DNA from: Desulfobulbaceae bacterium
GTDB lineage: Bacteria > Desulfobacterota > Desulfobulbia > Desulfobulbales > Desulfocapsaceae
Assembly (NCBI GenBank): GCA_024636345.1
Contig: JAGXHG010000004.1
Coordinates: 1-64,000, forward strand
Length of the DNA: 64,000 bases
Direction of reading: 5' to 3'
The notes under the pieces are model-generated. The model did no database searches and had not been told where the DNA came from. It saw nothing but the letters and a program-made list of their open reading frames with translations. This document shows, in pieces, positions 1 through 64,000 of the stretch; the first letter of the stretch is position 1; every line of letters begins with the position of its first letter. Made by a program: the position numbers and the translations under genes.

Positions 1-223
1 CACCCTAACAGTGTTGATTTATTCAATCACAGGTGAAATATTTTTACTAGGAATTTCAGGGGAAGAATTAAAAAGATGCCAGTGGCAAGGTTAAGCATTT
101 GAGCAGAACGGCAACTTTAGCTTCTTCCTGATAAGGTTGCTGGCCAATATACGTAACAAATTCCACTCGGCCCAAAGTCCAGAGTCGAGTAGCCCGGGGG
201 AATCTCACCCCCAGGCTCTCACA

Positions 224-257
224 GATCCGGACGTGAGCCTCTCAACTCATCCGGCTC
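224..257 (-). ncRNA. Group II intron domain V
   Basis: This 34-nt hairpin begins GAGCCGG and carries the AGC catalytic triad, a two-base CG bulge on the 3' arm and a GAGA (GNRA) tetraloop, all standard for domain V, the catalytic core of a self-splicing group II intron. It begins immediately after the maturase stop codon, so the reading frame uses all of domain IV up to the domain V boundary. Confidence 0.9.
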
Positions 258-1682
258 CTATTGTCCAGCCGAAGGCCGCATACCAAGTATCTGCCAATGG
301 GCAAATAGCTGTGGTTGTAGAAGAGCTATACGCCCTAACCAATGCGTTGCTCTCCGTTGGCGCCCTCTCAAATTCTTATATTTCCTCATGGCCCATTTTG
401 TTATCATGCGATTCAGGATGTGAAACACCTTATACATCTCTGATTTGTAAAACTTCGCATAATAATTGATCCATCCTCGTAGCTTGGGGTTGAACATTCG
501 TGAGAAGTCCTCAAGGGATTTGTCCGTTCGGTTATGAATCCGCCAACTCCGCATCTCGTCACGTATTAATTTGGATGCCTTGTTACTCATGGCAGGCAGG
601 AACCCGACAAAGAGGCTTTCCTTCTTACTCATTGCAACCCGTGGCCTGAAAGTATAGCCCAGGAAGTCAAATGTATAATTTGGGTAATCCCTTCGTCTAT
701 CGTCTTCCTTACAGTAGACAATCTTTGTTTTCTCGGGATGTAACTCCAGCCGACACTCCATGAGTCGCCGCTCAATTGCAACACGTAACCTTTCAGTTTG
801 CGATTCACTACTGCAATGACAAACCACATCGTCAGCATATCGCTCGAACAGGACTGCCGGAAAAGCACGTCCCATCCATTTGTCAAAGGCATAATGCAGA
901 AACAGATTCGCCAGCAAGGGACTTACAACCCCACCCTGTGGAGTTCCTTTGCTCCTCGTTTCAATTGATCCATCTGGATACTGAACTGGACATTTCAGCC
1001 ACCGCTCAACATACATCAGGACCCATCGGCAATCTGTATGCTGCCGCACAGCCTTCATCATGAGCTCATGGTCGATATTATCAAAGAAACCCTTGATATC
1101 GAGATCCAACACCCACGGATTCCGCCAACATCGTTGACGTGCCACCCCAACCGCCTCTACGGCAGACTTACCCGGACGATATCCGTATGAGTCTTCATGG
1201 AAATACGGATCAATCAGGGGTTCCAGGAGTTGTTTAACTACCATCTGGGCGATTCGATCAGCCACTGTCGGTATTCCCAACAGCCGCTTCTTACCATCGC
1301 CTTTTGGTATCTCGACTCGACGCACCGGAGGGGGAAAATAACTCCCCGAGGACATACGATTCCACACTTTGTAGAGATTATTTTTCAAATCCTCTTCAAA
1401 GTCGGCTATCGACTGCCCATCAACTCCAGCTGCTCCGCGATTTGCCTTTACTCTCTTAAATGCCTCCCAAACCTGATTCTTGGAAATCTGGAATGGCTTT
1501 GCTTCCTTCAAAAAGATCCTCCCAAATTCTGGTTGTCTTAATGCTAAAAGCTGAACAATGTAGCCCCTTCGCTCCATCTCCATTACAGAAATTTCGTCAC
1601 TACTACAGGCTACTCCGCCCCTGTGCTCCGCATCGGTACTCTCATCCTCATGGGTTCTCCACTTGGATTTCTCCCTTAACAT
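258..1682 (-). CDS. ltrA: Group II intron reverse transcriptase/maturase
   Basis: A 474-residue intron-encoded protein that assists splicing and copies the intron RNA into a new DNA site. The fingers-palm reverse transcriptase blocks are complete: the DLDIKGFFDNID block near residue 193-204, TPQGGVVSPLL near 247, and the catalytic YADD at about 282-285. A group II maturase (domain X) region follows, with RGWINYYAKF and a basic tail. There is no HNH endonuclease domain, so this is an endonuclease-minus type that would depend on other DNA ends for priming. The upstream ATG gives an unusual acidic N-terminus; MEMERRG at residue 35 is an alternative start. The frame is intact, so the intron could still be active. 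Confidence 0.93.
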   Translation of the reverse strand: MLREKSKWRTHEDESTDAEHRGGVACSSDEISVMEMERRGYIVQLLALRQPEFGRIFLKEAKPFQISKNQVWEAFKRVKANRGAAGVDGQSIADFEEDLKNNLYKVWNRMSSGSYFPPPVRRVEIPKGDGKKRLLGIPTVADRIAQMVVKQLLEPLIDPYFHEDSYGYRPGKSAVEAVGVARQRCWRNPWVLDLDIKGFFDNIDHELMMKAVRQHTDCRWVLMYVERWLKCPVQYPDGSIETRSKGTPQGGVVSPLLANLFLHYAFDKWMGRAFPAVLFERYADDVVCHCSSESQTERLRVAIERRLMECRLELHPEKTKIVYCKEDDRRRDYPNYTFDFLGYTFRPRVAMSKKESLFVGFLPAMSNKASKLIRDEMRSWRIHNRTDKSLEDFSRMFNPKLRGWINYYAKFYKSEMYKVFHILNRMITKWAMRKYKNLRGRQRRATHWLGRIALLQPQLFAHWQILGMRPSAGQ

Positions 1683-2084
1683 CGGAACGACAGGTTCCCA
1701 CGTTCCCCACGAAAGCCAATATCATGTTCACGCCACCTTTATGCCGGTCACCACTCGGGCAATAAACAGGCTCCCCCCGAACTTATCCTGGGATGGAAAT
1801 AGTTCCCAGTTTTGATGACATCTTTATTTTTTCGACACCTCATCAGTGGTTCATTGTCATTCGTCTCCATGATCCACACCTGGTCCGATCTTGCCGGACC
1901 TTTTCCTTAACGCTCACCACCATGGCTCTTTACCACAGCAGCTTAAGGTGGTTTGGAGTCTGCTCCTGCAAGCCGACCCCGAGGGACCTACCCTCATCTT
2001 TCGTGCAGCCTCGTGGCGCACTATTTCCAAAAAATGTTGACTAAACGATGAGAAGATTCCCCTGCCTTTCAAAAGGGTCCCCCA

Positions 2085-2378
2085 TCAGCAACCGCACGCT
2101 GATGGTTTTTTCCCGGTAACCTTGGCAAGCCAACTGTTGAGGATATAACGTGCACAACCACAACCATCATCGGGATTGACAAAAATGGCCCCAACAGGAC
2201 AGTTCGTGGCACAGGCCCCGCATTCCATACAGGCATCATAGTCGACAATGGTCGCCTTTTTTTCCATACATTTGAAAACCCGATGCGGACAGACTATCTC
2301 ACACATTCCGCAACCGATACAGACAGCCTGGTCGAGTTTGAGAATTGCCGCACCATCTATATATCTGAACTTTTCCAT
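2085..2378 (-). CDS. hgcB: HgcB, ferredoxin of mercury methylation
   Basis: HgcB is thought to keep the HgcA corrinoid in the reduced Co(I) state and to help hand over Hg(II). From the ATG at 2378 the product has 97 residues, close to the usual size of about 95. Two CxxCxxCxxxC clusters (Cys 20, 23, 26, 30 and Cys 50, 53, 56, 60) will bind two [4Fe-4S] centres. The family's extra cysteine lies in the GCGCARY segment near residue 73, and the protein ends CGC, matching the C-terminal cysteine pair proposed to bind mercury. The frame is open further upstream, but that part overlaps hgcA, and MEKFRYI matches how the family starts. The ATG is 10 bases past the hgcA stop codon, so the two are cotranscribed. 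Confidence 0.95.
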   Translation of the reverse strand: MEKFRYIDGAAILKLDQAVCIGCGMCEIVCPHRVFKCMEKKATIVDYDACMECGACATNCPVGAIFVNPDDGCGCARYILNSWLAKVTGKKPSACGC

Positions 2379-2388
2379 GATGTATTTC

Positions 2389-3579
2389 TCAAAGAAAAAA
2401 TGGCCCAGCAAGCCAGCAGAGCAGGCCAAGCAGGGCAGAAACGATCTGTATTGCCAGTCCTTTGCGCATTTCCATTTCAACTCCGGAAAGCGAGGTATAG
2501 GGAGTGGAGCCAGTGAAGTTCATGGCCAGAAAGGAACTGACACTCATTGCCCATAAGGCCATGCCGGTCAGGGCAATCCAGCCGACAAAGGGCAAAAACC
2601 GCAGAACGGTAAAAATTGCGACCAGAATCCCGAGAAGCAGTCCTTTGAGCCAAAACTGCCTGCCGGGTATCCAGGGCAGCAGAAGTGGGACCAGAACAGC
2701 TCCGGCAAGAACGCTTATAATTGTCACCAGGATAATGCTTCCACCTCTATGCAATGCATGGTCCAGCGAATAAATATCCGGGCCGAAACCGGAGAACAGA
2801 ACCAGGCAGACAAGGGTGAGAGTAAGCGGTTTCAGGAGTAAAAAAATTTCCAAAGGGATCAAAACCGCGCGTTCCTTCAGGTTGAAAGTGACACTGCGCA
2901 TAGTCTCGTCTACCATTTTGCCGCCAGCCAAAAATGGCCTGATATCAGTTGCCCTGATCGGGCCGAATGTACCCTTGAAACCGCAGGCTGTTTTCAATTT
3001 CAAGGCAGAGACTCCAGGAGCTCCACATTGCGGAAGAATGAGTTCGCGGTGGCTGACCACTTCCATAAGTTTTGCCCGCTGGACCTGATAGGCTATTTCT
3101 TCAGTGGAAAATGTTCCTTTACCTGCTGCGCACCAGACGTTGATGCCTCTGGTATCAACCACCAGTATCCAAACATTCATCCCTCCCAGTTCATTACGCA
3201 GGGCATCAAAAGTCAATTTGTAATTGGCGGTAACGAGGACGGGCGAATCGGCGGTTGGCTTGCCGACACAATACAGTCCAGGCGTTATGGTGTACTTGTC
3301 ACGCTGAATACCGGTTCGCGCTCCGATCGTCCCAATATGATCAGCCCGGCTCAGAACAGTATCAACCTGCGGCACCGAGCCTACCTGTGAGTCGATAAAA
3401 CCGCTGACAAAAGGATAGATGGCGTATCCTGCCAGTTCATGCTCCCCGGACCGGGGTTCCGTTTTTGGACCTCAGCAGACTCCGGCATCGACTTCCGGCG
3501 GCGGAGCTAAATGCAGCGAAGAGGATGCAGGGTTTGCCGATTTTGGGAAACTGGAAAGAGGTTGAAATGATTGAGTCAT
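2389..3579 (-). CDS. hgcA: HgcA corrinoid protein, candidate selenoprotein
   Basis: HgcA is the membrane-bound corrinoid methyltransferase that makes methylmercury. The cap-helix signature NVWCAAGK is present, with the cobalt-ligand Cys at about residue 150 in this numbering, preceded by SPVLVTANYKLTFDALR and followed by about five membrane helices. The first ATG/GTG/TTG after the last in-frame stop is GTG at 3375, but the conserved AIYPFVSGFIDSQVGS segment lies upstream of it in the same frame. That segment is joined, through a UGA at 3474-3472, to an ATG at 3579. The UGA follows a Cys codon (...DAGVC-UGA-GPK...). Read as selenocysteine it gives a 396-residue protein. A SECIS-like hairpin follows. 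The HgcA identity is firm; the start and Sec36 are inference. Shine-Dalgarno support at 3579 is weak. Confidence 0.9.
3444..3474 (-). promoter_or_regulatory. In-frame UGA with SECIS-like hairpin
   Basis: The UGA codon is at 3474-3472. Fifteen bases later comes a hairpin of five G-C pairs, CCCCG at 3456-3452 and CGGGG at 3448-3444, closed by the loop GUC. The apical loop begins 20 bases after the UGA and has G then U at its start, which fits the loose bacterial SECIS pattern: a short stem with a G in the first two loop positions, 16-37 bases from the UGA. SelB binding is not demonstrated and short GC hairpins are common, so this supports the selenocysteine reading without proving it. Confidence 0.55.
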
Positions 3580-3682
3580 GATCGTTATAATTCCGTTTGA
3601 ATCAGCAGCAGATTAAGAAGAGAATAGCCTGCCCCCATCGGGTAAGATTTTCCCTGTAGGAACACTACATGTTTCTTGTTTA

Positions 3683-3711
3683 TAAATAAAACAACATGTT
3701 ACCTATGTCAA
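3683..3711 (-). promoter_or_regulatory. Predicted sigma-70 promoter of hgcAB
   Basis: Read on the minus strand, TTGACA (3711-3706) is followed after exactly 17 bases by TATTTA (3688-3683). This would start transcription near 3676 and leave a leader of about 97 bases before the hgcA ATG. Two ACATGT palindromes, near 3667 and 3694, bracket the -10 region and could be an operator. No protein is identified that would bind them. Confidence 0.5.
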
Positions 3712-3735
3712 ACACCGTATAGCCATTACAGCAAT

Positions 3736-4635
3736 TCATCCCGCAATCCTTGTCGCCAGAAACTCCACAAAAAGATCACTGTCATTCTGCACCTGACAGA
3801 CCCGGTAATCCTGCAAGCCGATGTTCTGGGCCAGCTCTTTATATTCAATAGCCAGTTCCAGATCGGTCTCGGAATTATCAATGGTAAACGAGAGGGGGTA
3901 GACAATCACCTTCTCTCCCGACAGTCCTTGCAGCGTTGTCTCCAGAGATGGCTCCAGCCAGCGCATGGGTCCGACCTTGGATTGATAGGCCAGATGAACT
4001 CCTTTGAAGTCCAGCCCGGCCTCAGGCAATAGCGATTTTAACAGGGAAACATGCGCCTCAATTTGCCCTTCATAGGGGTCATCGACGGCAATTTTCTGCG
4101 GCAGACCATGGGCGGAAAAAATTAGATGAGAGCCGCTGTCCTCATACTGTTCCCGGATCCGTCCAATAATAGAGGCATTAAACAGGGGATCATCATAATA
4201 GGGACCGACTTCCCTGATCTGCGGCCTCTGGCCATGACTCTTAAGCCCGAGATAGACATCTTCAAGACTCGACTGAGTGGTGGTCGAAGAATAATGAGGA
4301 TAGAGCGGAATGAGGATCAACTCGTCAAACTTTCTCTGCGCCAAAAGATCCGCGGCCAAAGGATGGGTATAACGCATGACCGGGAAAACCGCCTCACCGG
4401 TTCTTTGTTGCAGTTTTTTCACCAGGCGTTCGGTATGTTCATAGATACTACTACCGCCTATCATCTCGTACTTCCGCCATATTTTCTTATAACGCAGAGT
4501 TGAAATGAGAGGGGCAAGAAGATAACGTACTGGCGAGGGAATAATATACTTATCACTGAACATATTGAACAGAAAAGACCTGAGCTCCTGTTCTGACCGC
4601 GCTCCGCCCATGTTGAGCAACAAGACCCCTTTCAT
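3736..4635 (-). CDS. hemH: Ferrochelatase
   Basis: Inserts iron into a porphyrin in the last steps of haem synthesis. The 299-residue product has the family's opening VLLLNMGGA, the active-site SAHGLP motif near residue 178, the QSKVGPMRWLEPS block and the late PLSFTIDNSETDLEL stretch, corresponding to the second metal/porphyrin contact region. An AAAGGAA ribosome binding site precedes the ATG. Many Desulfobacterota make haem by the sirohaem route, so the substrate could be protoporphyrin or coproporphyrin; the sequence alone does not decide. It lies upstream of hgcA on the same strand, but hgcA appears to have its own promoter in the 156-base gap. Confidence 0.93.
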   Translation of the reverse strand: MKGVLLLNMGGARSEQELRSFLFNMFSDKYIIPSPVRYLLAPLISTLRYKKIWRKYEMIGGSSIYEHTERLVKKLQQRTGEAVFPVMRYTHPLAADLLAQRKFDELILIPLYPHYSSTTTQSSLEDVYLGLKSHGQRPQIREVGPYYDDPLFNASIIGRIREQYEDSGSHLIFSAHGLPQKIAVDDPYEGQIEAHVSLLKSLLPEAGLDFKGVHLAYQSKVGPMRWLEPSLETTLQGLSGEKVIVYPLSFTIDNSETDLELAIEYKELAQNIGLQDYRVCQVQNDSDLFVEFLATRIAG

Positions 4636-4673
4636 TTCCTTTCCCCTACCTTCTGCTCAACAATTTCAGTTTA

Positions 4674-4907
4674 TTATCGGAGGGCAGTACTGTCACAGTT
4701 CCGTCCCTGATTCTTGGTGGTAAAAAGTGCCGCATCGGCACGACTGATGCTTTGCTCAAACAATTCCACCCCATCATATTGGCTGATACAAATACTTACG
4801 GTCAGTGCTATGAATTTACCATTTTCCTCGAAGCGTCTTACCGACCGGCGCAGCGAACTCCTGTGTCGGCAGAGAGCAGACAGGATGAAACACTGTCCGC
4901 TGCCTTT
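4674..4907 (-). pseudogene. Remnant of a GGDEF diguanylate cyclase C-terminus
   Basis: This minus-strand stretch ending in TAA at 4676-4674 encodes a run resembling the last third of a GGDEF domain: RRFEENGKFIALTVSI, then SQYDGVELFEQSISRADAAL, then a KNQGRN tail. Upstream in the same frame the signature loop has decayed to SGQCFIL, and the fragment runs into the 3' end of the ZIP gene with no start codon. It therefore cannot make cyclic di-GMP. I read it as the leftover of a truncated regulator, between hemH and the ZIP transporter. Confidence 0.6.
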
Positions 4908-4910
4908 CCC

Positions 4911-5726
4911 TCAGCCCAGAGCCACATCGAGTACCATCATCACTGTAAACCCTGACATGGTGGCCATGGTGACCATATCAATATGGGCCTCATTGAGTTG
5001 AGAGGTCGGAATCAACTCCTCCACCACCACAAAGATCATGGCCCCGGCGGCAAAACAGAGGGCATAGGGCAGGATGGTCTGCATCTGGAGGACAAAAAAA
5101 GCCCCCAAGACACCGGCCACAGGCTCAACCATTCCAGAGGCCTGGCCCATGAGAAAACTCTTCATCCGCCCCATCCCCTCTCTTCGCAGGGGCATGGACA
5201 CCGCCGTTCCTTCTGGAAAATTCTGGATACCAATACCTATGGCCAGAGCAAGGGCCGCACCAATGGTGGCAGAGGGAAGACCGGCAGCCACAGCCCCGAA
5301 GGCAACCCCCACAGCCAACCCCTCCGGAATATTGTGAAGAGTAATAGCCAGGACCAGCAAGGTACTGCGCTGCCATGAGGTTTTAATCCCTTCACTCTTA
5401 TCCACAGCCAGACCCGGATGAAGATGAGGCAGCAAGGTATCGGACAAGCGCATGAAGATTCCACCACCCATGAATCCGATCACGGCAGTCAGCCAGGGAA
5501 CAAGCCCCATCTGCCCTGCCATCTCAATGCCTGGGGCCAGCAGCGACCAGAAGCTGGCCGCAATCATGACCCCGGCCGCAAACCCAAGCATTGCATCCAT
5601 GAAGCGCTGATTAACGGTCTTGGTGAAAAAAACCAGTGCCGCCCCAGCCGCGGTCACCGCCCAAGTGAAAAGGGTGGCCAGAAACGCCTGCATAACCGGA
5701 TCAAATTGCTGTATAAAACTGATCAT
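4911..5726 (-). CDS. ZIP family metal transporter (GufA/ZupT type)
   Basis: An inner-membrane divalent metal importer, probably for zinc, with manganese or iron possible. About eight hydrophobic segments are visible. The two metal-site helices carry HNIPEG and, later, NFPEG, the hallmark of the ZIP family; a VEELIP segment near the end also matches. I chose the ATG at 5726 (MISFIQQF), preceded by GGGGAG at good spacing, over an ATG eleven codons upstream with no ribosome binding site. The product has 271 residues. It is divergent from nothing and sits downstream of the glnN terminator, so it is probably transcribed alone. Confidence 0.9.
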
Positions 5727-5826
5727 CTTGAGCTCCCCGCCATTGAATCCCCCTGCCATGCCATTGGAACCTAACGATCACAACCACCGCACTACATATA
5801 ATTATTCTTACCAGATGCAGTCCAAT

Positions 5827-5859
5827 AAAAAAAGGGGAGCCAGATGGCTCCCCTTTTTT
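5827..5859 (-). terminator. Rho-independent terminator of glnN
   Basis: A perfect stem GGGGAGCCA/TGGCTCCCC with a very short loop is flanked by A and T runs, so it can work in both directions. On the minus strand it lies 24 bases past the glnN stop codon and ends in a long T run. Confidence 0.9.
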
Positions 5860-5882
5860 ATCCATACAACGACAGCTAAGAT

Positions 5883-8024
<2,142 letters not shown>

Positions 8025-8117
8025 TCGTTGTTCCTCCTGATCTTTTTGACTCATGTTTTTTAGAAGCCGTTACGAAAAAACCCGTGCATTTCTGAGCACT
8101 TCGTTACGGATCATTAT

Positions 8118-8161
8118 GCCGTTTATTGCCATCACGATGATGGCAATATTTTTTTAACGGC
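8118..8161. repeat. Nested inverted repeat in the glnN leader
   Basis: Ten-base arms ATTGCCATCA/TGATGGCAAT with a three-base spacer (8125-8147) are nested inside outer arms GCCGTT (8118-8123) and AACGGC (8156-8161). The unit lies about 95-140 bases upstream of the glnN start and about 110 bases past the glnD stop. A T run follows it only on the plus strand, so it is not a normal terminator for glnD. It could be an operator, an RNA leader element or a small mobile repeat. Confidence 0.6.
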
Positions 8162-8269
8162 TTGTACTTCATTACCCAATCATTACACAATGTGAATACG
8201 TTTATCTTTTTACCATTTTGACCACAAAAAGTAATCAAAAAATATTTTTACTTACATATTTGTAATATT

Positions 8270-10969
8270 TCACGATACGCGCCCTATTGCATAGAGCACC
8301 CCCTCCCTGATCTCGGCCGCAAAGGACGCATCTGTGATCTTCTGCCCCTCGCTATCCAGCACGTAAAAAATATCAATCAACTGCTGCACCTCTGTGGCAA
8401 TAAAGGCCCGATAGATATTAATTCCAAAACCAGCCAGAGTCTGTGCAATATGATACAATTGCCCTGCCCTGTCCTCAGAATGCACTTCAATGACGGTATA
8501 ACTGTCTGAAATATCGTTATCAATCACAACTCGGGGCTTCTGCTGCCCCAGCAATGTCGCCCCCGACAATTTGCTCCGTTCATAAATGGAAGCCAGTTTC
8601 TGATAAATCCTGTGCTCAAGCCCCAAACGATGATTGAGGGCACGATCTAAATCGTCATTAACAGCCTGCCAGTCTTTTTCAATAAAGCTCAGACCATCAA
8701 GGGAACGTAGTTCCAGTACATCCACCGCCAATGCCATCCGCTCCCCCTCTACCCTTGGTGCAAGCAACTCGGGGCCTTCTTTGGTTATCAACGATTCACC
8801 ACCCTCCCAGGTAAAGATCTTCGCGCTCAGCACCGAGAGATTATGAAGTGCTAACACCCCGCAGATTTTCGCCAGCAGGCCGGACCGGTCTCTGGCCATA
8901 ATCAACAGAGACCAATGCTGACCGAGCTCCTGCGGAAATATCAGGGCCTTCTTCCCCAACACCTGATAATTTTTCCGATAGATCCGGATATGCTCAACAA
9001 CGACCTCAGGACTAAAACTTAACAGATAATCTGCGGGTAGAAGGGCGACATCAGCGACAGCCAGGGACGAACTGATGCTGTCGGTCGCTGCCTGCGCCTC
9101 TCCATCACCGCCAAGCAGCGACACGACCTGCCCCCGCAGCCAGTCAACCCCCTGTTCTACCTGCTGCTGCACGGTATCTGGATGCGCGGCAGCAATCAGA
9201 CCAGCTTCCAGATAGGGAGAGATTTTCAGAAACAATTCATGCAGCAGAGCAGCCTTCCATTCACTCCATGCTGAAGGACCTGTCGCCTTGGAATCAGCAA
9301 TGGAAAGAAGATAGAGCATAGCCAGCCGATCACTGTCGCCAATGGTCTCGGCACAACGCCTGATAAAAACTTCATCATTCAAATCACGACGAAGGGCATT
9401 CTCCGGCATAAACAGATGATAGCGTATCAAAAAGGCCAGGCAGGCACATTCTGCATGATCAAGACCAAGCCTCACCCCCACAGCCCCTACCATATCTGCC
9501 CCAATCAAGGAGTGATTGCCGCCCGCACCCTTGCCGATATCGTGAAGCAGCGCGGCCAGATAGAGGATATGCGGCGAGGCCACCGAAAGATAAACAGTGA
9601 CATCCTGTTCAACTATCAATCGCAGTTCGGCCACAGTCTGCAACAGATGCCGATCAACCGTGTAGATATGATAGATATCATGCTGGGCCAGGGTACTGAT
9701 CCGCGCGAATTCAGGGATGTAGGCCGTAAGTAGCCCAGTCTCCAGCATCACCTCCAAGACAGGGAGCGGATCAGATGGGTGCAGTAAAAGCTCAAAAAAA
9801 GGCCTGGACATACGCGGCGACACCCGTACTTTATCATCGACGAGATCAAGATTGGCGCTGACAATTTTGCGTGTTCGATGATGAACAGGAGCTCCCGTTC
9901 TTGCCGATGCCAGAAAAAGACGCATAAGCAAATACGGCCTGGATGCCAGCTCTTTGGCGGAGACAACGAGATGAAGACGATCGTTACGCAGCTCAATCCC
10001 TTTTTCAAGGGTCCGGTCACTGCTTGGCCTTTCTCCTTTTACAGCAAGACCAAGGACCTCATCCACATGCTCAAAAAAGAGATCCGTGATCACTGCAATA
10101 GTCTGGAGATGCCCATGCATCTCCCGCATAAACCTCTCTACGCCCAGTTTCCCCGTGCCTGTTTTGTACCCGAATGCCTGGGCAAGCTCTTCCTGATGCT
10201 CAAAATAGAGCTGATCATTCTTGCGCCCGCTGATATAATGCAGACGATTTCTGATCTTCACCAACTCGTCCCAGGAAGTCGCAAAGGATTCCCGCTCCTC
10301 CTCCAGAAGAACACCCGCCTCAACTATGTCCTGGAGGCTGTCCAGACCAAAAACAACCTTTGCCGTCCAGAGCATGGCCTGGATATCACGCATACCTCCC
10401 TTCCCCTCCTTGATGTGAGGTTCAAGCAGATAACTGTGACTGCCAAATCGATTCCTGCGCGCCGAGCGGAAAGCCTTCATGCTATGGACAAATTCCTCCC
10501 GGCCGCCTTCTATAAAACGCAACCGATACTGGGAGAGCAAGTCATCAAACAAGTCCTGCGAACCCGTAAGAAACCTGGCATCAAGCATGGCGACCTGGAA
10601 GAAAAAATCCTGGCCGGCATGGTCCATTGATTCCTGAACAGTGCGCACCGCGTGCCCAACCTCAAGCCCTGTATCCCAGAGTGGATAGAGAATTGCTTCT
10701 GCCACCTGCTTGATTTCTGCCTGCTGTTCCGGCTGATAAAGGATCATCAGGTCAATATCAGAATAAGGAAAAAGCTCTTGGCGGCCATAGCCACCAAGGG
10801 CCACCAGGGAAATTGAGCCAGTCAACTCATTGGTCGCATCCTGGAAATGATGACAGATAAAGACATCGACCAGCCTGCTCTGCTCGGCAAGCAGGGCCTG
10901 ACCACTCAGACCCTGTTGCCACAGTTTTTCCAAGGCGGCGCGTTGGGCACGAAGATGCGTTGACTTCAT
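8270..10969 (-). CDS. glnD: [Protein-PII] uridylyltransferase/uridylyl-removing enzyme
   Basis: The nitrogen sensor that adds UMP to PII when glutamine is low and removes it when glutamine is high. At 899 residues it is full length. Domains in order: nucleotidyltransferase with GGYGRQELFPYSDIDLM at about residues 58-74, a GlnE-like helical region, an HD hydrolase domain with LAALLHDIGKG near 470, and two C-terminal ACT domains (SLLIMARDRSGLLAKI and VIEVHSEDRAGQLYHI). All catalytic motifs are intact. It lies between the PII gene, its substrate, and glnN. The ATG at 10969 has only a weak ribosome binding site. The 213-base gap to the PII gene holds hairpins. Confidence 0.96.
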   Translation of the reverse strand: MKSTHLRAQRAALEKLWQQGLSGQALLAEQSRLVDVFICHHFQDATNELTGSISLVALGGYGRQELFPYSDIDLMILYQPEQQAEIKQVAEAILYPLWDTGLEVGHAVRTVQESMDHAGQDFFFQVAMLDARFLTGSQDLFDDLLSQYRLRFIEGGREEFVHSMKAFRSARRNRFGSHSYLLEPHIKEGKGGMRDIQAMLWTAKVVFGLDSLQDIVEAGVLLEEERESFATSWDELVKIRNRLHYISGRKNDQLYFEHQEELAQAFGYKTGTGKLGVERFMREMHGHLQTIAVITDLFFEHVDEVLGLAVKGERPSSDRTLEKGIELRNDRLHLVVSAKELASRPYLLMRLFLASARTGAPVHHRTRKIVSANLDLVDDKVRVSPRMSRPFFELLLHPSDPLPVLEVMLETGLLTAYIPEFARISTLAQHDIYHIYTVDRHLLQTVAELRLIVEQDVTVYLSVASPHILYLAALLHDIGKGAGGNHSLIGADMVGAVGVRLGLDHAECACLAFLIRYHLFMPENALRRDLNDEVFIRRCAETIGDSDRLAMLYLLSIADSKATGPSAWSEWKAALLHELFLKISPYLEAGLIAAAHPDTVQQQVEQGVDWLRGQVVSLLGGDGEAQAATDSISSSLAVADVALLPADYLLSFSPEVVVEHIRIYRKNYQVLGKKALIFPQELGQHWSLLIMARDRSGLLAKICGVLALHNLSVLSAKIFTWEGGESLITKEGPELLAPRVEGERMALAVDVLELRSLDGLSFIEKDWQAVNDDLDRALNHRLGLEHRIYQKLASIYERSKLSGATLLGQQKPRVVIDNDISDSYTVIEVHSEDRAGQLYHIAQTLAGFGINIYRAFIATEVQQLIDIFYVLDSEGQKITDASFAAEIREGVLYAIGRVS

Positions 10970-11083
10970 AAATTATCTTTATCCGTGGCGGTGATTCTAC
11001 GAAGCGGCATAAGTAAACTACATGGCCAATTAAGCAACTTATTCGTTATTTGGCAGACGATGTTATCGGCAAGACGCCACTCC

Positions 11084-11172
11084 AGGAAACAGCCAGAAAA
11101 GATTGGCTGTTTCCTGAAAGCGGCATAAGATGCCGTAAATGAAACAAGCAAGAAAAAGCCCTTGCTCGTTTC
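11084..11172. repeat. Two hairpins between PII gene and glnD
   Basis: The first hairpin has 11-base arms AGGAAACAGCC/GGCTGTTTCCT (11084-11115). The second (11141-11172) pairs GAAAC-AGCAAG with CTTGCT-GTTTC around an eight-base loop. The motif GCGGCATAAG occurs twice in this gap, near 11004 and 11119. Neither hairpin has a proper T run on the minus strand, so they may mark RNA processing or repeat elements rather than termination. The motif TTTAGAAGCCG at the edge of this gap recurs upstream of glnN near 8057, in opposite orientation. Confidence 0.5.
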
Positions 11173-11182
11173 ATAGCGGCTT

Positions 11183-11533
<351 letters not shown>

Positions 11534-11612
11534 TTAAAAACCAGAGGACAGAAGACAAATTCTCGACCCACATTATGTACTCTTGCTTCCGTATCTTATT
11601 TTCAACTTCTTT

Positions 11613-11664
11613 ATTCCGTTTTTAAATCAAGCGTAAATGTTACAAACTTGACTTAAAACGGAAT
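11613..11664. repeat. Large inverted repeat between amt and PII gene
   Basis: The arms ATTCCGTTTTTAAATCAAG and CTTGACTTAAAACGGAAT pair almost fully around a 15-base loop. The unit starts 12 bases past the amt stop and ends about 90 bases before the PII start. It would form a long A/T-rich stem in the amt-glnK transcript, suited to attenuation or to setting different messenger amounts for the two genes. There is no T run that makes it a simple terminator. Confidence 0.6.
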
Positions 11665-11675
11665 TACTCACCTCG

Positions 11676-12890
11676 CTACAGGGTATAACCAACTTCACTA
11701 TGCTGGGTTAGATCCAGTCCTTGAGTCTCGTCATCAGAGCTTACCCTAAGACCAATGATCACGTCTATGATTTTCAAAAGAATAAAGGTCACAACGACCG
11801 AGTACGCTATGGTTGAACCAACACCAATGGCCTGAACCACCAACTGATGCGGGTTTCCGTTAAGAAGTCCATTGCCTGCTGGATTCACAACAGATGACGC
11901 AAAAATACCGGTTGCCAATGCCCCCCAGACACCTCCAACACCATGAACCCCGACCACATCAAGAGAATCATCATAACCAAGCTTGGACTTGGCAAGAACC
12001 GCAAGATAACAGAGAACGCCAGCCACACCACCCATAATGATCGCAGAAACAGGGCTGACAAAACCTGCCCCAGGAGTAATTGCTACCAGCCCAGCCAGGG
12101 CGCCAGACGCGGCTCCTAAAGTGGTCGGCTTTCCCTGCACCTTCCATTCCGCAATGACCCAGGCAAGGGCACCTGCGCCTGTTGCCACCTGCGTCGTAAA
12201 AAGGGCAAGAACCGCAACAGGACTCGCACCAAGCGCACTTCCGGCGTTAAATCCAAACCAGCCGAACCAGAGCAGCCCGGCACCCAGAACAGTCATTGGC
12301 AGGTTGTGGGGATGCATGGAGTCACGACCATATCCTTTTCGCTTACCAAGAACCAGGGCCGCCACCAGGGCCGCAGCACCAGAATTAATATGAATAACCG
12401 TACCGCCTGCAAAATCAAGGGCGCCCATCTTGAAGAGCCATCCTTCTTGCCCCCACACCCAATGACAAACGGGGAGATAAACCAGCGTTGACCACAATAT
12501 CGTAAAGGCCAGAAAAGCGGTAAATTTCATCCGTTCGGCAAAAGCCCCGGTAATCAACGCTGGAGTAATAATGGCAAACATGAGCTGAAAGGCACAAAAT
12601 AACAAGGACGGGATAGTAGCTGAATAAGGTCCCGGCTCAAGCCCTACACCTTTCAAAAAGACATGATCAAAATTACCGATAAAATGACCGACATCTGGAC
12701 CAAAAGCCAGAGAATAGCCATAAACAACCCAGAGCACAGAGATTAGCCCCAGACAGACAAAACTCTGCATAGTTGTTGCCAGCACATTTTTACTGCGAAC
12801 CAGGCCACCGTAAAACAGGGCCAGCCCCGGCGTCATCAACATCACCATTGCCGTGGCAATGAGCATAAAAGCAGTATCTCCAGTATCCAT
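11676..12890 (-). CDS. amt: Ammonium transporter, Amt family (copy 1)
   Basis: An inner-membrane ammonium channel of 404 residues with about eleven hydrophobic segments. The family patterns MTPGLALFYGGLVR near the N-terminus, FAGGTVIHINSGAAALVAAL (twin-His pore region), WFGFNAGSA and DDSLDVVGVHGVGGVWG are all present. I start it at ATG 12890 (MDTGDTAF), which has AAGGAGG upstream; the open frame extends 17 codons further without support. The gene lies immediately upstream of the PII gene, the classic amtB-glnK arrangement in which PII plugs the channel. Copy 2 lies just upstream, and the two proteins are similar over their whole length. Confidence 0.95.
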   Translation of the reverse strand: MDTGDTAFMLIATAMVMLMTPGLALFYGGLVRSKNVLATTMQSFVCLGLISVLWVVYGYSLAFGPDVGHFIGNFDHVFLKGVGLEPGPYSATIPSLLFCAFQLMFAIITPALITGAFAERMKFTAFLAFTILWSTLVYLPVCHWVWGQEGWLFKMGALDFAGGTVIHINSGAAALVAALVLGKRKGYGRDSMHPHNLPMTVLGAGLLWFGWFGFNAGSALGASPVAVLALFTTQVATGAGALAWVIAEWKVQGKPTTLGAASGALAGLVAITPGAGFVSPVSAIIMGGVAGVLCYLAVLAKSKLGYDDSLDVVGVHGVGGVWGALATGIFASSVVNPAGNGLLNGNPHQLVVQAIGVGSTIAYSVVVTFILLKIIDVIIGLRVSSDDETQGLDLTQHSEVGYTL

Positions 12891-13077
12891 CATCTCCTCC
12901 TTGTTAACACATTTATAAATGCGGCTCTTAATGATTCTCAACTAAATTTTCTGAATAGCCCAACAGGCACTGAGAAATTCAGTAGAAACGGCTTCCTGAC
13001 CAGAATCAGGCGTCAATCACACCAAAAGCAGCGCGACCACAACAACCGTAGCTGAGAATTATTAAAATCCATTTTTT

Positions 13078-14301
13078 TTATTGGTGATTATAGGCCGTCT
13101 CCGAATGTTCAACTGAATCAAGACCGACAGTTTCTTCCTTTTCTGTCAACCTGAGTCCCATGACTGAATCAATGACCTTCAAAAGAATCCAGCTGACCAC
13201 CAGGGTATAGCTCCCAACAACCACAACACCTATTGCCTGCTTTACCAATTGAGCAGAATTTCCAGCCAGCAGACCGTCAACCCCAGCAGGATTTACCTGG
13301 GTGGAGGCAAAAATTCCCAGACAGAGTGTGCCCACCACTCCACCGACACCATGGATTCCAACCACATCAAGGGAGTCATCAAAATTAAGTCGACTTTTTA
13401 AACGTACAGCAAGAAAACAGATAACCCCGGCAAGAAGACCAATAACAATGGCCGCATTAGGACCAACAAAACCGGCCGCCGGAGTGATTGTGGCAAGCCC
13501 GGCTATGGCCCCGGATGCCGCACCCAAGGTAGTGGCACTGCCCATGACAAATCGTTCCATCACCACCCACATGAACATACCGGCCATGCCGGCAAGATGA
13601 GTGGCCACAAAGGCTGTGGCCGCAACCTCATTGGCGGCAAGGGCCGATCCACCATTAAAACCAAACCAGCCGAACCACAGCAGACCTGTGCCCATCAAGG
13701 TCATTGGCAGATTGTGAGGCATAAAACTCGTCCGGCCATATCCCCGCCTTGGCCCCACGACAAGAACAGCCGCTAAAGCAGCCGCACCACAGGTAACGTG
13801 GACAACCAGGCCACCGGCAAAATCAAGCACACCCATCTGCGCCAACCAGCCCCCCTTGGCCCAGACCCAGTGACAGACAGGATTATAAACTAATATTGTC
13901 CACAACAGAGCAAAGACCAGAAAGGGGGCAAAGCGTACCCGCTCAGCAAAGGCCCCGGTTATAAGGGCCGGGGTGATAATGGCAAACATGCACTGATAAA
14001 TCATAAAAACAGTCTGCGGGATAGTGGTCGCGTAATCAGGACTGGGAGCATTCCCCACCCCATTTAAGGCAAACCATGATAAATCTCCTATTACCCCCGC
14101 AACATCAGGACCAAAAGACATTGAATAGCCCAGATAGACCCATTCAATGGATATAAGGGCAATCATGAAAAAACTCTGCATAATCGTCCCCAAAACATTC
14201 TTACCACGCACCATCCCGCCATAAAAAAGAGCAAGCCCGGGTGTCATCAATAACACCAGACCTGCCGACGCCAGGATAAACGCTGTATCCGCTTTATCCA
14301 C
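13078..14301 (-). CDS. amt: Ammonium transporter, Amt family (copy 2)
   Basis: A second Amt channel (407 residues) in tandem with copy 1. It carries MTPGLALFYGGMVRGKNV, DFAGGLVVHVTCGAAALAA, WFGFNGGSALAANE and DDSLDVVGIHGVGGVVG. The start is a GTG at 14301 with a strong AAGGAGGG site; an in-frame ATG at 14364 would place codons across a leader hairpin and is unlikely. At the twin-His position it has VHVTCGAA where copy 1 has IHINSGAA. The tandem pair most likely arose by duplication, and the two may differ in affinity or in response to PII. It is the first gene of the nitrogen block. Confidence 0.95.
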   Translation of the reverse strand: MDKADTAFILASAGLVLLMTPGLALFYGGMVRGKNVLGTIMQSFFMIALISIEWVYLGYSMSFGPDVAGVIGDLSWFALNGVGNAPSPDYATTIPQTVFMIYQCMFAIITPALITGAFAERVRFAPFLVFALLWTILVYNPVCHWVWAKGGWLAQMGVLDFAGGLVVHVTCGAAALAAVLVVGPRRGYGRTSFMPHNLPMTLMGTGLLWFGWFGFNGGSALAANEVAATAFVATHLAGMAGMFMWVVMERFVMGSATTLGAASGAIAGLATITPAAGFVGPNAAIVIGLLAGVICFLAVRLKSRLNFDDSLDVVGIHGVGGVVGTLCLGIFASTQVNPAGVDGLLAGNSAQLVKQAIGVVVVGSYTLVVSWILLKVIDSVMGLRLTEKEETVGLDSVEHSETAYNHQ

Positions 14302-14329
14302 CTTCTCCCTCCTTGCTAATTTGAATAAG

Positions 14330-14363
14330 ATGCACGGGGGGGGGAGTCTCCCATCCCCGTGCA
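14330..14363 (-). promoter_or_regulatory. Leader hairpin with a run of nine G
   Basis: The arms ATGCACGGGG and CCCCGTGCAT form a ten-pair stem just upstream of the ribosome binding site of amt copy 2. The plus-strand arm runs on into nine consecutive G residues, which allows alternative pairings. The position suggests a leader control element or attenuator. The G tract is also a likely site of length variation. Confidence 0.5.
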
Positions 14364-14734
14364 TTACCAGACCAGACGCTGTTCCTTACTCCACGGAGGA
14401 GCCATACAAGCGGCACAAAATAATAATGATCTTATTATTACTTTTATACAAATGGCATGCCAGACTCATCAAAAGCATATAACAACCAGAAACAATTCAA
14501 CATTATCCCCAAAAAACACCGGCTCCCACCAAGAGGAATTTTACATTTTTGTCAAAATCGATGAAAAAGATACCAATTTTGTCAGTTCGAATCGATATAT
14601 GACAAATTAATCCAATCTTTTTCTCGAATGAAATTATTTTACATTTTATCACAGGGTGAGTATTCTGAATAAAGAAAAGATCCTCACTGTCATTTTCACC
14701 GTTTTCCCCTCTAAGAAAAGAGAAACTTTCTGCC
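14364..14734. other. Intergenic region between divergent amt and mtnA
   Basis: This 371-base, A/T-rich region separates the nitrogen block (minus strand) from mtnA (plus strand) and should hold both promoters. On the minus strand TGGCATG-N4-TTGTA (around 14463-14449) resembles a sigma-54 site, but the -12 element has GT where GC is expected, so I do not call it as a promoter. I see no gene in this region. Confidence 0.5.
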
Positions 14735-15859
14735 ATGAATATCAATGGACGCCACTTCAGGACCATCTGGCCAGACCCGGAAAACAGGAACAAGATCTGC
14801 ATTATTGACCAGCGTCAGCTTCCACACCAATTTATCATCGAGACTCTGACCTGCCTCGACGATTCGATAAGAGCCATCAAAGATATGCATGTACGGGGTG
14901 CAGGCCTGATTGGTGCCGCTGCAGGGTTTGGCATGTATCTGGCGGCGATCAATGCTCCGGATCATGGTGTGGATGAAAAACTGGAACAGGCAGCGATATT
15001 ATTAAACAGGAGTCGACCCACCGCCAGAAATCTGGGATGGGCCGTTGAACGTGTTCTTGCTGCAGTTACAAAAATTGAGGACGGAATAGATAAAAAGAAA
15101 GCAGCATACAAAACTGCCTGCGAAATCGCAGACGAAGACGCCGCATTCTGCAGGCAGATTGGCATCCACGGCCTCGAACTCATTGCCGCCATCAGCAAAA
15201 AAAAGAATGGAAAACAGGTTAATATCCTCACCCACTGCAATGCTGGATGGCTGGCCTTTGTTGATTATGGCAGTGCCACAGCCCCCATATACGCAGCAAG
15301 AGACGCGGGAATCGATGTGCATGTCTGGGTGGATGAGACTCGCCCTTGGAATCAAGGGGCAAAGCTCACTACTTGGGAACTGCAACAGGAAGGTATTGCC
15401 AACACATTGATAACCGATAATACCGGTGGCCACTTGATGCAAAACGGCATGGTAGATATGGTCATTGTCGGGACCGACCGTACAACCCACACTGGAGATG
15501 TGGCCAACAAAATAGGAACCTACCTGAAGGCTCTGGCCGCCTATGACAACAATATCCCTTTTTATGTTGCCCTGCCCTCCTCTACCTTTGACTGGGAACT
15601 GGAAGACGGCACCGACATCCCCATCGAACAGCGATCAGGGGATGAAATCACCCGGATCAGCGGCATGAATGATAAAACAGGCGAGATCGAGACCGTTCGA
15701 CTGGTTGCACCCGGAACACAGGCGATCAATTACAGTTTTGATGTAACACCAGCACGACTTATCAGCGGACTTATTACGGAAAGGGGAATCGTCCAAGCTA
15801 ACAAAGAGGCAATTGACGCTCTTTTCCCGGACAAGACAAAAAAACTGACTCAAGGATGA
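14735..15859 (+). CDS. mtnA: S-methyl-5-thioribose-1-phosphate isomerase
   Basis: Converts 5-methylthioribose-1-phosphate to the ribulose form in methionine salvage; a member of the eIF2B-related fold. Recognisable blocks are MHVRGAGLIGAAAGFGM, the THCNAGWLA segment with the catalytic Cys, and GTDRTTHTGDVANKIGTY with the catalytic Asp. The product has 374 residues. The blocks differ somewhat from the usual THCNTGALAT and GADRIAANGDVANKIGTY, so a related isomerase substrate cannot be excluded. No other methionine-salvage gene is nearby. The stop codon overlaps the start of the PilZ gene (ATGA), so the two are translationally linked. Confidence 0.85.
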   Translation: MNINGRHFRTIWPDPENRNKICIIDQRQLPHQFIIETLTCLDDSIRAIKDMHVRGAGLIGAAAGFGMYLAAINAPDHGVDEKLEQAAILLNRSRPTARNLGWAVERVLAAVTKIEDGIDKKKAAYKTACEIADEDAAFCRQIGIHGLELIAAISKKKNGKQVNILTHCNAGWLAFVDYGSATAPIYAARDAGIDVHVWVDETRPWNQGAKLTTWELQQEGIANTLITDNTGGHLMQNGMVDMVIVGTDRTTHTGDVANKIGTYLKALAAYDNNIPFYVALPSSTFDWELEDGTDIPIEQRSGDEITRISGMNDKTGEIETVRLVAPGTQAINYSFDVTPARLISGLITERGIVQANKEAIDALFPDKTKKLTQG

Positions 15860-16218
15860 CCATGACACCCACAGAACATAGACATTTTATTCGTAAGAAT
15901 GCCCTTCACCTTCTCGACTACCTCATCATCGACCAGAATGGCCTGCAAACAACATACTCCATGGGGCGCACCCTGGATGTAAGCGAAAAGGGGCTTAAGC
16001 TGGAGACAACCCAGCCGATATCACAAGGGGACACCCTGCTGATTACGGTTGGTGTAGAGGATGACCTTATAGATCTCCGCGGCGAAGTTGTCCATACTGA
16101 AATTCTTGACGGACGTCACATTACCGGCATTGAATTTCAGGATATTCCAGAGGATGGAAGAAGAATTTTTAAAAAATATGCAGAGGCTTTTCACTCAGCC
16201 AGTGCTCAAAATTCCTGA
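15856..16218 (+). CDS. PilZ domain protein
   Basis: A 120-residue single-domain protein expected to bind cyclic di-GMP. Both ligand motifs are intact: RHFIR (RxxxR) near residue 9 and DVSEKG (DxSxxG) near residue 42, followed by a beta-barrel pattern ending in HITGIEFQDI. It has no effector domain, so it probably acts by contacting a partner. The ATG overlaps the mtnA stop codon; an in-frame ATG two codons later (15862) is an alternative start. The partner cannot be read from the context. Confidence 0.85.
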   Translation: MTMTPTEHRHFIRKNALHLLDYLIIDQNGLQTTYSMGRTLDVSEKGLKLETTQPISQGDTLLITVGVEDDLIDLRGEVVHTEILDGRHITGIEFQDIPEDGRRIFKKYAEAFHSASAQNS

Positions 16219-16286
16219 TTCTCATTACAACTCACGTCCATACTCAAAACATGGAAACGAGCCATACCAGTTGATACAGATGCTTC

Positions 16287-17306
16287 TTATTGAGACAAAA
16301 CACTGTGCGCCACAATAGTCTTTCCCGCCTCAATAACAGCCCCCTGAAGATAACTGTACGCTCCGACATAAACATTTTCCTTCAACACACAGTCTTTAAT
16401 GATGACTCCGTTTTCCAGGATACAATTTTTTCCTACCACCGAATGACCAACAAGATGCACGCCCGGATAAATTGTAACATCCAGACCGACTTTCACCTCA
16501 GGGGCTATGGAAGTGGTCGCCGGGTCATACATGGTAACCCCTTCCAGCATCAATTGCCGGTTGCGACGCATCTGTAATTCCTTGTGCGCCTCCGCCAATT
16601 CAATCCTTGAATTTACCCCCAGAACCTCCTGTGACAATGGCACCATATACTTTTCAACAGAATATTGTTGTGCTGTCGCCATAGCAACAATATCAGTAAG
16701 ATAAACCTCACCCTGACTATTATCAGTTCCAACCTTTTTCAGACTTGCAAAGAGAAAATCCGCATTCACACAGTAAATCCCGGCATTAATCTCCCTTATT
16801 TTTTTTTGCTCAATGGTAGTATCTTTTTCTTCAACAATGGAAAGCACTTTTCCAGCATCATTGCTAATAATTCGTCCGTAATTCGTTGGATTTTCAAGGA
16901 TAGTGGTCATAACCGTAAGTGGCCCCCCAATGGCCAGGTGCTGCCTGTACATCTGCTCCAGGCTTTCACTCTGAATCAACGGGGTATCACCACAAAGGAT
17001 CATAACCGTACCGGTCTTGCTACCGATTATCGACTCCGCACAGAGCACGGCATGGCCTGTACCTAGTTGTTTTTGCTGAACGCAGAGCTCTACATCAAAG
17101 GTGGCAAGAGACCGTTCCACCTCATCACGCTGGTGACCTATGACAGCAACGGTTTTTTCTGCCCCTAAAGGCTTGACTGCCGTCAGGACATGATGCAACA
17201 TCGGGGCATAAAAAACATGGTGCAAAACCTTGGCCTTTTCTGATTTCATGCGGGTACCTTTCCCCGCTGCCAGAATGATAATAGAAAAATTTGATTGATC
17301 GCTCAC
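16287..17306 (-). CDS. glmU: UDP-N-acetylglucosamine pyrophosphorylase, short GlmU
   Basis: Makes UDP-GlcNAc from GlcNAc-1-phosphate and UTP for cell-wall and lipopolysaccharide synthesis. The N-terminal nucleotidyltransferase domain is complete: LAAGKGTRMKS, QLGTGHAV, CGDTPL, EINAGIYC and GEVYLTDIV. The left-handed beta-helix that follows has only a few turns and the product ends at 339 residues, whereas bifunctional GlmU has about 450. The C-terminal half with the acetyltransferase active site is absent and the stop codon is clean. The acetylation step must therefore be done by another protein. Related short forms exist, so this may be normal for the lineage rather than a truncation. Confidence 0.85.
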   Translation of the reverse strand: MSDQSNFSIIILAAGKGTRMKSEKAKVLHHVFYAPMLHHVLTAVKPLGAEKTVAVIGHQRDEVERSLATFDVELCVQQKQLGTGHAVLCAESIIGSKTGTVMILCGDTPLIQSESLEQMYRQHLAIGGPLTVMTTILENPTNYGRIISNDAGKVLSIVEEKDTTIEQKKIREINAGIYCVNADFLFASLKKVGTDNSQGEVYLTDIVAMATAQQYSVEKYMVPLSQEVLGVNSRIELAEAHKELQMRRNRQLMLEGVTMYDPATTSIAPEVKVGLDVTIYPGVHLVGHSVVGKNCILENGVIIKDCVLKENVYVGAYSYLQGAVIEAGKTIVAHSVLSQ

Positions 17307-17383
17307 AATAAGTCCATTAAGTTGAATAGAATGTAGCTACCTTACAGGATCTGTCACCTTGATCACGTTGGATTATTTTTTAC

Positions 17384-18769
17384 ATGAATAAAGATACTCT
17401 CAAAAAGATAGCCGAAATCGTCGGCCGTGAACACTGTACCACCAGCCTCGAGGATCTGCATTGTTATTCCTACGACGGTACAAGGAAGACATTCCTCCCT
17501 GAAGTCGTGGCCTTTCCTGATTCCACCGATCAAATAGCTGCATTAATGCGTCTGGCCAGTGCCCATGTCTTTCCTGTGGTGGCCAGAGGCGCCGGCAGCG
17601 GCATGACCGGCGGCTCCCTACCTATAAAAGGCGGCTTGGTGCTGGCACTCTCCCGCCTGAACCGTATCCTGGAGATCGACAGGGATAACCAGATTGCCAT
17701 CGTTGAGCCAGGTGTCATTACCGGAGAATTCCAGAAGGAGGTAAAAAAGCTTGGCCTGTTTTACCCTCCCGACCCGGCCAGCCTTAAGTTCTGTACCATG
17801 GGCGGTAATGCGGCTGAATGCGCGGGTGGCCCTTCCGCCGTCAAATATGGAGTGACTAAGGATTTTATCATTGGTCTGGAAGTAGTTCTGGCCAGTGGAG
17901 AGATTCTGACTACCGGGACCCGCACCGAAAAGGGGGTGGTCGGTTATGATCTGACCCGTCTGTTCATTGGCTCGGAGGGAACCCTAGGTGTCATCACCAA
18001 AATAATCACCCGCCTCATTCCCCTGCCGGAGCACAAAGAGACATTTCTGATCAGCTCCAACTCGCTGCCCCAGACAACTGCCCTGGTGGCGGAGATCCTA
18101 AACCACAATATCAACCCCTGCACCCTTGAATATATGGATAGAACCGCGCTGAGTCTGGTGGCAAAACTACTGCCGGCGCCCCCCGCCCCAGATATCCAGG
18201 CCATACTCCTGCTCGAGATTGACGGAAGCAAAAATGCAGTTTCTGAACAGACAGAACGCCTGTATACGCTCTTGAACACAAATCCCCATTGCACCATCAG
18301 ACAGGCGGCCACTGATATAGAGAGACAGGACTTGTGGCAAGCCAGGAGATCCATCTCGCCTGCCACTTTTCAACTGAGTCCCCATAAAATAAGCGAGGAT
18401 GTGGTAGTGCCTCGCACCCGGATCCCTGAGCTTGTCCAATTTACCGAAAAGCTGGCCCAGGAGCTCGATCTCACCATTCTCACCTTCGGCCACGCCGGGG
18501 ATGGTAATATCCATGTCAACATTATGCTGGACCTTGACCAGGAAGAGCAACGCCGCAGGGGCGAAATTGCAAGAGAGCGGCTTTTTCGCCACGTCATCCA
18601 CCTTGCTGGAACCTTATCCGGAGAACATGGAATCGGCATCACCAAATCTAAATTTCTAGCCCTTGAGCTGAACGACACTACCCTGAAGGTCATGAAACAA
18701 CTAAAAACACTCTTCGATCCGCAAGGAATCCTCAACCCCGGAAAAATATTCCCGGAAGATACTCCATAA
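17384..18769 (+). CDS. glcD: FAD-linked 2-hydroxyacid oxidase, GlcD family
   Basis: A 461-residue FAD-binding protein of the glycolate oxidase/D-lactate dehydrogenase type. The PCMH-type FAD domain shows VVARGAGSGMTGGS, MGGNAAECAGGPSAVKYG and FIGSEGTLGVITKI; the C-terminal cap has FGHAGDGNIHVN and GEHGIGITK, which carry the substrate and metal contacts. Partners with Fe-S clusters (GlcE/GlcF or LldF type) are not adjacent, so the electron acceptor is unclear. D-lactate is at least as likely a substrate as glycolate in a sulfate reducer. It is divergent from glmU, with starts 78 bases apart. Confidence 0.88.
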   Translation: MNKDTLKKIAEIVGREHCTTSLEDLHCYSYDGTRKTFLPEVVAFPDSTDQIAALMRLASAHVFPVVARGAGSGMTGGSLPIKGGLVLALSRLNRILEIDRDNQIAIVEPGVITGEFQKEVKKLGLFYPPDPASLKFCTMGGNAAECAGGPSAVKYGVTKDFIIGLEVVLASGEILTTGTRTEKGVVGYDLTRLFIGSEGTLGVITKIITRLIPLPEHKETFLISSNSLPQTTALVAEILNHNINPCTLEYMDRTALSLVAKLLPAPPAPDIQAILLLEIDGSKNAVSEQTERLYTLLNTNPHCTIRQAATDIERQDLWQARRSISPATFQLSPHKISEDVVVPRTRIPELVQFTEKLAQELDLTILTFGHAGDGNIHVNIMLDLDQEEQRRRGEIARERLFRHVIHLAGTLSGEHGIGITKSKFLALELNDTTLKVMKQLKTLFDPQGILNPGKIFPEDTP

Positions 18770-18871
18770 CCCCTTGTAACAATTTAACAAAAGTGCCACC
18801 AAAAAGTGGCCGGAAAGGGACTGCCTTTTACGTAACACCTCCTAATTCTCTTATGGTTTTTTAAAATTCCA

Positions 18872-18900
18872 TTGACAGACTGAGAAGTTCTATTTATAAA
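18872..18900 (+). promoter_or_regulatory. Sigma-70 promoter of rpsU
   Basis: TTGACA (18872-18877) and TATAAA (18895-18900) are separated by exactly 17 bases, a near-consensus promoter. Transcription would start near 18907, giving a leader of about 85 bases before rpsU that contains a small hairpin around GCCGTTCAGCGGT. Confidence 0.75.
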
Positions 18901-18991
18901 AGGAGATTCTTATCAGAAATTAGCTATTTTTTTTAAAGGAAGCTGCCGTTCAGCGGTTTCTTCCTCGAACCTAGATACACTGGAGTCCTAA

Positions 18992-19183
18992 ATGATAGAA
19001 GTTGAAGTTCGTGGAGATATTGAATACGCCATCAGACAATTGAAGAAAAAACTGCAGATCGATGGTATTAAAAGAGAGTTGAAACGTCGTGAATGCTATG
19101 AAAAACCCAGCATCATGAAGCGTCGCAAACAAGCCGAGGCCCGCAGAAAGCTTCGGAAATTCAATCGCACACGAAGGGCGTAG
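18992..19183 (+). CDS. rpsU: 30S ribosomal protein S21
   Basis: A 63-residue small-subunit protein that helps mRNA base-pair with the 16S 3' end during initiation. The start MIEVEVRGDIEYAIRQLKKK, the central RRECYEKPS and the basic tail RRKQAEARRKLRKFNRTRRA are standard for bS21. GGAG lies six bases before the ATG. It ends in TAG at 19181-19183. The reading frame continues open after that amber codon into a Xer-type recombinase, which is unusual. Confidence 0.95.
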   Translation: MIEVEVRGDIEYAIRQLKKKLQIDGIKRELKRRECYEKPSIMKRRKQAEARRKLRKFNRTRRA

Positions 19184-20188
19184 GCTCACAGAGGCAGTAA
19201 ACGCCTGGAGCTTTTCCAAGCCCTGGGCGTTGATTCCTTTCTCTGCCGAGAACCTGCAGCACATCTTCTGTCCATCTCTCGTCAGTCCATTCCCCCGCAG
19301 TTTCAATCAGCAAGGTCGCTCTTTCTCCGCTACCTGATCACCGAAAGACGCCTTGCAGATAATACCATTCAGGCCTATCAGGCTGATATTGATATTTTTT
19401 TCAACTTTCTTCGGCAGCAAAAAATTTCAACGCTGGAAGAAATCCAAAGCACTACCCTTCACACATTCCTGGAACAGTGCAGCGCGCGACAGCTCTCCCA
19501 TCGCAGTAACGCCAGAAGGGTCTCGTCCCTCAAAAGCTTCTTTAGTTTTCTACAGGCCAGCAGCATAAGTAACAACAACCCCTTTGCTGCAGTTGACCTC
19601 CCACGAATCGGCAGCCATCTTCCCAAGGCCCTTTCTCTGAAGGAAGTGACAAAACTCCTGACTCCACCAGCCGTAATCACCCCACAGGTTCAAAGAAATT
19701 ACACAATGCTGCATCTCCTCTACTCCACAGGACTGAGGGTCTCAGAGCTGGTTTCTATTCCCCTTGCAGCCTGTAATCTCTCATCCTGTTTTGTCAGGGT
19801 GATAGGGAAAGGCAACAAGGAACGACTCATCCCCTTTGGTGTCCCGGCTCGAGAGATCGTAGAACAATACCTAAAGACAGCACGCCCGCTGATCCTCAAG
19901 GGCAGGCGCAGCAATATCCTTTTTGTCAGCAACCGAGGCCGCGCCATGAGCAGACTCCGGTTTTGGCAGATCATCAAGGAGGCGGCACAAGCTGCCGGAA
20001 TCAGCAAATCCGTTTCTCCACACATGCTTCGTCATTCCTTCGCCACCCACCTCCTGACCCATGGTGCAGACCTGCGATCCGTCCAGCTTATGCTTGGTCA
20101 TTCAGACATCGCCACAACCCAGATCTACACCCACATCGACCAGGACAGACTCAAAGAACTCCATAAAAAATTTCACCCGCGCGGATGA
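19184..20188 (+). CDS. xerD: Tyrosine recombinase, XerC/XerD type, start unclear
   Basis: A site-specific recombinase of the type that resolves chromosome dimers. The open frame gives up to 334 residues. It has a SAM-like N-terminal domain (FLRYLITERRLADNTIQAY) and a catalytic domain with every active-site residue: Arg in TGLRVSEL, Lys in GKGNKERLIPF, HMLRH, GHSDIATTQ and the nucleophile Tyr in IYTH. No ATG, GTG or TTG occurs in frame before GTG 19646, which lies in mid-protein after the N-terminal domain. The frame is the same as rpsU, separated only by its TAG. Initiation must therefore use a rare codon (for example CTG 19205, ten bases after AGAGG) or involve amber readthrough. Coordinates give the open frame, not a proven start. 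Confidence 0.8.
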   Translation, partial: AHRGSKRLELFQALGVDSFLCREPAAHLLSISRQSIPPQFQSARSLFLRYLITERRLADNTIQAYQADIDIFFNFLRQQKISTLEEIQSTTLHTFLEQCSARQLSHRSNARRVSSLKSFFSFLQASSISNNNPFAAVDLPRIGSHLPKALSLKEVTKLLTPPAVITPQVQRNYTMLHLLYSTGLRVSELVSIPLAACNLSSCFVRVIGKGNKERLIPFGVPAREIVEQYLKTARPLILKGRRSNILFVSNRGRAMSRLRFWQIIKEAAQAAGISKSVSPHMLRHSFATHLLTHGADLRSVQLMLGHSDIATTQIYTHIDQDRLKELHKKFHPRG

Positions 20189-20301
20189 AAGGTTGCCGAA
20201 TCCGCTTGAATACCCTTATACTGAAAATACCTTTAAAAGGAAGAAGGTGACACAGGATGAAGACATCTTGAAGGAATAAAGCAACGGAGAAAAAACACCA
20301 C

Positions 20302-20784
20302 ATGCGAATTGCGACTATCATTTACCATCTTGCCGTCAGCTGTTGGCTGGGCGGTTCAGCCCTGTTCACCTTTGTCCTGACCCCAATTCTCTTCAAATCG
20401 TATCCCCGCGATATGGCCGGTAGCATCGTCAGCGCCCTCTTCCCCGGTTATTTCCAATGGGGGCTCGCCTGTGGCGCAGTGGCGTTCTTCTGCCTGCTGC
20501 TCGGCAAAAGCCACCTCAAAATTGCCTCGGGGCTTATTCTTACAATAATGATCACCGTTACTGCCACTCAAGCTTTTATCATCGAACCTCGCGCTGCCGA
20601 ACTAAAAAAACAAATCCTTTCTTTCGAGACAACCCCACCCGACCATCCACTGCGCGTTCAGTTCAAAAAATTACATGGGGTCTCAGCAGCTGCAAACCTT
20701 GCAGTCATAGGTGCCGGGATAGTCCTGGTAATCCTTTCTTCCCCGTCGGCACAAAAAAAAGAATATGCCCCTTTGGTTCAATGA
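20302..20784 (+). CDS. DUF4149 family membrane protein
   Basis: A 160-residue inner-membrane protein with four predicted helices: residues about 5-30, 46-64, 70-92 and 130-150. The opening pattern, an early helix containing WLGGSALFTFVLTPILF, and the PDHPLRVQFKKLHGVSAAANL segment before the last helix match the DUF4149 family, whose role is unknown. GGAG precedes the ATG. It lies 79 bases before the tRNA nucleotidyltransferase fusion gene on the same strand and may share its transcript. Confidence 0.8.
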   Translation: MRIATIIYHLAVSCWLGGSALFTFVLTPILFKSYPRDMAGSIVSALFPGYFQWGLACGAVAFFCLLLGKSHLKIASGLILTIMITVTATQAFIIEPRAAELKKQILSFETTPPDHPLRVQFKKLHGVSAAANLAVIGAGIVLVILSSPSAQKKEYAPLVQ

Positions 20785-20862
20785 CACTGAGTTCTACACA
20801 GCATATTATCAAAAATTGTTGACAGTAACACCGATCTTGCTGTTGACCATCAGCCTGGAATC

Positions 20863-23550
20863 ATGCAAGTAATCACCACCCATATCAATGCCGACTTTGA
20901 TGGCCTAGCCTCAATGATTGCCGCCCGGAAACTCTACCCTGAGGCGGTCATGGTCTTCTCCGGATCCCAGGAAAAGAATCTGCGCGATTTCATCAATGAA
21001 ACCCTTCAGGATCGGTATGATTTTGTCAGGATAAAACAGATCAACCGTGAGACAATCACCAGACTAATCGTGGTTGATACTCGGGACTCCAGAAGAATCG
21101 GCGCCTTTGCCGCCTGCCTCGACAATCCAAACATCTCGATCCACCTCTTCGACCATCATCCGGACAGTCCTGAGGACATGAAAGGAGATCTGGAACTGAT
21201 TAAAGAAGTGGGTTCCACCACCACCCTCTTCACCCAGCTCTTCCAGGAACGGCAAATCCCCATCTCGGCCGCAGAGGCCACCATATTTGGCCTTGGCATC
21301 TACGAAGACACCGGTTCACTCACACACCTGACCACAAGGCCAGCCGACCTGCAGGCCGCTGCCTGGCTCCTTGAACAAGGGGCCCAATTGGATATTATCT
21401 CCCAGTTCATCACCTACGACCTCACCGCCCCCCAGGTTGAGCTGCTGCACAAGCTGATGGAGACCGCGCGCAGTTATACCATCCAAGGGATCGAAATCGT
21501 GGTGATCACTTTGACTCTCCAGGATTACTTCGATGATTTTTCCCTGATCGTCCGTCGTTTCATGGTCATGGAGAACCTAGATGTCATCTTCGCCCTCGTC
21601 TCCATGGCCGGACGCATTTACCTGATTGGCAGAAGCCGCATCACGGAGGTCAATACAGGAATAGTCGCGAAGGATTTTGGTGGAGGAGGCCATGCCACTG
21701 CGGCCTCAGCCACAATCCATGACATGACCCTAATCGAGGCTCAGGACAAGCTGATCCGCATCCTGCACCGACACATCCGGCCCCAGGCAATTGCGGAAGG
21801 GATGTTGTCCCAACCCGTCATCAGCGTACCGGCCGAAACCAGCATCAACCAGGCCCACAATCTACTCACCAGATACAATATCACGACACTGCCGGTGATT
21901 GAGACCAACCAAACTCAAACCCACCACCCAGCCTCACAGGTTATAGGGATCATCACCCGCCGAGTCATAGAAAAGGCTATTCATCATGCACTTGGTCACC
22001 TACCGGTGACCGAATATATGACCGGCGACATCAGAACTCTTCCTTTAAACGCAACGCTTTCCGACATTGAAGAGCTGATTATTGAACGCAGGCAGCGCCT
22101 GATCCCCATTGTTCATAACAATCAACTGGCAGGAGTTATTACCCGGACTGATCTACTGAACATGCTGGTCAATGATCCGGCCCATCTGCCCAGAAATCTC
22201 CTGCACGAAAACGCACAACAACTCCAGGAACGAACCAGAAATTTGAGTGCACTGATCGCCGAAACCCTGGACAAGAAACTCATCTCCATACTTCAGGCCA
22301 TTGGCGAGGTGGCTGAATCGCTACGTTTCAAGGCCTTTGCAGTCGGTGGTTTCGTTCGTGACCTGCTCCTGCAGAATAAAAACCTGGATCTCGATATTGT
22401 TGTTGAAGGGGATGGAATTATTTTTGCGAAGAAACTGGCCCAAAAACTTCAAGGCCAGGTCAAGACCCACGAACGATTCATTACCGCCATGATCCTGTTG
22501 CCAAGCGGTTTCAAAATCGACGTGGCCACAGCCAGGCTCGAGTACTATGACTATCCGGCGGCCCTGCCCACGGTTGAACTCTCTTCCATCAAGCTTGACC
22601 TCTACCGCCGTGATTTCACCATCAACGCCATGGCCATCCAGCTCAACCCAACCCATTTTGGCACCCTGATCGATTTTTTCAACTGCCAGAGCGACTTGAG
22701 AGAAAAGACCATAAAGGTCCTGCACAACCTAAGCTTCGTGGAAGACCCCACTCGTATATTCCGGGCCATCCGTTTTGAAAAACGCATGGATTTCAAAATT
22801 GACACCCATACCAGCCGCCTGATCCATAGTGCAGTCAAAATGAAGCTCTTTGGCAAAGCCACTGACCCTCGTTTTTTCATCGAGCTTCAGCTTATCTTTT
22901 CCGAAGAAAACCCACTGCCTGCCATCAACCGCCTGGCAGAATTCAAACTTTTCCAGTTCTTATGGCCCGACCTGAAGCCACACTTGAAGATTGACCGTCG
23001 GTTCAACCACATCCTGACCCAGGCCCAACAGGCTCTCTCCTGGTTTCATCTGCTCTATCTTGATGAACCATGCCCAGCCTGGCAGGTATATCTGCTGGCC
23101 ATCATGGGACGCTCAAAGAGTGCCGAACTCTCTGCCTTTTGTCAGCGTTTTCAACTCCCACCCAAGACCAGCGATTTTCTTGTCCAACAGAAGCTCACCG
23201 CCGACAAAATCTCACATATTCTCTACCGACGATCAACCATAGGCAAATCTGAACTCTACTGGCTACTGAGAGGACTTTCAAACGTTGGACTGCTTTATCT
23301 TATGGCCATTGCCAGAAAAAATGAGATCAAGAAAGGAGTTTCTCTTTATGTAACCGAACTGCGCAAGACAAAACCCCAGATGACAGGCAGGGATCTCAAG
23401 ACCATGGGTTATTCTCCCGGTCCACAATTTAAGACGGTGCTGAACGAACTGTTGACCGCCCACCTTGACGGAGTAGTCCAGACCAGACAAGAGGAAGAGA
23501 CCTTCATCCTGCACCATTTTCCGCTGAATGAGAAGCCTCCCGCATCCTAA
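20863..23550 (+). CDS. DHH-CBS-tRNA nucleotidyltransferase fusion
   Basis: An 895-residue protein with, in order: a DHH phosphoesterase domain (HINADFDGLASM near residue 8, VVDTRDSRR near 70, FDHHPDSP near 95), a DHHA1 part (DFGGGGHATAASAT near 270), two CBS domains (about 305-435), and a class II poly(A)/CCA polymerase head (AVGGFVRDLL then LDLDIVVEGDG near 485-510) with RRDFTINAMA and EDPTRIFRAIRFEKR. This architecture is known from Geobacter-like bacteria, where the enzyme adds the terminal A of the tRNA CCA end. The CBS pair suggests adenine-nucleotide sensing; what the DHH part cleaves is not known to me. All nucleotidyltransferase motifs look intact. Confidence 0.92.
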   Translation: MQVITTHINADFDGLASMIAARKLYPEAVMVFSGSQEKNLRDFINETLQDRYDFVRIKQINRETITRLIVVDTRDSRRIGAFAACLDNPNISIHLFDHHPDSPEDMKGDLELIKEVGSTTTLFTQLFQERQIPISAAEATIFGLGIYEDTGSLTHLTTRPADLQAAAWLLEQGAQLDIISQFITYDLTAPQVELLHKLMETARSYTIQGIEIVVITLTLQDYFDDFSLIVRRFMVMENLDVIFALVSMAGRIYLIGRSRITEVNTGIVAKDFGGGGHATAASATIHDMTLIEAQDKLIRILHRHIRPQAIAEGMLSQPVISVPAETSINQAHNLLTRYNITTLPVIETNQTQTHHPASQVIGIITRRVIEKAIHHALGHLPVTEYMTGDIRTLPLNATLSDIEELIIERRQRLIPIVHNNQLAGVITRTDLLNMLVNDPAHLPRNLLHENAQQLQERTRNLSALIAETLDKKLISILQAIGEVAESLRFKAFAVGGFVRDLLLQNKNLDLDIVVEGDGIIFAKKLAQKLQGQVKTHERFITAMILLPSGFKIDVATARLEYYDYPAALPTVELSSIKLDLYRRDFTINAMAIQLNPTHFGTLIDFFNCQSDLREKTIKVLHNLSFVEDPTRIFRAIRFEKRMDFKIDTHTSRLIHSAVKMKLFGKATDPRFFIELQLIFSEENPLPAINRLAEFKLFQFLWPDLKPHLKIDRRFNHILTQAQQALSWFHLLYLDEPCPAWQVYLLAIMGRSKSAELSAFCQRFQLPPKTSDFLVQQKLTADKISHILYRRSTIGKSELYWLLRGLSNVGLLYLMAIARKNEIKKGVSLYVTELRKTKPQMTGRDLKTMGYSPGPQFKTVLNELLTAHLDGVVQTRQEEETFILHHFPLNEKPPAS

Positions 23551-23638
23551 CAAGCCAACCTTACAGTAATCACAAATAACAAAAGCTTCATAAAAGAGCT
23601 ATTTCCGGAATGTTTCAGCAAATAGGGTCATCCCCCTC

Positions 23639-24250
23639 CTATGCAGTCAACTTCCTGGCGATCCTGGCGACATGTTCACCCTGAAAACGGGCTCCTGCCA
23701 GCTCATTTTCACTGGGAGAGCGGCTGCCATCAGCACCGGCAATAGTCGAGGCACCATACGGGGAACAACCGCTGATCTCACTGGTGTTCATCTGACCCTG
23801 AAAAGAGTATGGCAGCCCCACAATCACCATCCCCAGATGAAGAAGAGTGATATGAAAACTCAGGATTGTCGCTTCCTGCCCACCATGCTGGGTATTGGAA
23901 CTGCTAATGACACTGCCTGCCTTTCCCACCAACACCCCTTTCATCCATAACTGTCCTGTACTGTCTAGAAACTGGCGCATCTGCCCGCACATATTGCCAA
24001 AACGAGTGGGAGTACCGAAGATAATGGCATCAGCCTCGCCCAGTTCATCCACTGTGCAAACCGGGATCTGCTTCTGCAAATCCTGGGTTGCAACCGCGCC
24101 CATTTTCTCAAGCACATCACGAGGAAGCGTTTCCGGCACCCGCCTAAGCACGACCTCAGCATCCTCTACTGCCCGCACTCCTTCTGCCGCAGCCTCTACC
24201 ATTTTGTAAATATGGCCATACATAGAATAATAAACAATCAATATCTTCAT
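23639..24250 (-). CDS. wrbA: NAD(P)H:quinone oxidoreductase, WrbA family
   Basis: A 203-residue flavodoxin-fold enzyme that binds FMN and reduces quinones by two electrons, limiting oxidative damage. [11 protein letters not shown] forms the FMN phosphate loop, [17 protein letters not shown] and [10 protein letters not shown] are characteristic of WrbA, and the end [18 protein letters not shown] is typical. It stands alone on the minus strand, convergent with the tRNA nucleotidyltransferase fusion. Confidence 0.93.
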
Positions 24251-24366
24251 AATTATCCACCCTTACTTATAGTCTGAATTGAATCTCAACGGGCAGGCCT
24301 CTATAAATATAACCTGAATCACAACAACCTGATGAAGACAACTCAACAGGCTCGTTAAAAATCAAC

Positions 24367-24561
24367 CTAAGAACACTTCTTGTCGACATCAACAAAACCT
24401 GTACCCATACACATTGCACATGGCTGTTCCGGAGAACACTGACACTCTTCCCAGTCATCACCGTTCTGGGTACCACGCCACTCCGCATCACACTCACAAG
24501 TACCAGCAACTACTTTCTTTCCCTGACATACAGGACAAATTTTCTTGTTCTCTTGGCTCAT
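24367..24561 (-). CDS. Small cysteine-rich zinc-finger-like protein
   Basis: A 64-residue protein with ten Cys residues. The spacing CPVCQGKK ... CEC ... CQC ... CAMCMGTGF resembles half of a DnaJ-type CxxCxGxG zinc module, so it probably binds one or two zinc ions. AGGAG precedes the ATG. I do not know a function. It lies between wrbA and a membrane methyltransferase on the same strand and could belong with either. Confidence 0.7.
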   Translation of the reverse strand: MSQENKKICPVCQGKKVVAGTCECDAEWRGTQNGDDWEECQCSPEQPCAMCMGTGFVDVDKKCS

Positions 24562-24703
24562 ATAGTCACTCCTCCTTTAAAAAATTCATATTATCCTACA
24601 AGAATGCAAGGTAAACTCTGACAGAGGAGTAATGGCCCATTCAGGTCAAGTACTTTCCCCCCATATACTCAATTGAACTCACCTTGTATGAGCATAAAAA
24701 TCC

Positions 24704-25921
24704 TTAAAAAGTAGGCATCGGCATCTTTCCCCATTTGTTTTTTTCCGAGGTCTGAATCACAGAATTCACTTTATGGGTTGTGGCATCCAGGTCAATTAAT
24801 AACACTGGCACTCGTTTAAGGCCCATGGCAAAAACTTCTTGAGGTGACACCAAACGGTTTTGCGAATCAGTGACCTTGACAAAAATAAGCCGTTCAACAT
24901 CATAATCCGTAGGGACTGACCCCAAGGTATTGACAAAGTTATAAAAAATTTTGAAAAACTTCCCCAGTCCCCCTTTGAATTTATGTTGATGCCATTCAAG
25001 GATTTCCGGAAATCGTTCAATCATATCGTCAGAGAATCGACGATCTTCATCAGTTACCAAGGCATTCAGGAAAAAATCTCCAGGCATGACATAGATCAGA
25101 TTCGCTCCTTTCTGAGTAGCAACAATAAATTCCGCTTCTTTAACAATACGCGCTTTACGATACAGTTCTCTTATCTCTTCTGGTGGCCGGGGAAAGACAG
25201 ATACCAGAGCAAGCCCTTCCTCATAAACAGGATAAATCTGGTTGATTGTGTACATCCTAATACCCATGGCCAAAAGCATCGCCCCGGCAAGGGTTGCAAG
25301 ATACAAAGACACAAGACCAAGCCATCTGGGTGTAATCCAACCAAAGATCAGATAATATATCTTTCCTCCGGGTTCACCAGGAAGAAACATGGGAGTTTGA
25401 GCCATATAAGATTCATAAGCAGCGGGTTGTTCAATCTGCATACGCCACTCTTCGTTTCGGGCCAGAAAATAATAGACAAACAACATGGTAATATACATGA
25501 AAACAATAATGAACCGGGGCCAATAGAGCATGAGCCCAAAGCCGGATATGGCGAGAAACAGATATTGCGGATGTCTGATCTTTGAATAAAAACTGATATG
25601 CACGACACCCTTCTTCGTAAACCTCCCCCAGTAAAGGGGGATCGCAGCACTCAAAAAAAGAACCAGACCAATTACCAGAAGAACCTGCAGATAGGAGATA
25701 AAAAGGATGAGGGCATCATCAAGGAAAACCATATGGGGGAGGAAAAACTCGGTAGTCCAACTGGTCAGTTGGAACGATGCAAGAAAGTTGAGAATTGGCC
25801 CGTATACGGCATAAAAATAAAGGGCAAAGGGGGAAATCATAATGATGATTTCAATTGTGATCAGAAGATATGCAAGACTTGTTGCTGCCAAAAGCCATTG
25901 AGGACGTCTTGTACGCACCAT
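24704..25921 (-). CDS. Membrane protein with isoprenylcysteine methyltransferase-like domain
   Basis: A 405-residue integral membrane protein. The N-terminal half has about five helices and the phospholipid/isoprenylcysteine methyltransferase pattern YSKIRHPQYLFLAISGFGL, then ARNEEWRM near the end of the domain, which supplies the SAM and catalytic contacts in that family. The C-terminal 180 residues follow a further helix and look soluble; I do not recognise them. ATG 25921 has AAGGAG upstream and is preferred to an ATG 24 codons earlier. The substrate is unknown. Confidence 0.75.
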   Translation of the reverse strand: MVRTRRPQWLLAATSLAYLLITIEIIIMISPFALYFYAVYGPILNFLASFQLTSWTTEFFLPHMVFLDDALILFISYLQVLLVIGLVLFLSAAIPLYWGRFTKKGVVHISFYSKIRHPQYLFLAISGFGLMLYWPRFIIVFMYITMLFVYYFLARNEEWRMQIEQPAAYESYMAQTPMFLPGEPGGKIYYLIFGWITPRWLGLVSLYLATLAGAMLLAMGIRMYTINQIYPVYEEGLALVSVFPRPPEEIRELYRKARIVKEAEFIVATQKGANLIYVMPGDFFLNALVTDEDRRFSDDMIERFPEILEWHQHKFKGGLGKFFKIFYNFVNTLGSVPTDYDVERLIFVKVTDSQNRLVSPQEVFAMGLKRVPVLLIDLDATTHKVNSVIQTSEKNKWGKMPMPTF

Positions 25922-26063
25922 ACATTTCTCCTTGAGAGACAAGAGGATTATTGACTCCTCGCTGTGCCATCCGGACATATGCGACAACAGCAAGAAACAA
26001 CTGACTTGACTTTATTCTTCCTGGAAACTATTACATAAAAAAATTTCAGCCGTGCCCCTTTCG

Positions 26064-26828
26064 TTACGACGGTTTCCCCGTTAATTTTAACTCGATGAGT
26101 TGTAGATCTTTCCAGGTTTCAGATTTCATTTCTGCAGCCTGGAGCAGATAAGAAGGATGATAAGTTGGCATAAGCGGGATCTGTCTCCCGTCAAGCGCCG
26201 TGTACGCATGAAAACGTCCTCGTAATTGAGACAGGGACTGGGGCTGGTCAAGAAGTGCTCTGGTTGCAATAATTCCCATAGAGCAGATAACCTCAGGCTT
26301 AATCACGGCTATCTGACGTCTTAGTGAAGATAGACAGCAATGAATATTGGTAGCCACTGGCTGACCGGAGACAAGCAAGCCGCATTTTAGAATATTGGTG
26401 ACAAAGACATCACCAGGAACAAGATGAATCGCTTCCAGCATCCGGGACAGCATCTTATCCTCTTCCAAACCGAAGATCGTACCCAAAGGAAGCACCGCCT
26501 GTTCAGGGACTGTCAACCAACCGCCGACCACAAGAAGTCTGGCCTGTGACGCACCTCTGCCTGGTACGGGAACAACACGCTTGGCGTGCAACTCGCAATG
26601 ACTACACCCATCAATTTCTGCGGCAATATCCTGAAGCGTTTCTAAAACAACAGGTGCAACTTCTCTCTGTTGTAAAAACATATTCACCAGAGCGGCAGGG
26701 GGATCAATCTTTCTGTCCAGCAACGGAAAGCTCGCGGCATCACCAGGATAGTCTTCAATCCCTATGGTGTGATGATAGACGATCAATGATCGTATTTCAT
26801 CTATAATTTCATTGTGTTGCGGGTCCAT
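26064..26828 (-). CDS. Uracil-DNA glycosylase family 4-like protein
   Basis: A 254-residue protein of the uracil-DNA glycosylase superfamily. The Cys residues expected to hold a [4Fe-4S] cluster are there (CSHCELH near 95, KCGLL near 149, HCCLS near 163), and the late motif MPTYHPSYLLQ matches the family's HPSYLL. However, the first active-site motif, normally GEGPG followed by an acidic pair, reads VVGGWLTVPEQ, so the usual catalytic residues are not recognisable. It may have another base-excision or nucleic-acid role, or be inactive as a glycosylase. Confidence 0.75.
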   Translation of the reverse strand: MDPQHNEIIDEIRSLIVYHHTIGIEDYPGDAASFPLLDRKIDPPAALVNMFLQQREVAPVVLETLQDIAAEIDGCSHCELHAKRVVPVPGRGASQARLLVVGGWLTVPEQAVLPLGTIFGLEEDKMLSRMLEAIHLVPGDVFVTNILKCGLLVSGQPVATNIHCCLSSLRRQIAVIKPEVICSMGIIATRALLDQPQSLSQLRGRFHAYTALDGRQIPLMPTYHPSYLLQAAEMKSETWKDLQLIELKLTGKPS

Positions 26829-26969
26829 ATGCTTTCTGGCGACAGGTCTTTTTCGTTAAATACAGAACACTTGCCCCAATACAAACATGTATCGCACGAC
26901 ATTTAAGACAAGTCATTGTAAAAAAATGTTTAAAAAAGAAGGATTATTTCGTCACTATTCCAAGACACC

Positions 26970-27001
26970 TTGACAAAATCCATAAAATACAAATTGTATT
27001 T
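26970..27001 (+). promoter_or_regulatory. Possible promoter with palindromic operator
   Basis: TTGACA at 26970-26975 is followed by a palindrome with eight-base arms AAATACAA/TTGTATTT around a single A (26985-27001). The palindrome covers the spacer and -10 region expected for that -35 box, as an operator would. The downstream gene encodes the FmdB-type zinc ribbon at 27079. No clear -10 hexamer stands out. Confidence 0.35.
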
Positions 27002-27078
27002 ATTACTTAATGAAAAACATTTTATAGGGATATACCCTTACTTTCTTCTATCATTAAAAAGTTACAAAAGGAACACAA

Positions 27079-27291
27079 ATGCCTATCTACGAATTCAAGT
27101 GCGAAGACTGCAAGCAGACATTTGAAAGTCTGGTGCTCATTGCCTCCGCTATTGACACCATTCGATGCAAACACTGCAACAGTGCAAACATTAAAAAAAT
27201 AATTTCTGCCACCAGCAGCCAACCTACTAAGGGGACATCCATTCCAGCAGGCGCCCTCTCCGGCTGTTCTTCCCGCTCAGGTTTTTCCTGA
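27079..27291 (+). CDS. FmdB family zinc ribbon protein
   Basis: A 70-residue protein beginning MPIYEFKCEDCKQTFE, with a second pair CKHC, forming the CxxC...CxxC zinc ribbon of the FmdB/putative regulatory protein family. The tail is low-complexity and rich in Ser and Gly, as is common in this family. FmdB was named for amidase regulation, but the general function is not established. It has its own promoter region and no co-oriented close neighbour. Confidence 0.88.
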   Translation: MPIYEFKCEDCKQTFESLVLIASAIDTIRCKHCNSANIKKIISATSSQPTKGTSIPAGALSGCSSRSGFS

Positions 27292-27369
27292 GCATAGACT
27301 GCAAGGGATCCGTGTGATCCCTATCCAGATCTGCAGAGGGAGTAGCAAGGCATCATGGGAATTTTCATG

Positions 27370-27702
27370 CTATTTCCTCTGGTTCTGAGTTTTAGGTGAA
27401 AAGTCAAAGACCATCTCATCTTTTTTTAATAAACCGCGTTGTTCCCTTGCCACTTCTTCCAGATAATGAACATCGGTTTTCATACGCTTGATCTCTTCAC
27501 GTAAAGCAGTGTTCTTTTCCCTCAGCTCCTGCTTCTCAACATTCAAAGCGGCAACCTGTAACTTCTGTTTTCTCAGGAAATAGAGCCCCTTGCCCGGAGT
27601 AAAAAAGATAGACAGGAGAAGTATAACAAGAAGCAGAAGCGAGATCCGACACAACTTTTTCTGCTGCAGTGGCGATAAAGATGTTTTATAAGTTCTCTTC
27701 AT
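27370..27702 (-). CDS. ftsB: Septum formation initiator, FtsB/DivIC family
   Basis: A small bitopic membrane protein (110 residues) of the divisome. A short basic cytoplasmic tail is followed by one membrane helix (about residues 22-40), then a coiled coil (LQVAALNVEKQELREKNTAL...) and the conserved EEVAREQRGLLKKDEMVF segment. ATG 27702 has AGGAG at good spacing and is preferred to an ATG two codons earlier. In many relatives ftsB follows eno; here no such neighbour is present. Confidence 0.85.
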   Translation of the reverse strand: MKRTYKTSLSPLQQKKLCRISLLLLVILLLSIFFTPGKGLYFLRKQKLQVAALNVEKQELREKNTALREEIKRMKTDVHYLEEVAREQRGLLKKDEMVFDFSPKTQNQRK

Positions 27703-27833
27703 GAACATCTCCTCAAAAATTGTAAGCCCTCGTTCAAAAATAACTAAAAAGTTGTAACACCGTGTCCTGCCCTATAGAATGGACAGAAATGTCATTATAA
27801 TTCAACAGACAGCACAATAACCATTTCCACTTC

Positions 27834-28250
27834 ATGCTCTCTCAACCCACAATTTATTTAGCCAGCGCCTGCCTTGTCGGGTTTTGCAGTCGTTATGACG
27901 GACAAACACGACCTAACAAAGCTTGCCTGCAACGTCTGCAGAATGGGATCTGGATTCCTTTCTGCCCTGAACAGATGGGCGGCCTGCCTACCCCACGAAC
28001 AGCCGCAGACCTCATTGGCGGCGATGGCAATGAGGTTCTCTCGGGAAAAGCAAGAGTGATAACCCGAGACGGAATAGATGTAAGCCCACAGTTCATCAAA
28101 GGGGCTGAGCAGACCCTGCTGCTGGCAAAAAGCCAACAGGTAACTTCTATTTTTTTAAAGAGTGGCAGCCCTTCCTGTGGAATCTCCGGGGAAATAGGGG
28201 TTGCAGCAGCCCTCCTCAAAAAACATGGCTTTCATCTGACAGAATTTTAG
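27834..28250 (+). CDS. DUF523 family protein (TudS-like desulfidase)
   Basis: A 138-residue cytoplasmic protein with the three conserved Cys motifs of DUF523: SACLVGFCSRYDG, FCPEQMGGLPTPR and KSGSPSCG. In the characterised relative, 2-thiouracil desulfidase TudS, these hold a [4Fe-4S] cluster that removes sulfur from thiolated uracil; whether this protein has that activity is inference. It stands alone between the ftsB and tatC genes, both on the other strand. Confidence 0.85.
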   Translation: MLSQPTIYLASACLVGFCSRYDGQTRPNKACLQRLQNGIWIPFCPEQMGGLPTPRTAADLIGGDGNEVLSGKARVITRDGIDVSPQFIKGAEQTLLLAKSQQVTSIFLKSGSPSCGISGEIGVAAALLKKHGFHLTEF

Positions 28251-28281
28251 AAGCCTAAGTCCTGCCCTGGCTCCTCGCCTC

Positions 28282-28977
28282 TTATTTTATCCGCATCAGC
28301 AAAAGAATCAAGATACCTGACTCATACAAAAGATAAAGAGGGCCACCCATGAGTAGCATATTCACGATATCAGGTGTCGGAGTCAGCAGGGCAGCAACGA
28401 TCGCAATAAGCAGCAATGCATAACGTCTGTTTTTTTCAAAGAAACTGCGGGGACAGAGCCCTACTTTGGCCAGAAAGACCATAAAAACAGGAAGCTCAAA
28501 GATGGCACCAAATGCCAGAACAAACAAAGTGACAAAATTTACAAATCGACTGATAGAGATAACCGGTCGCAGCTGTTCCGAGCCAAATCCAAGGAGAAAA
28601 TTAATTCCAAAGGGCAGGGTCACAAAATAACAGAATAGAGTTCCTGCGTAAAAAAGCAGGGTGGTAAAGAGAATAAAAAAGAATAACGGCACACCCTCAA
28701 CCCCAAATGGTTTCCCTATGGCACGCCAGAAAACCGCCATTAGCCAAGGCACCAATCCATAAATGGCAGAAAAAGCCGCCAGCTTCACATGAGCGAGAAA
28801 CGGACCAGCCACACTAAAGAAGTAGAGTTTTTCGGCAAGATGGTGCTGGACCACTCGCAGCAGATCAGGGGTAAGGAAAAAGATTGTAATCGTTACGGCA
28901 AAAACACCTATCCCCAATGCCCGCAGAGATTTGCGCAACTCACCAATAAAAATCACTGCTTTATTCTGCAGTTCCAT
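28282..28977 (-). CDS. tatC: Sec-independent translocase subunit TatC
   Basis: The core receptor of the twin-arginine translocation system, 231 residues with six predicted helices. The cytoplasmic N-terminus carries FIGELRKSL, matching the HLxELRxR motif that contacts the twin-arginine signal, with the key Glu present. A long periplasmic loop and the LTPTPDIVNMLLMGGPLYLLYE segment before the last helix are typical. tatA is not beside it. A Tat substrate is present in this window: DsrO has an RRKFLK signal. Confidence 0.9.
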   Translation of the reverse strand: MELQNKAVIFIGELRKSLRALGIGVFAVTITIFFLTPDLLRVVQHHLAEKLYFFSVAGPFLAHVKLAAFSAIYGLVPWLMAVFWRAIGKPFGVEGVPLFFFILFTTLLFYAGTLFCYFVTLPFGINFLLGFGSEQLRPVISISRFVNFVTLFVLAFGAIFELPVFMVFLAKVGLCPRSFFEKNRRYALLLIAIVAALLTPTPDIVNMLLMGGPLYLLYESGILILLLMRIK

Positions 28978-29097
28978 AAAGAGAAATGTTCAGGTCGACA
29001 GATAAGGGTTGAAGGACAAAGGACAACAAGGGCACCTTGAAGTATTAAACGTCTTCATTCAAAGTTCAAGGTGCTCAATACATACCACAGCAGATCT

Positions 29098-31425
29098 CTA
29101 GGATTCTTTTACCTGCCGATCTGTTTCACCCTTATGGAAAATGATTTCATGATCCGCCGGTTTCAAGGCAGGATCAGCGATGATATCCACTGAAATCTTG
29201 TGCCTGTTTTCCAGATCAATCAGCTCATGCCGTTTATTATTCAAAAGATAATGGGCTACATCAAGGGGAAAACGACACTCTACCCGGCCAACCATCTTCC
29301 GGCTGGCACCGGTCTGCATTCGGCGCAAATAAAAGAGGGCCAGGGTCTCCACTGAACGCACAACACCACGCCCTATGCAATGCGGGCAGACCTGATAATT
29401 GAGGGCCTCCACAGGGGCGCCAAGTTTCTGCCGGGAAATCTGCATCAAACCGAATTTAGAGATCCGGCTGATATCTACCTTGGCCTTATCGCGTTTCATG
29501 GCCACTTTGACCTGCCTCTCCACCTCACGGATATTCTTCTGACTCCGCATATCGATGAAATCAACCACAATCAAGCCACCCAGATCCCGAAGCCGCAGCT
29601 GGCGGGCAAGCTCTGCTGCCGCCTCCATGTTGGCCTTGAAGATTGAATCTTCAAAATTCTGACCTTTGCCGGTGGATCCAGAATTCACATCAATAGCCAC
29701 CAGAGCCTCCGTGGGATCAATGACAATTGAGCCACCCGATGGCAGAAAGACCTGCGGTTGATAGATCGATTCGATTTGATCTTCCACATTGTACTGATTG
29801 AAAATCGGACGGGCACCCTTGTGCAATCTGACCTTGGTATTTTTCTGTTTGTCCGGCAGCATTTCGATGAAGTCCCGGACCTTTTCCATGGCAGCCAGGT
29901 CATCCACAAGAATCTCTTTGATCTCTGGATCAAAATGTTCCCGAAGGAAGCGAAGGACACAATCCTGGTCCTGATAAACAAGACCTACTCCATCCATGGC
30001 CTGCCCTTTCCCTTTGATCTCACCCCAGAGCTTCAACAGATATTTGACATCCTTGGCCAGAGAAGTTTCTGTCAGATCAAAACTGGCGGTGCGCACGATC
30101 CAGCCAATCCCTTCGGGGATCTCCAAGCTATCCATAATCTCGCGCAACTGTGAACGTCGCTCTTCACCGGAAATTTTCCTCGAGATCCCAGCAGAATCAG
30201 AACCGGGCATGAGCACCACGCAGCGTCCCGGTAGCGAAAGATACGTGGTCATATTGGCGCCTTTACTCCCCACCTCTTCTTTCACGACCTGAACCAGCAT
30301 CTCCTGCCCTCGCTCCAGCACCTCATTGATATTCAGATTTTTCCACTGATGTTGTTCAATCAATTTCAGGGTCTTTTCACTGACATCCTGTCGATAATAC
30401 TCTGGATGGATCTCACTGAAGGGCAGGAAGCCGTTCTTCTCAGTCCCATAATCAATAAAGGCAGCCTGCAGGTTCGACTCTACCGCCACAATCCTAGCCT
30501 TGTAAATATTACTTTTCGTATGCTCTTTGGCAACAGTTGAAACATGAAGGGATTCCAGACGACCATCTTCAAGCAGGGCGATTCGGCATTCTTCCGGCTC
30601 CTCCGCATTGATTAACAACCTGCTGATCGTACCCTTGACCACTTTTTCATCTTCAACATCAGGGACCTCATCATTTTCTTCGTCCTGAATGTCAATATTT
30701 TCCGGGGCAGGTTTCCTTCTCCCCCGTGACCGGGAAGAACGCTTCGCCTTTTCAACGACCTGATCCGGACTTGCTGCTTTCTCTGCAACCACTTCCGACG
30801 GTTCTTGCCCTTGAGACTTTTCCTCGTCCTGAATGCCAATGTTTTCCGGGGCAGGTTTTCTCCTCCCACGCGACCGGGAAGGTCGCTTAGCCTTTTCGAC
30901 GACCCGATCCGTACTTGTTACTTTCTCTACAACCGCTTCCATATGTTCTGGCACCTCAGACACGCCACTGGCAGCTGTTCCCTCGGTCGCAATCTCTCCC
31001 GCCGGGGAAACTGCTTCTGACTTTTTCCTCCTCGGTCTGGCAGGTCGCCTGCCACTCTTTTTCGGTTGCGGGCTTATCTCTGCGACAGCCTCTTCTCCTT
31101 GCGTTTCAGCCTGGCTGGCGACTCCTTTCTCTCCCTTCGGGGGTAATTTTTCTCCAGTCTGGGATACAAGACTAGAAGCAATAACCTCAGGGGCAAGGTC
31201 TGTTTTTTTCCTCCTCGGTCGAGCAGGTCTTCTGGTCGCTTTTATTACTTGCGTACTGACCTCTGGTGCCACCTCAGAGACCGGAGCCTGCTCCTTACCA
31301 ACAGACTCTTGGCCTTCTTCACCGGCAACAGAACTCTTCCACCAAGCTCCCGTTGTCACCTTAACTTTTTTCTCACCCAGCTCTGGCGCAGTTTCGTTTT
31401 CAGGACTTGTTTTCTTCTCGGTCAT
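29098..31425 (-). CDS. rng: Ribonuclease E/G
   Basis: A 775-residue endoribonuclease for mRNA decay and rRNA processing. The conserved core occupies the C-terminal two thirds: an S1 domain (NIYKARIVAVESNLQAAF), the DNase-I-like catalytic part with VAIDVNSGSTG and LGGLIVVDFIDM (metal-binding Asp residues), and the zinc-link CPHCIGRG. The first about 250 residues are a charged, disordered arm with repeats: KRPSRSRGRRKPAPENIGIQ occurs twice and RRPARPRRKK about three times. Unlike E. coli RNase E the extra arm is N-terminal. ATG 31425 is favoured by AAGGGA; an ATG two codons earlier is possible, and the open frame extends 25 codons further. Confidence 0.93.
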   Translation of the reverse strand: MTEKKTSPENETAPELGEKKVKVTTGAWWKSSVAGEEGQESVGKEQAPVSEVAPEVSTQVIKATRRPARPRRKKTDLAPEVIASSLVSQTGEKLPPKGEKGVASQAETQGEEAVAEISPQPKKSGRRPARPRRKKSEAVSPAGEIATEGTAASGVSEVPEHMEAVVEKVTSTDRVVEKAKRPSRSRGRRKPAPENIGIQDEEKSQGQEPSEVVAEKAASPDQVVEKAKRSSRSRGRRKPAPENIDIQDEENDEVPDVEDEKVVKGTISRLLINAEEPEECRIALLEDGRLESLHVSTVAKEHTKSNIYKARIVAVESNLQAAFIDYGTEKNGFLPFSEIHPEYYRQDVSEKTLKLIEQHQWKNLNINEVLERGQEMLVQVVKEEVGSKGANMTTYLSLPGRCVVLMPGSDSAGISRKISGEERRSQLREIMDSLEIPEGIGWIVRTASFDLTETSLAKDVKYLLKLWGEIKGKGQAMDGVGLVYQDQDCVLRFLREHFDPEIKEILVDDLAAMEKVRDFIEMLPDKQKNTKVRLHKGARPIFNQYNVEDQIESIYQPQVFLPSGGSIVIDPTEALVAIDVNSGSTGKGQNFEDSIFKANMEAAAELARQLRLRDLGGLIVVDFIDMRSQKNIREVERQVKVAMKRDKAKVDISRISKFGLMQISRQKLGAPVEALNYQVCPHCIGRGVVRSVETLALFYLRRMQTGASRKMVGRVECRFPLDVAHYLLNNKRHELIDLENRHKISVDIIADPALKPADHEIIFHKGETDRQVKES

Positions 31426-31688
31426 TCTCATTTCCCTTGATCCAGGCACCGTTTTCTTTAACGGACAAAACAATACTGGATACCTCATGACACCCTGCAA
31501 GACATTCTCTGCTGCAGACTATCGTAAATAAATAGACACCACTGCCACATGGGCTGGTGCCTTCCATGAGGTGGAATCACCTTAACGGCATCCCCCCCCA
31601 TCAACATTCTTCAATACTTATTCAGAACACCATGAAAAATTAAATATCCCGTTCCTCTGGACATAAAGACATCTTTTCAAGGTTTCCT

Positions 31689-32657
31689 TCAGACAGTTAC
31701 CTGCTGATAAAATTCTTTATCATTATAAATTTTCTTCTCAATCCTACCGGCGACAACCAGCATCTGCACACATGCTCTGGTCATCTCCAGATCCTGCACA
31801 TGCAGGGCCTTATCAATCTCTTCAATGGGGCAGGGCCGGCGCTGCAGCAAGGCCGCTATATCATCCACGAGCGTAGCCTGCAACTGTCTCCCCGACAAAA
31901 TTTCTTTTTTCTCGATGGCCTGAAAGTCAACAAGGATATCCACGCGGCCATCATAACCATCAGCCAGCATTGACGCAGCCTGTTCCATCACTTTCCGAGT
32001 CACAGGCCGAGCACGACCATCCATGGGTGGTCTGGCCACTGTATTCAACTGAATCCGCGCCGGATGTATCTTCCGCACTGCCTGTTGCAGAGCCACAAGA
32101 TCCTCAAGGCTATCATTCATATCTCGAACCAGCAGGATCTCAAGCCAGAGCTCTCCCCGAAATTCACGACTGAAAAGTGCCAAGCCATCAATCACCTGAT
32201 CAAGGTTCACCGCAGACGCTGGTTGATTCACCCTTTCAAAACTCTCCTGTCTGGCCGCATCAAGGGAAGGAATCACAATATCGGCGGCTGAAAGCTCAGC
32301 TCGGACTTCAGGATCAAAAAAAAGTGTCCCGTTGGTCAGGACAGCGACTGGTTTATCCGTTTTTTCTTTGAGATAGGCAATAATTTTGCCTAAACCTGTA
32401 TGCAGGGTCGGCTCACCCATTGCAGTCAAGGTAAACACATCAATAGGCCGTCCACCTGCCCCTTTAGCCAGAACCTGATCAATCTCTTTTAATATCTCTT
32501 CTGTTGGCACGTATTCTTTACGCTCACAGGTCAGGTCAGTAGTTGGACCGACTTCACAATAGACACAGTTGAGGCTACAGATTTTGGGAGGAAGCAGATC
32601 AATGCCCAGTGAATGACCAAGACGCCTGGAATAAACCGGGCCAAAAAGATATTTCAT
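31689..32657 (-). CDS. Radical SAM protein with C-terminal winged helix
   Basis: A 322-residue radical SAM enzyme. The cluster motif is CSLNCVYC (CxxxCxxC) near residue 27, followed by LTAMGEPTLHTGLG, which binds SAM. The last 60 residues look like a winged-helix domain (EIDKALHVQDLEMTRACVQMLVVAGRIEKK), an arrangement seen in a family of uncharacterised archaeal and bacterial proteins often annotated as wybutosine-synthase-like. The substrate is not evident. It is monocistronic. Confidence 0.85.
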   Translation of the reverse strand: MKYLFGPVYSRRLGHSLGIDLLPPKICSLNCVYCEVGPTTDLTCERKEYVPTEEILKEIDQVLAKGAGGRPIDVFTLTAMGEPTLHTGLGKIIAYLKEKTDKPVAVLTNGTLFFDPEVRAELSAADIVIPSLDAARQESFERVNQPASAVNLDQVIDGLALFSREFRGELWLEILLVRDMNDSLEDLVALQQAVRKIHPARIQLNTVARPPMDGRARPVTRKVMEQAASMLADGYDGRVDILVDFQAIEKKEILSGRQLQATLVDDIAALLQRRPCPIEEIDKALHVQDLEMTRACVQMLVVAGRIEKKIYNDKEFYQQVTV

Positions 32658-33361
32658 CGATTCATAACACTCAATGCCTTACGGCAGAAAAACTACTTTT
32701 TTTCTACAACAATCACAATACATACTATTTAAAAAATAAAACAATCCCCTCTCATTATCAAGGTAAATCGTTTGCGGCCACCCTTCAGTATTCAACGATC
32801 AATATTTTTTAATTATATTTTCCGGCCTTCTTTTAGTCTTCGACTAAAACCAACGTCCAATAAAGGGTAATTCGCACCCTTGCTCCTCGTAAAAGCCCTC
32901 TGCAAGTCACCACCTGCCTCCACCCCCTCAAACACTACATCGTTAACCGTATTGTCCATACAGTCCTGTCGAAAAGTGCCCGAACCACATCCCTCGGCAA
33001 AAACAGAAGACTGAATATCATATTAAAAACAAGCTAGATTCTGAGTATCAAAATGTTACTGACAGGACACTCAACTTTCAACGACATATTATATCAAGTC
33101 ACAATAGCACACTTTTAAACACGAATAACTTGAAACATTCAACCTGATTAAGTAAAGTCTTACTGAATAGTTCTATTTTCATAATTATTCAAACTGCTCA
33201 GTGAATAATTTTAAAGAATTCCGTTGCAAAAGAACCTTATATCTAACCACCTGAACGAAGTGTATCCCTGACAGACAATCCGTTTCTGACATCTATCAAC
33301 AGTCGGACCGGCCTGAAGTCCCATAAAATATTTGTTATTCATTTCCGCAAAGGAGTTTACC
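32658..33361. other. Long A/T-rich intergenic region upstream of lptD
   Basis: About 700 bases without a convincing gene. A short hairpin TTTTAGTC-TTC-GACTAAAA lies near 32833-32851. On the minus strand a 70-codon frame without an early ATG (about 33023 to 32813, stop TAA at 32815-32813) encodes a coding-like sequence including DCMDNTVNDVVFEGVEAGG; its only ATG is at 32959, giving 48 residues. I do not recognise it and take it as a possible gene remnant. The lptD promoter should be in the last 300 bases, which are A/T rich, but no clear consensus stands out. Confidence 0.5.
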
Positions 33362-35770
33362 GTGACAAAGCTCTACCACTCCCGTGTCTGCCATTTGCTC
33401 TGCCTGACCTCCTTGACAGCCCTGTCACTTCCCACCTGCAATGGCCTTGCCGAGACTGTTACCACCGAGGAGTGGCAGATAGCTGCCGACAAAATCACTC
33501 GTTACGAAGACCCTAGATCCATTATTGCTGAGGGCAATGTAGTTCTCGTTAAACGGGAGCAGTTGCCACCAGAACTGCCCAAAAATCAGCAGAAAAATCC
33601 AAAATGGGCAGAACTTCTGGAAGAAACGACCCCAGCCCCGGAAGAAACAACCGGACAGGCACTAGAGACACATACAGCACCTCGCTATGAAACCAAAGTT
33701 ACTATCCAGGCTGACTGGATTGCCTATGATGTAGATCGAAGCTCCATCAAGGCCCGCGGCCATGTAGCCGTCAAGGGAGCCGACGATGAAATCATAGCTG
33801 AAGAGGCTCTAGTCGATCTTAACAAAGAAACCGGAACATTTACCGATGCCACTATCTTGCGTAAATCCCTGGACCTGCACCTGGAAGGAAAGACCATTGA
33901 GAAAACAGGGTTCAACACCTATCAAATCGAAAACGGCTGGGTCATCACCTGTAAACTGAAGAACGATGAAACTCCCCCCTGGAGCTTTGCCAGCACCGAT
34001 ACCACCATCACCGAGGGTGGTTACGCCGTCATGAAAAATGCCACCTTTCGGATAAAAGATGTTCCGGTTCTTTACACACCCTGGATGATTATGCCTGCCA
34101 AAAATAAGCGCCAGACAGGTCTGATGTTCCCCGAGATCTCCATCTCCGATCGCAATGGTTTTGGATTTGACCTGCCTCTGTTTGTTAATGTCTCCGACTC
34201 CACCGATCTGACCATTTTTCCTGAATACCATGCGGAGCGAGGATTTATGCCAGGTATGGAGTTTCGCTATGTCCTGGGAGAAGCACAGAAAGGGACCGTC
34301 ATGGGTAGTTTTCTCCAGGACAAACTCTCTGATCCATCCGAAATCGACTATTACCGTGAAACAGGGTACACTCATACCAATGAGGACAGGTACTGGTTCC
34401 GGGGTAAGATTGACCATGACCTTGCTAACGACTTGTACACCCGTATCGATCTTGATGTCGTTTCCGATCGCGATTATCTGACCGAGTTCAACACTGGTTT
34501 CACCGGTTTCACTCAAACCGACAACCGCTTTCTGACCATGTATGGCCGTAACTTCCAGAACAGAACAGAAGATCAGCGCATCAACACCATGAAAGTACTC
34601 AAGGCATGGGACTCCATGTCTCTGGAAACTAATTTCCTGGCCATTAACGATGTCCGCATAAATGAAACATCACCAACTCCTCTCTGGAAACTGCCGGGAC
34701 TGGACTTCACCGGTTCTCTCCCTCTTGCTGAAACCTCTCTTACCGCTGACTGGAATGCAGACTATGTCAATTACTGGCGAGAAAATGGTGTCGGCGGCCA
34801 TCGCATCGACCTGTTTCCCCGCCTCAGCACCCCTGTACCTCTAGGCCCCTATCTTGAATCACGGGCGGAAGTCGGGGTGCGGCAAACCTCCTATATGGTT
34901 GAGACCTATGGAGACGGCGTCTGGGATCAAGATGATACTGCCAATCGCTCTCTCTTTAATCTGCATGGCGAGGTTGGCACCACCCTACTTCGGAATTTTG
35001 GGCTGAATTGGGACGAAGCTGCAAGCTGGGATCATCGGCTCCGCCCCTATGTCCAATATGACTACCTGCCGAAGACCAACCAGGATGACCTTCCAATATT
35101 TGATGAAGTGGACCGCATCACTGACAGCAATGCCATCACCTACGGGGTCAATAATTTCTTTGAACTCTTCAACGATAGCACCAGAAACTCAGGCCGCGAC
35201 TATGCTTACTTCAAGATATGGGAAAGCTACGATCTCCGTCAGGAATACTCTGACCACCCACTAACCCCTGTCAGTTTTGAGCTTGGCTGGGCTCCGGCAA
35301 ATAACTTTTTCCTCTCCTATAAAACGGATCTCGGCATATATGGTGAAGGAACAACTTTCTACAGCCTTGCCAGCAATTACCGTAACAGTCGTGGCGATTC
35401 TCTCGGTTTGGATTATCGTTACAGCAGTGCTGAAAAAATCCTGGGGTCGCCCTATAGCAGCACAAATAACTACTACAGCAACACACCAAGCTCTGTTTAT
35501 CCTTATTACAACTATAGCCTCGACGATATTCATCAGATCAACATCTCTTTGAAAGCCAAGATCATTGACACCATTTCCGCCGCCTATCAGGTCGAGCATT
35601 CGCTCTCTCAATCTCAGACCATAGAACAGAATATATCCCTCATCTATCACCCATCCTGCTGGTCTGTTGAACTACGCTCCAACTATACCCCTGGCGACCA
35701 GGGTATAATGCTGCTGTTCAACCTGGCAAATATTGGCAACCCTTTTGGTATTAACCTCCCGGGGCAGTAG
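33362..35770 (+). CDS. lptD: LPS-assembly protein LptD
   Basis: The outer-membrane beta-barrel that inserts lipopolysaccharide into the outer leaflet, here 802 residues. A signal peptide is followed by an OstA-like N-terminal domain (WQIAADKITRYEDPRSIIAE, EALVDLNKETGTFTDA) and then the barrel domain, with conserved KNKRQTGLMFPEI and ERGFMPGMEFRY. I choose GTG 33362, which has AAGGAG seven bases upstream. The N-terminal domain has a Pro/Glu-rich insertion (EETTPAPEETTGQ). It heads a plus-strand run of envelope genes with very small gaps. Confidence 0.9.
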   Translation: MTKLYHSRVCHLLCLTSLTALSLPTCNGLAETVTTEEWQIAADKITRYEDPRSIIAEGNVVLVKREQLPPELPKNQQKNPKWAELLEETTPAPEETTGQALETHTAPRYETKVTIQADWIAYDVDRSSIKARGHVAVKGADDEIIAEEALVDLNKETGTFTDATILRKSLDLHLEGKTIEKTGFNTYQIENGWVITCKLKNDETPPWSFASTDTTITEGGYAVMKNATFRIKDVPVLYTPWMIMPAKNKRQTGLMFPEISISDRNGFGFDLPLFVNVSDSTDLTIFPEYHAERGFMPGMEFRYVLGEAQKGTVMGSFLQDKLSDPSEIDYYRETGYTHTNEDRYWFRGKIDHDLANDLYTRIDLDVVSDRDYLTEFNTGFTGFTQTDNRFLTMYGRNFQNRTEDQRINTMKVLKAWDSMSLETNFLAINDVRINETSPTPLWKLPGLDFTGSLPLAETSLTADWNADYVNYWRENGVGGHRIDLFPRLSTPVPLGPYLESRAEVGVRQTSYMVETYGDGVWDQDDTANRSLFNLHGEVGTTLLRNFGLNWDEAASWDHRLRPYVQYDYLPKTNQDDLPIFDEVDRITDSNAITYGVNNFFELFNDSTRNSGRDYAYFKIWESYDLRQEYSDHPLTPVSFELGWAPANNFFLSYKTDLGIYGEGTTFYSLASNYRNSRGDSLGLDYRYSSAEKILGSPYSSTNNYYSNTPSSVYPYYNYSLDDIHQINISLKAKIIDTISAAYQVEHSLSQSQTIEQNISLIYHPSCWSVELRSNYTPGDQGIMLLFNLANIGNPFGINLPGQ

Positions 35771-35776
35771 GGTTTC

Positions 35777-36760
35777 ATGCATTATGACATCTTTAATGGC
35801 GATGCCGACGGAATCTGTGCCCTGCATCAACTTCGTCTTGACACACCATGCCCCGATGCCATTTTGATCACCGGAGTAAAACGAGATATCGCCCTATTAT
35901 CAACACTGCAGGACGTAAAACAAAGCTCGCTCACCGTCCTTGACATCTCTTTGGAGAGCAACCGACATTTTCTAGAGGAACTACTGAACAACTCCAATGA
36001 AATACTCTACATCGATCACCATTTTTCAGGGGTAATCCCTGAGACACCGGCCCTCACCGCCCAAATTAATACGAGTCCGGATATCTGTACTTCTCTCATT
36101 GTCGACTCTCTGCTCCAGGGACGCTACCGGAAATGGGCCATCGTTGCCGCCTTCGGCGATAATCTGCATGACGCTGCCCATAAAGCTGCACAAACGCTTT
36201 TTCTTTCAATGCAAGAGCTGGAGCAACTCCAAGAACTTGGAGAACTCCTCAACTATAACGGCTATGGCGCAACTTTGGCAGATCTCTACTTTCACCCGGC
36301 TGATCTTTACCGGGCAATTCATCCTTTTGCAGACCCACTGGATTTTATACACTCCTCCCCGGAGATCGTTATATTACGTCAGGGTTTCCAACAGGACATG
36401 GTTATGGCGCTCCGTCAAAGCGCCATAAATCCAGACAACACCAATCGAATCTTCCACTTTCCCGACACGACATGGGCCAGGCGAGTATCTGGTGTTTTTG
36501 CCAACCTGAAGGCCCAGGAAAAAAAGGAAGCTGCCCATGCATTGATTGTTGACAATGAGGACTCCACCCTGCGTATCAGTGTCAGAGCCCCTCTGGCCCA
36601 CAGAAGGAACGCGGACACCCTCTGCCGGGCGTTTCCCACCGGCGGTGGTCGTGCAGCTGCGGCAGGGATCAACAAGCTTCCCCCTGAAATGCTGGATGAT
36701 TTTATCACCGCCTTTCAGGCAACCTATGATGGATTCGCCTCAAGTGCGAATCACATCTGA
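35777..36760 (+). CDS. DHH-DHHA1 family phosphoesterase
   Basis: A 327-residue protein with the DHH motifs FNGDADGICA (residues 6-15), VLDISLESN and YIDHHFSG near 85, plus the C-terminal DHHA1 glycine motif FPTGGGRAAAAGIN. This is the RecJ/NrnA superfamily, whose members hydrolyse phosphodiester bonds in short nucleic acids or cyclic dinucleotides with Mn2+. The DHHA1 motif has GGGRAAAAG where GGGHxxAAG is usual, so a His is replaced by Arg. It starts six bases past the lptD stop codon. Substrate unknown. Confidence 0.85.
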   Translation: MHYDIFNGDADGICALHQLRLDTPCPDAILITGVKRDIALLSTLQDVKQSSLTVLDISLESNRHFLEELLNNSNEILYIDHHFSGVIPETPALTAQINTSPDICTSLIVDSLLQGRYRKWAIVAAFGDNLHDAAHKAAQTLFLSMQELEQLQELGELLNYNGYGATLADLYFHPADLYRAIHPFADPLDFIHSSPEIVILRQGFQQDMVMALRQSAINPDNTNRIFHFPDTTWARRVSGVFANLKAQEKKEAAHALIVDNEDSTLRISVRAPLAHRRNADTLCRAFPTGGGRAAAAGINKLPPEMLDDFITAFQATYDGFASSANHI

Positions 36761-36864
36761 TGCCGATAAAAACTTGATCAAATCAAGCAAAAATCACCAT
36801 TATTTTACAAGAAGAGGTTTCTGCCATTAATACTTTCTATCGTTTTTCCCTATTCATATCGGTC

Positions 36865-37887
36865 ATGGTTTATATCGTCCTTGGCTCTTTTATCCCTGTG
36901 GTCATAGCCCAGGAGACAGCAAAACCAAAAGCTGCAGATCTGGTAACAGATGGCCAAGCCATTAATCTGCAACAGGAAAAATACATAACTTTGTTCAAAG
37001 AGCTTCGCGATAAGCATCATTTTACTCAGGCGGAAATTGACCAACTCTTTACCGGTGTCAATATTGACAAAAGGGTGTTGGAACTCATGGACAAGCAATG
37101 GGAATCCAAACCCTATTATGCCTACTGGCCACTTTTTATCACCCCGGCTGTCATCAAAAGAGGGCAGCAAGAGCTCAAGGCCAATCAGCAGATTCTAGAC
37201 CGCATTGAGAAAGAATTGGGAGTCAATCGTGAAATAGTCATTGCCATCTGGGCCATTGAGTCCCGTTTTGGTGAACATAAAGGGAGCTACGGAGTCTTCA
37301 AAACCTTGAACACCCTTTTTGACGCCTACCCTCGCCGCAGCTCATTCTTTCGCGACCAGCTTGTCGAATTTCTTCTCCTCTGTCGAGAGAACCAATTTGA
37401 CCCCCAAGCCGTAACCGGCTCTTACGCCGGCGCCTTTGGCCAAACCCAATTCATTCCTTCCAGTTACCGGGAATATGCCGTAAGCTTTGACGGTGATGAA
37501 AAACGTGATGTTTTTACCTCGCGCGACGATATTCTCGCCTCCATTGCCAACTATCTCCGTCGCCACCATTGGGTTCTTGACACCCCCCTCTATGTGGAGA
37601 TCGGCAACGAATTAAAAGGAGAGGAACTGATCAACGCCAACACAAAGGGAACAAAAGGCAGGGTCGACTGGCAGCGTGTCAGCACTATCCAGGGAATCAA
37701 ACTGCCCCCCCCTCCCAGTGACAAACAACTATCCATCGTCGGGCTCGAAAGAAGTCCGTTAATGGGTGGGGGCATGCGCTATGTGGCCGCATATCCGAAC
37801 TTTCAGGCCATTACCGCATGGAACAACTCAAACAGATACGCCATGGCAGTCTGTGAGTTGGCTACGGCGCTGAAACAAAACCTATGA
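36865..37887 (+). CDS. mltB: Lytic murein transglycosylase B
   Basis: Cleaves peptidoglycan between MurNAc and GlcNAc in the periplasm. The catalytic Glu lies in AIWAIESRFGEHKGSYGVF, followed by GSYAGAFGQTQFIPSSYREYA, both diagnostic of MltB, and a C-terminal AYPNFQAITAWNNSNRYAMAV block. The ATG at 36865 gives 340 residues but no ribosome binding site and a signal peptide without a basic start. An in-frame ATT at 36826, after AAGAGG, would add 13 residues (INTFYRFSLFISV) and make a better signal sequence, so a rare-codon start is plausible. It is co-oriented with mltA, which begins four bases after its stop. Confidence 0.92.
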   Translation: MVYIVLGSFIPVVIAQETAKPKAADLVTDGQAINLQQEKYITLFKELRDKHHFTQAEIDQLFTGVNIDKRVLELMDKQWESKPYYAYWPLFITPAVIKRGQQELKANQQILDRIEKELGVNREIVIAIWAIESRFGEHKGSYGVFKTLNTLFDAYPRRSSFFRDQLVEFLLLCRENQFDPQAVTGSYAGAFGQTQFIPSSYREYAVSFDGDEKRDVFTSRDDILASIANYLRRHHWVLDTPLYVEIGNELKGEELINANTKGTKGRVDWQRVSTIQGIKLPPPPSDKQLSIVGLERSPLMGGGMRYVAAYPNFQAITAWNNSNRYAMAVCELATALKQNL

Positions 37888-37891
37888 GAGC

Positions 37892-39145
37892 ATGAACACT
37901 TCACCCCACACAAACCATGGTCCATCTCCTATCAGGGGATGGACCATGATCATTCTGATCCTCTGTCTGTGGTCGTGGCCGATCCATGGCCATGCTCAAG
38001 AATCACCCCTGCTGGTTCCCCAACAAAATCAGATCCCGCTCCTACGGGATGACATGGACACTAAGAGCCTGATCACGGCGGCGACTCGCCACCTGCACTA
38101 CCTGCGAAAGCTCCCATCCAACACCGTTATTCGACTGGGCAAAGATCTCTATTCCAAGGGCTGTCTCCTGGAATCCATGAAAACCTTTCTAGATATCCTG
38201 AAGCAGAACCCAAGTCCCTCGGAATTCGATCATGCCATACGGAAAAACTTCATCCTCTTTCAGGCTGGTGGCCGAACTCAAGAAAAAAAAGGAGAAATGC
38301 TGATCACCGGTTATTATGAACCACTTCTGGAAGGCAGCCTGACCAGAAGCGCCCCCTTTCTCCATCCTCTCTACACCCCACCTGATTCGCTCCTTGCCTA
38401 TCGAGATCCTGCCACTGGCAGGAAAACAACAGGCCGACAAGGTTCAAATGGGAAAACAATCCCCTTCTGGACCCGGGCAGAGATAGAAGAGGGGAACCTG
38501 CTGGCAGGAGGAGAGCTTGTATACCTGAAGGACCCGGTGGATGCCTTTGTCCTTCACGTCCAGGGATCTGGAAAGATCCGTCTCCGTGATGGTTCGCTAC
38601 GGGCCGTTCAATTTGCTTCTACCAATGGCCGGGAATACAAAAGCATCGGCAAGCTTCTGGTGGATGAGAAGAAGATGACCCGCGAAGAGGTCACCATGCC
38701 AACCATCCGTCATTATCTTGAGCAGAATCCAGATGAGCAGAAACGGATCCTGCACCACAATCCTCGATTTGTCTTTTTTCAATGGAATAAAAAAAAGGAG
38801 AGCCCCACCGGCAGTTTGGGCCTGCCACTGACCGCTGGACGCTCCATCGCAGTGGATCCTGGAACCCTGCCTACAGGTCTCATTGCCTATCTTGTTTCAC
38901 AAAAACCAGTCCTTGATCAGGAAGGTCAACTCCTGAAATGGGAACCAATGCAGCGTTTTGTTCTGCCGCAGGATACAGGAGCCGCCATCAAAGGCACTGG
39001 TCGTGCCGACCTGTTCTGGGGCAATGGTCATTACGCCGAAACAGCCGCTGGCAACATGAAGGAACAAGGGCAACTCTATTTCCTGGTAAAGAAAAATGCA
39101 AAAAAACACAACTCAGTGGCGGCAGAGTTCACAAGTTTTCCATGA
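37892..39145 (+). CDS. mltA: Membrane-bound lytic murein transglycosylase A
   Basis: A second lytic transglycosylase, of the MltA fold (double-psi beta-barrel with a 3D domain). A signal peptide (about residues 1-35) is followed by GEMLITGYYEPLLEGS, FVLHVQGSGKIRL and, near the end, the 3D motif RFVLPQDTGAAIKGTGRADLFWG with the catalytic Asp residues. The 417-residue length is normal. No lipobox Cys is evident near the signal cleavage site, so it may be soluble in the periplasm. Its 3' end overlaps the methyltransferase gene by 50 bases. Confidence 0.93.
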   Translation: MNTSPHTNHGPSPIRGWTMIILILCLWSWPIHGHAQESPLLVPQQNQIPLLRDDMDTKSLITAATRHLHYLRKLPSNTVIRLGKDLYSKGCLLESMKTFLDILKQNPSPSEFDHAIRKNFILFQAGGRTQEKKGEMLITGYYEPLLEGSLTRSAPFLHPLYTPPDSLLAYRDPATGRKTTGRQGSNGKTIPFWTRAEIEEGNLLAGGELVYLKDPVDAFVLHVQGSGKIRLRDGSLRAVQFASTNGREYKSIGKLLVDEKKMTREEVTMPTIRHYLEQNPDEQKRILHHNPRFVFFQWNKKKESPTGSLGLPLTAGRSIAVDPGTLPTGLIAYLVSQKPVLDQEGQLLKWEPMQRFVLPQDTGAAIKGTGRADLFWGNGHYAETAAGNMKEQGQLYFLVKKNAKKHNSVAAEFTSFP

Positions 39146-39764
39146 ACGAGCCGAGGAGTATGACAGGTGGTTTGAGAGCAGCCTACTTTTTGCAATAGAA
39201 CAATCCGCCATTCAATCCCTAGATATCACCTTCTCCCAACCAGCCCTTGAAATTGGTGTCGGTCCCGGTCGTTTCGCAGAGGCCCTGCAGCTTCCCTTTG
39301 GCATTGACCCTGCCATGGCCCCCCTCCTCTTGGCTGAAAAACGAGGCATCTGCACCTGTCAGGCCATAGCCGAGGAACTTCCCTTTGCCACCTCCTCACT
39401 TGGTGCCATCTTTCTGCTCTTTACTCTCTGTTTTCTTGAATCTCCCACCCGTTGTTTAGAGGAATGCAGGCGCATCCTGCGACCAAATGCACTTCTGGTC
39501 ATTGGCTTTGTCCCGGCAACCAGCGCCTGGGGCAAGAATCTGATCAACAAGAAAGAAGCCGGACACCCATTTTATCGCTTTGCCCGTTTTTTCACCGTTG
39601 TCCATGTACAAGAAATCCTCATAAAAAATGGATTCCATATCCTCACTAGCGCCTCTACCCTCTATCAGGAACCAGAAAAACTGGTTACATTTGAACAATC
39701 CAAAACAGGGATGGATGAGCAAGCAGGTTTTGTAATCATTGCTACCGAATGCAACAAGCGGTAA
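39096..39764 (+). CDS. Class I SAM-dependent methyltransferase
   Basis: A 222-residue cytoplasmic methyltransferase of the UbiE/Methyltransf_11 type: ALEIGVGPGRFAEAL is the SAM-binding motif I, GIDPA motif II, and the IFLLFTLCFLESPTRCLEECRRILRPN stretch contains motifs IV-V. The substrate cannot be told. It overlaps mltA by 50 bases in another frame and is the last gene of the envelope run. Confidence 0.85.
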   Translation: MQKNTTQWRQSSQVFHERAEEYDRWFESSLLFAIEQSAIQSLDITFSQPALEIGVGPGRFAEALQLPFGIDPAMAPLLLAEKRGICTCQAIAEELPFATSSLGAIFLLFTLCFLESPTRCLEECRRILRPNALLVIGFVPATSAWGKNLINKKEAGHPFYRFARFFTVVHVQEILIKNGFHILTSASTLYQEPEKLVTFEQSKTGMDEQAGFVIIATECNKR

Positions 39765-40626
39765 TTGAGCTTCTAAATCAAGTTGGAGACGAGACGGCGA
39801 GGGATCGTACAGCGAAGCCGCAGAACCAAATTCTTCTAGTAGTGATGCTCTGCAGGAAGTGCCTTTTTTTGGGGGGGGAGGAAGGGGCAACACTAGATTT
39901 AGAATTGGAAAGAGACCACGCTTATCAAGTGTAGTGTTCAGCTTAATCCAACATAATAATCCTCTAAACAAGCATAAAGGCATGACAGGCAGTCCCAATT
40001 TTTTGAGACACTACCCTAATCGTTCGTTCATAAAGAAGGCTGCCGCTTTTTTTACAATTTCACGCTTCATTTGCATCCACTAATACTCTTTCCTTAGCCT
40101 CGCCAACTCTCCTGGACATAGTCTTTCCTTTGATCAGAGCGGGAAGCAGCAGTGCCACCGCCTTCTCCTCTCTCGGCTGCTGAAAACCAAAGAAAAACTT
40201 CCTGAAAATTTTTGATCAATATCCCCTTTTGAATATCAGCTGTAACAAGTGAACAAGATGGAAATTTTCCCCAGACTATAATGGCCATGCTGATACTTTT
40301 TAGGCGGAGAATATTAAGAACAGCCTAATGGGCTTACAAAATAAAAGTAACTTTTTGCATCATCAATCGTATCTATTATAAAAAAACGAGACTTATTAAA
40401 GTAATAACTGGAACACTTACAACTGAAAGCATACATGAGCGATCTGGTAAAATGACATTTATACTGCTACCGATGGAATATCACCGATAACGATTTTATG
40501 CCCTATGCAACCAAATCCAACGCCACGAAAAATTCGACAATAAATACAAATTTTTAAAAAACAGCTAGTGAGATGTCATTGGGATTTCCATCTGGTTGTT
40601 TTATAATCACCACGGGAGGTATCATT
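39765..40626. other. Accessory intergenic region with IS remnant
   Basis: About 860 bases without an intact gene, between the methyltransferase and a small secreted protein. It contains the IS3 orfA remnant listed separately, a GACGGCGAGGGATCG tract near 39795, and a run of nine G after eight T near 39865-39881. The half nearest 40626 is A/T rich and should carry the promoter of the secreted protein gene. I see no RNA gene here. Confidence 0.5.
40011..40130 (-). mobile_element. IS3-family orfA (InsE-type) remnant
   Basis: Read on the minus strand, one frame gives ELARLRKEY, an in-frame TAG (40082-40080), then MQMKREIVKKAAAFFMNERLG and a stop at 40013-40011. This is the characteristic leucine-zipper tail of the IS3 OrfA protein (xxEREILKKAAAFFAKE). 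No orfB follows and the N-terminal part is unreadable, so the element is dead. The sequence GTGTCTCAAAAAATTGGGA just beyond the stop could be an IS end. Confidence 0.7.
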
Positions 40627-40923
40627 ATGTTGAAAAAAATGAGTACTGTTATTGCATTGGGTTTGGTCGTGGCATTTTTGAGCATTCCTTCAGCTAGTTT
40701 TGCCCGTAATAATGGCCCTGGCCCTGGCGATGGAACAGGTGATAATCGTCAATGTTTAGGTGGAATTATTGTCGATGGCGTTTGTATTTGTGACGATCTA
40801 TTCGGAAGCATAACTCCGGAAGAAAATTTTGATGTCGCGGCAGAACAAAGAAGTCGAACTAACGCTGATCCCGTCTGCGATGATCCGGATGGTCCAGATG
40901 GAGACCCTTGGTGGTCAGTGTAA
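40627..40923 (+). CDS. Small secreted protein with Cys and acidic tail
   Basis: A 98-residue protein with a clear signal peptide (MLKKMSTVIALGLVVAFLSI, cleavage likely after SFA). The mature part of about 73 residues has a Gly/Pro-rich start (NNGPGPGDGTGD), four Cys residues (including CLGG and CIC) and an acidic Pro/Asp end (DDPDGPDGDPWWSV). GGGAGG precedes the ATG. I do not recognise the family. It is isolated in an accessory gap and followed by a strong terminator about 100 bases later, which suggests a real, self-contained transcription unit. Confidence 0.6.
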   Translation: MLKKMSTVIALGLVVAFLSIPSASFARNNGPGPGDGTGDNRQCLGGIIVDGVCICDDLFGSITPEENFDVAAEQRSRTNADPVCDDPDGPDGDPWWSV

Positions 40924-41021
40924 AAGCCCCCAATGATGCTGTTCAAAAAAAGGGGACGCCTAACCAAGGACATCTCTGAGATGATTTGTGTTTAAAATAA
41001 ATGGAGTATGATTTATTTGCC

Positions 41022-41069
41022 TCAATCAAAAAATGGGTTGCTGTTTTCGGTAACCCATTTTTTGATTGA
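41022..41069 (+). terminator. Strong bidirectional rho-independent terminator
   Basis: Eighteen-base arms TCAATCAAAAAATGGGTT and AACCCATTTTTTGATTGA pair perfectly around a 12-base loop. The arms themselves contain the A and T runs, so the stem can terminate in both directions. It follows the small secreted protein gene by about 100 bases. Confidence 0.75.
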
Positions 41070-41266
41070 TTAAGGCATGACGGACACCCCCTGCCTGTGT
41101 AAAGCAGGCGTCACCGTGACGAGAGGGAAAAACAATCCGAACAATGGCCCACGTAACGGCAGGTTCGGAAGGAAGCGATAGGAACGGGGCAGTCACTACT
41201 GGGAATATCAGGTTGAACAAAACTTCTTTTTCCCTTATTGCCAGATTGGGCCAGAGTTACCATAGA
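41070..41266. other. Structured intergenic stretch of unknown type
   Basis: Between the terminator and the 3' end of aroA lies a GC-richer stretch with many pairing possibilities: CCTGC/GCAGG (near 41090-41108), CGTCAC/GTGACG (near 41109-41121), a six-pair stem CCGAAC/GTTCGG (41137-41168) and CAGT/ACTG. It has no open frame of note. The segment GGCAGGTTCGGAAGGAAGC superficially resembles the apical hairpin of SRP RNA, but the flanking pairs do not match. It may be an uncharacterised RNA or a remnant of another group II intron. Confidence 0.35.
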
Positions 41267-42535
41267 TCAGGCAAGCCAGCTGAAACGCTCCCAGAAATCA
41301 GGAAAGGATTTAGCGACACAGCCCTCATCGCTGATCTGAACACCAGGCACCCTGAGACCAGTCACCGCAAAGCTCATAGCCATACGATGATCCTTGTAGG
41401 TATCAATGACCGCACCATGCAGCCTTGCCCCGCCATCACCATGGATAATCATGCTGTCCTGCCGCTCTTCCACCTGCGCCCCCATTTTGGTCAGCTCAGT
41501 GACCACGGCGGTTAAACGATCGCACTCCTTAATCCGCAGGTGGGCAATATTATTGATAACTGTCTTGCCATGGGCAAAGGCCGCAACCACAGCAAGGGTG
41601 GGCACCACATCCGGCATATCGCCCATGTCAACGGTGATTCCTTCCAACCGTTCTCGGCCCTGCACCATGATCCCGCCCCCTTCCCGGCTGACCTCACAAC
41701 CCATCCTGGCCAATAACGGAACTAAACCGGCATCCCCCTGCAGAGACGGCACCGGCACATTACTCACCGTAACCCGGCCAGCCGTAATGGCGGCCGCCGC
41801 CCAGAAATATGAGGCATTGGAAGCGTCTCCTTCAATCTCATACTCCATGGCCCGGTAGCAGCCCTGGGGAATGACAAAGTGGGTAAGATCCTGATTGCAA
41901 TCAACATCGATACCAAAATCCGACATGACGGAAAGGGTCATGGCCACATAGGGTTTTGACAGGACCTCGCCCTTGACCTGAAGAATTGCAGGCCGGGCTG
42001 CATAAGGCGCGACCAGCAGAAGTGAGGAGAGATACTGACTGGATTTTCCTTCCGGTAGGATCGTCTCTCCACCCTGCAGACCATGACTGTTAATGGTCAA
42101 TGGCGGACAAGCTGTGCCGGCAACCGAACTGATATCCACTCCCCAACCCCTGAGCGCCTCCATAAGCGGGCCAATGGGACGCTCTCGCATCCGCTCTTCA
42201 CCATCGATGGTAAAGAGACCATGGCCCAAAGCCGCAACCGAGGTCAAAAACCTGGTGGCAGTGCCATTATTGCCCAGATAAATCTCGCCGGTCGGGGTGG
42301 AAATACTGCCTCCATTTCCTTCCACCTGCCATGCCTCACCATTTTTATCAACAGTAATACCCATCTGCCCCAAGGCTTTAGAGGTATACTCGGTGTCTTC
42401 ACTGGTCAAAGGGCCAACCAGACGACTCCTGCCATCAGCCAGAGCCGCGGCAATCAGAGCCCTCTGGGTCAAACTCTTGGAACCGGGAACCACTATAGTT
42501 GCATCAACACTTGATACGGGGGATATCTCTTTCAT
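41267..42535 (-). CDS. aroA: 3-phosphoshikimate 1-carboxyvinyltransferase
   Basis: EPSP synthase, the sixth step of the shikimate pathway: adds enolpyruvate from PEP to shikimate-3-phosphate. At 422 residues it is full length. PGSKSLTQRALI binds shikimate-3-phosphate, LGNNGTATRFL forms the PEP site, and IKECDRLTAV and DTYKDHRMAM are the C-terminal signatures. The NNGTATR segment has Asn-Asn-Gly where class I enzymes have Asn-Ala-Gly, of interest because this loop affects glyphosate binding. It is the last gene of the pyrK-pyrD-DUF1232-aroD-aroE-aroA run. Confidence 0.96.
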   Translation of the reverse strand: MKEISPVSSVDATIVVPGSKSLTQRALIAAALADGRSRLVGPLTSEDTEYTSKALGQMGITVDKNGEAWQVEGNGGSISTPTGEIYLGNNGTATRFLTSVAALGHGLFTIDGEERMRERPIGPLMEALRGWGVDISSVAGTACPPLTINSHGLQGGETILPEGKSSQYLSSLLLVAPYAARPAILQVKGEVLSKPYVAMTLSVMSDFGIDVDCNQDLTHFVIPQGCYRAMEYEIEGDASNASYFWAAAAITAGRVTVSNVPVPSLQGDAGLVPLLARMGCEVSREGGGIMVQGRERLEGITVDMGDMPDVVPTLAVVAAFAHGKTVINNIAHLRIKECDRLTAVVTELTKMGAQVEERQDSMIIHGDGGARLHGAVIDTYKDHRMAMSFAVTGLRVPGVQISDEGCVAKSFPDFWERFSWLA

Positions 42536-42634
42536 CTCTTATCTCTTACTTTTTTTCTGTCCACTTTAAATGCCCAACACATTCCCAGCTTCTTGATCCA
42601 ATTTCTGACGCTTCTGCTCTATTGTTTTAGTTTT

Positions 42635-43480
42635 TTAAACTCTCAAGGTATTCCCTGTCGCCTGATACAATTTCTGACGCATAAGCTCAACCGGGGCAGT
42701 TTTTCCGGTCCACAGCTCAAACTGCGCCACCCCCTGATAGAGCAGCATCTCCAGACCATTAATCACCTGGCATCCCGCCGCCTTCGCCTCCCTGAGCAGC
42801 CTGGTTTCAAGCGGGGCATAGACGATATCCATTACCACCTGGAAGCGAGGAAGGATAGTGTTGGAAACAGGACTGACCTGGATATCCGGCTGCATCCCCA
42901 CCGAGGTGGCATTGACCAGAACATCTCCATGCAGGCTTTCTGCATCATCCAAGGAGTGCCAGAGACATCCCAGATCCGCGGCCAGTGCCCGGCCCCGTGA
43001 TTCGGTCCGACTGCAGAGTACGAGCTGTGCTCCCTGCTGCTGTACGCCAAAGCCTATGGCCCGGGCGGAATCGCCAGCGCCAAGGAGAACAACCTGCGCC
43101 ACCTGCAAGCTCATCTTCTCGGACAGGGCCCGATTGGCGCCCAGCCAATCGGTATTGCTGCCATAAAGACGTTTCTTACCGCCAACATCCAAGATATCAA
43201 TGGTATTCACCGCCCCGATCTGCCTAGCCACATCCTCAATTTCGTCAAGCAGGGGAATAACCGCCTCTTTGTAGGGGATGGTCACACTCACCCCCTTTAC
43301 CCCCAGAGCCTTTAAGCCCACGATTCCGGCCTCCAGATCCTGCAGCGGGAACGGCAGGTAGACACGGTTCTCCCCGAGTTCGGCAAATGCTGCATTGTGC
43401 ATGGCTGGACTGAGGGAATGGCTCACTGGATTACCAATGATCCCATAGAGGGTTGTCTGCCCATTAATTGTCATTGCCAT
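42635..43480 (-). CDS. aroE: Shikimate dehydrogenase (NADP+)
   Basis: Reduces 3-dehydroshikimate to shikimate. The 281-residue product has the substrate motif PVSHSLSPAMHNAAF, the catalytic Lys in TIPYKEAV, the partner Asp in SNTDWLGA, the nucleotide-binding LLGAGDSARAIGFG and the C-terminal MLLYQGVAQFELW. Its ATG is two bases past the aroD stop, so the two are translated from one message; this pair carries out consecutive steps. Confidence 0.96.
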   Translation of the reverse strand: MAMTINGQTTLYGIIGNPVSHSLSPAMHNAAFAELGENRVYLPFPLQDLEAGIVGLKALGVKGVSVTIPYKEAVIPLLDEIEDVARQIGAVNTIDILDVGGKKRLYGSNTDWLGANRALSEKMSLQVAQVVLLGAGDSARAIGFGVQQQGAQLVLCSRTESRGRALAADLGCLWHSLDDAESLHGDVLVNATSVGMQPDIQVSPVSNTILPRFQVVMDIVYAPLETRLLREAKAAGCQVINGLEMLLYQGVAQFELWTGKTAPVELMRQKLYQATGNTLRV

Positions 43481-43482
43481 TA

Positions 43483-44178
43483 TTAATTCAGTTCCTTGTT
43501 TTTTAACATCAAGGACTCAATCTGACGCAGAACGGCGACAGAGAGCTGACCAGGGGCCGTAGCCTCATCCTCGTGTGCAGCACAATAGGTCATGTAGCCA
43601 CCAAGCTCCCCTGTTGCCACCCGGCTGATAACTCCGTGCCGGCCCATACAAAAGGCAATGAGAGGAATATCCATTCTGGCGGCCTCCTCCTGAAGATTAA
43701 GCACCCGCAGGACATCATGATAATCATGGGCCATAGTCACAATCTTGGCAATATGGGCGCCTTTATCCTGGATCAAGGCCAAACGACCAACCAGTTCCGC
43801 CTTCGTGGGAGTTTCCTGGAAATTATGCCAGGAGAGAATCAAACGACTGGGAGAGTTTTCCAGCTCATCCAGCAAGGCCTTATGCGAGGCCGTGGGGGCC
43901 TTGAGTTCCAGGTCAACATACGAAACGCCTTGTTGCACTCCCTCGAGAAGGGGAGCGATCCTCAGCTCTTCATCCCCTGCAAAGCCACCGCCCTCCCAGC
44001 TTGGCCGGTTGGTCAAAAGCAGAGGTTTGATCAGCTGGGAGATAAAAGGTGTAACAGAAATAGTTTTGAGACGGTCAAGCCGGATCTCAATCACATCGGC
44101 AAAAGAGCTGATGGACACGGCCACAGCCAATCCTTCAGCAACAGTTTCCCTGGCAATCGAAACACAGATACGGAGCAT
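43483..44178 (-). CDS. aroD: Type I 3-dehydroquinate dehydratase
   Basis: Dehydrates 3-dehydroquinate through a Schiff base. The catalytic Lys is in HIAKIVTMA and the assisting His in LILSWHNFQETP; ADVIEIRLDRL and the end FCMGRHGVISRVA are also typical of the type I TIM-barrel enzyme. With ATG 44178, which has GAGGAG upstream, the product has 231 residues. It starts 15 bases after the stop of the DUF1232 gene. Confidence 0.94.
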   Translation of the reverse strand: MLRICVSIARETVAEGLAVAVSISSFADVIEIRLDRLKTISVTPFISQLIKPLLLTNRPSWEGGGFAGDEELRIAPLLEGVQQGVSYVDLELKAPTASHKALLDELENSPSRLILSWHNFQETPTKAELVGRLALIQDKGAHIAKIVTMAHDYHDVLRVLNLQEEAARMDIPLIAFCMGRHGVISRVATGELGGYMTYCAAHEDEATAPGQLSVAVLRQIESLMLKNKELN

Positions 44179-44192
44179 GTTTCCTCTCCTCA

Positions 44193-44468
44193 TTATTTTT
44201 TATTCTCAGGTGGAGCATGGGGCAGACGGCTGGCAAGGCGGATCGCCAGCCCCACAAGTAAGGAGACAATGGCAATATCGTCAAGCAGTCCCAGACCAAG
44301 AATCCAGTCCGGGACAAAATCAAAGGGCGAGAGGAGATAGAGAATGGCCAAGAGGAGAATCCCCTTCACTGTCCAGGGCGTATCGGCATGAGTCAGGAGA
44401 CGAGCATAGGATGCAACCGTTGTCCAAAGAGAGGTATTTGGTTGCTGGCCGGAAAAGGAATCTTTCAT
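44193..44468 (-). CDS. DUF1232 (YkvA-type) small membrane protein
   Basis: A 91-residue protein with the DUF1232 core: TPWTVKGILLLAILYLLSPFDFVPDWI followed by GLLDDIAIVSLLVGLAI, forming two membrane-associated helices around a conserved SPxDxxPD motif. Function unknown. It sits between pyrD (11 bases) and aroD (15 bases) and must be cotranscribed with them, though it has no obvious link to nucleotide or aromatic synthesis. Confidence 0.85.
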   Translation of the reverse strand: MKDSFSGQQPNTSLWTTVASYARLLTHADTPWTVKGILLLAILYLLSPFDFVPDWILGLGLLDDIAIVSLLVGLAIRLASRLPHAPPENKK

Positions 44469-44479
44469 ACTCTTCCTCG

Positions 44480-45421
44480 CTAACCAATCCGCAGCGCACC
44501 AATTAAATCGCGCACTGACTCAAGTTTCTGTTCACGGACATAGGTAGCAATCCCATCAAGCACATCCTCGCTTGCCTTGGGGTTTACAAAACTCGCTGTC
44601 CCCACCTGCACTGCACAGGCCCCGGCCAGCATGAATTCCATAGCATCTTCCGCGGTTGCAATCCCGCCAATGCCGATGATCGGAATTGAGACCGCTTGAG
44701 CTACCTGAAAAACCATACGCAAAGCAACCGGTTTGATGGCAGGTCCGGACAGGCCGCCAATAATATTGGCCAAGCGAGGACGTCGGGACTTGAGATCAAT
44801 GGCCATGCCGATCAGGGTATTGATCAGGGAAACGGCATCCGCTCCTGCTTCCTCAACTGCCCGGGCCACCAGGGTCACATCGGTGACATTGGGAGAGAGT
44901 TTCACGATAACCGGCACCTGACAACCCTGCTTCACAGCCCGCGTAACTGCCGCTGCCATTTGAGGATCTGTTCCGAAGGCTACCCCGCCTTTCTTCACAT
45001 TGGGGCAGGAGATATTCACTTCAATGGCAGCAACGCCGGGGGCTCCGGCCAAGCGTTCAGCAAGTTGTCGGTACTCCTCAACAGAATCGCCAAGGATATT
45101 GACTATAACCGGAACGCCAAGGGCACATAGATAGGGCATCTTCTCGCTGATAAAACGATCAACTCCCACATTTTCCAGACCAATGGCGTTGAGCATGCCA
45201 CATGCAGTCTCAAAAATGCGGGGCGGCGGGTTGCCGGCACGGGGCTCAAGAGATATTCCCTTGACCACCACGGCCCCGAGACGTTGCAAATGCACATATG
45301 ACTCAAACTCACGGGCATAGCCAAAAGTTCCCGATGCGGTCATAACTGGATTTTGCAGCTCAAGGCTACCAATGGAAACCCGCAGATCAACCTCATTCAT
45401 TTTCACATTTACAGGCTCCAT
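44480..45421 (-). CDS. pyrD: Dihydroorotate dehydrogenase B, catalytic subunit
   Basis: Oxidises dihydroorotate to orotate using FMN, in the class 1B enzyme that passes electrons to NAD+ through PyrK. The 313-residue TIM barrel has [24 protein letters not shown] with the catalytic Cys that marks class 1, and the FMN phosphate motif [17 protein letters not shown]. Its start codon overlaps the end of pyrK by 13 bases, so the two subunits are translated together. Confidence 0.96.
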
Positions 45422-46197
45422 AGTAACTCCCCAGCCTCAAAGACAGGCCCGTCGGAACAGGCATGGGCATACCCGCCTGCCTTCAGAGGAACGGCACAGC
45501 CAAGACAGGCCCCCATCCCACAGGCCATCACTGTCTCCACTGAGACCTGACAGGGGATATTCTCCTTCTGGCACAGATGATGAATCGCCCCCATCATCGG
45601 CTTGGGGCCACAACTATAAACAGTGCTCTGAGAGGTCAGGTTTAATGTTTTCAGCACATCAGTAACCAGGCCATGATGACCGAATGATCCATCATCGGTG
45701 GCAGCAAGCACCTCAATACCTAAATCCAGGAAATCACCCATGAGAGGAACAAGCTCTTCCCCATTACGGGCTCCAAGAATCACCCTGGGTGTTACACCCG
45801 AATGAGACTGTTGCAGAAATCGACTGGCGAGAAAGAGCATAGGCGCAATTCCCATGCCGCCACCCACCAGGCAGGCATTGCAGGACTCACCGAGGACAAA
45901 GCCATTACCAAGGGGACCCAGCAGCGACAGTTGTTCACCTGCCCGACATTGGGCAAGCCGTTCCGTACCCCGGCCAACCACCTTGAAAAGAATCTGCAGA
46001 AGACCTTCACTGCTGACCTGGTGAATGGAAAAAGGGCGCCTGAGTAGAGGATCCAAGCCAGGAGCAGTTTGAACCATAACAAATTGTCCGGGCACTGCCG
46101 CAGCGGCAATATCCGGGGCGTTCAAGGTCAACCTGACAATACCTGCGGCAACGACTTCAGATTGAATCAGCTCGACATTTTGTTGGAATTGAGACAT
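45409..46197 (-). CDS. pyrK: Dihydroorotate dehydrogenase B, electron-transfer subunit
   Basis: The FAD and [2Fe-2S] subunit that connects PyrD to NAD+. Seen in order: the FAD motif [11 protein letters not shown], the [10 protein letters not shown] nucleotide site, [10 protein letters not shown] and the iron-sulfur motif CGMGACLGC with a fourth Cys in [11 protein letters not shown] prefer ATG 46197 (MSQFQQN), giving 262 residues; an ATG 17 codons earlier adds a sequence unlike the family. It leads the pyr-aro run. Confidence 0.94.
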
Positions 46198-46318
46198 AGT
46201 ATAAAATTGATTAACAAATTCGGTAGTTGAAAGCAGACAACAGCTCAACAGGAAACTACTTACCGAGTTCCTGCACTGCTTGCCCAGATTCCTGTAAACA
46301 AATTACACACACCACACA

Positions 46319-47107
46319 ATGGAACCCTTAACTCTGACTCTCTTGTTTGCACTGCTCTTTGGGGCGATTATCGGTAGTTTTCTCAATGTCGTCATCCTCC
46401 GACTGCCCACCGATAATGGTTCCATCATCTTCCCCGCCTCGCATTGCCCACGATGTCAGAACACTCTTTCCTGGTACGAGAACATCCCCATACTCAGTTT
46501 TATCCTCCTTCGCGGTAGATGCAGGCACTGTCAAGAGAGGATATCTCTGCAATACCCCGTAGTGGAACTGTGCATGGCCCTGCTATCCGCGGCTATCGTC
46601 CAGCGATTCGGTCTCACCGTAACGGCTGCTGGTTATTTCCTCTTTTGTGCGGCATTACTGGTCATTATCTGGATCGATCTCAAACATCAGATTATTCCAG
46701 ATGTGATCAGCCTCCCTGGAATTCTTCTGGGTATCATTTTTTCCTTCGTAAGCCCGGCCCTGACATGGCAGAGCTCTCTCATCGGCCTGCTTCTGGGTGG
46801 GGGCGTTCTCTACGCCATAGCCCTGATTTATTACCTTTGGAGAAAACAGGAAGGAATGGGAGGCGGCGACATCAAGCTGCTGGCAATGATTGGTGCGTTC
46901 CTGGGCTGGCAGGCACTCCCCTTCGTCATCTTTGCCAGCTCCCTCTCTGGTTCCTGCATTGGAATCCTTGCCATGATCAAACAAGGAAAAGGCGCCAAAA
47001 CGCGTATTCCGTTTGGCCCGTTTCTCTCCCTCGCCGCTCTAGTCTATCTCTTTTTTTCAGATCAGGTTCACTTACTTTACCAATTCTATCTCCATGGCAG
47101 CCGCTAA
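46319..47107 (+). CDS. pilD: Type IV prepilin peptidase/methyltransferase
   Basis: An inner-membrane aspartic protease that cleaves and N-methylates prepilins and type II secretion pseudopilins. The 262-residue protein has GSFLNVVILRLP at the start, a cytoplasmic zinc loop with two Cys pairs (CPRC and CRHC), and the two catalytic Asp residues in WIDLKHQIIPD and GMGGGDIKLL. About seven further helices are present. No pilus or secretion genes adjoin it, as is common for pilD. Confidence 0.95.
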   Translation: MEPLTLTLLFALLFGAIIGSFLNVVILRLPTDNGSIIFPASHCPRCQNTLSWYENIPILSFILLRGRCRHCQERISLQYPVVELCMALLSAAIVQRFGLTVTAAGYFLFCAALLVIIWIDLKHQIIPDVISLPGILLGIIFSFVSPALTWQSSLIGLLLGGGVLYAIALIYYLWRKQEGMGGGDIKLLAMIGAFLGWQALPFVIFASSLSGSCIGILAMIKQGKGAKTRIPFGPFLSLAALVYLFFSDQVHLLYQFYLHGSR

Positions 47108-47207
47108 CAGCATTGAGCCTCTATAATCAGCTCTTACCTTGTGAGACATTTTCGTATATAAAAAAATTGTATTTACAACCTACCGTAAGCAATTTTTCAA
47201 GAGAATC

Positions 47208-47909
47208 TTATAAGTCGTCATCTCCACCACTCCTGACGGGTGTGGAAAAAAGAGGACGATCAAGAGAATTCCCCGCCATAATGTTTTCACCGATCTCGAA
47301 TCCTACCTTCCGGCTATCCTCAACCTGTTCCCTGCTATGCCCGTATTTTGGATAGAAGCGATGAAACCAGGAGTTTCCAGCCTCAGGCACCTTACCAGCC
47401 AGTTTCAAAAAAACACCAATCGTCCTCCAGGGTTCAGGTGTGGGATGTGAAAAGACAACAGGAGCGACCACGTTGGCTCCACAGCGCCTTAGCAATCTTC
47501 TAAGTCCGAAATAATGAACCCTCCAATACCCACGACAAGAGATAAAAGGAAGAACAACCTTACCCTCAAATAATCTCTTCCCATCACGATCGAGTAGAGA
47601 AAGTACGGGGCCACTGGGATTATAAGACCATGTCGGCCCAGCAAGAATAATAAGATCCCATTGACCAAAACACATGGTATTGATTGATTGTACGGGATAA
47701 CGTTTACGAAGAAAGGTCTGCACCATCATCAAAAACGTGGCGCTGACAGACCCAATGGGAAATCGTAATTCAGATACCGGAGTCAGTTGCTCCCAAAAAA
47801 CCTCTACACCACTCTTCTCAAGCCCTTCAATCAATCCATTGAGGAGGTTTCTTGTTTGGCTGCTGAATGAGTAGGAAATTATAAGAATTCTTTTTTTATT
47901 CAAGGTCAT
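47208..47909 (-). CDS. Flavodoxin-like family protein
   Basis: A 233-residue protein with an N-terminal flavodoxin fold: the FMN phosphate loop is ISYSFSSQTRNLLNG and the second site reads LAGPTWSYNPSGPV. The C-terminal part (FHRFYPKYGHSREQVEDSRKVG) looks like a binding extension. Many relatives are annotated as NAD(P)H-dependent oxidoreductases or dialkylrecorsinol condensing enzymes; I cannot assign a substrate. It lies just beyond the dsr operon terminator, in the same orientation. Confidence 0.75.
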   Translation of the reverse strand: MTLNKKRILIISYSFSSQTRNLLNGLIEGLEKSGVEVFWEQLTPVSELRFPIGSVSATFLMMVQTFLRKRYPVQSINTMCFGQWDLIILAGPTWSYNPSGPVLSLLDRDGKRLFEGKVVLPFISCRGYWRVHYFGLRRLLRRCGANVVAPVVFSHPTPEPWRTIGVFLKLAGKVPEAGNSWFHRFYPKYGHSREQVEDSRKVGFEIGENIMAGNSLDRPLFSTPVRSGGDDDL

Positions 47910-47978
47910 AAACCACTATATACTTTCTGACTTACCATAAGTGAAAAACCTGTCAGAGACTATACCGCAGTTAGACAT

Positions 47979-48007
47979 AAAAAAAAAGCCCCCGATTTCT
48001 CGGAGGC
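47979..48007 (-). terminator. Rho-independent terminator of the dsr operon
   Basis: On the minus strand an eight-pair stem (GCCTCCGA/TCGGGGGC, one mismatch) with loop GAAA is followed by nine T residues. It lies 32 bases past the dsrP stop codon. Confidence 0.9.
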
Positions 48008-48039
48008 TTTGTATACAAAAAAACTAGACTCTATTTTGT

Positions 48040-49212
48040 CTATTCTTCTATTTCATGCTCAACACCAACAGCGATCTTATAAAGCAGGGTCACCACAAAC
48101 AATCCAGTAGCCCAAATACCGAGGGTAATACCCAGCTCATTGGCAGTTGGGATATACTCGGTAATCTCATCCAGGGGATTGGGAATAAATCCGGCAAATA
48201 CAAAGCCAAGCCCCTTATCAATCCATAAGGCAATAAAAATCATCGCACAGGAGAGGCCAAGCAGGAATTCATTCTTTTTTCGGGCATAAGGCCAGGCAAA
48301 AAGTCCAAGGGCACCAAAGTTCAAGACCACTGAAGTCCACATGAATGGCACCAGATTATTATACATATGCCCATGGTGCTCAAGTCCGAAGAAGAGATAT
48401 TCTATGCTGTGCTTGTGACCAGGGATATTGGAATAATAGCCCACAAAAACCTCTAGTAACACAAAGAAGGTGTTCAAGAGGGCAGCATACATGATGATCG
48501 TCACCAGCTTGTTCATCGCTTCCTTGCCGGCATCAAAGTTGGCAACGCGCTTCAAAATCAAGCAGGCCAGAATGATAAGGGCAGGACCGGCAGCAAAGGC
48601 CGACGCCAGAAAGCGTGGGGCAATGATTGCTGACAACCAGAAGTGTCGTCCCGGCAAACCGCAGTAGAGCATGGCGGTCACGGTATGGATAGAGACCGCA
48701 AAGGGAATGGAGAGATAGACAAAGAAATAGATCCACTTGGGTGGATGTACCTGTTTTCTCTCGGCAGTGAGAATCACCCAACCACAGAGAATATTAAGGA
48801 AGAGATATCCATTCAGGACAATCATGTCATAAAAGAGCATGGAACTGGGTGTTGGATGAAGCACCACGTTCAAGGCCCGAAGCGGTTGTCCAAGATCAGC
48901 CATGATAAAGAGCAGACACATGGTGATGGCAGCGATTGCCAGGAACTCACCGAGAATCGTGATCTTTCCAAACGCCTTGTAATCATGAACATAATAGGGC
49001 AGAACCAGCATCACCCCTCCGGCGGCGACTCCAACCAGAAAGGTAAACTGGGAGATATAAAGACCCCATGAGACATCGCGGCTCATACCCGTCATTCCAA
49101 GACCAAAGAGATACTGCCGCGCATAACAGGCAACCCCTACAGCCATGAACATACCTAAAAATGCAAGCCAGATCCAATAAGCTGGTTTGCCTTTGAGTGT
49201 TTTTTCAATCAT
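48040..49212 (-). CDS. dsrP: DsrP, membrane quinone-interacting subunit
   Basis: An NrfD/PsrC-family integral membrane protein of the DsrMKJOP complex, thought to exchange electrons with menaquinone. The 390 residues hold about ten helices; WGLYISQFTFLVGVAAGGVML and PLRALNVVLHPTPSSMLFYD are characteristic. It has no haem motif, as expected for NrfD-type subunits. It starts seven bases past the dsrO stop and closes the operon before the terminator. Confidence 0.95.
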   Translation of the reverse strand: MIEKTLKGKPAYWIWLAFLGMFMAVGVACYARQYLFGLGMTGMSRDVSWGLYISQFTFLVGVAAGGVMLVLPYYVHDYKAFGKITILGEFLAIAAITMCLLFIMADLGQPLRALNVVLHPTPSSMLFYDMIVLNGYLFLNILCGWVILTAERKQVHPPKWIYFFVYLSIPFAVSIHTVTAMLYCGLPGRHFWLSAIIAPRFLASAFAAGPALIILACLILKRVANFDAGKEAMNKLVTIIMYAALLNTFFVLLEVFVGYYSNIPGHKHSIEYLFFGLEHHGHMYNNLVPFMWTSVVLNFGALGLFAWPYARKKNEFLLGLSCAMIFIALWIDKGLGFVFAGFIPNPLDEITEYIPTANELGITLGIWATGLFVVTLLYKIAVGVEHEIEE

Positions 49213-49219
49213 GACTCCC

Positions 49220-50047
49220 TCACACTATATAAAAGACTGAAGGTTTAGTACCCAGTGCAGCATTCCGCTGGATAGTAAACTCTTTATCAAGAAGCTGCCT
49301 GATCTCTGAATGTGCATCATTCAGATCACCAAAAACAATGGCTCCCGTTCCTTTGCAGGCCTCTACACAGGCAGGTTCCTGCCCACGGGCCAGGCGCTCG
49401 CCGCAGAAGTTGCATTTCTCGACAACGCCCCGCATACGGCTTGGAAAATCCTTATTATATTTTTTAATATAGGGCCGTGGATCTTCCCAGTTGAAGCTTC
49501 TAGCACCGTACGGACAGGCAGCCATACAAAAACGGCACCCGATGCAGCGATGAAAATCCATGGCCACAATGCCATTCGCCTTCACCTTGAAGGTGGCCTG
49601 TGTAGGACAGGCACGCACACATGGCGGATCGTCACAATGGTTACACAGCACTGCAAAGTCAGTTTCCTTAACATTTTTTGCTAAATGGTAAGAAGACTCT
49701 ACGGGAAAGACATTTGCAAAAGGAGCCTTCCAGAGCCATTTGATCTCACTCTTCCGGTTATCAAATTGAGGAATATTATGGGCATCGATACAAGCAGCGA
49801 TGGCGCCATCAAGCAGCTCAGGCCGTTCCGTAATCTTGCGCATATCGATGACCATGCCCAGACGAACTCCCTGCGGAGCTGCCTCGACAGGTGCCCCATG
49901 AGCTGCCTCTGCCGCATGTCCTTCTGCAGCACCGTGCTCGGAGGCAAGGGCGTTTGAAGAGCTCAGCCTGACAAGTGCCGGTGCCCCGATTCCTGCAAGC
50001 GCGGTTACGCCTGCGATCTTGAGGAATTTTCTTCTTTGCTTATCCAT
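49220..50047 (-). CDS. dsrO: DsrO, periplasmic iron-sulfur subunit
   Basis: A ferredoxin-like subunit of about 275 residues, exported folded by the Tat system: the N-terminus has RRKFLK and an Ala-rich hydrophobic stretch. Four Cys groups can hold [4Fe-4S] clusters: CNHCDDPPCVRACP, CIGCRFCMAACP, CNFCGERL and CVEACKG. It would relay electrons between the DsrJ haems and DsrP. An Ala/His-rich linker (EHGAAEGHAAEAAHGAP) follows the signal. Its ATG overlaps the dsrJ stop by one base. The tatC gene in this window supplies part of the export route. Confidence 0.96.
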   Translation of the reverse strand: MDKQRRKFLKIAGVTALAGIGAPALVRLSSSNALASEHGAAEGHAAEAAHGAPVEAAPQGVRLGMVIDMRKITERPELLDGAIAACIDAHNIPQFDNRKSEIKWLWKAPFANVFPVESSYHLAKNVKETDFAVLCNHCDDPPCVRACPTQATFKVKANGIVAMDFHRCIGCRFCMAACPYGARSFNWEDPRPYIKKYNKDFPSRMRGVVEKCNFCGERLARGQEPACVEACKGTGAIVFGDLNDAHSEIRQLLDKEFTIQRNAALGTKPSVFYIV

Positions 50048-50445
50048 TAGTGGGTCTCCTCCTTCGATACCGCTTCCTTAGGACTCAGATGACAGTCCCA
50101 GCAGTATGGCTTTACAGCTGCATAGGTATGGCAACTATCACAGAATTTTTCTTTATTGCTATGACACTGCATGCACGCCTGTTGCAGGCCCTTGCGGTAG
50201 TCCTTACCTTCGACCGTTACAACGGTACGATTTCCGTCGCGCAGGACATTGTCACGCCACTCATTCAAGAGCTGCATATGATTGGCCCGCATATACTCAA
50301 CAGACTCAACACATTTTTTTTCTCCACCCGGTGGTAGCTCAGGTTTTGGCACGGTAGCTGCCTTTAAACCATTGAACCAGATGGGGAAAGTCACAAAGAG
50401 GACGAAAATAATCAGTCCTGGTATGATTGTTCCTTTATTGTACAT
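50047..50445 (-). CDS. dsrJ: DsrJ, triheme cytochrome c
   Basis: A 132-residue periplasmic cytochrome anchored by an N-terminal helix (residues about 8-25). Three CxxCH haem sites are present near the C-terminus: CMQCH, CDSCH and CWDCH. An additional Cys (KKCVESVEY) upstream matches the residue proposed as an unusual haem ligand in DsrJ. It is smaller than most multihaem cytochromes, as expected. Its start lies 28 bases past dsrK. Confidence 0.96.
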   Translation of the reverse strand: MYNKGTIIPGLIIFVLFVTFPIWFNGLKAATVPKPELPPGGEKKCVESVEYMRANHMQLLNEWRDNVLRDGNRTVVTVEGKDYRKGLQQACMQCHSNKEKFCDSCHTYAAVKPYCWDCHLSPKEAVSKEETH

Positions 50446-50473
50446 TATACTGTTTCCTCCGTTCCGGTCCGGT

Positions 50474-52102
50474 TTAGACTAAGGTCCTGAGACCCTCATC
50501 AAGTTCTTGTCGATTTTCACCATCCATTACCAGGGCGTTACCAACCAGCTCTGAGACACCGGCCACATTACAGCCCGGGTTCCAGTAATTCATGAGCGAG
50601 GTGAGGGTGGCCCGGTCAATAGCACACACGGTGGAAAGGGTGTTGACATCATGCTTGTCGATCACATGTTTCACGGCATTGGCCCGCGGCAGTCCAGCCC
50701 GCATCCTCAGCTCCATGATCTCATCGGTGTTGAGGCCGGTGCCGGACCCACAACAGAAGGTCTTTTCCCGGATGGTATTCTCCGGCATCTCTACCCAATC
50801 CACGACATGATCGAGGATATAGCGGGGTTCATCCATCAGTCCCATGGCTCGCGCCGGATTACAGGAATCATGGAAGGTTGCCTTGACGTGGGAATTGCGA
50901 CTCTTGTCAAGTTTCAATTTGTTGTTCTTGATCAAATCAGCGGTAAACTCGCTGATATGGACCATTTTGGTGGAGGCGGCATTGTTGAATGTAGTGCCGG
51001 TAATGGGTGATTTCGGCACCTCAAGGAAATCTGCAGGGCCATTCATGGTATCCATATACTGATGAACAACACGCCACATGTGACCGCATTCACCGCCGAT
51101 GATAGACTTCACGCCCAGCCGCTTGGCCTCGGCATACATCTTGCCGTTGAGTTTCTTCATCAACTCGTTGTTGGTGAAGAGGCCGAAGTTTCCGCCCTCG
51201 GAGGCATAGGTTGACCAAGTATAGTCGAGCCCGATATGTTCAAAGAGGAGCAGATAGCCCATGGCCGTATAAAGCCCGGGTTCGGCAAAGACATCGGCGG
51301 AAGGGGTGATAAACAGGAACTCCGCCCCTTTACGGTTAAAGGAGTGATTGATCTTTATACCAGTCAGATTCTCAACATCTTCGGCCAGGAAATCAACATT
51401 GTCCTTGAAGGTATGGGGCTGCAATCCCATATGGTTACCGGTACGGTTGGAGTTTGAGGCCGGCTCCAGGATCCAGTTGATTCCCACTCCCACCAGATGC
51501 AGCAGTTCACGGAGCATCATGGTCACCTCGGCGGTATCAATGCCGTAAGGACAGAAAACCGAACAACGACGACACTCGGTACACTGGTAGGAGTACATGA
51601 ACCACTCCTTAAGCACTCCGACGGTCATCTCCCGACCACCAGCCATTTTACCCAATATCTTGCCACCAATGGTGAACTCATTCCGATACACTGACCTCAA
51701 AAGCTCGGCGCGCAAGACCGGCATGTTTTTAGGATCACCGGTTCCCAGAAAGAAGTGGCACTTGTCCGCGCAGGCCCCACAGCGGACGCAGCAATCCATG
51801 AAGATCTTCAACGATCGAAACTTGTCCAGACGCTCCTTGAGCCCCTTGAGGATAATATCCTGCCAACCCTCAGGCAGTTTCCAGTCATCATCTTCCGGAG
51901 ACCATTCACGGGCATTCGGAAAATTCAGATCCTTCTGGCTGTTGAGGTATTCGACCTTTTCCTGTTTGGCTGGATAAGCATAATTACCCGGTTTAAAAAT
52001 TGCAGGGACATCCATCCAGTCCTTGGTAGGCACTGCACCTGTCACCAAGGACGGCCCCTGCACTACGCTTTTCGATAATTGTTCTAATTTTGGAACTGCC
52101 AT
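50474..52102 (-). CDS. dsrK: DsrK, cytoplasmic heterodisulfide-reductase-like subunit
   Basis: The catalytic cytoplasmic subunit of DsrMKJOP, thought to reduce the DsrC trisulfide made during sulfite reduction. At 542 residues, it has two [4Fe-4S] motifs (CVRCGACADKC near 105-115; CTECRRCSVFC near 174-184) and two CCG-type domains (GGECGHMWR near 350; FHDSCNPAR and FCCGSGTGL later) that hold the special catalytic cluster, as in HdrD. No signal peptide, consistent with its cytoplasmic side. 41 bases separate it from dsrM. Confidence 0.96.
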   Translation of the reverse strand: MAVPKLEQLSKSVVQGPSLVTGAVPTKDWMDVPAIFKPGNYAYPAKQEKVEYLNSQKDLNFPNAREWSPEDDDWKLPEGWQDIILKGLKERLDKFRSLKIFMDCCVRCGACADKCHFFLGTGDPKNMPVLRAELLRSVYRNEFTIGGKILGKMAGGREMTVGVLKEWFMYSYQCTECRRCSVFCPYGIDTAEVTMMLRELLHLVGVGINWILEPASNSNRTGNHMGLQPHTFKDNVDFLAEDVENLTGIKINHSFNRKGAEFLFITPSADVFAEPGLYTAMGYLLLFEHIGLDYTWSTYASEGGNFGLFTNNELMKKLNGKMYAEAKRLGVKSIIGGECGHMWRVVHQYMDTMNGPADFLEVPKSPITGTTFNNAASTKMVHISEFTADLIKNNKLKLDKSRNSHVKATFHDSCNPARAMGLMDEPRYILDHVVDWVEMPENTIREKTFCCGSGTGLNTDEIMELRMRAGLPRANAVKHVIDKHDVNTLSTVCAIDRATLTSLMNYWNPGCNVAGVSELVGNALVMDGENRQELDEGLRTLV

Positions 52103-52143
52103 CGTTATCTATCCTTATAAGCTAGTTTTGGGTGTGGACAATC

Positions 52144-53169
52144 TCACGCCTCGTCCTTTGTGGCTGACAGCTCTTTCTCAACCGGAATACCCGCATCCAC
52201 CATAAACTCCCTGAACTCATCCTCGTACCCTGCATAGGAATGAGGTTTAATCGTTGGATCATTCCAGGGATTGATGTGCCGTTTTGCCCGGCTGTCATTG
52301 GCCATATTCCTGGTGGGACTCATGAATACGCCACCCATGTGCATCAATTTACTGAAAGGAAAATAGGCAAGCAGGGTGGAGACCAGAAAGAGATGGATAT
52401 AAAAGATGGCCCCGATCTTGACATTGATCACCGGAGAAAAAGTCACTAAGCCCATTGCCAGATTCTTAATATTGACGATATCAATATTGGTGCGCAGAAA
52501 GTAGCGCATCAGGATACCGGTCACAGCGATGGCAAAGATCAGCACCAGCGGGAAATAATCATTATTCAGTGAGATATAACGGACTTGAGGGTTAATAAGG
52601 CGCCGTCCGAAGAGCAGAACGATCCCGCCTAAAAGTGCCAAACTCGAGAGATAGAGAGTGGGAGCGCCGATCTGCAACATTGAATCAACGCTTTCAATGG
52701 CAGACAACCAGAAAGGAATGGGATCGACAAAAAGACGCATATGCCTGATCACAATCAACAGGAACGAATAGTGAAAAAGCAGGGCAAAAAGCCACAACCA
52801 CTTGGACGATTCATAGGTAATCTTGGGCCCGTCATGGAGCTCTGATTTGGTATTCCTGAATAGTGATCTGAAGAGAAAAATCTCCAGAAACATTCTGGCC
52901 ACCACCTCTGAAGTCTTGGTGGGACAGTCAAGCTTGTCCTGCTTGATGAAATCCAGTGACGCACCCTGACCACATGTGGTGGGGATGGAAAAGGGAACAG
53001 GTGATTTTGCCCATTGTATGACCCGATAGACAAAGCCACCGACAAAGAGCATAATGGCCAGATACGGAATGACAATACCAAATAAGTATTGCATACCCGG
53101 CACCTGGGATCCTAGCCCTGCAATCAAGATCAGAGCAATGACTGCCAGGAATGAGAAGGCGTACTTCAT
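52144..53169 (-). CDS. dsrM: DsrM, cytochrome b membrane subunit
   Basis: A NarI-like dihaem cytochrome b (341 residues) that connects the menaquinone pool to DsrK. About six membrane helices are visible, with His residues in the helix containing LFHYSFLLIVIRHMRLF and in FYIHLFLVSTLLAYFPFSKLMHMGG positioned as haem ligands. The cytoplasmic C-terminus has YEDEFREFM. It precedes dsrK and follows the RsbRD-domain gene by 75 bases. Confidence 0.95.
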   Translation of the reverse strand: MKYAFSFLAVIALILIAGLGSQVPGMQYLFGIVIPYLAIMLFVGGFVYRVIQWAKSPVPFSIPTTCGQGASLDFIKQDKLDCPTKTSEVVARMFLEIFLFRSLFRNTKSELHDGPKITYESSKWLWLFALLFHYSFLLIVIRHMRLFVDPIPFWLSAIESVDSMLQIGAPTLYLSSLALLGGIVLLFGRRLINPQVRYISLNNDYFPLVLIFAIAVTGILMRYFLRTNIDIVNIKNLAMGLVTFSPVINVKIGAIFYIHLFLVSTLLAYFPFSKLMHMGGVFMSPTRNMANDSRAKRHINPWNDPTIKPHSYAGYEDEFREFMVDAGIPVEKELSATKDEA

Positions 53170-53244
53170 TTCTTACCTCGCTTCAAATTGAACAGTGTTG
53201 GAAACTGCGCGGAATTTCAACCCCCCTTCCAGCCCAGCACCCAG

Positions 53245-53787
53245 TTAATGGCTTTCAACAGCCTTAATAGACTCCTGAATATTGGTCTTCAGCAAATTCG
53301 TCGGACATTTGCTGTCAGTAAGAATATAATTGCCGGTCTTTATTTCCTGAATCCGCACCTTATACAAGCGCTCCCGACATTGCATGTACAGGTCAAAGGC
53401 GGCAAGCACGGCAAGATCAACCGCAAACTCAAAATCATACAACTCTTGAACAAGATGACATCGTTCCTTGTCCTTTGCCAAAACCTCACGGGTGATATGC
53501 TTGACCGCATGGATCGGCCCCACTGCCACCGATGCCGTAAACTCCTGAATGGCACGAATGAGCATGATCTGCTCCAGAGGCGCAACAAACTCTTTGGGGT
53601 TTGCATTCCGAGCAAGTAGGCCGAACAGGGAATCCAGTGCCTCCCTGATATTGCCGCCTATAGGATTGGCGAACTTATCCTTTTCTTTTATGAAAAAGGA
53701 TGACGATTTATAGGTCGACAAGGTGTAATCAACCCACCTGTTAACGATCTTCTCCCTATGATTTCTAAACGCCTCATCAAGCTTCAT
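53245..53787 (-). CDS. RsbRD N-terminal domain protein upstream of dsrM
   Basis: A 180-residue soluble protein made of an RsbRD/globin-like sensor domain: MKLDEAFRNHREKIVNRWVDYTL, GNIREALDSLF, and an all-helical remainder. Members of this family often lie immediately before dsrMKJOP in sulfate reducers, and this gene fits as first gene of the operon. I read it as a possible regulator or assembly factor; no DNA-binding or STAS domain is present. The name is by family only, not function. Confidence 0.85.
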   Translation of the reverse strand: MKLDEAFRNHREKIVNRWVDYTLSTYKSSSFFIKEKDKFANPIGGNIREALDSLFGLLARNANPKEFVAPLEQIMLIRAIQEFTASVAVGPIHAVKHITREVLAKDKERCHLVQELYDFEFAVDLAVLAAFDLYMQCRERLYKVRIQEIKTGNYILTDSKCPTNLLKTNIQESIKAVESH

Positions 53788-54034
53788 TGTTCACCAGTCC
53801 TTCGTAAATCGCAGGCCTTTAGGTATTCATTAACTGAATAGTCATTCATAAGCAACGAGCTTTATCACTTTTTTTTCTGTTAATCAAGATTTTTTTACAG
53901 TACCCCACCTATCTATTTCGCCCATTTTTTTTTATATAAAGCATGCTGTATCACCGCCGGACAGCATTTCATTCTCTTTCATCGCCATCTCTTTTGTTCA
54001 TCTTCAGGATTGGCCATCCGTCAGCCCGCTGCTG

Positions 54035-54803
54035 CTATTTTTTTTCCACCTGCTGCAGGGACTTTGCCTGATCCTGAGCGAGCTCCAGTGTGGCAAAGGT
54101 CGGAGAATGGGGCAAGCTCATCACGATCTCACTGATCTCATCTATCTCGATCTTTCCAGACCCTGTCTGCAGGTCCAGGACATGTCCACCTCGGGTTCTG
54201 TTTCTATTCAAAAAATGAAAGTGATACCCCGGCACATTCAACCCCTGCATATAATCGGGAGCATAGAACCCGATCAGAGTTCCCTCCGTATCTTCATAAT
54301 GAAACACAGCCTGTTCCTTGACCACCTCAGCCAAAGGGCGGTAGGGAGGAAGCTGCGCCGGGACGGAACGAACCATCATTTTACGAAAACGGCCAGGGAT
54401 ACGAAAGGCGTAAAAGTGATTCCGATTGGTAATGAGCCGGTCCAGTTTCTGCTGTAATCCCTGATAATCCAGATCAGCCGGCAGGACCGCATCCTGATCG
54501 ACATCAAATTGGGTGACAACAGCAAACGGGGTTTGCTGCCTGGCTTTGACCGGATAGGCAACGCCATCCATCTTGACCTGATAAAAACTACCGTCCAAGG
54601 CCACCATCTCTCCATCCAGGTGATTAAAGGTCACCATGAGCCGATAAGTCTGCAAAACTCAGGTCTCCATCATAGAATCCCTTGAGCAGGCCATTGATTG
54701 TCGAATACTGGAAAAGACTATCTGTCTGTTCTGCAGCATAAGTGGTTGAGGACAACACCAGGAAAAAAAAGGAAAAGACGACCAGCCGGATACTTTTGTG
54801 CAT
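54035..54803 (-). pseudogene. budA: Secreted alpha-acetolactate decarboxylase, disrupted
   Basis: Acetolactate decarboxylase makes acetoin from 2-acetolactate. ATG 54803 (after GGAGG) opens a signal peptide (KSIRLVVFSFFFLVLSS) and the family N-terminus (FQYSTINGLLKGFYDGDLSF, then ADLSAHGD), but this frame ends at a TAA near 54626. The rest continues one frame over: MVTFNHLDGEMVALDGSFYQ, HYEDTEGTLIGFYAPDYM and VPGYHFHFLNRNRTRGGHVLD, with the zinc-site His residues and the C-terminal Glu, to a stop at 54035. Relative to the family pattern HGDFGLGTFNHLDGEM about 14 bases are missing at the junction. Either a real small deletion or a sequence error. Confidence 0.8.
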
Positions 54804-55169
54804 ATGCCCTCCAGCACTTTCTTCGCCCCTTAACTCTGGGCAACGATAAAATGAGAAAAGGTAATAAATGCCCCGCTCAATTCATCTATAATATTGAGTG
54901 AGGACTCAGGTAACTGCAGATGCTGGGTCCGCATCCTCTGATGATCGAGCTCTGACAACTGAGGCCTGATAAGCGTGTAGAACAAGGTAAAGCGCGCAAG
55001 AGAGTGATTTGTCATAATAGTGCTCTCTTGCGCATACATATCTGAAGGAAATGACAGCATCAGGATTTTACTGAAAATATTTCAGGCCAGGATACCTACA
55101 AAGCCTACTCTCAGACAAGAGCTCCCGTATCAAAACGTTCAAAGACTCCCCTCTCTAATCCACTCTGTA
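54804..55169. other. Intergenic region upstream of budA
   Basis: About 370 bases without a gene I can support. A minus-strand frame of 76 codons (55060-54830) lies here but resembles nothing I know and has no good ribosome binding site. An inverted repeat with 11-base arms GCGCAAGAGAG/CTCTCTTGCGC (54994-55033, 18-base spacer) is the clearest structure and could be an operator or an RNA hairpin. Confidence 0.4.
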
Positions 55170-55170
55170 C

Positions 55171-55209
55171 AAACAAAAAAGGAACGACATTGTCGTTCCT
55201 TTTTTGTTT
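55171..55209 (-). terminator. Rho-independent terminator
   Basis: A near-perfect palindrome with 19-base arms (AAACAAAAAAGGAACGACA and its complement) around one central base. The GC core GGAACGACA and flanking A/T runs make it a bidirectional terminator. It follows the small secreted protein gene (stop at 55225) by 15 bases on the minus strand. Confidence 0.9.
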
Positions 55210-55224
55210 GGTATATAAAACTTC

Positions 55225-55665
55225 CTATTTCACCTTTTCAATCTCGATCAGTCCAATCCTCGATTTATTCTCTTTATCGCCGTCATTGAGAATAACAAGC
55301 TCTATGGAATCATTTTCCAGAATGTCACCCATCAGGATATCTTCATCATGATCAACCATATAGAGATGTTTACCATCCCTTGATATAACGCCGGAGAAAC
55401 CTTCCGTAATCTTTTTATTGTCATGGGATTTTAGTAAATAGGTACGTTCTCCAGTGAAAAATCGTCCTTGCTGCTCCTTGATTGTCCACTTACCATCCAC
55501 ATCTGCAGCCGCAAAAAAACCTCTTGTCTCATGATGATGGCCATAGCTCTTTGTTTTCCACTTTCCGGTCAGGTCAGGCATCGGGCTTGAAGCCGCTAGA
55601 ACAGCACCCGCTGAAAACAGCACACAGGACGCAAACACAACAGCCACTGCAAACGTTTTTTTCAT
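55225..55665 (-). CDS. Small secreted beta-rich protein
   Basis: A 146-residue protein with a clear signal peptide (MKKTFAVAVVFASCVLFSAG, then AVLA before the cleavage site). The mature part alternates hydrophobic and charged residues in a lipocalin-like or avidin-like beta pattern: PDLTGKWKTKSYGHHH, EQQGRFFTGERTYLL, FSGVISRDGKHLYMVDHDED. I do not recognise a named family. ATG 55665 has AAAGGAG at proper spacing. It stands alone with its own terminator. Confidence 0.65.
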   Translation of the reverse strand: MKKTFAVAVVFASCVLFSAGAVLAASSPMPDLTGKWKTKSYGHHHETRGFFAAADVDGKWTIKEQQGRFFTGERTYLLKSHDNKKITEGFSGVISRDGKHLYMVDHDEDILMGDILENDSIELVILNDGDKENKSRIGLIEIEKVK

Positions 55666-55782
55666 CATATCTCCTTTAGTGTTGAGTGTTAGTACCACTA
55701 CGTTCAAACCAGATTACCGCAATGATAACCTGGAGCAGATCCCACTTTTGATAGTCAAAGCCTATTAAGGCGTTATACGTTT

Positions 55783-57894
55783 TCAGAACTGGTTCATATC
55801 CACAAGCACCCGCATTGCTTCACCGATATAGGGATCATCCTTGACCTCCTCCAACCATTTCAAGCGGTCATCTCCTTTCTTGGCGCCATTTTCCGTCTCC
55901 TCACCCATCGCTCCCTCTTTTTCAACGCGAAATTTACGATAATGGGAACCAATTTTCTTGCGTGCCAACTCCGCTTCTTCACGCCTTTTCTTCATATCAC
56001 TCAACTGCATTGACACTAAAGTATCCTTGCTTCGTTCTTCCGCCTTTTTCGCTTCATCAGCAATGGCTTGCAATCCCTGATCAGACTCAACCCGCTGACG
56101 ACTTGCCGTAATCAAACGATTCAGATCAATCTTTTTATCACCATATTTGACAAAAGGAACAGACTCAACCTGATCCCATGGCAATGAGTAATCAATATAC
56201 TGCTCACCGGATTTCAGATATTGAAAGAGACTTGGCAGGATGATATCCGACTCTACGCCTTTATATTGTGTTGATCCGCCATTCACCCGGTAAAATTTCT
56301 GTATTGTTACCTTGAGCGCCCCCAAATTATCATAACTACGTAAATGCAAAGAAGGAATATTTTCATTCATATCCACCAGGGTCTGCACCGTTCCCTTACC
56401 GTGAGTGTGCTTGCCGCCAATGATCACTGCCCTCGCATAGTCTTGCAGGGCCGCTGCCACAATCTCTGAGGCAGAGGCGGAAAATTGATTCACCAGAACC
56501 ACCAGAGGGCCGTTGTAGACAATCTCCGGGTCTTCATCACTGAGAATTCGCTGAGCGCCGGAACTATTTTTCACCTGCACAATCGGCCCAGACTTTATAA
56601 AAAGACCTGCGGTATCAACCGCATCCACCAGGGACCCCCCCCCATTATTACGCAAATCAAGAACCAGACCACTAATTCCGGTCTTATTAAGACTCTCAAT
56701 AGCCTTCCTGGTATCATCCGTACAATTCCTGGCCTCATTTCCATTCTTTGACCCTTCAAAATCACGATAAAAACTGGGGATCATGATATACCCCATCTTC
56801 TCTCCATCCTGGGCATCAAGGGTCACTGATTTCACAAATGTCTCTTCAATCTGGACCACATCGCGAACCAGAGAAATTACCACCTTCACCCCATCCGGTT
56901 TCTTCACGGTCAGACGCACTTCCGTGCCCTTGGGGCCCCTGATCAGACGCACCGCATCTCGCAGGCGCATATCCGTAATTTCGACCGGATCACCATCTTT
57001 CTGAGCCACCTCAAGGATACTGTCCTCAGCCTCAAGCTTTCCCTGTCTGGCAGAAGCACTTCCCGGAATAATTGACACCACCTTGATATAGCCATCCTCT
57101 TCTCGCAGCACAGCTCCAATCCCTTCAAGACTGCCGCGCATGTGGATATCAAAATCTTCCTTATTATCCGGTGGCATATAATTTGTATGGGGATCAAAAG
57201 CCCTGGCCACCGCATCAAAATAACGATCAAAGTGATCCTGCAGGGTCTCCTGATGCAAACGATGAAAGAACTGTTTGTTCTGTTTTGTCACCCTTTCTCT
57301 GGCCTCCTTCCACAGAAGGTCATCACTTTTCTTCTCTTTAACCGCCTGTTGCTCAGTCAGCGCATCAAGATATTTGGAGATGACCTGCTCCTTCAATATC
57401 TTCCGCCAATATTCCCGCAAACCCTTCTCATCAGTGGCATAGGTCAATTTCTCGGGATCCGTCTCATAAGACTCTTTCTGATTCACATCAATATCTGTGG
57501 CCAGAATCTCAGCCGCCATCTTTTCCACCTGCAGAATGCGGATATTAAGGAGGTCAAAACCTTTCTGCGGCAAAGTTACACGGCCACGCAACAGTTCATC
57601 GTCAATTGATTGGGAATAGGTACTCAGGATATCAATATCCTGCTGCAGCAGAAAACGTTTCTGAAAATCAAGCTGCTTCAGGTACAGATCAAAGGCTGCA
57701 CGACTCAAGGAATCATCCATCTGCTTGTCGCTAAAATGCATACCCGGCAACTGTTTACTGATCATATAGCCAATCATTCTGTTTCTGCCCATATCCACCG
57801 TGGCCAAGCCATTGGCCGACCCGGTATCGATAGAAGAAAAAAGTAGAAATACAGAGAGGATGAAGCAGGAGAAAACTGACAAACGATTTTTCAT
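55783..57894 (-). CDS. prc: C-terminal processing (tail-specific) protease
   Basis: A periplasmic S41-family protease of 703 residues, which trims or degrades proteins with nonpolar C-termini and, in other bacteria, controls peptidoglycan hydrolases. Signal peptide (residues 1-28), an N-terminal helical domain, a PDZ domain (MRGSLEGIGAVLREEDGYIKVVSIIPG), the catalytic Ser in NQFSASASEIVAAAL and the catalytic Lys in HTHGKGTVQTL, then a DUF3340-type C-terminal region. All parts match E. coli Prc. A charged tail (EEAELARKKIGSHYRKFR) is present. Confidence 0.95.
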   Translation of the reverse strand: MKNRLSVFSCFILSVFLLFSSIDTGSANGLATVDMGRNRMIGYMISKQLPGMHFSDKQMDDSLSRAAFDLYLKQLDFQKRFLLQQDIDILSTYSQSIDDELLRGRVTLPQKGFDLLNIRILQVEKMAAEILATDIDVNQKESYETDPEKLTYATDEKGLREYWRKILKEQVISKYLDALTEQQAVKEKKSDDLLWKEARERVTKQNKQFFHRLHQETLQDHFDRYFDAVARAFDPHTNYMPPDNKEDFDIHMRGSLEGIGAVLREEDGYIKVVSIIPGSASARQGKLEAEDSILEVAQKDGDPVEITDMRLRDAVRLIRGPKGTEVRLTVKKPDGVKVVISLVRDVVQIEETFVKSVTLDAQDGEKMGYIMIPSFYRDFEGSKNGNEARNCTDDTRKAIESLNKTGISGLVLDLRNNGGGSLVDAVDTAGLFIKSGPIVQVKNSSGAQRILSDEDPEIVYNGPLVVLVNQFSASASEIVAAALQDYARAVIIGGKHTHGKGTVQTLVDMNENIPSLHLRSYDNLGALKVTIQKFYRVNGGSTQYKGVESDIILPSLFQYLKSGEQYIDYSLPWDQVESVPFVKYGDKKIDLNRLITASRQRVESDQGLQAIADEAKKAEERSKDTLVSMQLSDMKKRREEAELARKKIGSHYRKFRVEKEGAMGEETENGAKKGDDRLKWLEEVKDDPYIGEAMRVLVDMNQF

Positions 57895-58016
57895 AAAATT
57901 ATATCCGCTAAAAGGAAAATTGGGTTACTCTCCCCAAAATCAATGCTACACTGGGAGTATAGAATTAAAAAACCTACCAGAATCCAACTACAAATACCAC
58001 GAGAAAGACAGATACC

Positions 58017-58322
58017 ATGAAAAAACTGCAGACAAAGCTCGAAAAATTCGCCAGCAAACGGAATTGGGAGCAGTTTCACTCCCCCAAGAATCTGGTAATG
58101 GCCCTCAGTGTTGAGACTGCCGAACTGGTGGAGATTTTTCAATGGATGGAAGGTGCGGAGAGCAGGAGAGTGGATGCAGCCACCCGAAAACATATTGAAG
58201 AGGAGGTAGGTGACGTGATGATCTACCTCACCATGCTCGCCTCCAAGTTTGACATAAATCCCATAGAGGCCGCCCATAAAAAAATGAAGCTTAATGCTAA
58301 AAAATATCCTGTCAATTCATAA
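58017..58322 (+). CDS. MazG-like nucleotide pyrophosphohydrolase
   Basis: A 101-residue helical protein of the MazG/dCTPase superfamily, which hydrolyses nucleoside triphosphates to monophosphates. The metal-binding pattern is visible: VETAELVEIFQW (ExxE) and, later, EEEVGDVMIYL (ExxD). It is divergent from prc and converges with recQ, whose stop lies two bases away. The cellular substrate is not known for this small type. Confidence 0.88.
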   Translation: MKKLQTKLEKFASKRNWEQFHSPKNLVMALSVETAELVEIFQWMEGAESRRVDAATRKHIEEEVGDVMIYLTMLASKFDINPIEAAHKKMKLNAKKYPVNS

Positions 58323-58324
58323 AA

Positions 58325-60502
58325 TTACAGCAAAAGCGTATCACTTTCATCCATCTCCATCTTCCAACCCTGGGACAGGAGAAACCCGCGGACAATATGA
58401 GCCTGTTCGTATCCCGCCCTCCCCTCCATGCCATCCACTATCGGCTTGAGACGCTGGAGACCATGGACCCTGAACAGTTCGGCCATCTCACTCCGCACTG
58501 TCAGATCAACGTAATGATCCACATCCAACCCCTTTCCCTGCTGCAGGAGCTCCCCTAGATGGGAGGCAATGGTCGAGGGTTTCAACTGCCGTTCGGCGGC
58601 CATCTCCTCCACGCTCATCCCTGTCTCCGCCAGTCGCAACGTTTCTTCCAGTGTCTGACCAGATGTCTGCTTCCGGGCAACAGATGGCGCGGCGACCTTT
58701 ACGGCCTGCTGCGGACAGGCCTCGGGGTTAGTGGCCAGATAGTTTCCAATGATTTCAAGAAAAGGTTTCCCATACCGTTCAAGTTTCATCTGACCCACCC
58801 CGTTTATTCCAAGCAGGGCATCAGGGGTTTGCGGCATGAGACTGCTCATCTGATGCAGACTCTTATCGGAGAACAGGATATAAGGCGGCATTCCGGCCTC
58901 CTCTGCCATATCCCTGCGCTTCTTTTTAAGAAGAGCGAACAAGTGCTCATCGTACAAGGGTTCTTCCGACCTGGTGCCCCTATCTTCGAGCATCTGGTGA
59001 GTTACAAATTCCGCCCGGCTAAAGAGGACCTCCTCCCCCGCGGCCGTGATATGCAGCATGGGGTAGGGGGCACCTTCACTCTTGAGCAGTCCCTGACTGA
59101 GCATACCATCGATGAGCTGCCGCCAGAATCGCTTACCGCGTTCCCGTCCCACTCCGTAAGTCTTGAGCTGGTCATGACCAAGGGCGCTGATCCGTCCGGT
59201 CCTGGCCCCATAGACGATATCGACAATATGACCGGCGCCAAACCGCTGTCCGCTGCGATAGATGGCCGACATGACCATCTGGGCCTCAGTACTGGCAACA
59301 ACGCTTTGGACTCCATGCACACATACGTCACAGGCGCCGCAGTTATCCTGCTCATACTTCTCATCAAAATAGTGGAGTAATGCCCGCCGGCGGCAGACCG
59401 GCTGTTCGGCCAGGGCCATCATCCTGGAAAGCTGGGCCAGACCGGCCTGACGTTCCCGCTCGTCAGGCAACTGATCGATAAAGGGCCGCAGGCGGAAATA
59501 ATCGCCGCGCGAGTACAAGAGCAGACAGAGGGCAGGCTCGCCATCGCGCCCGGCCCGGCCCGTCTCCTGATAATAGCCCTCCATGCTTTTGGGCAGATCC
59601 CCATGGATCACAAAACGGACATTGGACTTGTCGATCCCCATGCCGAAGGCCACTGTGGCCACCACTACCTGCACCTCATCCCGATTAAAGGCCTCCTGAT
59701 TCTGGCCGCGAGTCTGCTTATCGAGCCCTGCATGGTAGGGCAGGGCCTTGACCCCCCGCTTCTGCAGCCAGGCCGCTGTCTTTTCCACATCAGCACGGCT
59801 GAGGCGATAGACAATCCCGGCCTCATCAGGATGGGCGAGAACGACTGTTTCAATCTGGCTGTTCACCTGATCCCGAAGCTGGACCTGATAAAAAAGATTA
59901 GGCCGATCAAAGGAGGCCCGGGTCATGAGTGGCTGGTTCAGGGCCAGACGGCGGACGATATCCTTTTGAACCCTCTGCGTGGCGGTGGCGGTAAAGGCGG
60001 TGATTGGTACCCCGGGCAGTTCCTGCTTCAGGCTGGAAAGGGCCAGATAATCAGGACGGAAGTCATGACCCCACTCCGAGATACAGTGCGCCTCATCGAC
60101 TGCCACAAACGAGAGGGGCGCCCGCCTCAAACGCTCCAGGAATCCCGGCAGGGCCAGCCGTTCCGGTGAGAGATAGAGCAAGTCATAGTCTCCCTCCTGC
60201 AGGCGGGCCATGACTTCATGCTGCTGAGCTGTGGTGAGGGTGGAGTTGAGCAGGCCGGCCTTCATGCCAAAGGCATTGGCCGCATCCACCTGATCTTTCA
60301 TCAGGGAGATCAGAGGGCTGACCACCAGGCAGGTGCCCTTCATCATCGAGGCAGGAAGCTGATAACAGAGGGACTTTCCACCCCCGGTAGGCATGACCGC
60401 AAAGATGTCACGGCCGGCGAGGATGGCCTGGACGATTTCCTTCTGGTTGGCCCGAAAGGTGGAAAAGCCGAAAATCCTCTGGAGTTGTTCAGTGTAATTC
60501 AA
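58325..60502 (-). CDS. recQ: ATP-dependent DNA helicase RecQ
   Basis: A 3'-5' DNA helicase acting in recombination and fork repair. Motifs in order: [14 protein letters not shown] (Walker A), [28 protein letters not shown] (DEAH box), FTATATQRV, the zinc-binding Cys of the RQC part ([10 protein letters not shown] ... CGACDVC), a winged helix, and a C-terminal HRDC domain. I take TTG 60502 with AAGG upstream (725 residues); another TTG 19 codons earlier is possible but overlaps the promoter space of the divergent gene at 60577. Confidence 0.96.
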
Positions 60503-60576
60503 GATACGACCTTGGAGATGGCAAATTATGGACAATAAAGTAGAATGGGTCCCATTCAATCAAGGACAAGGTATTC

Positions 60577-61356
60577 ATGCAACAAAAAAAGACAATGGAA
60601 CAGGAAAGGATTGCCGGAGGCCCGTGCCTGAATTGCCGAAGAGAACACTCTTTTTCTGAAGGCGATGCCCGCAGCCATTGCCGAGAGCTCATGCAGTTCC
60701 TGGAACAGGAGAAACGACTCGACCTCCTGGCCCGGAGAGAAGAGGCTGACCCGCAACTGGACACCGCCAGTCTGTTTGGCGAGGCCCGGGGCAAGATGTT
60801 CGGGATCATGGTCTGCCGGGCCGCAGACGGCAGTGAACGGGTCTTGCGCGCCTTTTCCGGTCAGTACAACGGGATTTGGGAGATAGAGGGCTGGGCACCT
60901 CCCCTCTTCAATTTGGCAGTATACACCAGGATCTATGCAGAGTTTGAGCCCCGGATCAAGCAACTCGGCAGGGAGCTTCAGCTCACAAAGCATGGTTCAA
61001 TCCAGTGGAGAGATCTGAGCAACCGGCGAAGGCAACTCTCCCAACAATGGATGCGGGAGATCCACGCCCTCTACACCCTGAGCAACTTTCGTGGCCAGCA
61101 GCGCCTCTTATCCGACGCCTTTGCAGGCAGCGGCGGGATCCCCACCGGCACCGGTGATTGCTGCGCCCCCAAGCTTTTCAACCAGGCGATAAGAGAAAAT
61201 CTGCTACCCCTGGGACTGGCGGAATTCTACTTGGGCCGGGAAAATGCATCGCGAACACGGCAGCATGGCCAGTTCTACCCATCCTGTGCCAGTAAATGCA
61301 CACCCATCCTTAGCTTCATGCTCTGCGGCCTGGATGAGCTGCGGGTTGCGGGCTAG
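60577..61356 (+). CDS. N-terminal part of RluA-like pseudouridine synthase locus
   Basis: A 259-residue protein matching the N-terminal accessory half of a long RluA-type pseudouridine synthase subfamily: FSGQYNGIWEIEGWAPPLFN, RRRQLSQQWMREIHALY, then GGIPTGTGDCCAPKLFN and YPSCASKCTPILSFMLCGLDE. In relatives this half is normally joined to the catalytic domain. Here it stops at TAG 61356, and the catalytic part begins in another frame five bases later and is cut short. The Cys residues (CLNC, CC, CASKC) may bind metal. Confidence 0.7.
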   Translation: MQQKKTMEQERIAGGPCLNCRREHSFSEGDARSHCRELMQFLEQEKRLDLLARREEADPQLDTASLFGEARGKMFGIMVCRAADGSERVLRAFSGQYNGIWEIEGWAPPLFNLAVYTRIYAEFEPRIKQLGRELQLTKHGSIQWRDLSNRRRQLSQQWMREIHALYTLSNFRGQQRLLSDAFAGSGGIPTGTGDCCAPKLFNQAIRENLLPLGLAEFYLGRENASRTRQHGQFYPSCASKCTPILSFMLCGLDELRVAG

Positions 61357-61360
61357 CAGG

Positions 61361-61510
61361 ATGAAAATTCTCTTCAGCGACCCCCTGTTTCTGGTGATCA
61401 ATAAGCCCAGCGGCCTTCTCTCGGCACCCGGCTTCCGGATAAAGGATGATCTTCCACTCAACCTCCTCTTTAGGCAGATGACATACAAGGGGTCGCTCCG
61501 AAAGAACCAT
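61361..61510 (+). pseudogene. Truncated RluA-type pseudouridine synthase domain
   Basis: From ATG 61361 the frame encodes MKILFSDPLFLVINKPSGLL, the standard opening of an RluA/RsuA-type synthase, then SAPGF and about 25 further residues. Recognisable family sequence stops near 61510, before the catalytic HRLDxxTSG motif, and the frame runs into the antisense 3' end of the antiporter gene. The pseudouridine synthase is therefore not functional from this locus. The break looks like a deletion or rearrangement junction. Confidence 0.7.
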
Positions 61511-61522
61511 CATCCTAACCCA

Positions 61523-63340
61523 TCAGGCAACAACAGGTGGCCTGTCTGGATCTGCCACCAGGGCAACGATAGTCCAGCCCGGTTGCGGGCTCAACTGCTC
61601 CTCTGCTGTAAAAATATCGATTTTTCCTTTGGGGTTTACGGCAAAGAACGGAATCGCCCTCGGCCCGTACTGTAACTGGTAAGCGGCAAAATCAAAAGTC
61701 TGGCTGAGCGTGGTGCTTCGAACCTTCCAACCGTCATACGCCAGAGCCTTTGTCAGGCTTGAGAAGCTCACCTCCGCACCAAAAAGTACTTTCCATTTTC
61801 GGTGAGACACCGCCTTGCGGTCCTTGGACATCTCCAGATCCGCCGCAACCTGGATCGCAAAGACAGCCTTTGGACCCAACTCCATCCGGAAGTGCATGCA
61901 TGAGAGAGTATTGAGCGGACCGCGCGGTGAAAGGGCGAGCAGTCTGCCGATTCCAACCAGATCAAGATTTCGGTCCGCATGCTGGGAAACCGGCTCACCA
62001 TAATAGGTTTCCAAGCCCTCCATCCTCGCCTTGCCGATCATCTCCCAGTTGCTGTCAACAAGCAAGACCCGGAACCCTGCCTGCTGCAAGGCGCGGCCGA
62101 CGGCTCTCGCCACCAGATTGGCACCTATGATCAGAAACCCTCGGGGGTCTGGTTCTGCCACGCCAATCCATTTTGCGATGAACCGGGCAGTGGCACTCTG
62201 TAGGACCACGGTACCGATAATCACCGAAAAGGTCAGCGGAACCAGCAATCCTGCGTCGCTGTACCCAGCCGCTTCGAGCTTGATGGCAAAGAGAGCGGAA
62301 ATGGCCGCCGCCACGATGCCGCGCGGACCTATCCAGGAAAGGAGATGGCGCTCCGGCCAGCTCAGCTTGGAGCCGAGGGCGGAGATCATCACACTAAATG
62401 GTCTGGAGAGGAGCTGAATGGATAGAAAGATGAAAACTACATGCCAACCCAGATGGAAAAATCGCTGAAAATCAAGACGCGCGGAGAGCACAATAAAAAG
62501 CACGGAGATGAGCAGGACACTTAGGCTCTCCTTGAAATCAAGGATCTCCTCAAGTGAGACATCGCGCATATTGGCAAGCCAGATGCCCATGACCGTGACA
62601 GCGAGCAGTCCGCTTCCGTGCTGAATACTGCTGGAAACGGCAAAGACAAAGATGACCAGCCCCAGAGTGGCCACACTGTGGAGAAATTCGGGTAGCCAAT
62701 GGCGGCGAAGAATGGAGCCGTAAAGATAACCGGCCAGGGATCCGAGCAGAAGGCCTATCCCGACAATCCTGGCAAAGGCAAGCAAGGTATGGCTCAGGGC
62801 GTGGCCACTGCTGCCGGCCAGGATGAACTCATAGACCAGTACGGCCAGGGTTGCACCGATGGGATCGATGACAATCCCTTCCCAGCGCAGAATATTAGCC
62901 ACGGCGGCAGTGGGCTTGACCGTTCGCAGCATGGGTACAATGACGGTGGGACCGGTCACCGAGGTGATCGCCCCAAAGAGCAGTGCCAGTCCCCAGGGTA
63001 CGTCAAGGACCAAGCGCGTGGCGGCGGCGGTGATCAACCAGGTGGACAGCAGGCCGAAAGAGATCATCCTGCGGACCACCCGCTCCAGCCCGGCAATCTG
63101 ATGAAAGCGCAGGGTGAGGCTGCCCTCGAAGAGGATCACCGCAACAGAAAGGGAAATGAAGGGAAAAAGCAGATCGCCGAAAAGGGCGTCGGAGTCGAGC
63201 CAGCCGGTGAGCGGCCCGGCAATGATCCCGGCAAAAAGGAGAAAGAGGATTGCAGGCAGCTTTACCCGCCAGGCAAACCACTGACAGAGGATACCGGCAA
63301 AGACAACAGCAGCGAGGATAAAAACCTTATCAATCAACAC
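61523..63340 (-). CDS. CPA1-type cation:proton antiporter with TrkA-N domain
   Basis: A 605-residue membrane protein. The N-terminal about 400 residues form the antiporter with twelve predicted helices, including LFGAITSVTGPTVIVPML and WEGIVIDPIGATLAVL, which carries the ion-binding Asp typical of NhaP-like CPA1 proteins, and ERHLLSWIGPRGIVAAAIS. A cytoplasmic Rossmann (TrkA-N) domain follows: FLIIGANLVARAVGRALQQAG, in which the usual GxGxxG is reduced to GANLVA. It probably exports Na+ or K+ for protons under nucleotide control. Ion choice is not readable. Confidence 0.9.
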   Translation of the reverse strand: MLIDKVFILAAVVFAGILCQWFAWRVKLPAILFLLFAGIIAGPLTGWLDSDALFGDLLFPFISLSVAVILFEGSLTLRFHQIAGLERVVRRMISFGLLSTWLITAAATRLVLDVPWGLALLFGAITSVTGPTVIVPMLRTVKPTAAVANILRWEGIVIDPIGATLAVLVYEFILAGSSGHALSHTLLAFARIVGIGLLLGSLAGYLYGSILRRHWLPEFLHSVATLGLVIFVFAVSSSIQHGSGLLAVTVMGIWLANMRDVSLEEILDFKESLSVLLISVLFIVLSARLDFQRFFHLGWHVVFIFLSIQLLSRPFSVMISALGSKLSWPERHLLSWIGPRGIVAAAISALFAIKLEAAGYSDAGLLVPLTFSVIIGTVVLQSATARFIAKWIGVAEPDPRGFLIIGANLVARAVGRALQQAGFRVLLVDSNWEMIGKARMEGLETYYGEPVSQHADRNLDLVGIGRLLALSPRGPLNTLSCMHFRMELGPKAVFAIQVAADLEMSKDRKAVSHRKWKVLFGAEVSFSSLTKALAYDGWKVRSTTLSQTFDFAAYQLQYGPRAIPFFAVNPKGKIDIFTAEEQLSPQPGWTIVALVADPDRPPVVA

Positions 63341-63427
63341 GGGGCATTACCTTTTCTCGTTTTCTTTTTATGGGGGAAGAACGGTCGCCAACCAGACCGG
63401 TTCATCACCATTGCCTAGCTGATGGAT

Positions 63428-64000
63428 TCACCCATTCACAACCTTGATTCCTTCAAGTCGCCAGGCCTCAGTCCCAACCGGTCTGGCCCAAGTCCACTCT
63501 TCGGCAAACTTGACCGGATCCGTCATACTGCCTTCCACCAGGGCGTCGCTGTGTTCATCTACAGTGTAATCGAGGAGATTGGCGGTAAAGAGCACAGTGA
63601 CAAAATCCTCACCATTTTCTTGACCCGCAGCCACGATCTCCACCTTACGGATGGAGATGCTCTCCAGTTTATTGATGTGGCCAAGCTGTCGCATCTCTGC
63701 AAACTGACGATCATATTCAGTGGCAAGCTCCTCTCCAAGCAGATGGCGATAGGAGGCGATATCACGCCGCATCCAGCCAGCCTGAACCTTAAAAAAGACA
63801 TCTGAGGCCACCTCGACAAAATGATTCCCATCAAAGTCAGGATCGCTCTGCCGGATCATGGCCAGCCCCTCATCAAGGGTTCCCGACAAGGCGCCAGGAG
63901 GGGGAGGAGGAACAGCCCCACCCATGCCACCGGGTTGATTGCCTGAAAAAAAAGACCCGGGAGCCTGCGTTGGCGGCTGATAGCCCTGATACTGCCCAGA
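63428..64000 (-). CDS. Tim44-like domain protein (partial)
   Basis: The frame is open to the window edge, so the start is missing. The visible 190 residues have a low-complexity stretch rich in Gly, Pro and Gln (YQGYQPPTQAPG, GGAVPPPPPGAL), then a Tim44-like domain: IRQSDPDFDGNHFVEVASDVFFKVQAGWMRRD, YDRQFAEMRQLGHINKLESI, and an end in EWTWARPVGTEAWRLEGIKVV. Bacterial relatives are usually membrane-anchored upstream of this part. Function unknown; it is not a protein-import motor in bacteria. The stop lies 87 bases from the antiporter start. Confidence 0.85.
   Translation of the reverse strand, partial: SGQYQGYQPPTQAPGSFFSGNQPGGMGGAVPPPPPGALSGTLDEGLAMIRQSDPDFDGNHFVEVASDVFFKVQAGWMRRDIASYRHLLGEELATEYDRQFAEMRQLGHINKLESISIRKVEIVAAGQENGEDFVTVLFTANLLDYTVDEHSDALVEGSMTDPVKFAEEWTWARPVGTEAWRLEGIKVVNG

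Follow-up and report, generated by a model that had tools for sequence, protein, structure and literature searches.

HgcA produces methylmercury, and in the window analysed here, a stretch of 64,000 nucleotides from a member of the Desulfobulbaceae, the hgcA gene is interrupted by an in-frame UGA. The locus raises the question of whether this codon ends translation or is read as selenocysteine (Sec). Based on comparison with related sequences, we consider it very probable (about 95%) that the gene encodes a Sec-containing HgcA of 396 residues, in which SelB- and hairpin-directed decoding of the UGA would put Sec next to a Cys in a flexible arm near the N-terminus.

The hgcA gene and its internal UGA codon

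The reading frame of hgcA begins at ATG 3579-3577, runs through ...PEVDAGVC to the UGA at 3474-3472, and continues as GPKTEPRSGEHELAGYAIYPFVSGFIDSQVGSVPQV to the stop codon ending at 2389 (minus strand; Table 1). This frame had been proposed in a first-pass annotation made without database searches, and its coordinates proved exact on re-reading. The ORF reading likewise agreed with that annotation in finding no ATG, GTG or TTG between the UGA and GTG 3375-3373, the earliest such codon on its 3′ side.

Table 1. Positions in the window of hgcA, hgcB and the elements associated with the internal UGA.
Feature	Position	Strand	Remarks
hgcA with internal UGA	2389..3579	-	396 residues if UGA is Sec; NCBIfam NF040863
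UGA, proposed Sec codon (residue 36)	3472..3474	-	Cys or UGA in aligned relatives
UGC, Cys35 of Cys-Sec pair	3475..3477	-	Frame reading
SECIS-like hairpin CCCCG-GUC-CGGGG	3444..3456	-	Sequence reading; stem scores; covariation in relatives
GTG, first conventional start past UGA; residue 69, within predicted beta strand	3373..3375	-	
hgcB	2085..2378	-	ATG 2378 by count inside longer ORF 2085-2480; NCBIfam NF040864

The predicted protein matches the NCBIfam HgcA family with 421.3 bits (cut-off 275) and contains the cap helix with its conserved cysteine (NVWCAAGK), C150, which is present without exception in the 20 sequences aligned. The HgcA model (20 sequences; mean pLDDT 82.2) has strands at residues 58-64 and 67-72 and, after the corrinoid domain, five long helices spanning residues 234-395 that are predicted to be transmembrane. 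Query residues 78-217 correspond to the homologous corrinoid-binding domain of the large (gamma) subunit of the corrinoid iron-sulfur protein (PDB 2h9a and 2ycl), a match that starts past the Sec arm and stops ahead of the membrane helices. Codon positions 1, 2 and 3 upstream of the UGA differ 27, 13 and 43 times among five close relatives. The third position thus varies most, which indicates that the coding pattern extends upstream of the UGA. The third-position excess is weaker between the UGA and the GTG (15, 20 and 30 in the same relatives).

Conservation of the UGA codon and of a SECIS-like hairpin

One scan of the genome collection gave 292 relatives, the best 80 of which yielded 79 loci. 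Adding the window brought the set to 80 sequences; 79 of them contain the cap motif, and the one without it (L065) was dropped. In these 79 alignable HgcAs (best 80 of 292 relatives), the column of the UGA is occupied by UGA itself in 43 and by Cys in 30, the remainder being Arg (2), Gln (1), Tyr (1) and gaps (2). The gaps are contig ends, and the Gln row is from a locus (L047) with stops nearby and an unreadable arm. The usual context at the pair is CUGPK in the UGA type versus CCGP or CCGS in the Cys type. Position 36 of aligned homologues, where the first-pass annotation had suggested looking for Cys or UGA, is therefore mostly one or the other, and the lack of an aligned residue in relatives, which it had named as contrary evidence, was not what was found.

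Bacterial SECIS elements, according to a 2026 review, have a loop of 3-9 nt located 16-37 nt past the UGA, with G in one of its first two positions, and at least four pairs (PMC13188914). In the window, the stem CCCCG (3456-3452), loop GUC (3451-3449) and CGGGG (3448-3444) form five pairs, with the stem 15 nt and the loop 20 nt past the UGA, so the position and agreement with the bacterial limits claimed for this hairpin are both correct. When the 50 nt from the UGA were folded alone, 142 of 200 shuffles folded equally well or better (z = +0.61). The hairpin of the window stands above chance only against relatives, by the fixed position of the loop and by stems that exceed synonymous-codon shuffles.

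Stems were scored as the best contiguous stem within the bacterial SECIS limits in each sequence, and the mean was compared with synonymous-codon shuffles. Among the best 80 of 292 relatives, the UGA set (n=43) scored 15.33 versus 10.36±0.46 for the shuffles, none of 200 being as high, while the Cys set (n=30) scored 8.10 versus 8.56±0.54, with 162 of 200 as high. A free search over 16-37 nt placed the loop 18-20 nt past the UGA in 43 of these 43 UGA-HgcAs, whereas the 30 Cys-HgcAs had it at 13 different positions. A scan of the phylum provided a second UGA set, with L147 and L148, whose genomes are already represented by L005 and L009, omitted; this set scored 16.39 versus 9.79±0.47 (0 of 300 shuffles as high; n=44, still including four UGAs later rejected). 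The rejected UGAs, those of L222, L227, L230 and L234, were judged by context and low stem scores to be unrelated stops. For 38 of the 40 accepted sequences of this set, the free search put the loop at 17-22 nt; for L137 and L152 it was 24 and 25 nt, respectively. With loop positions 17-22 searched, 80 of all 83 accepted sequences have at least four pairs and three have shorter stems, with 54 distinct stems in total.

Covariation was assessed in 29 sequences that make up the largest register group and were picked for sharing one register. Of the cells in this group, 90.1% pair (64.8% when shuffled) and 47 have two-sided changes (13.7 when shuffled), and the covariation score is 0.654, compared with 0.212±0.031 for shuffled and at most 0.227 for slid alignments. 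Two of the seven measures are weak, namely how many pairs show double changes (6 versus 5.3 expected; 227 of 500 shuffles) and how many further pair types occur (16 versus 13.4; 26 of 500 shuffles). The compensatory changes that the first-pass annotation had suggested seeking downstream of the UGA are thus present in this group.

The machinery for Sec insertion, for which a search had also been suggested with absence of selB or selC as contrary evidence, is present in the genome of the window, where selA, selB, tRNA-Sec (selC) and selD were all found, each above cut-off. The selD gene (L099, contig C9:23604-24545) itself contains one in-frame TGA and so probably encodes a selenoprotein too, of a known kind. 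In the phylum scan, selB is above cut-off in 45 of 45 genomes with a UGA-HgcA, that of the window included, and in all six genomes added later; in the first count, 6 of 109 HgcA genomes were without selB and none of the six had the UGA (Fisher one-sided 0.045). Among the best 80 of 292 relatives, selB is above cut-off in 38 of 42 UGA genomes versus 32 of 37 others, and the four UGA genomes without such a match are all titled draft MAGs. Across the phylum selB is widespread (353 of the 395 genomes scanned), so its presence is weak support for Sec and does not discriminate.

If the UGA were the true stop of a short upstream ORF, HgcA would be made from GTG 3375 and the hairpin might regulate translation. 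A start at this codon falls inside predicted strand 67-72 and loses strand 58-64 together with the invariant residues G51, V58, F61 and G67, and sister HgcAs have Cys at the codon aligned with the UGA. In one relative (L116), no ATG, GTG or TTG occurs from its UGA to 60 residues ahead of the cap Cys. We regard a downstream start as very unlikely, even though AGGTAGG, resembling a ribosome-binding site, lies 4 nt ahead of GTG 3375, the match to the NCBIfam HgcA model sets in at residue 69 of the protein read through the UGA, and numbering of the published HgcA of model strain ND132 (P. mercurii) begins at a GTG past the place where the UGA is expected (PMC5038027, PMC7305189).

There is still less to recommend decoding of the UGA through an altered genetic code, by a suppressor tRNA or by leaky read-through. 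The open frame on either side of the UGA agrees with it and nothing further was found in its favour; against it, the aligned residue elsewhere is mostly Cys, both hgcA and hgcB of the window end in a UGA stop, and tRNA-Sec, selA, selB and selD accompany a hairpin that covaries. The chance of an assembly error or a decayed gene is similarly minimal. The window is from a draft genome (83.1% complete), but the remainder of the hgcA frame is intact, and the homologous UGA is found in 42 of the 78 alignable relatives' loci other than the window (best 80 of 292) and in 20 of 20 full-length loci from the genus draw described below. The same UGA in dozens of separate assemblies makes a sequencing error or a lone pseudogene, both of which the first-pass annotation had put forward as possible refutations, very unlikely.

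We infer that the hairpin, with its loop 20 nt downstream, would direct SelB and its Sec-tRNA to decode UGA 3474-3472 as Sec. Such SelB/SECIS-directed insertion is strongly supported by comparison, with the UGA/Cys exchange, the covarying SECIS-like hairpin and the sel genes all in favour of the Sec reading that was originally suggested.

Distribution of probable Sec-type HgcA and the proposed start of the ND132 protein

Matches to the HgcA alignment at E≤0.001 were found in 295 of the 395 phylum genomes, although many of the weak ones (about 1e-15 to 1e-20) are probably other corrinoid proteins. The 116 loci fetched (110 and a further 6) cover the listed matches of at least 310 bits other than the window and a few partial ones below. 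Among the matches listed, the homologous UGA is present in 44 of these 116 loci, 42 of the 110 and 2 of the 6 (L240 and L241). L241 has another in-frame TGA a few codons past the usual UGA and may be a broken gene or an assembly fault. The Sec-type relatives include L016, from the culturable Desulfopila aestuarii. A second clade also has the UGA, usually as CUP. The order is reversed to UC in L128, L136, L142 and L143, and the UGA has no adjacent Cys in L135, L137, L144, L157 and L195.

A tree of 186 sequences (91 with Sec) requires at least 17 changes of the Sec state, whereas 200 label shuffles need 52 or more; as judged from this tree, Sec in HgcA is an inherited yet repeatedly exchanged state. 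Absent from the tree are the opposite-strand loci of the genus draw, six duplicates, L047, L057 and L068, together with 8 of the first 110 loci fetched in the phylum scan; L207, cut at a contig end, was scored as non-Sec. The six loci added later, including L240 and L241, lie outside both the tree and the stem tests.

The genus draw comprised 36 genomes around a Pseudodesulfovibrio MAG, and also includes one (G042) with a locus titled Salidesulfovibrio. Matches were found in 22 of the 36 genomes, and exactly one TGA is present in 20 of 20 full-length HgcAs. In G057 the TGA is located on a second contig piece, and G100 has only short hgcA-like remnants (L123, L125). The numbering of ND132 HgcA begins at a putative GTG start (PMC5038027) and its cap Cys is residue 93 (PMC7305189). 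In the 20 full-length loci of the draw the UGA is 114 residues ahead of the cap Cys, which would place it 22 codons ahead of the published ND132 start. The codon at the place of that start in 21 loci of the draw is GTG in 12, GTC in 7 and GTT in 2. The published GTG start therefore looks like an internal valine, 22 codons past such a UGA. None of the 21 loci matches all 19 published residues of ND132, the best (L103 and L107) matching 16 each, so ND132 is not among them and we infer this for ND132 from its relatives.

Possible role of the Cys-Sec arm and relation to known selenoproteins

The Cys-Sec pair (residues 35-36) lies in a coil of the HgcA model, in which residues 31-40 have a mean pLDDT of 61, consistent with a flexible arm. 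Together with the variable length of the upstream region, this coil suggests that the Cys-Sec pair sits on a mobile arm preceding the corrinoid domain. Given selenol chemistry, and by analogy with the tail of HgcB, our guess is that such an arm might bind Hg(II) or CH3Hg+ or pass it on close to the corrinoid, or act as a thiol/selenol redox pair. The C-terminal cysteines of the HgcB tail (Cys94/Cys95) are thought to bind or pass on Hg (PMC7305189). Hg methylation has been obtained in E. coli lysates containing recombinant ND132 HgcAB (PMC11588087); should the recombinant HgcA begin at the GTG, methylation in this system does not strictly require the arm, which argues against an essential role.

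A broader proposal, to which we give somewhat less than even odds, is that native HgcA in much of the phylum, ND132 included, has in the Sec arm a functional part that has been overlooked. Flexible and bearing both selenol and thiol, the arm would handle Hg(II) or methylmercury as a complement to the cysteine tail of HgcB, and it would be absent from HgcAs numbered from the published GTG. In variants whose Cys has shifted to the other side of the Sec (UC) or been lost (lone U), selection would act to keep the Sec. If the native HgcA of common methylators has such an arm, selenium supply could affect methylation, biochemistry on GTG-started HgcA would miss a possible metal-handling part, and annotations starting past the UGA would hide the arm.

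The probable Sec-HgcA of the window is not new in kind. Although the first-pass annotation was unaware of an established selenoprotein HgcA, one was already in print: HgcA (NF040863, motif CU) and HgcB (GVGU) are tabulated as selenoprotein families in the 2026 review (PMC13188914), and the source cited for selenoprotein HgcA is Haft & Gwadz 2023 (PMC11588087, PMC13188914). The window has the same family and the same Cys-Sec motif, and no difference was found. In contrast, the UC order and the Sec without adjacent Cys of second-clade relatives are not mentioned in the line of that table (PMC13188914). Cys-type HgcA (CCGP/CCGS) shares domains and pair position with the window, but Cys replaces Sec and there is no downstream stem excess. 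Possible additions are the covariation test, the second clade with its UC and lone-U variants and the internal valine of ND132; no title on any of these was found in the literature searched, a scope that did not extend to Haft & Gwadz 2023. The interest of Sec-HgcA lies in how broadly it is spread in evolution, in the covariation and in a statement on ND132 that can be put to the test.

The hgcB gene is directly downstream of hgcA (100.0 bits, cut-off 99). Sec in the HgcB of the window was considered and rejected, the Cys73-equivalent being Cys. Of 101 loci, 21 gave no legible hgcB (one strand read, or contig ends), and among the 80 readable ones a single HgcB, that of L081, has a UGA at this position; the HgcA of L081 is without a CC or CU pair. 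A plasmid search gave no result. Directly downstream of hgcB is a group II intron (184-1995, minus strand; two Rfam matches) that contains a maturase ORF (258-1682; TIGR04416). A perfect 8-bp inverted repeat, seen by eye at 2082-2105, overlies the 3′ end of hgcB, includes its UGA stop and is possibly a terminator.
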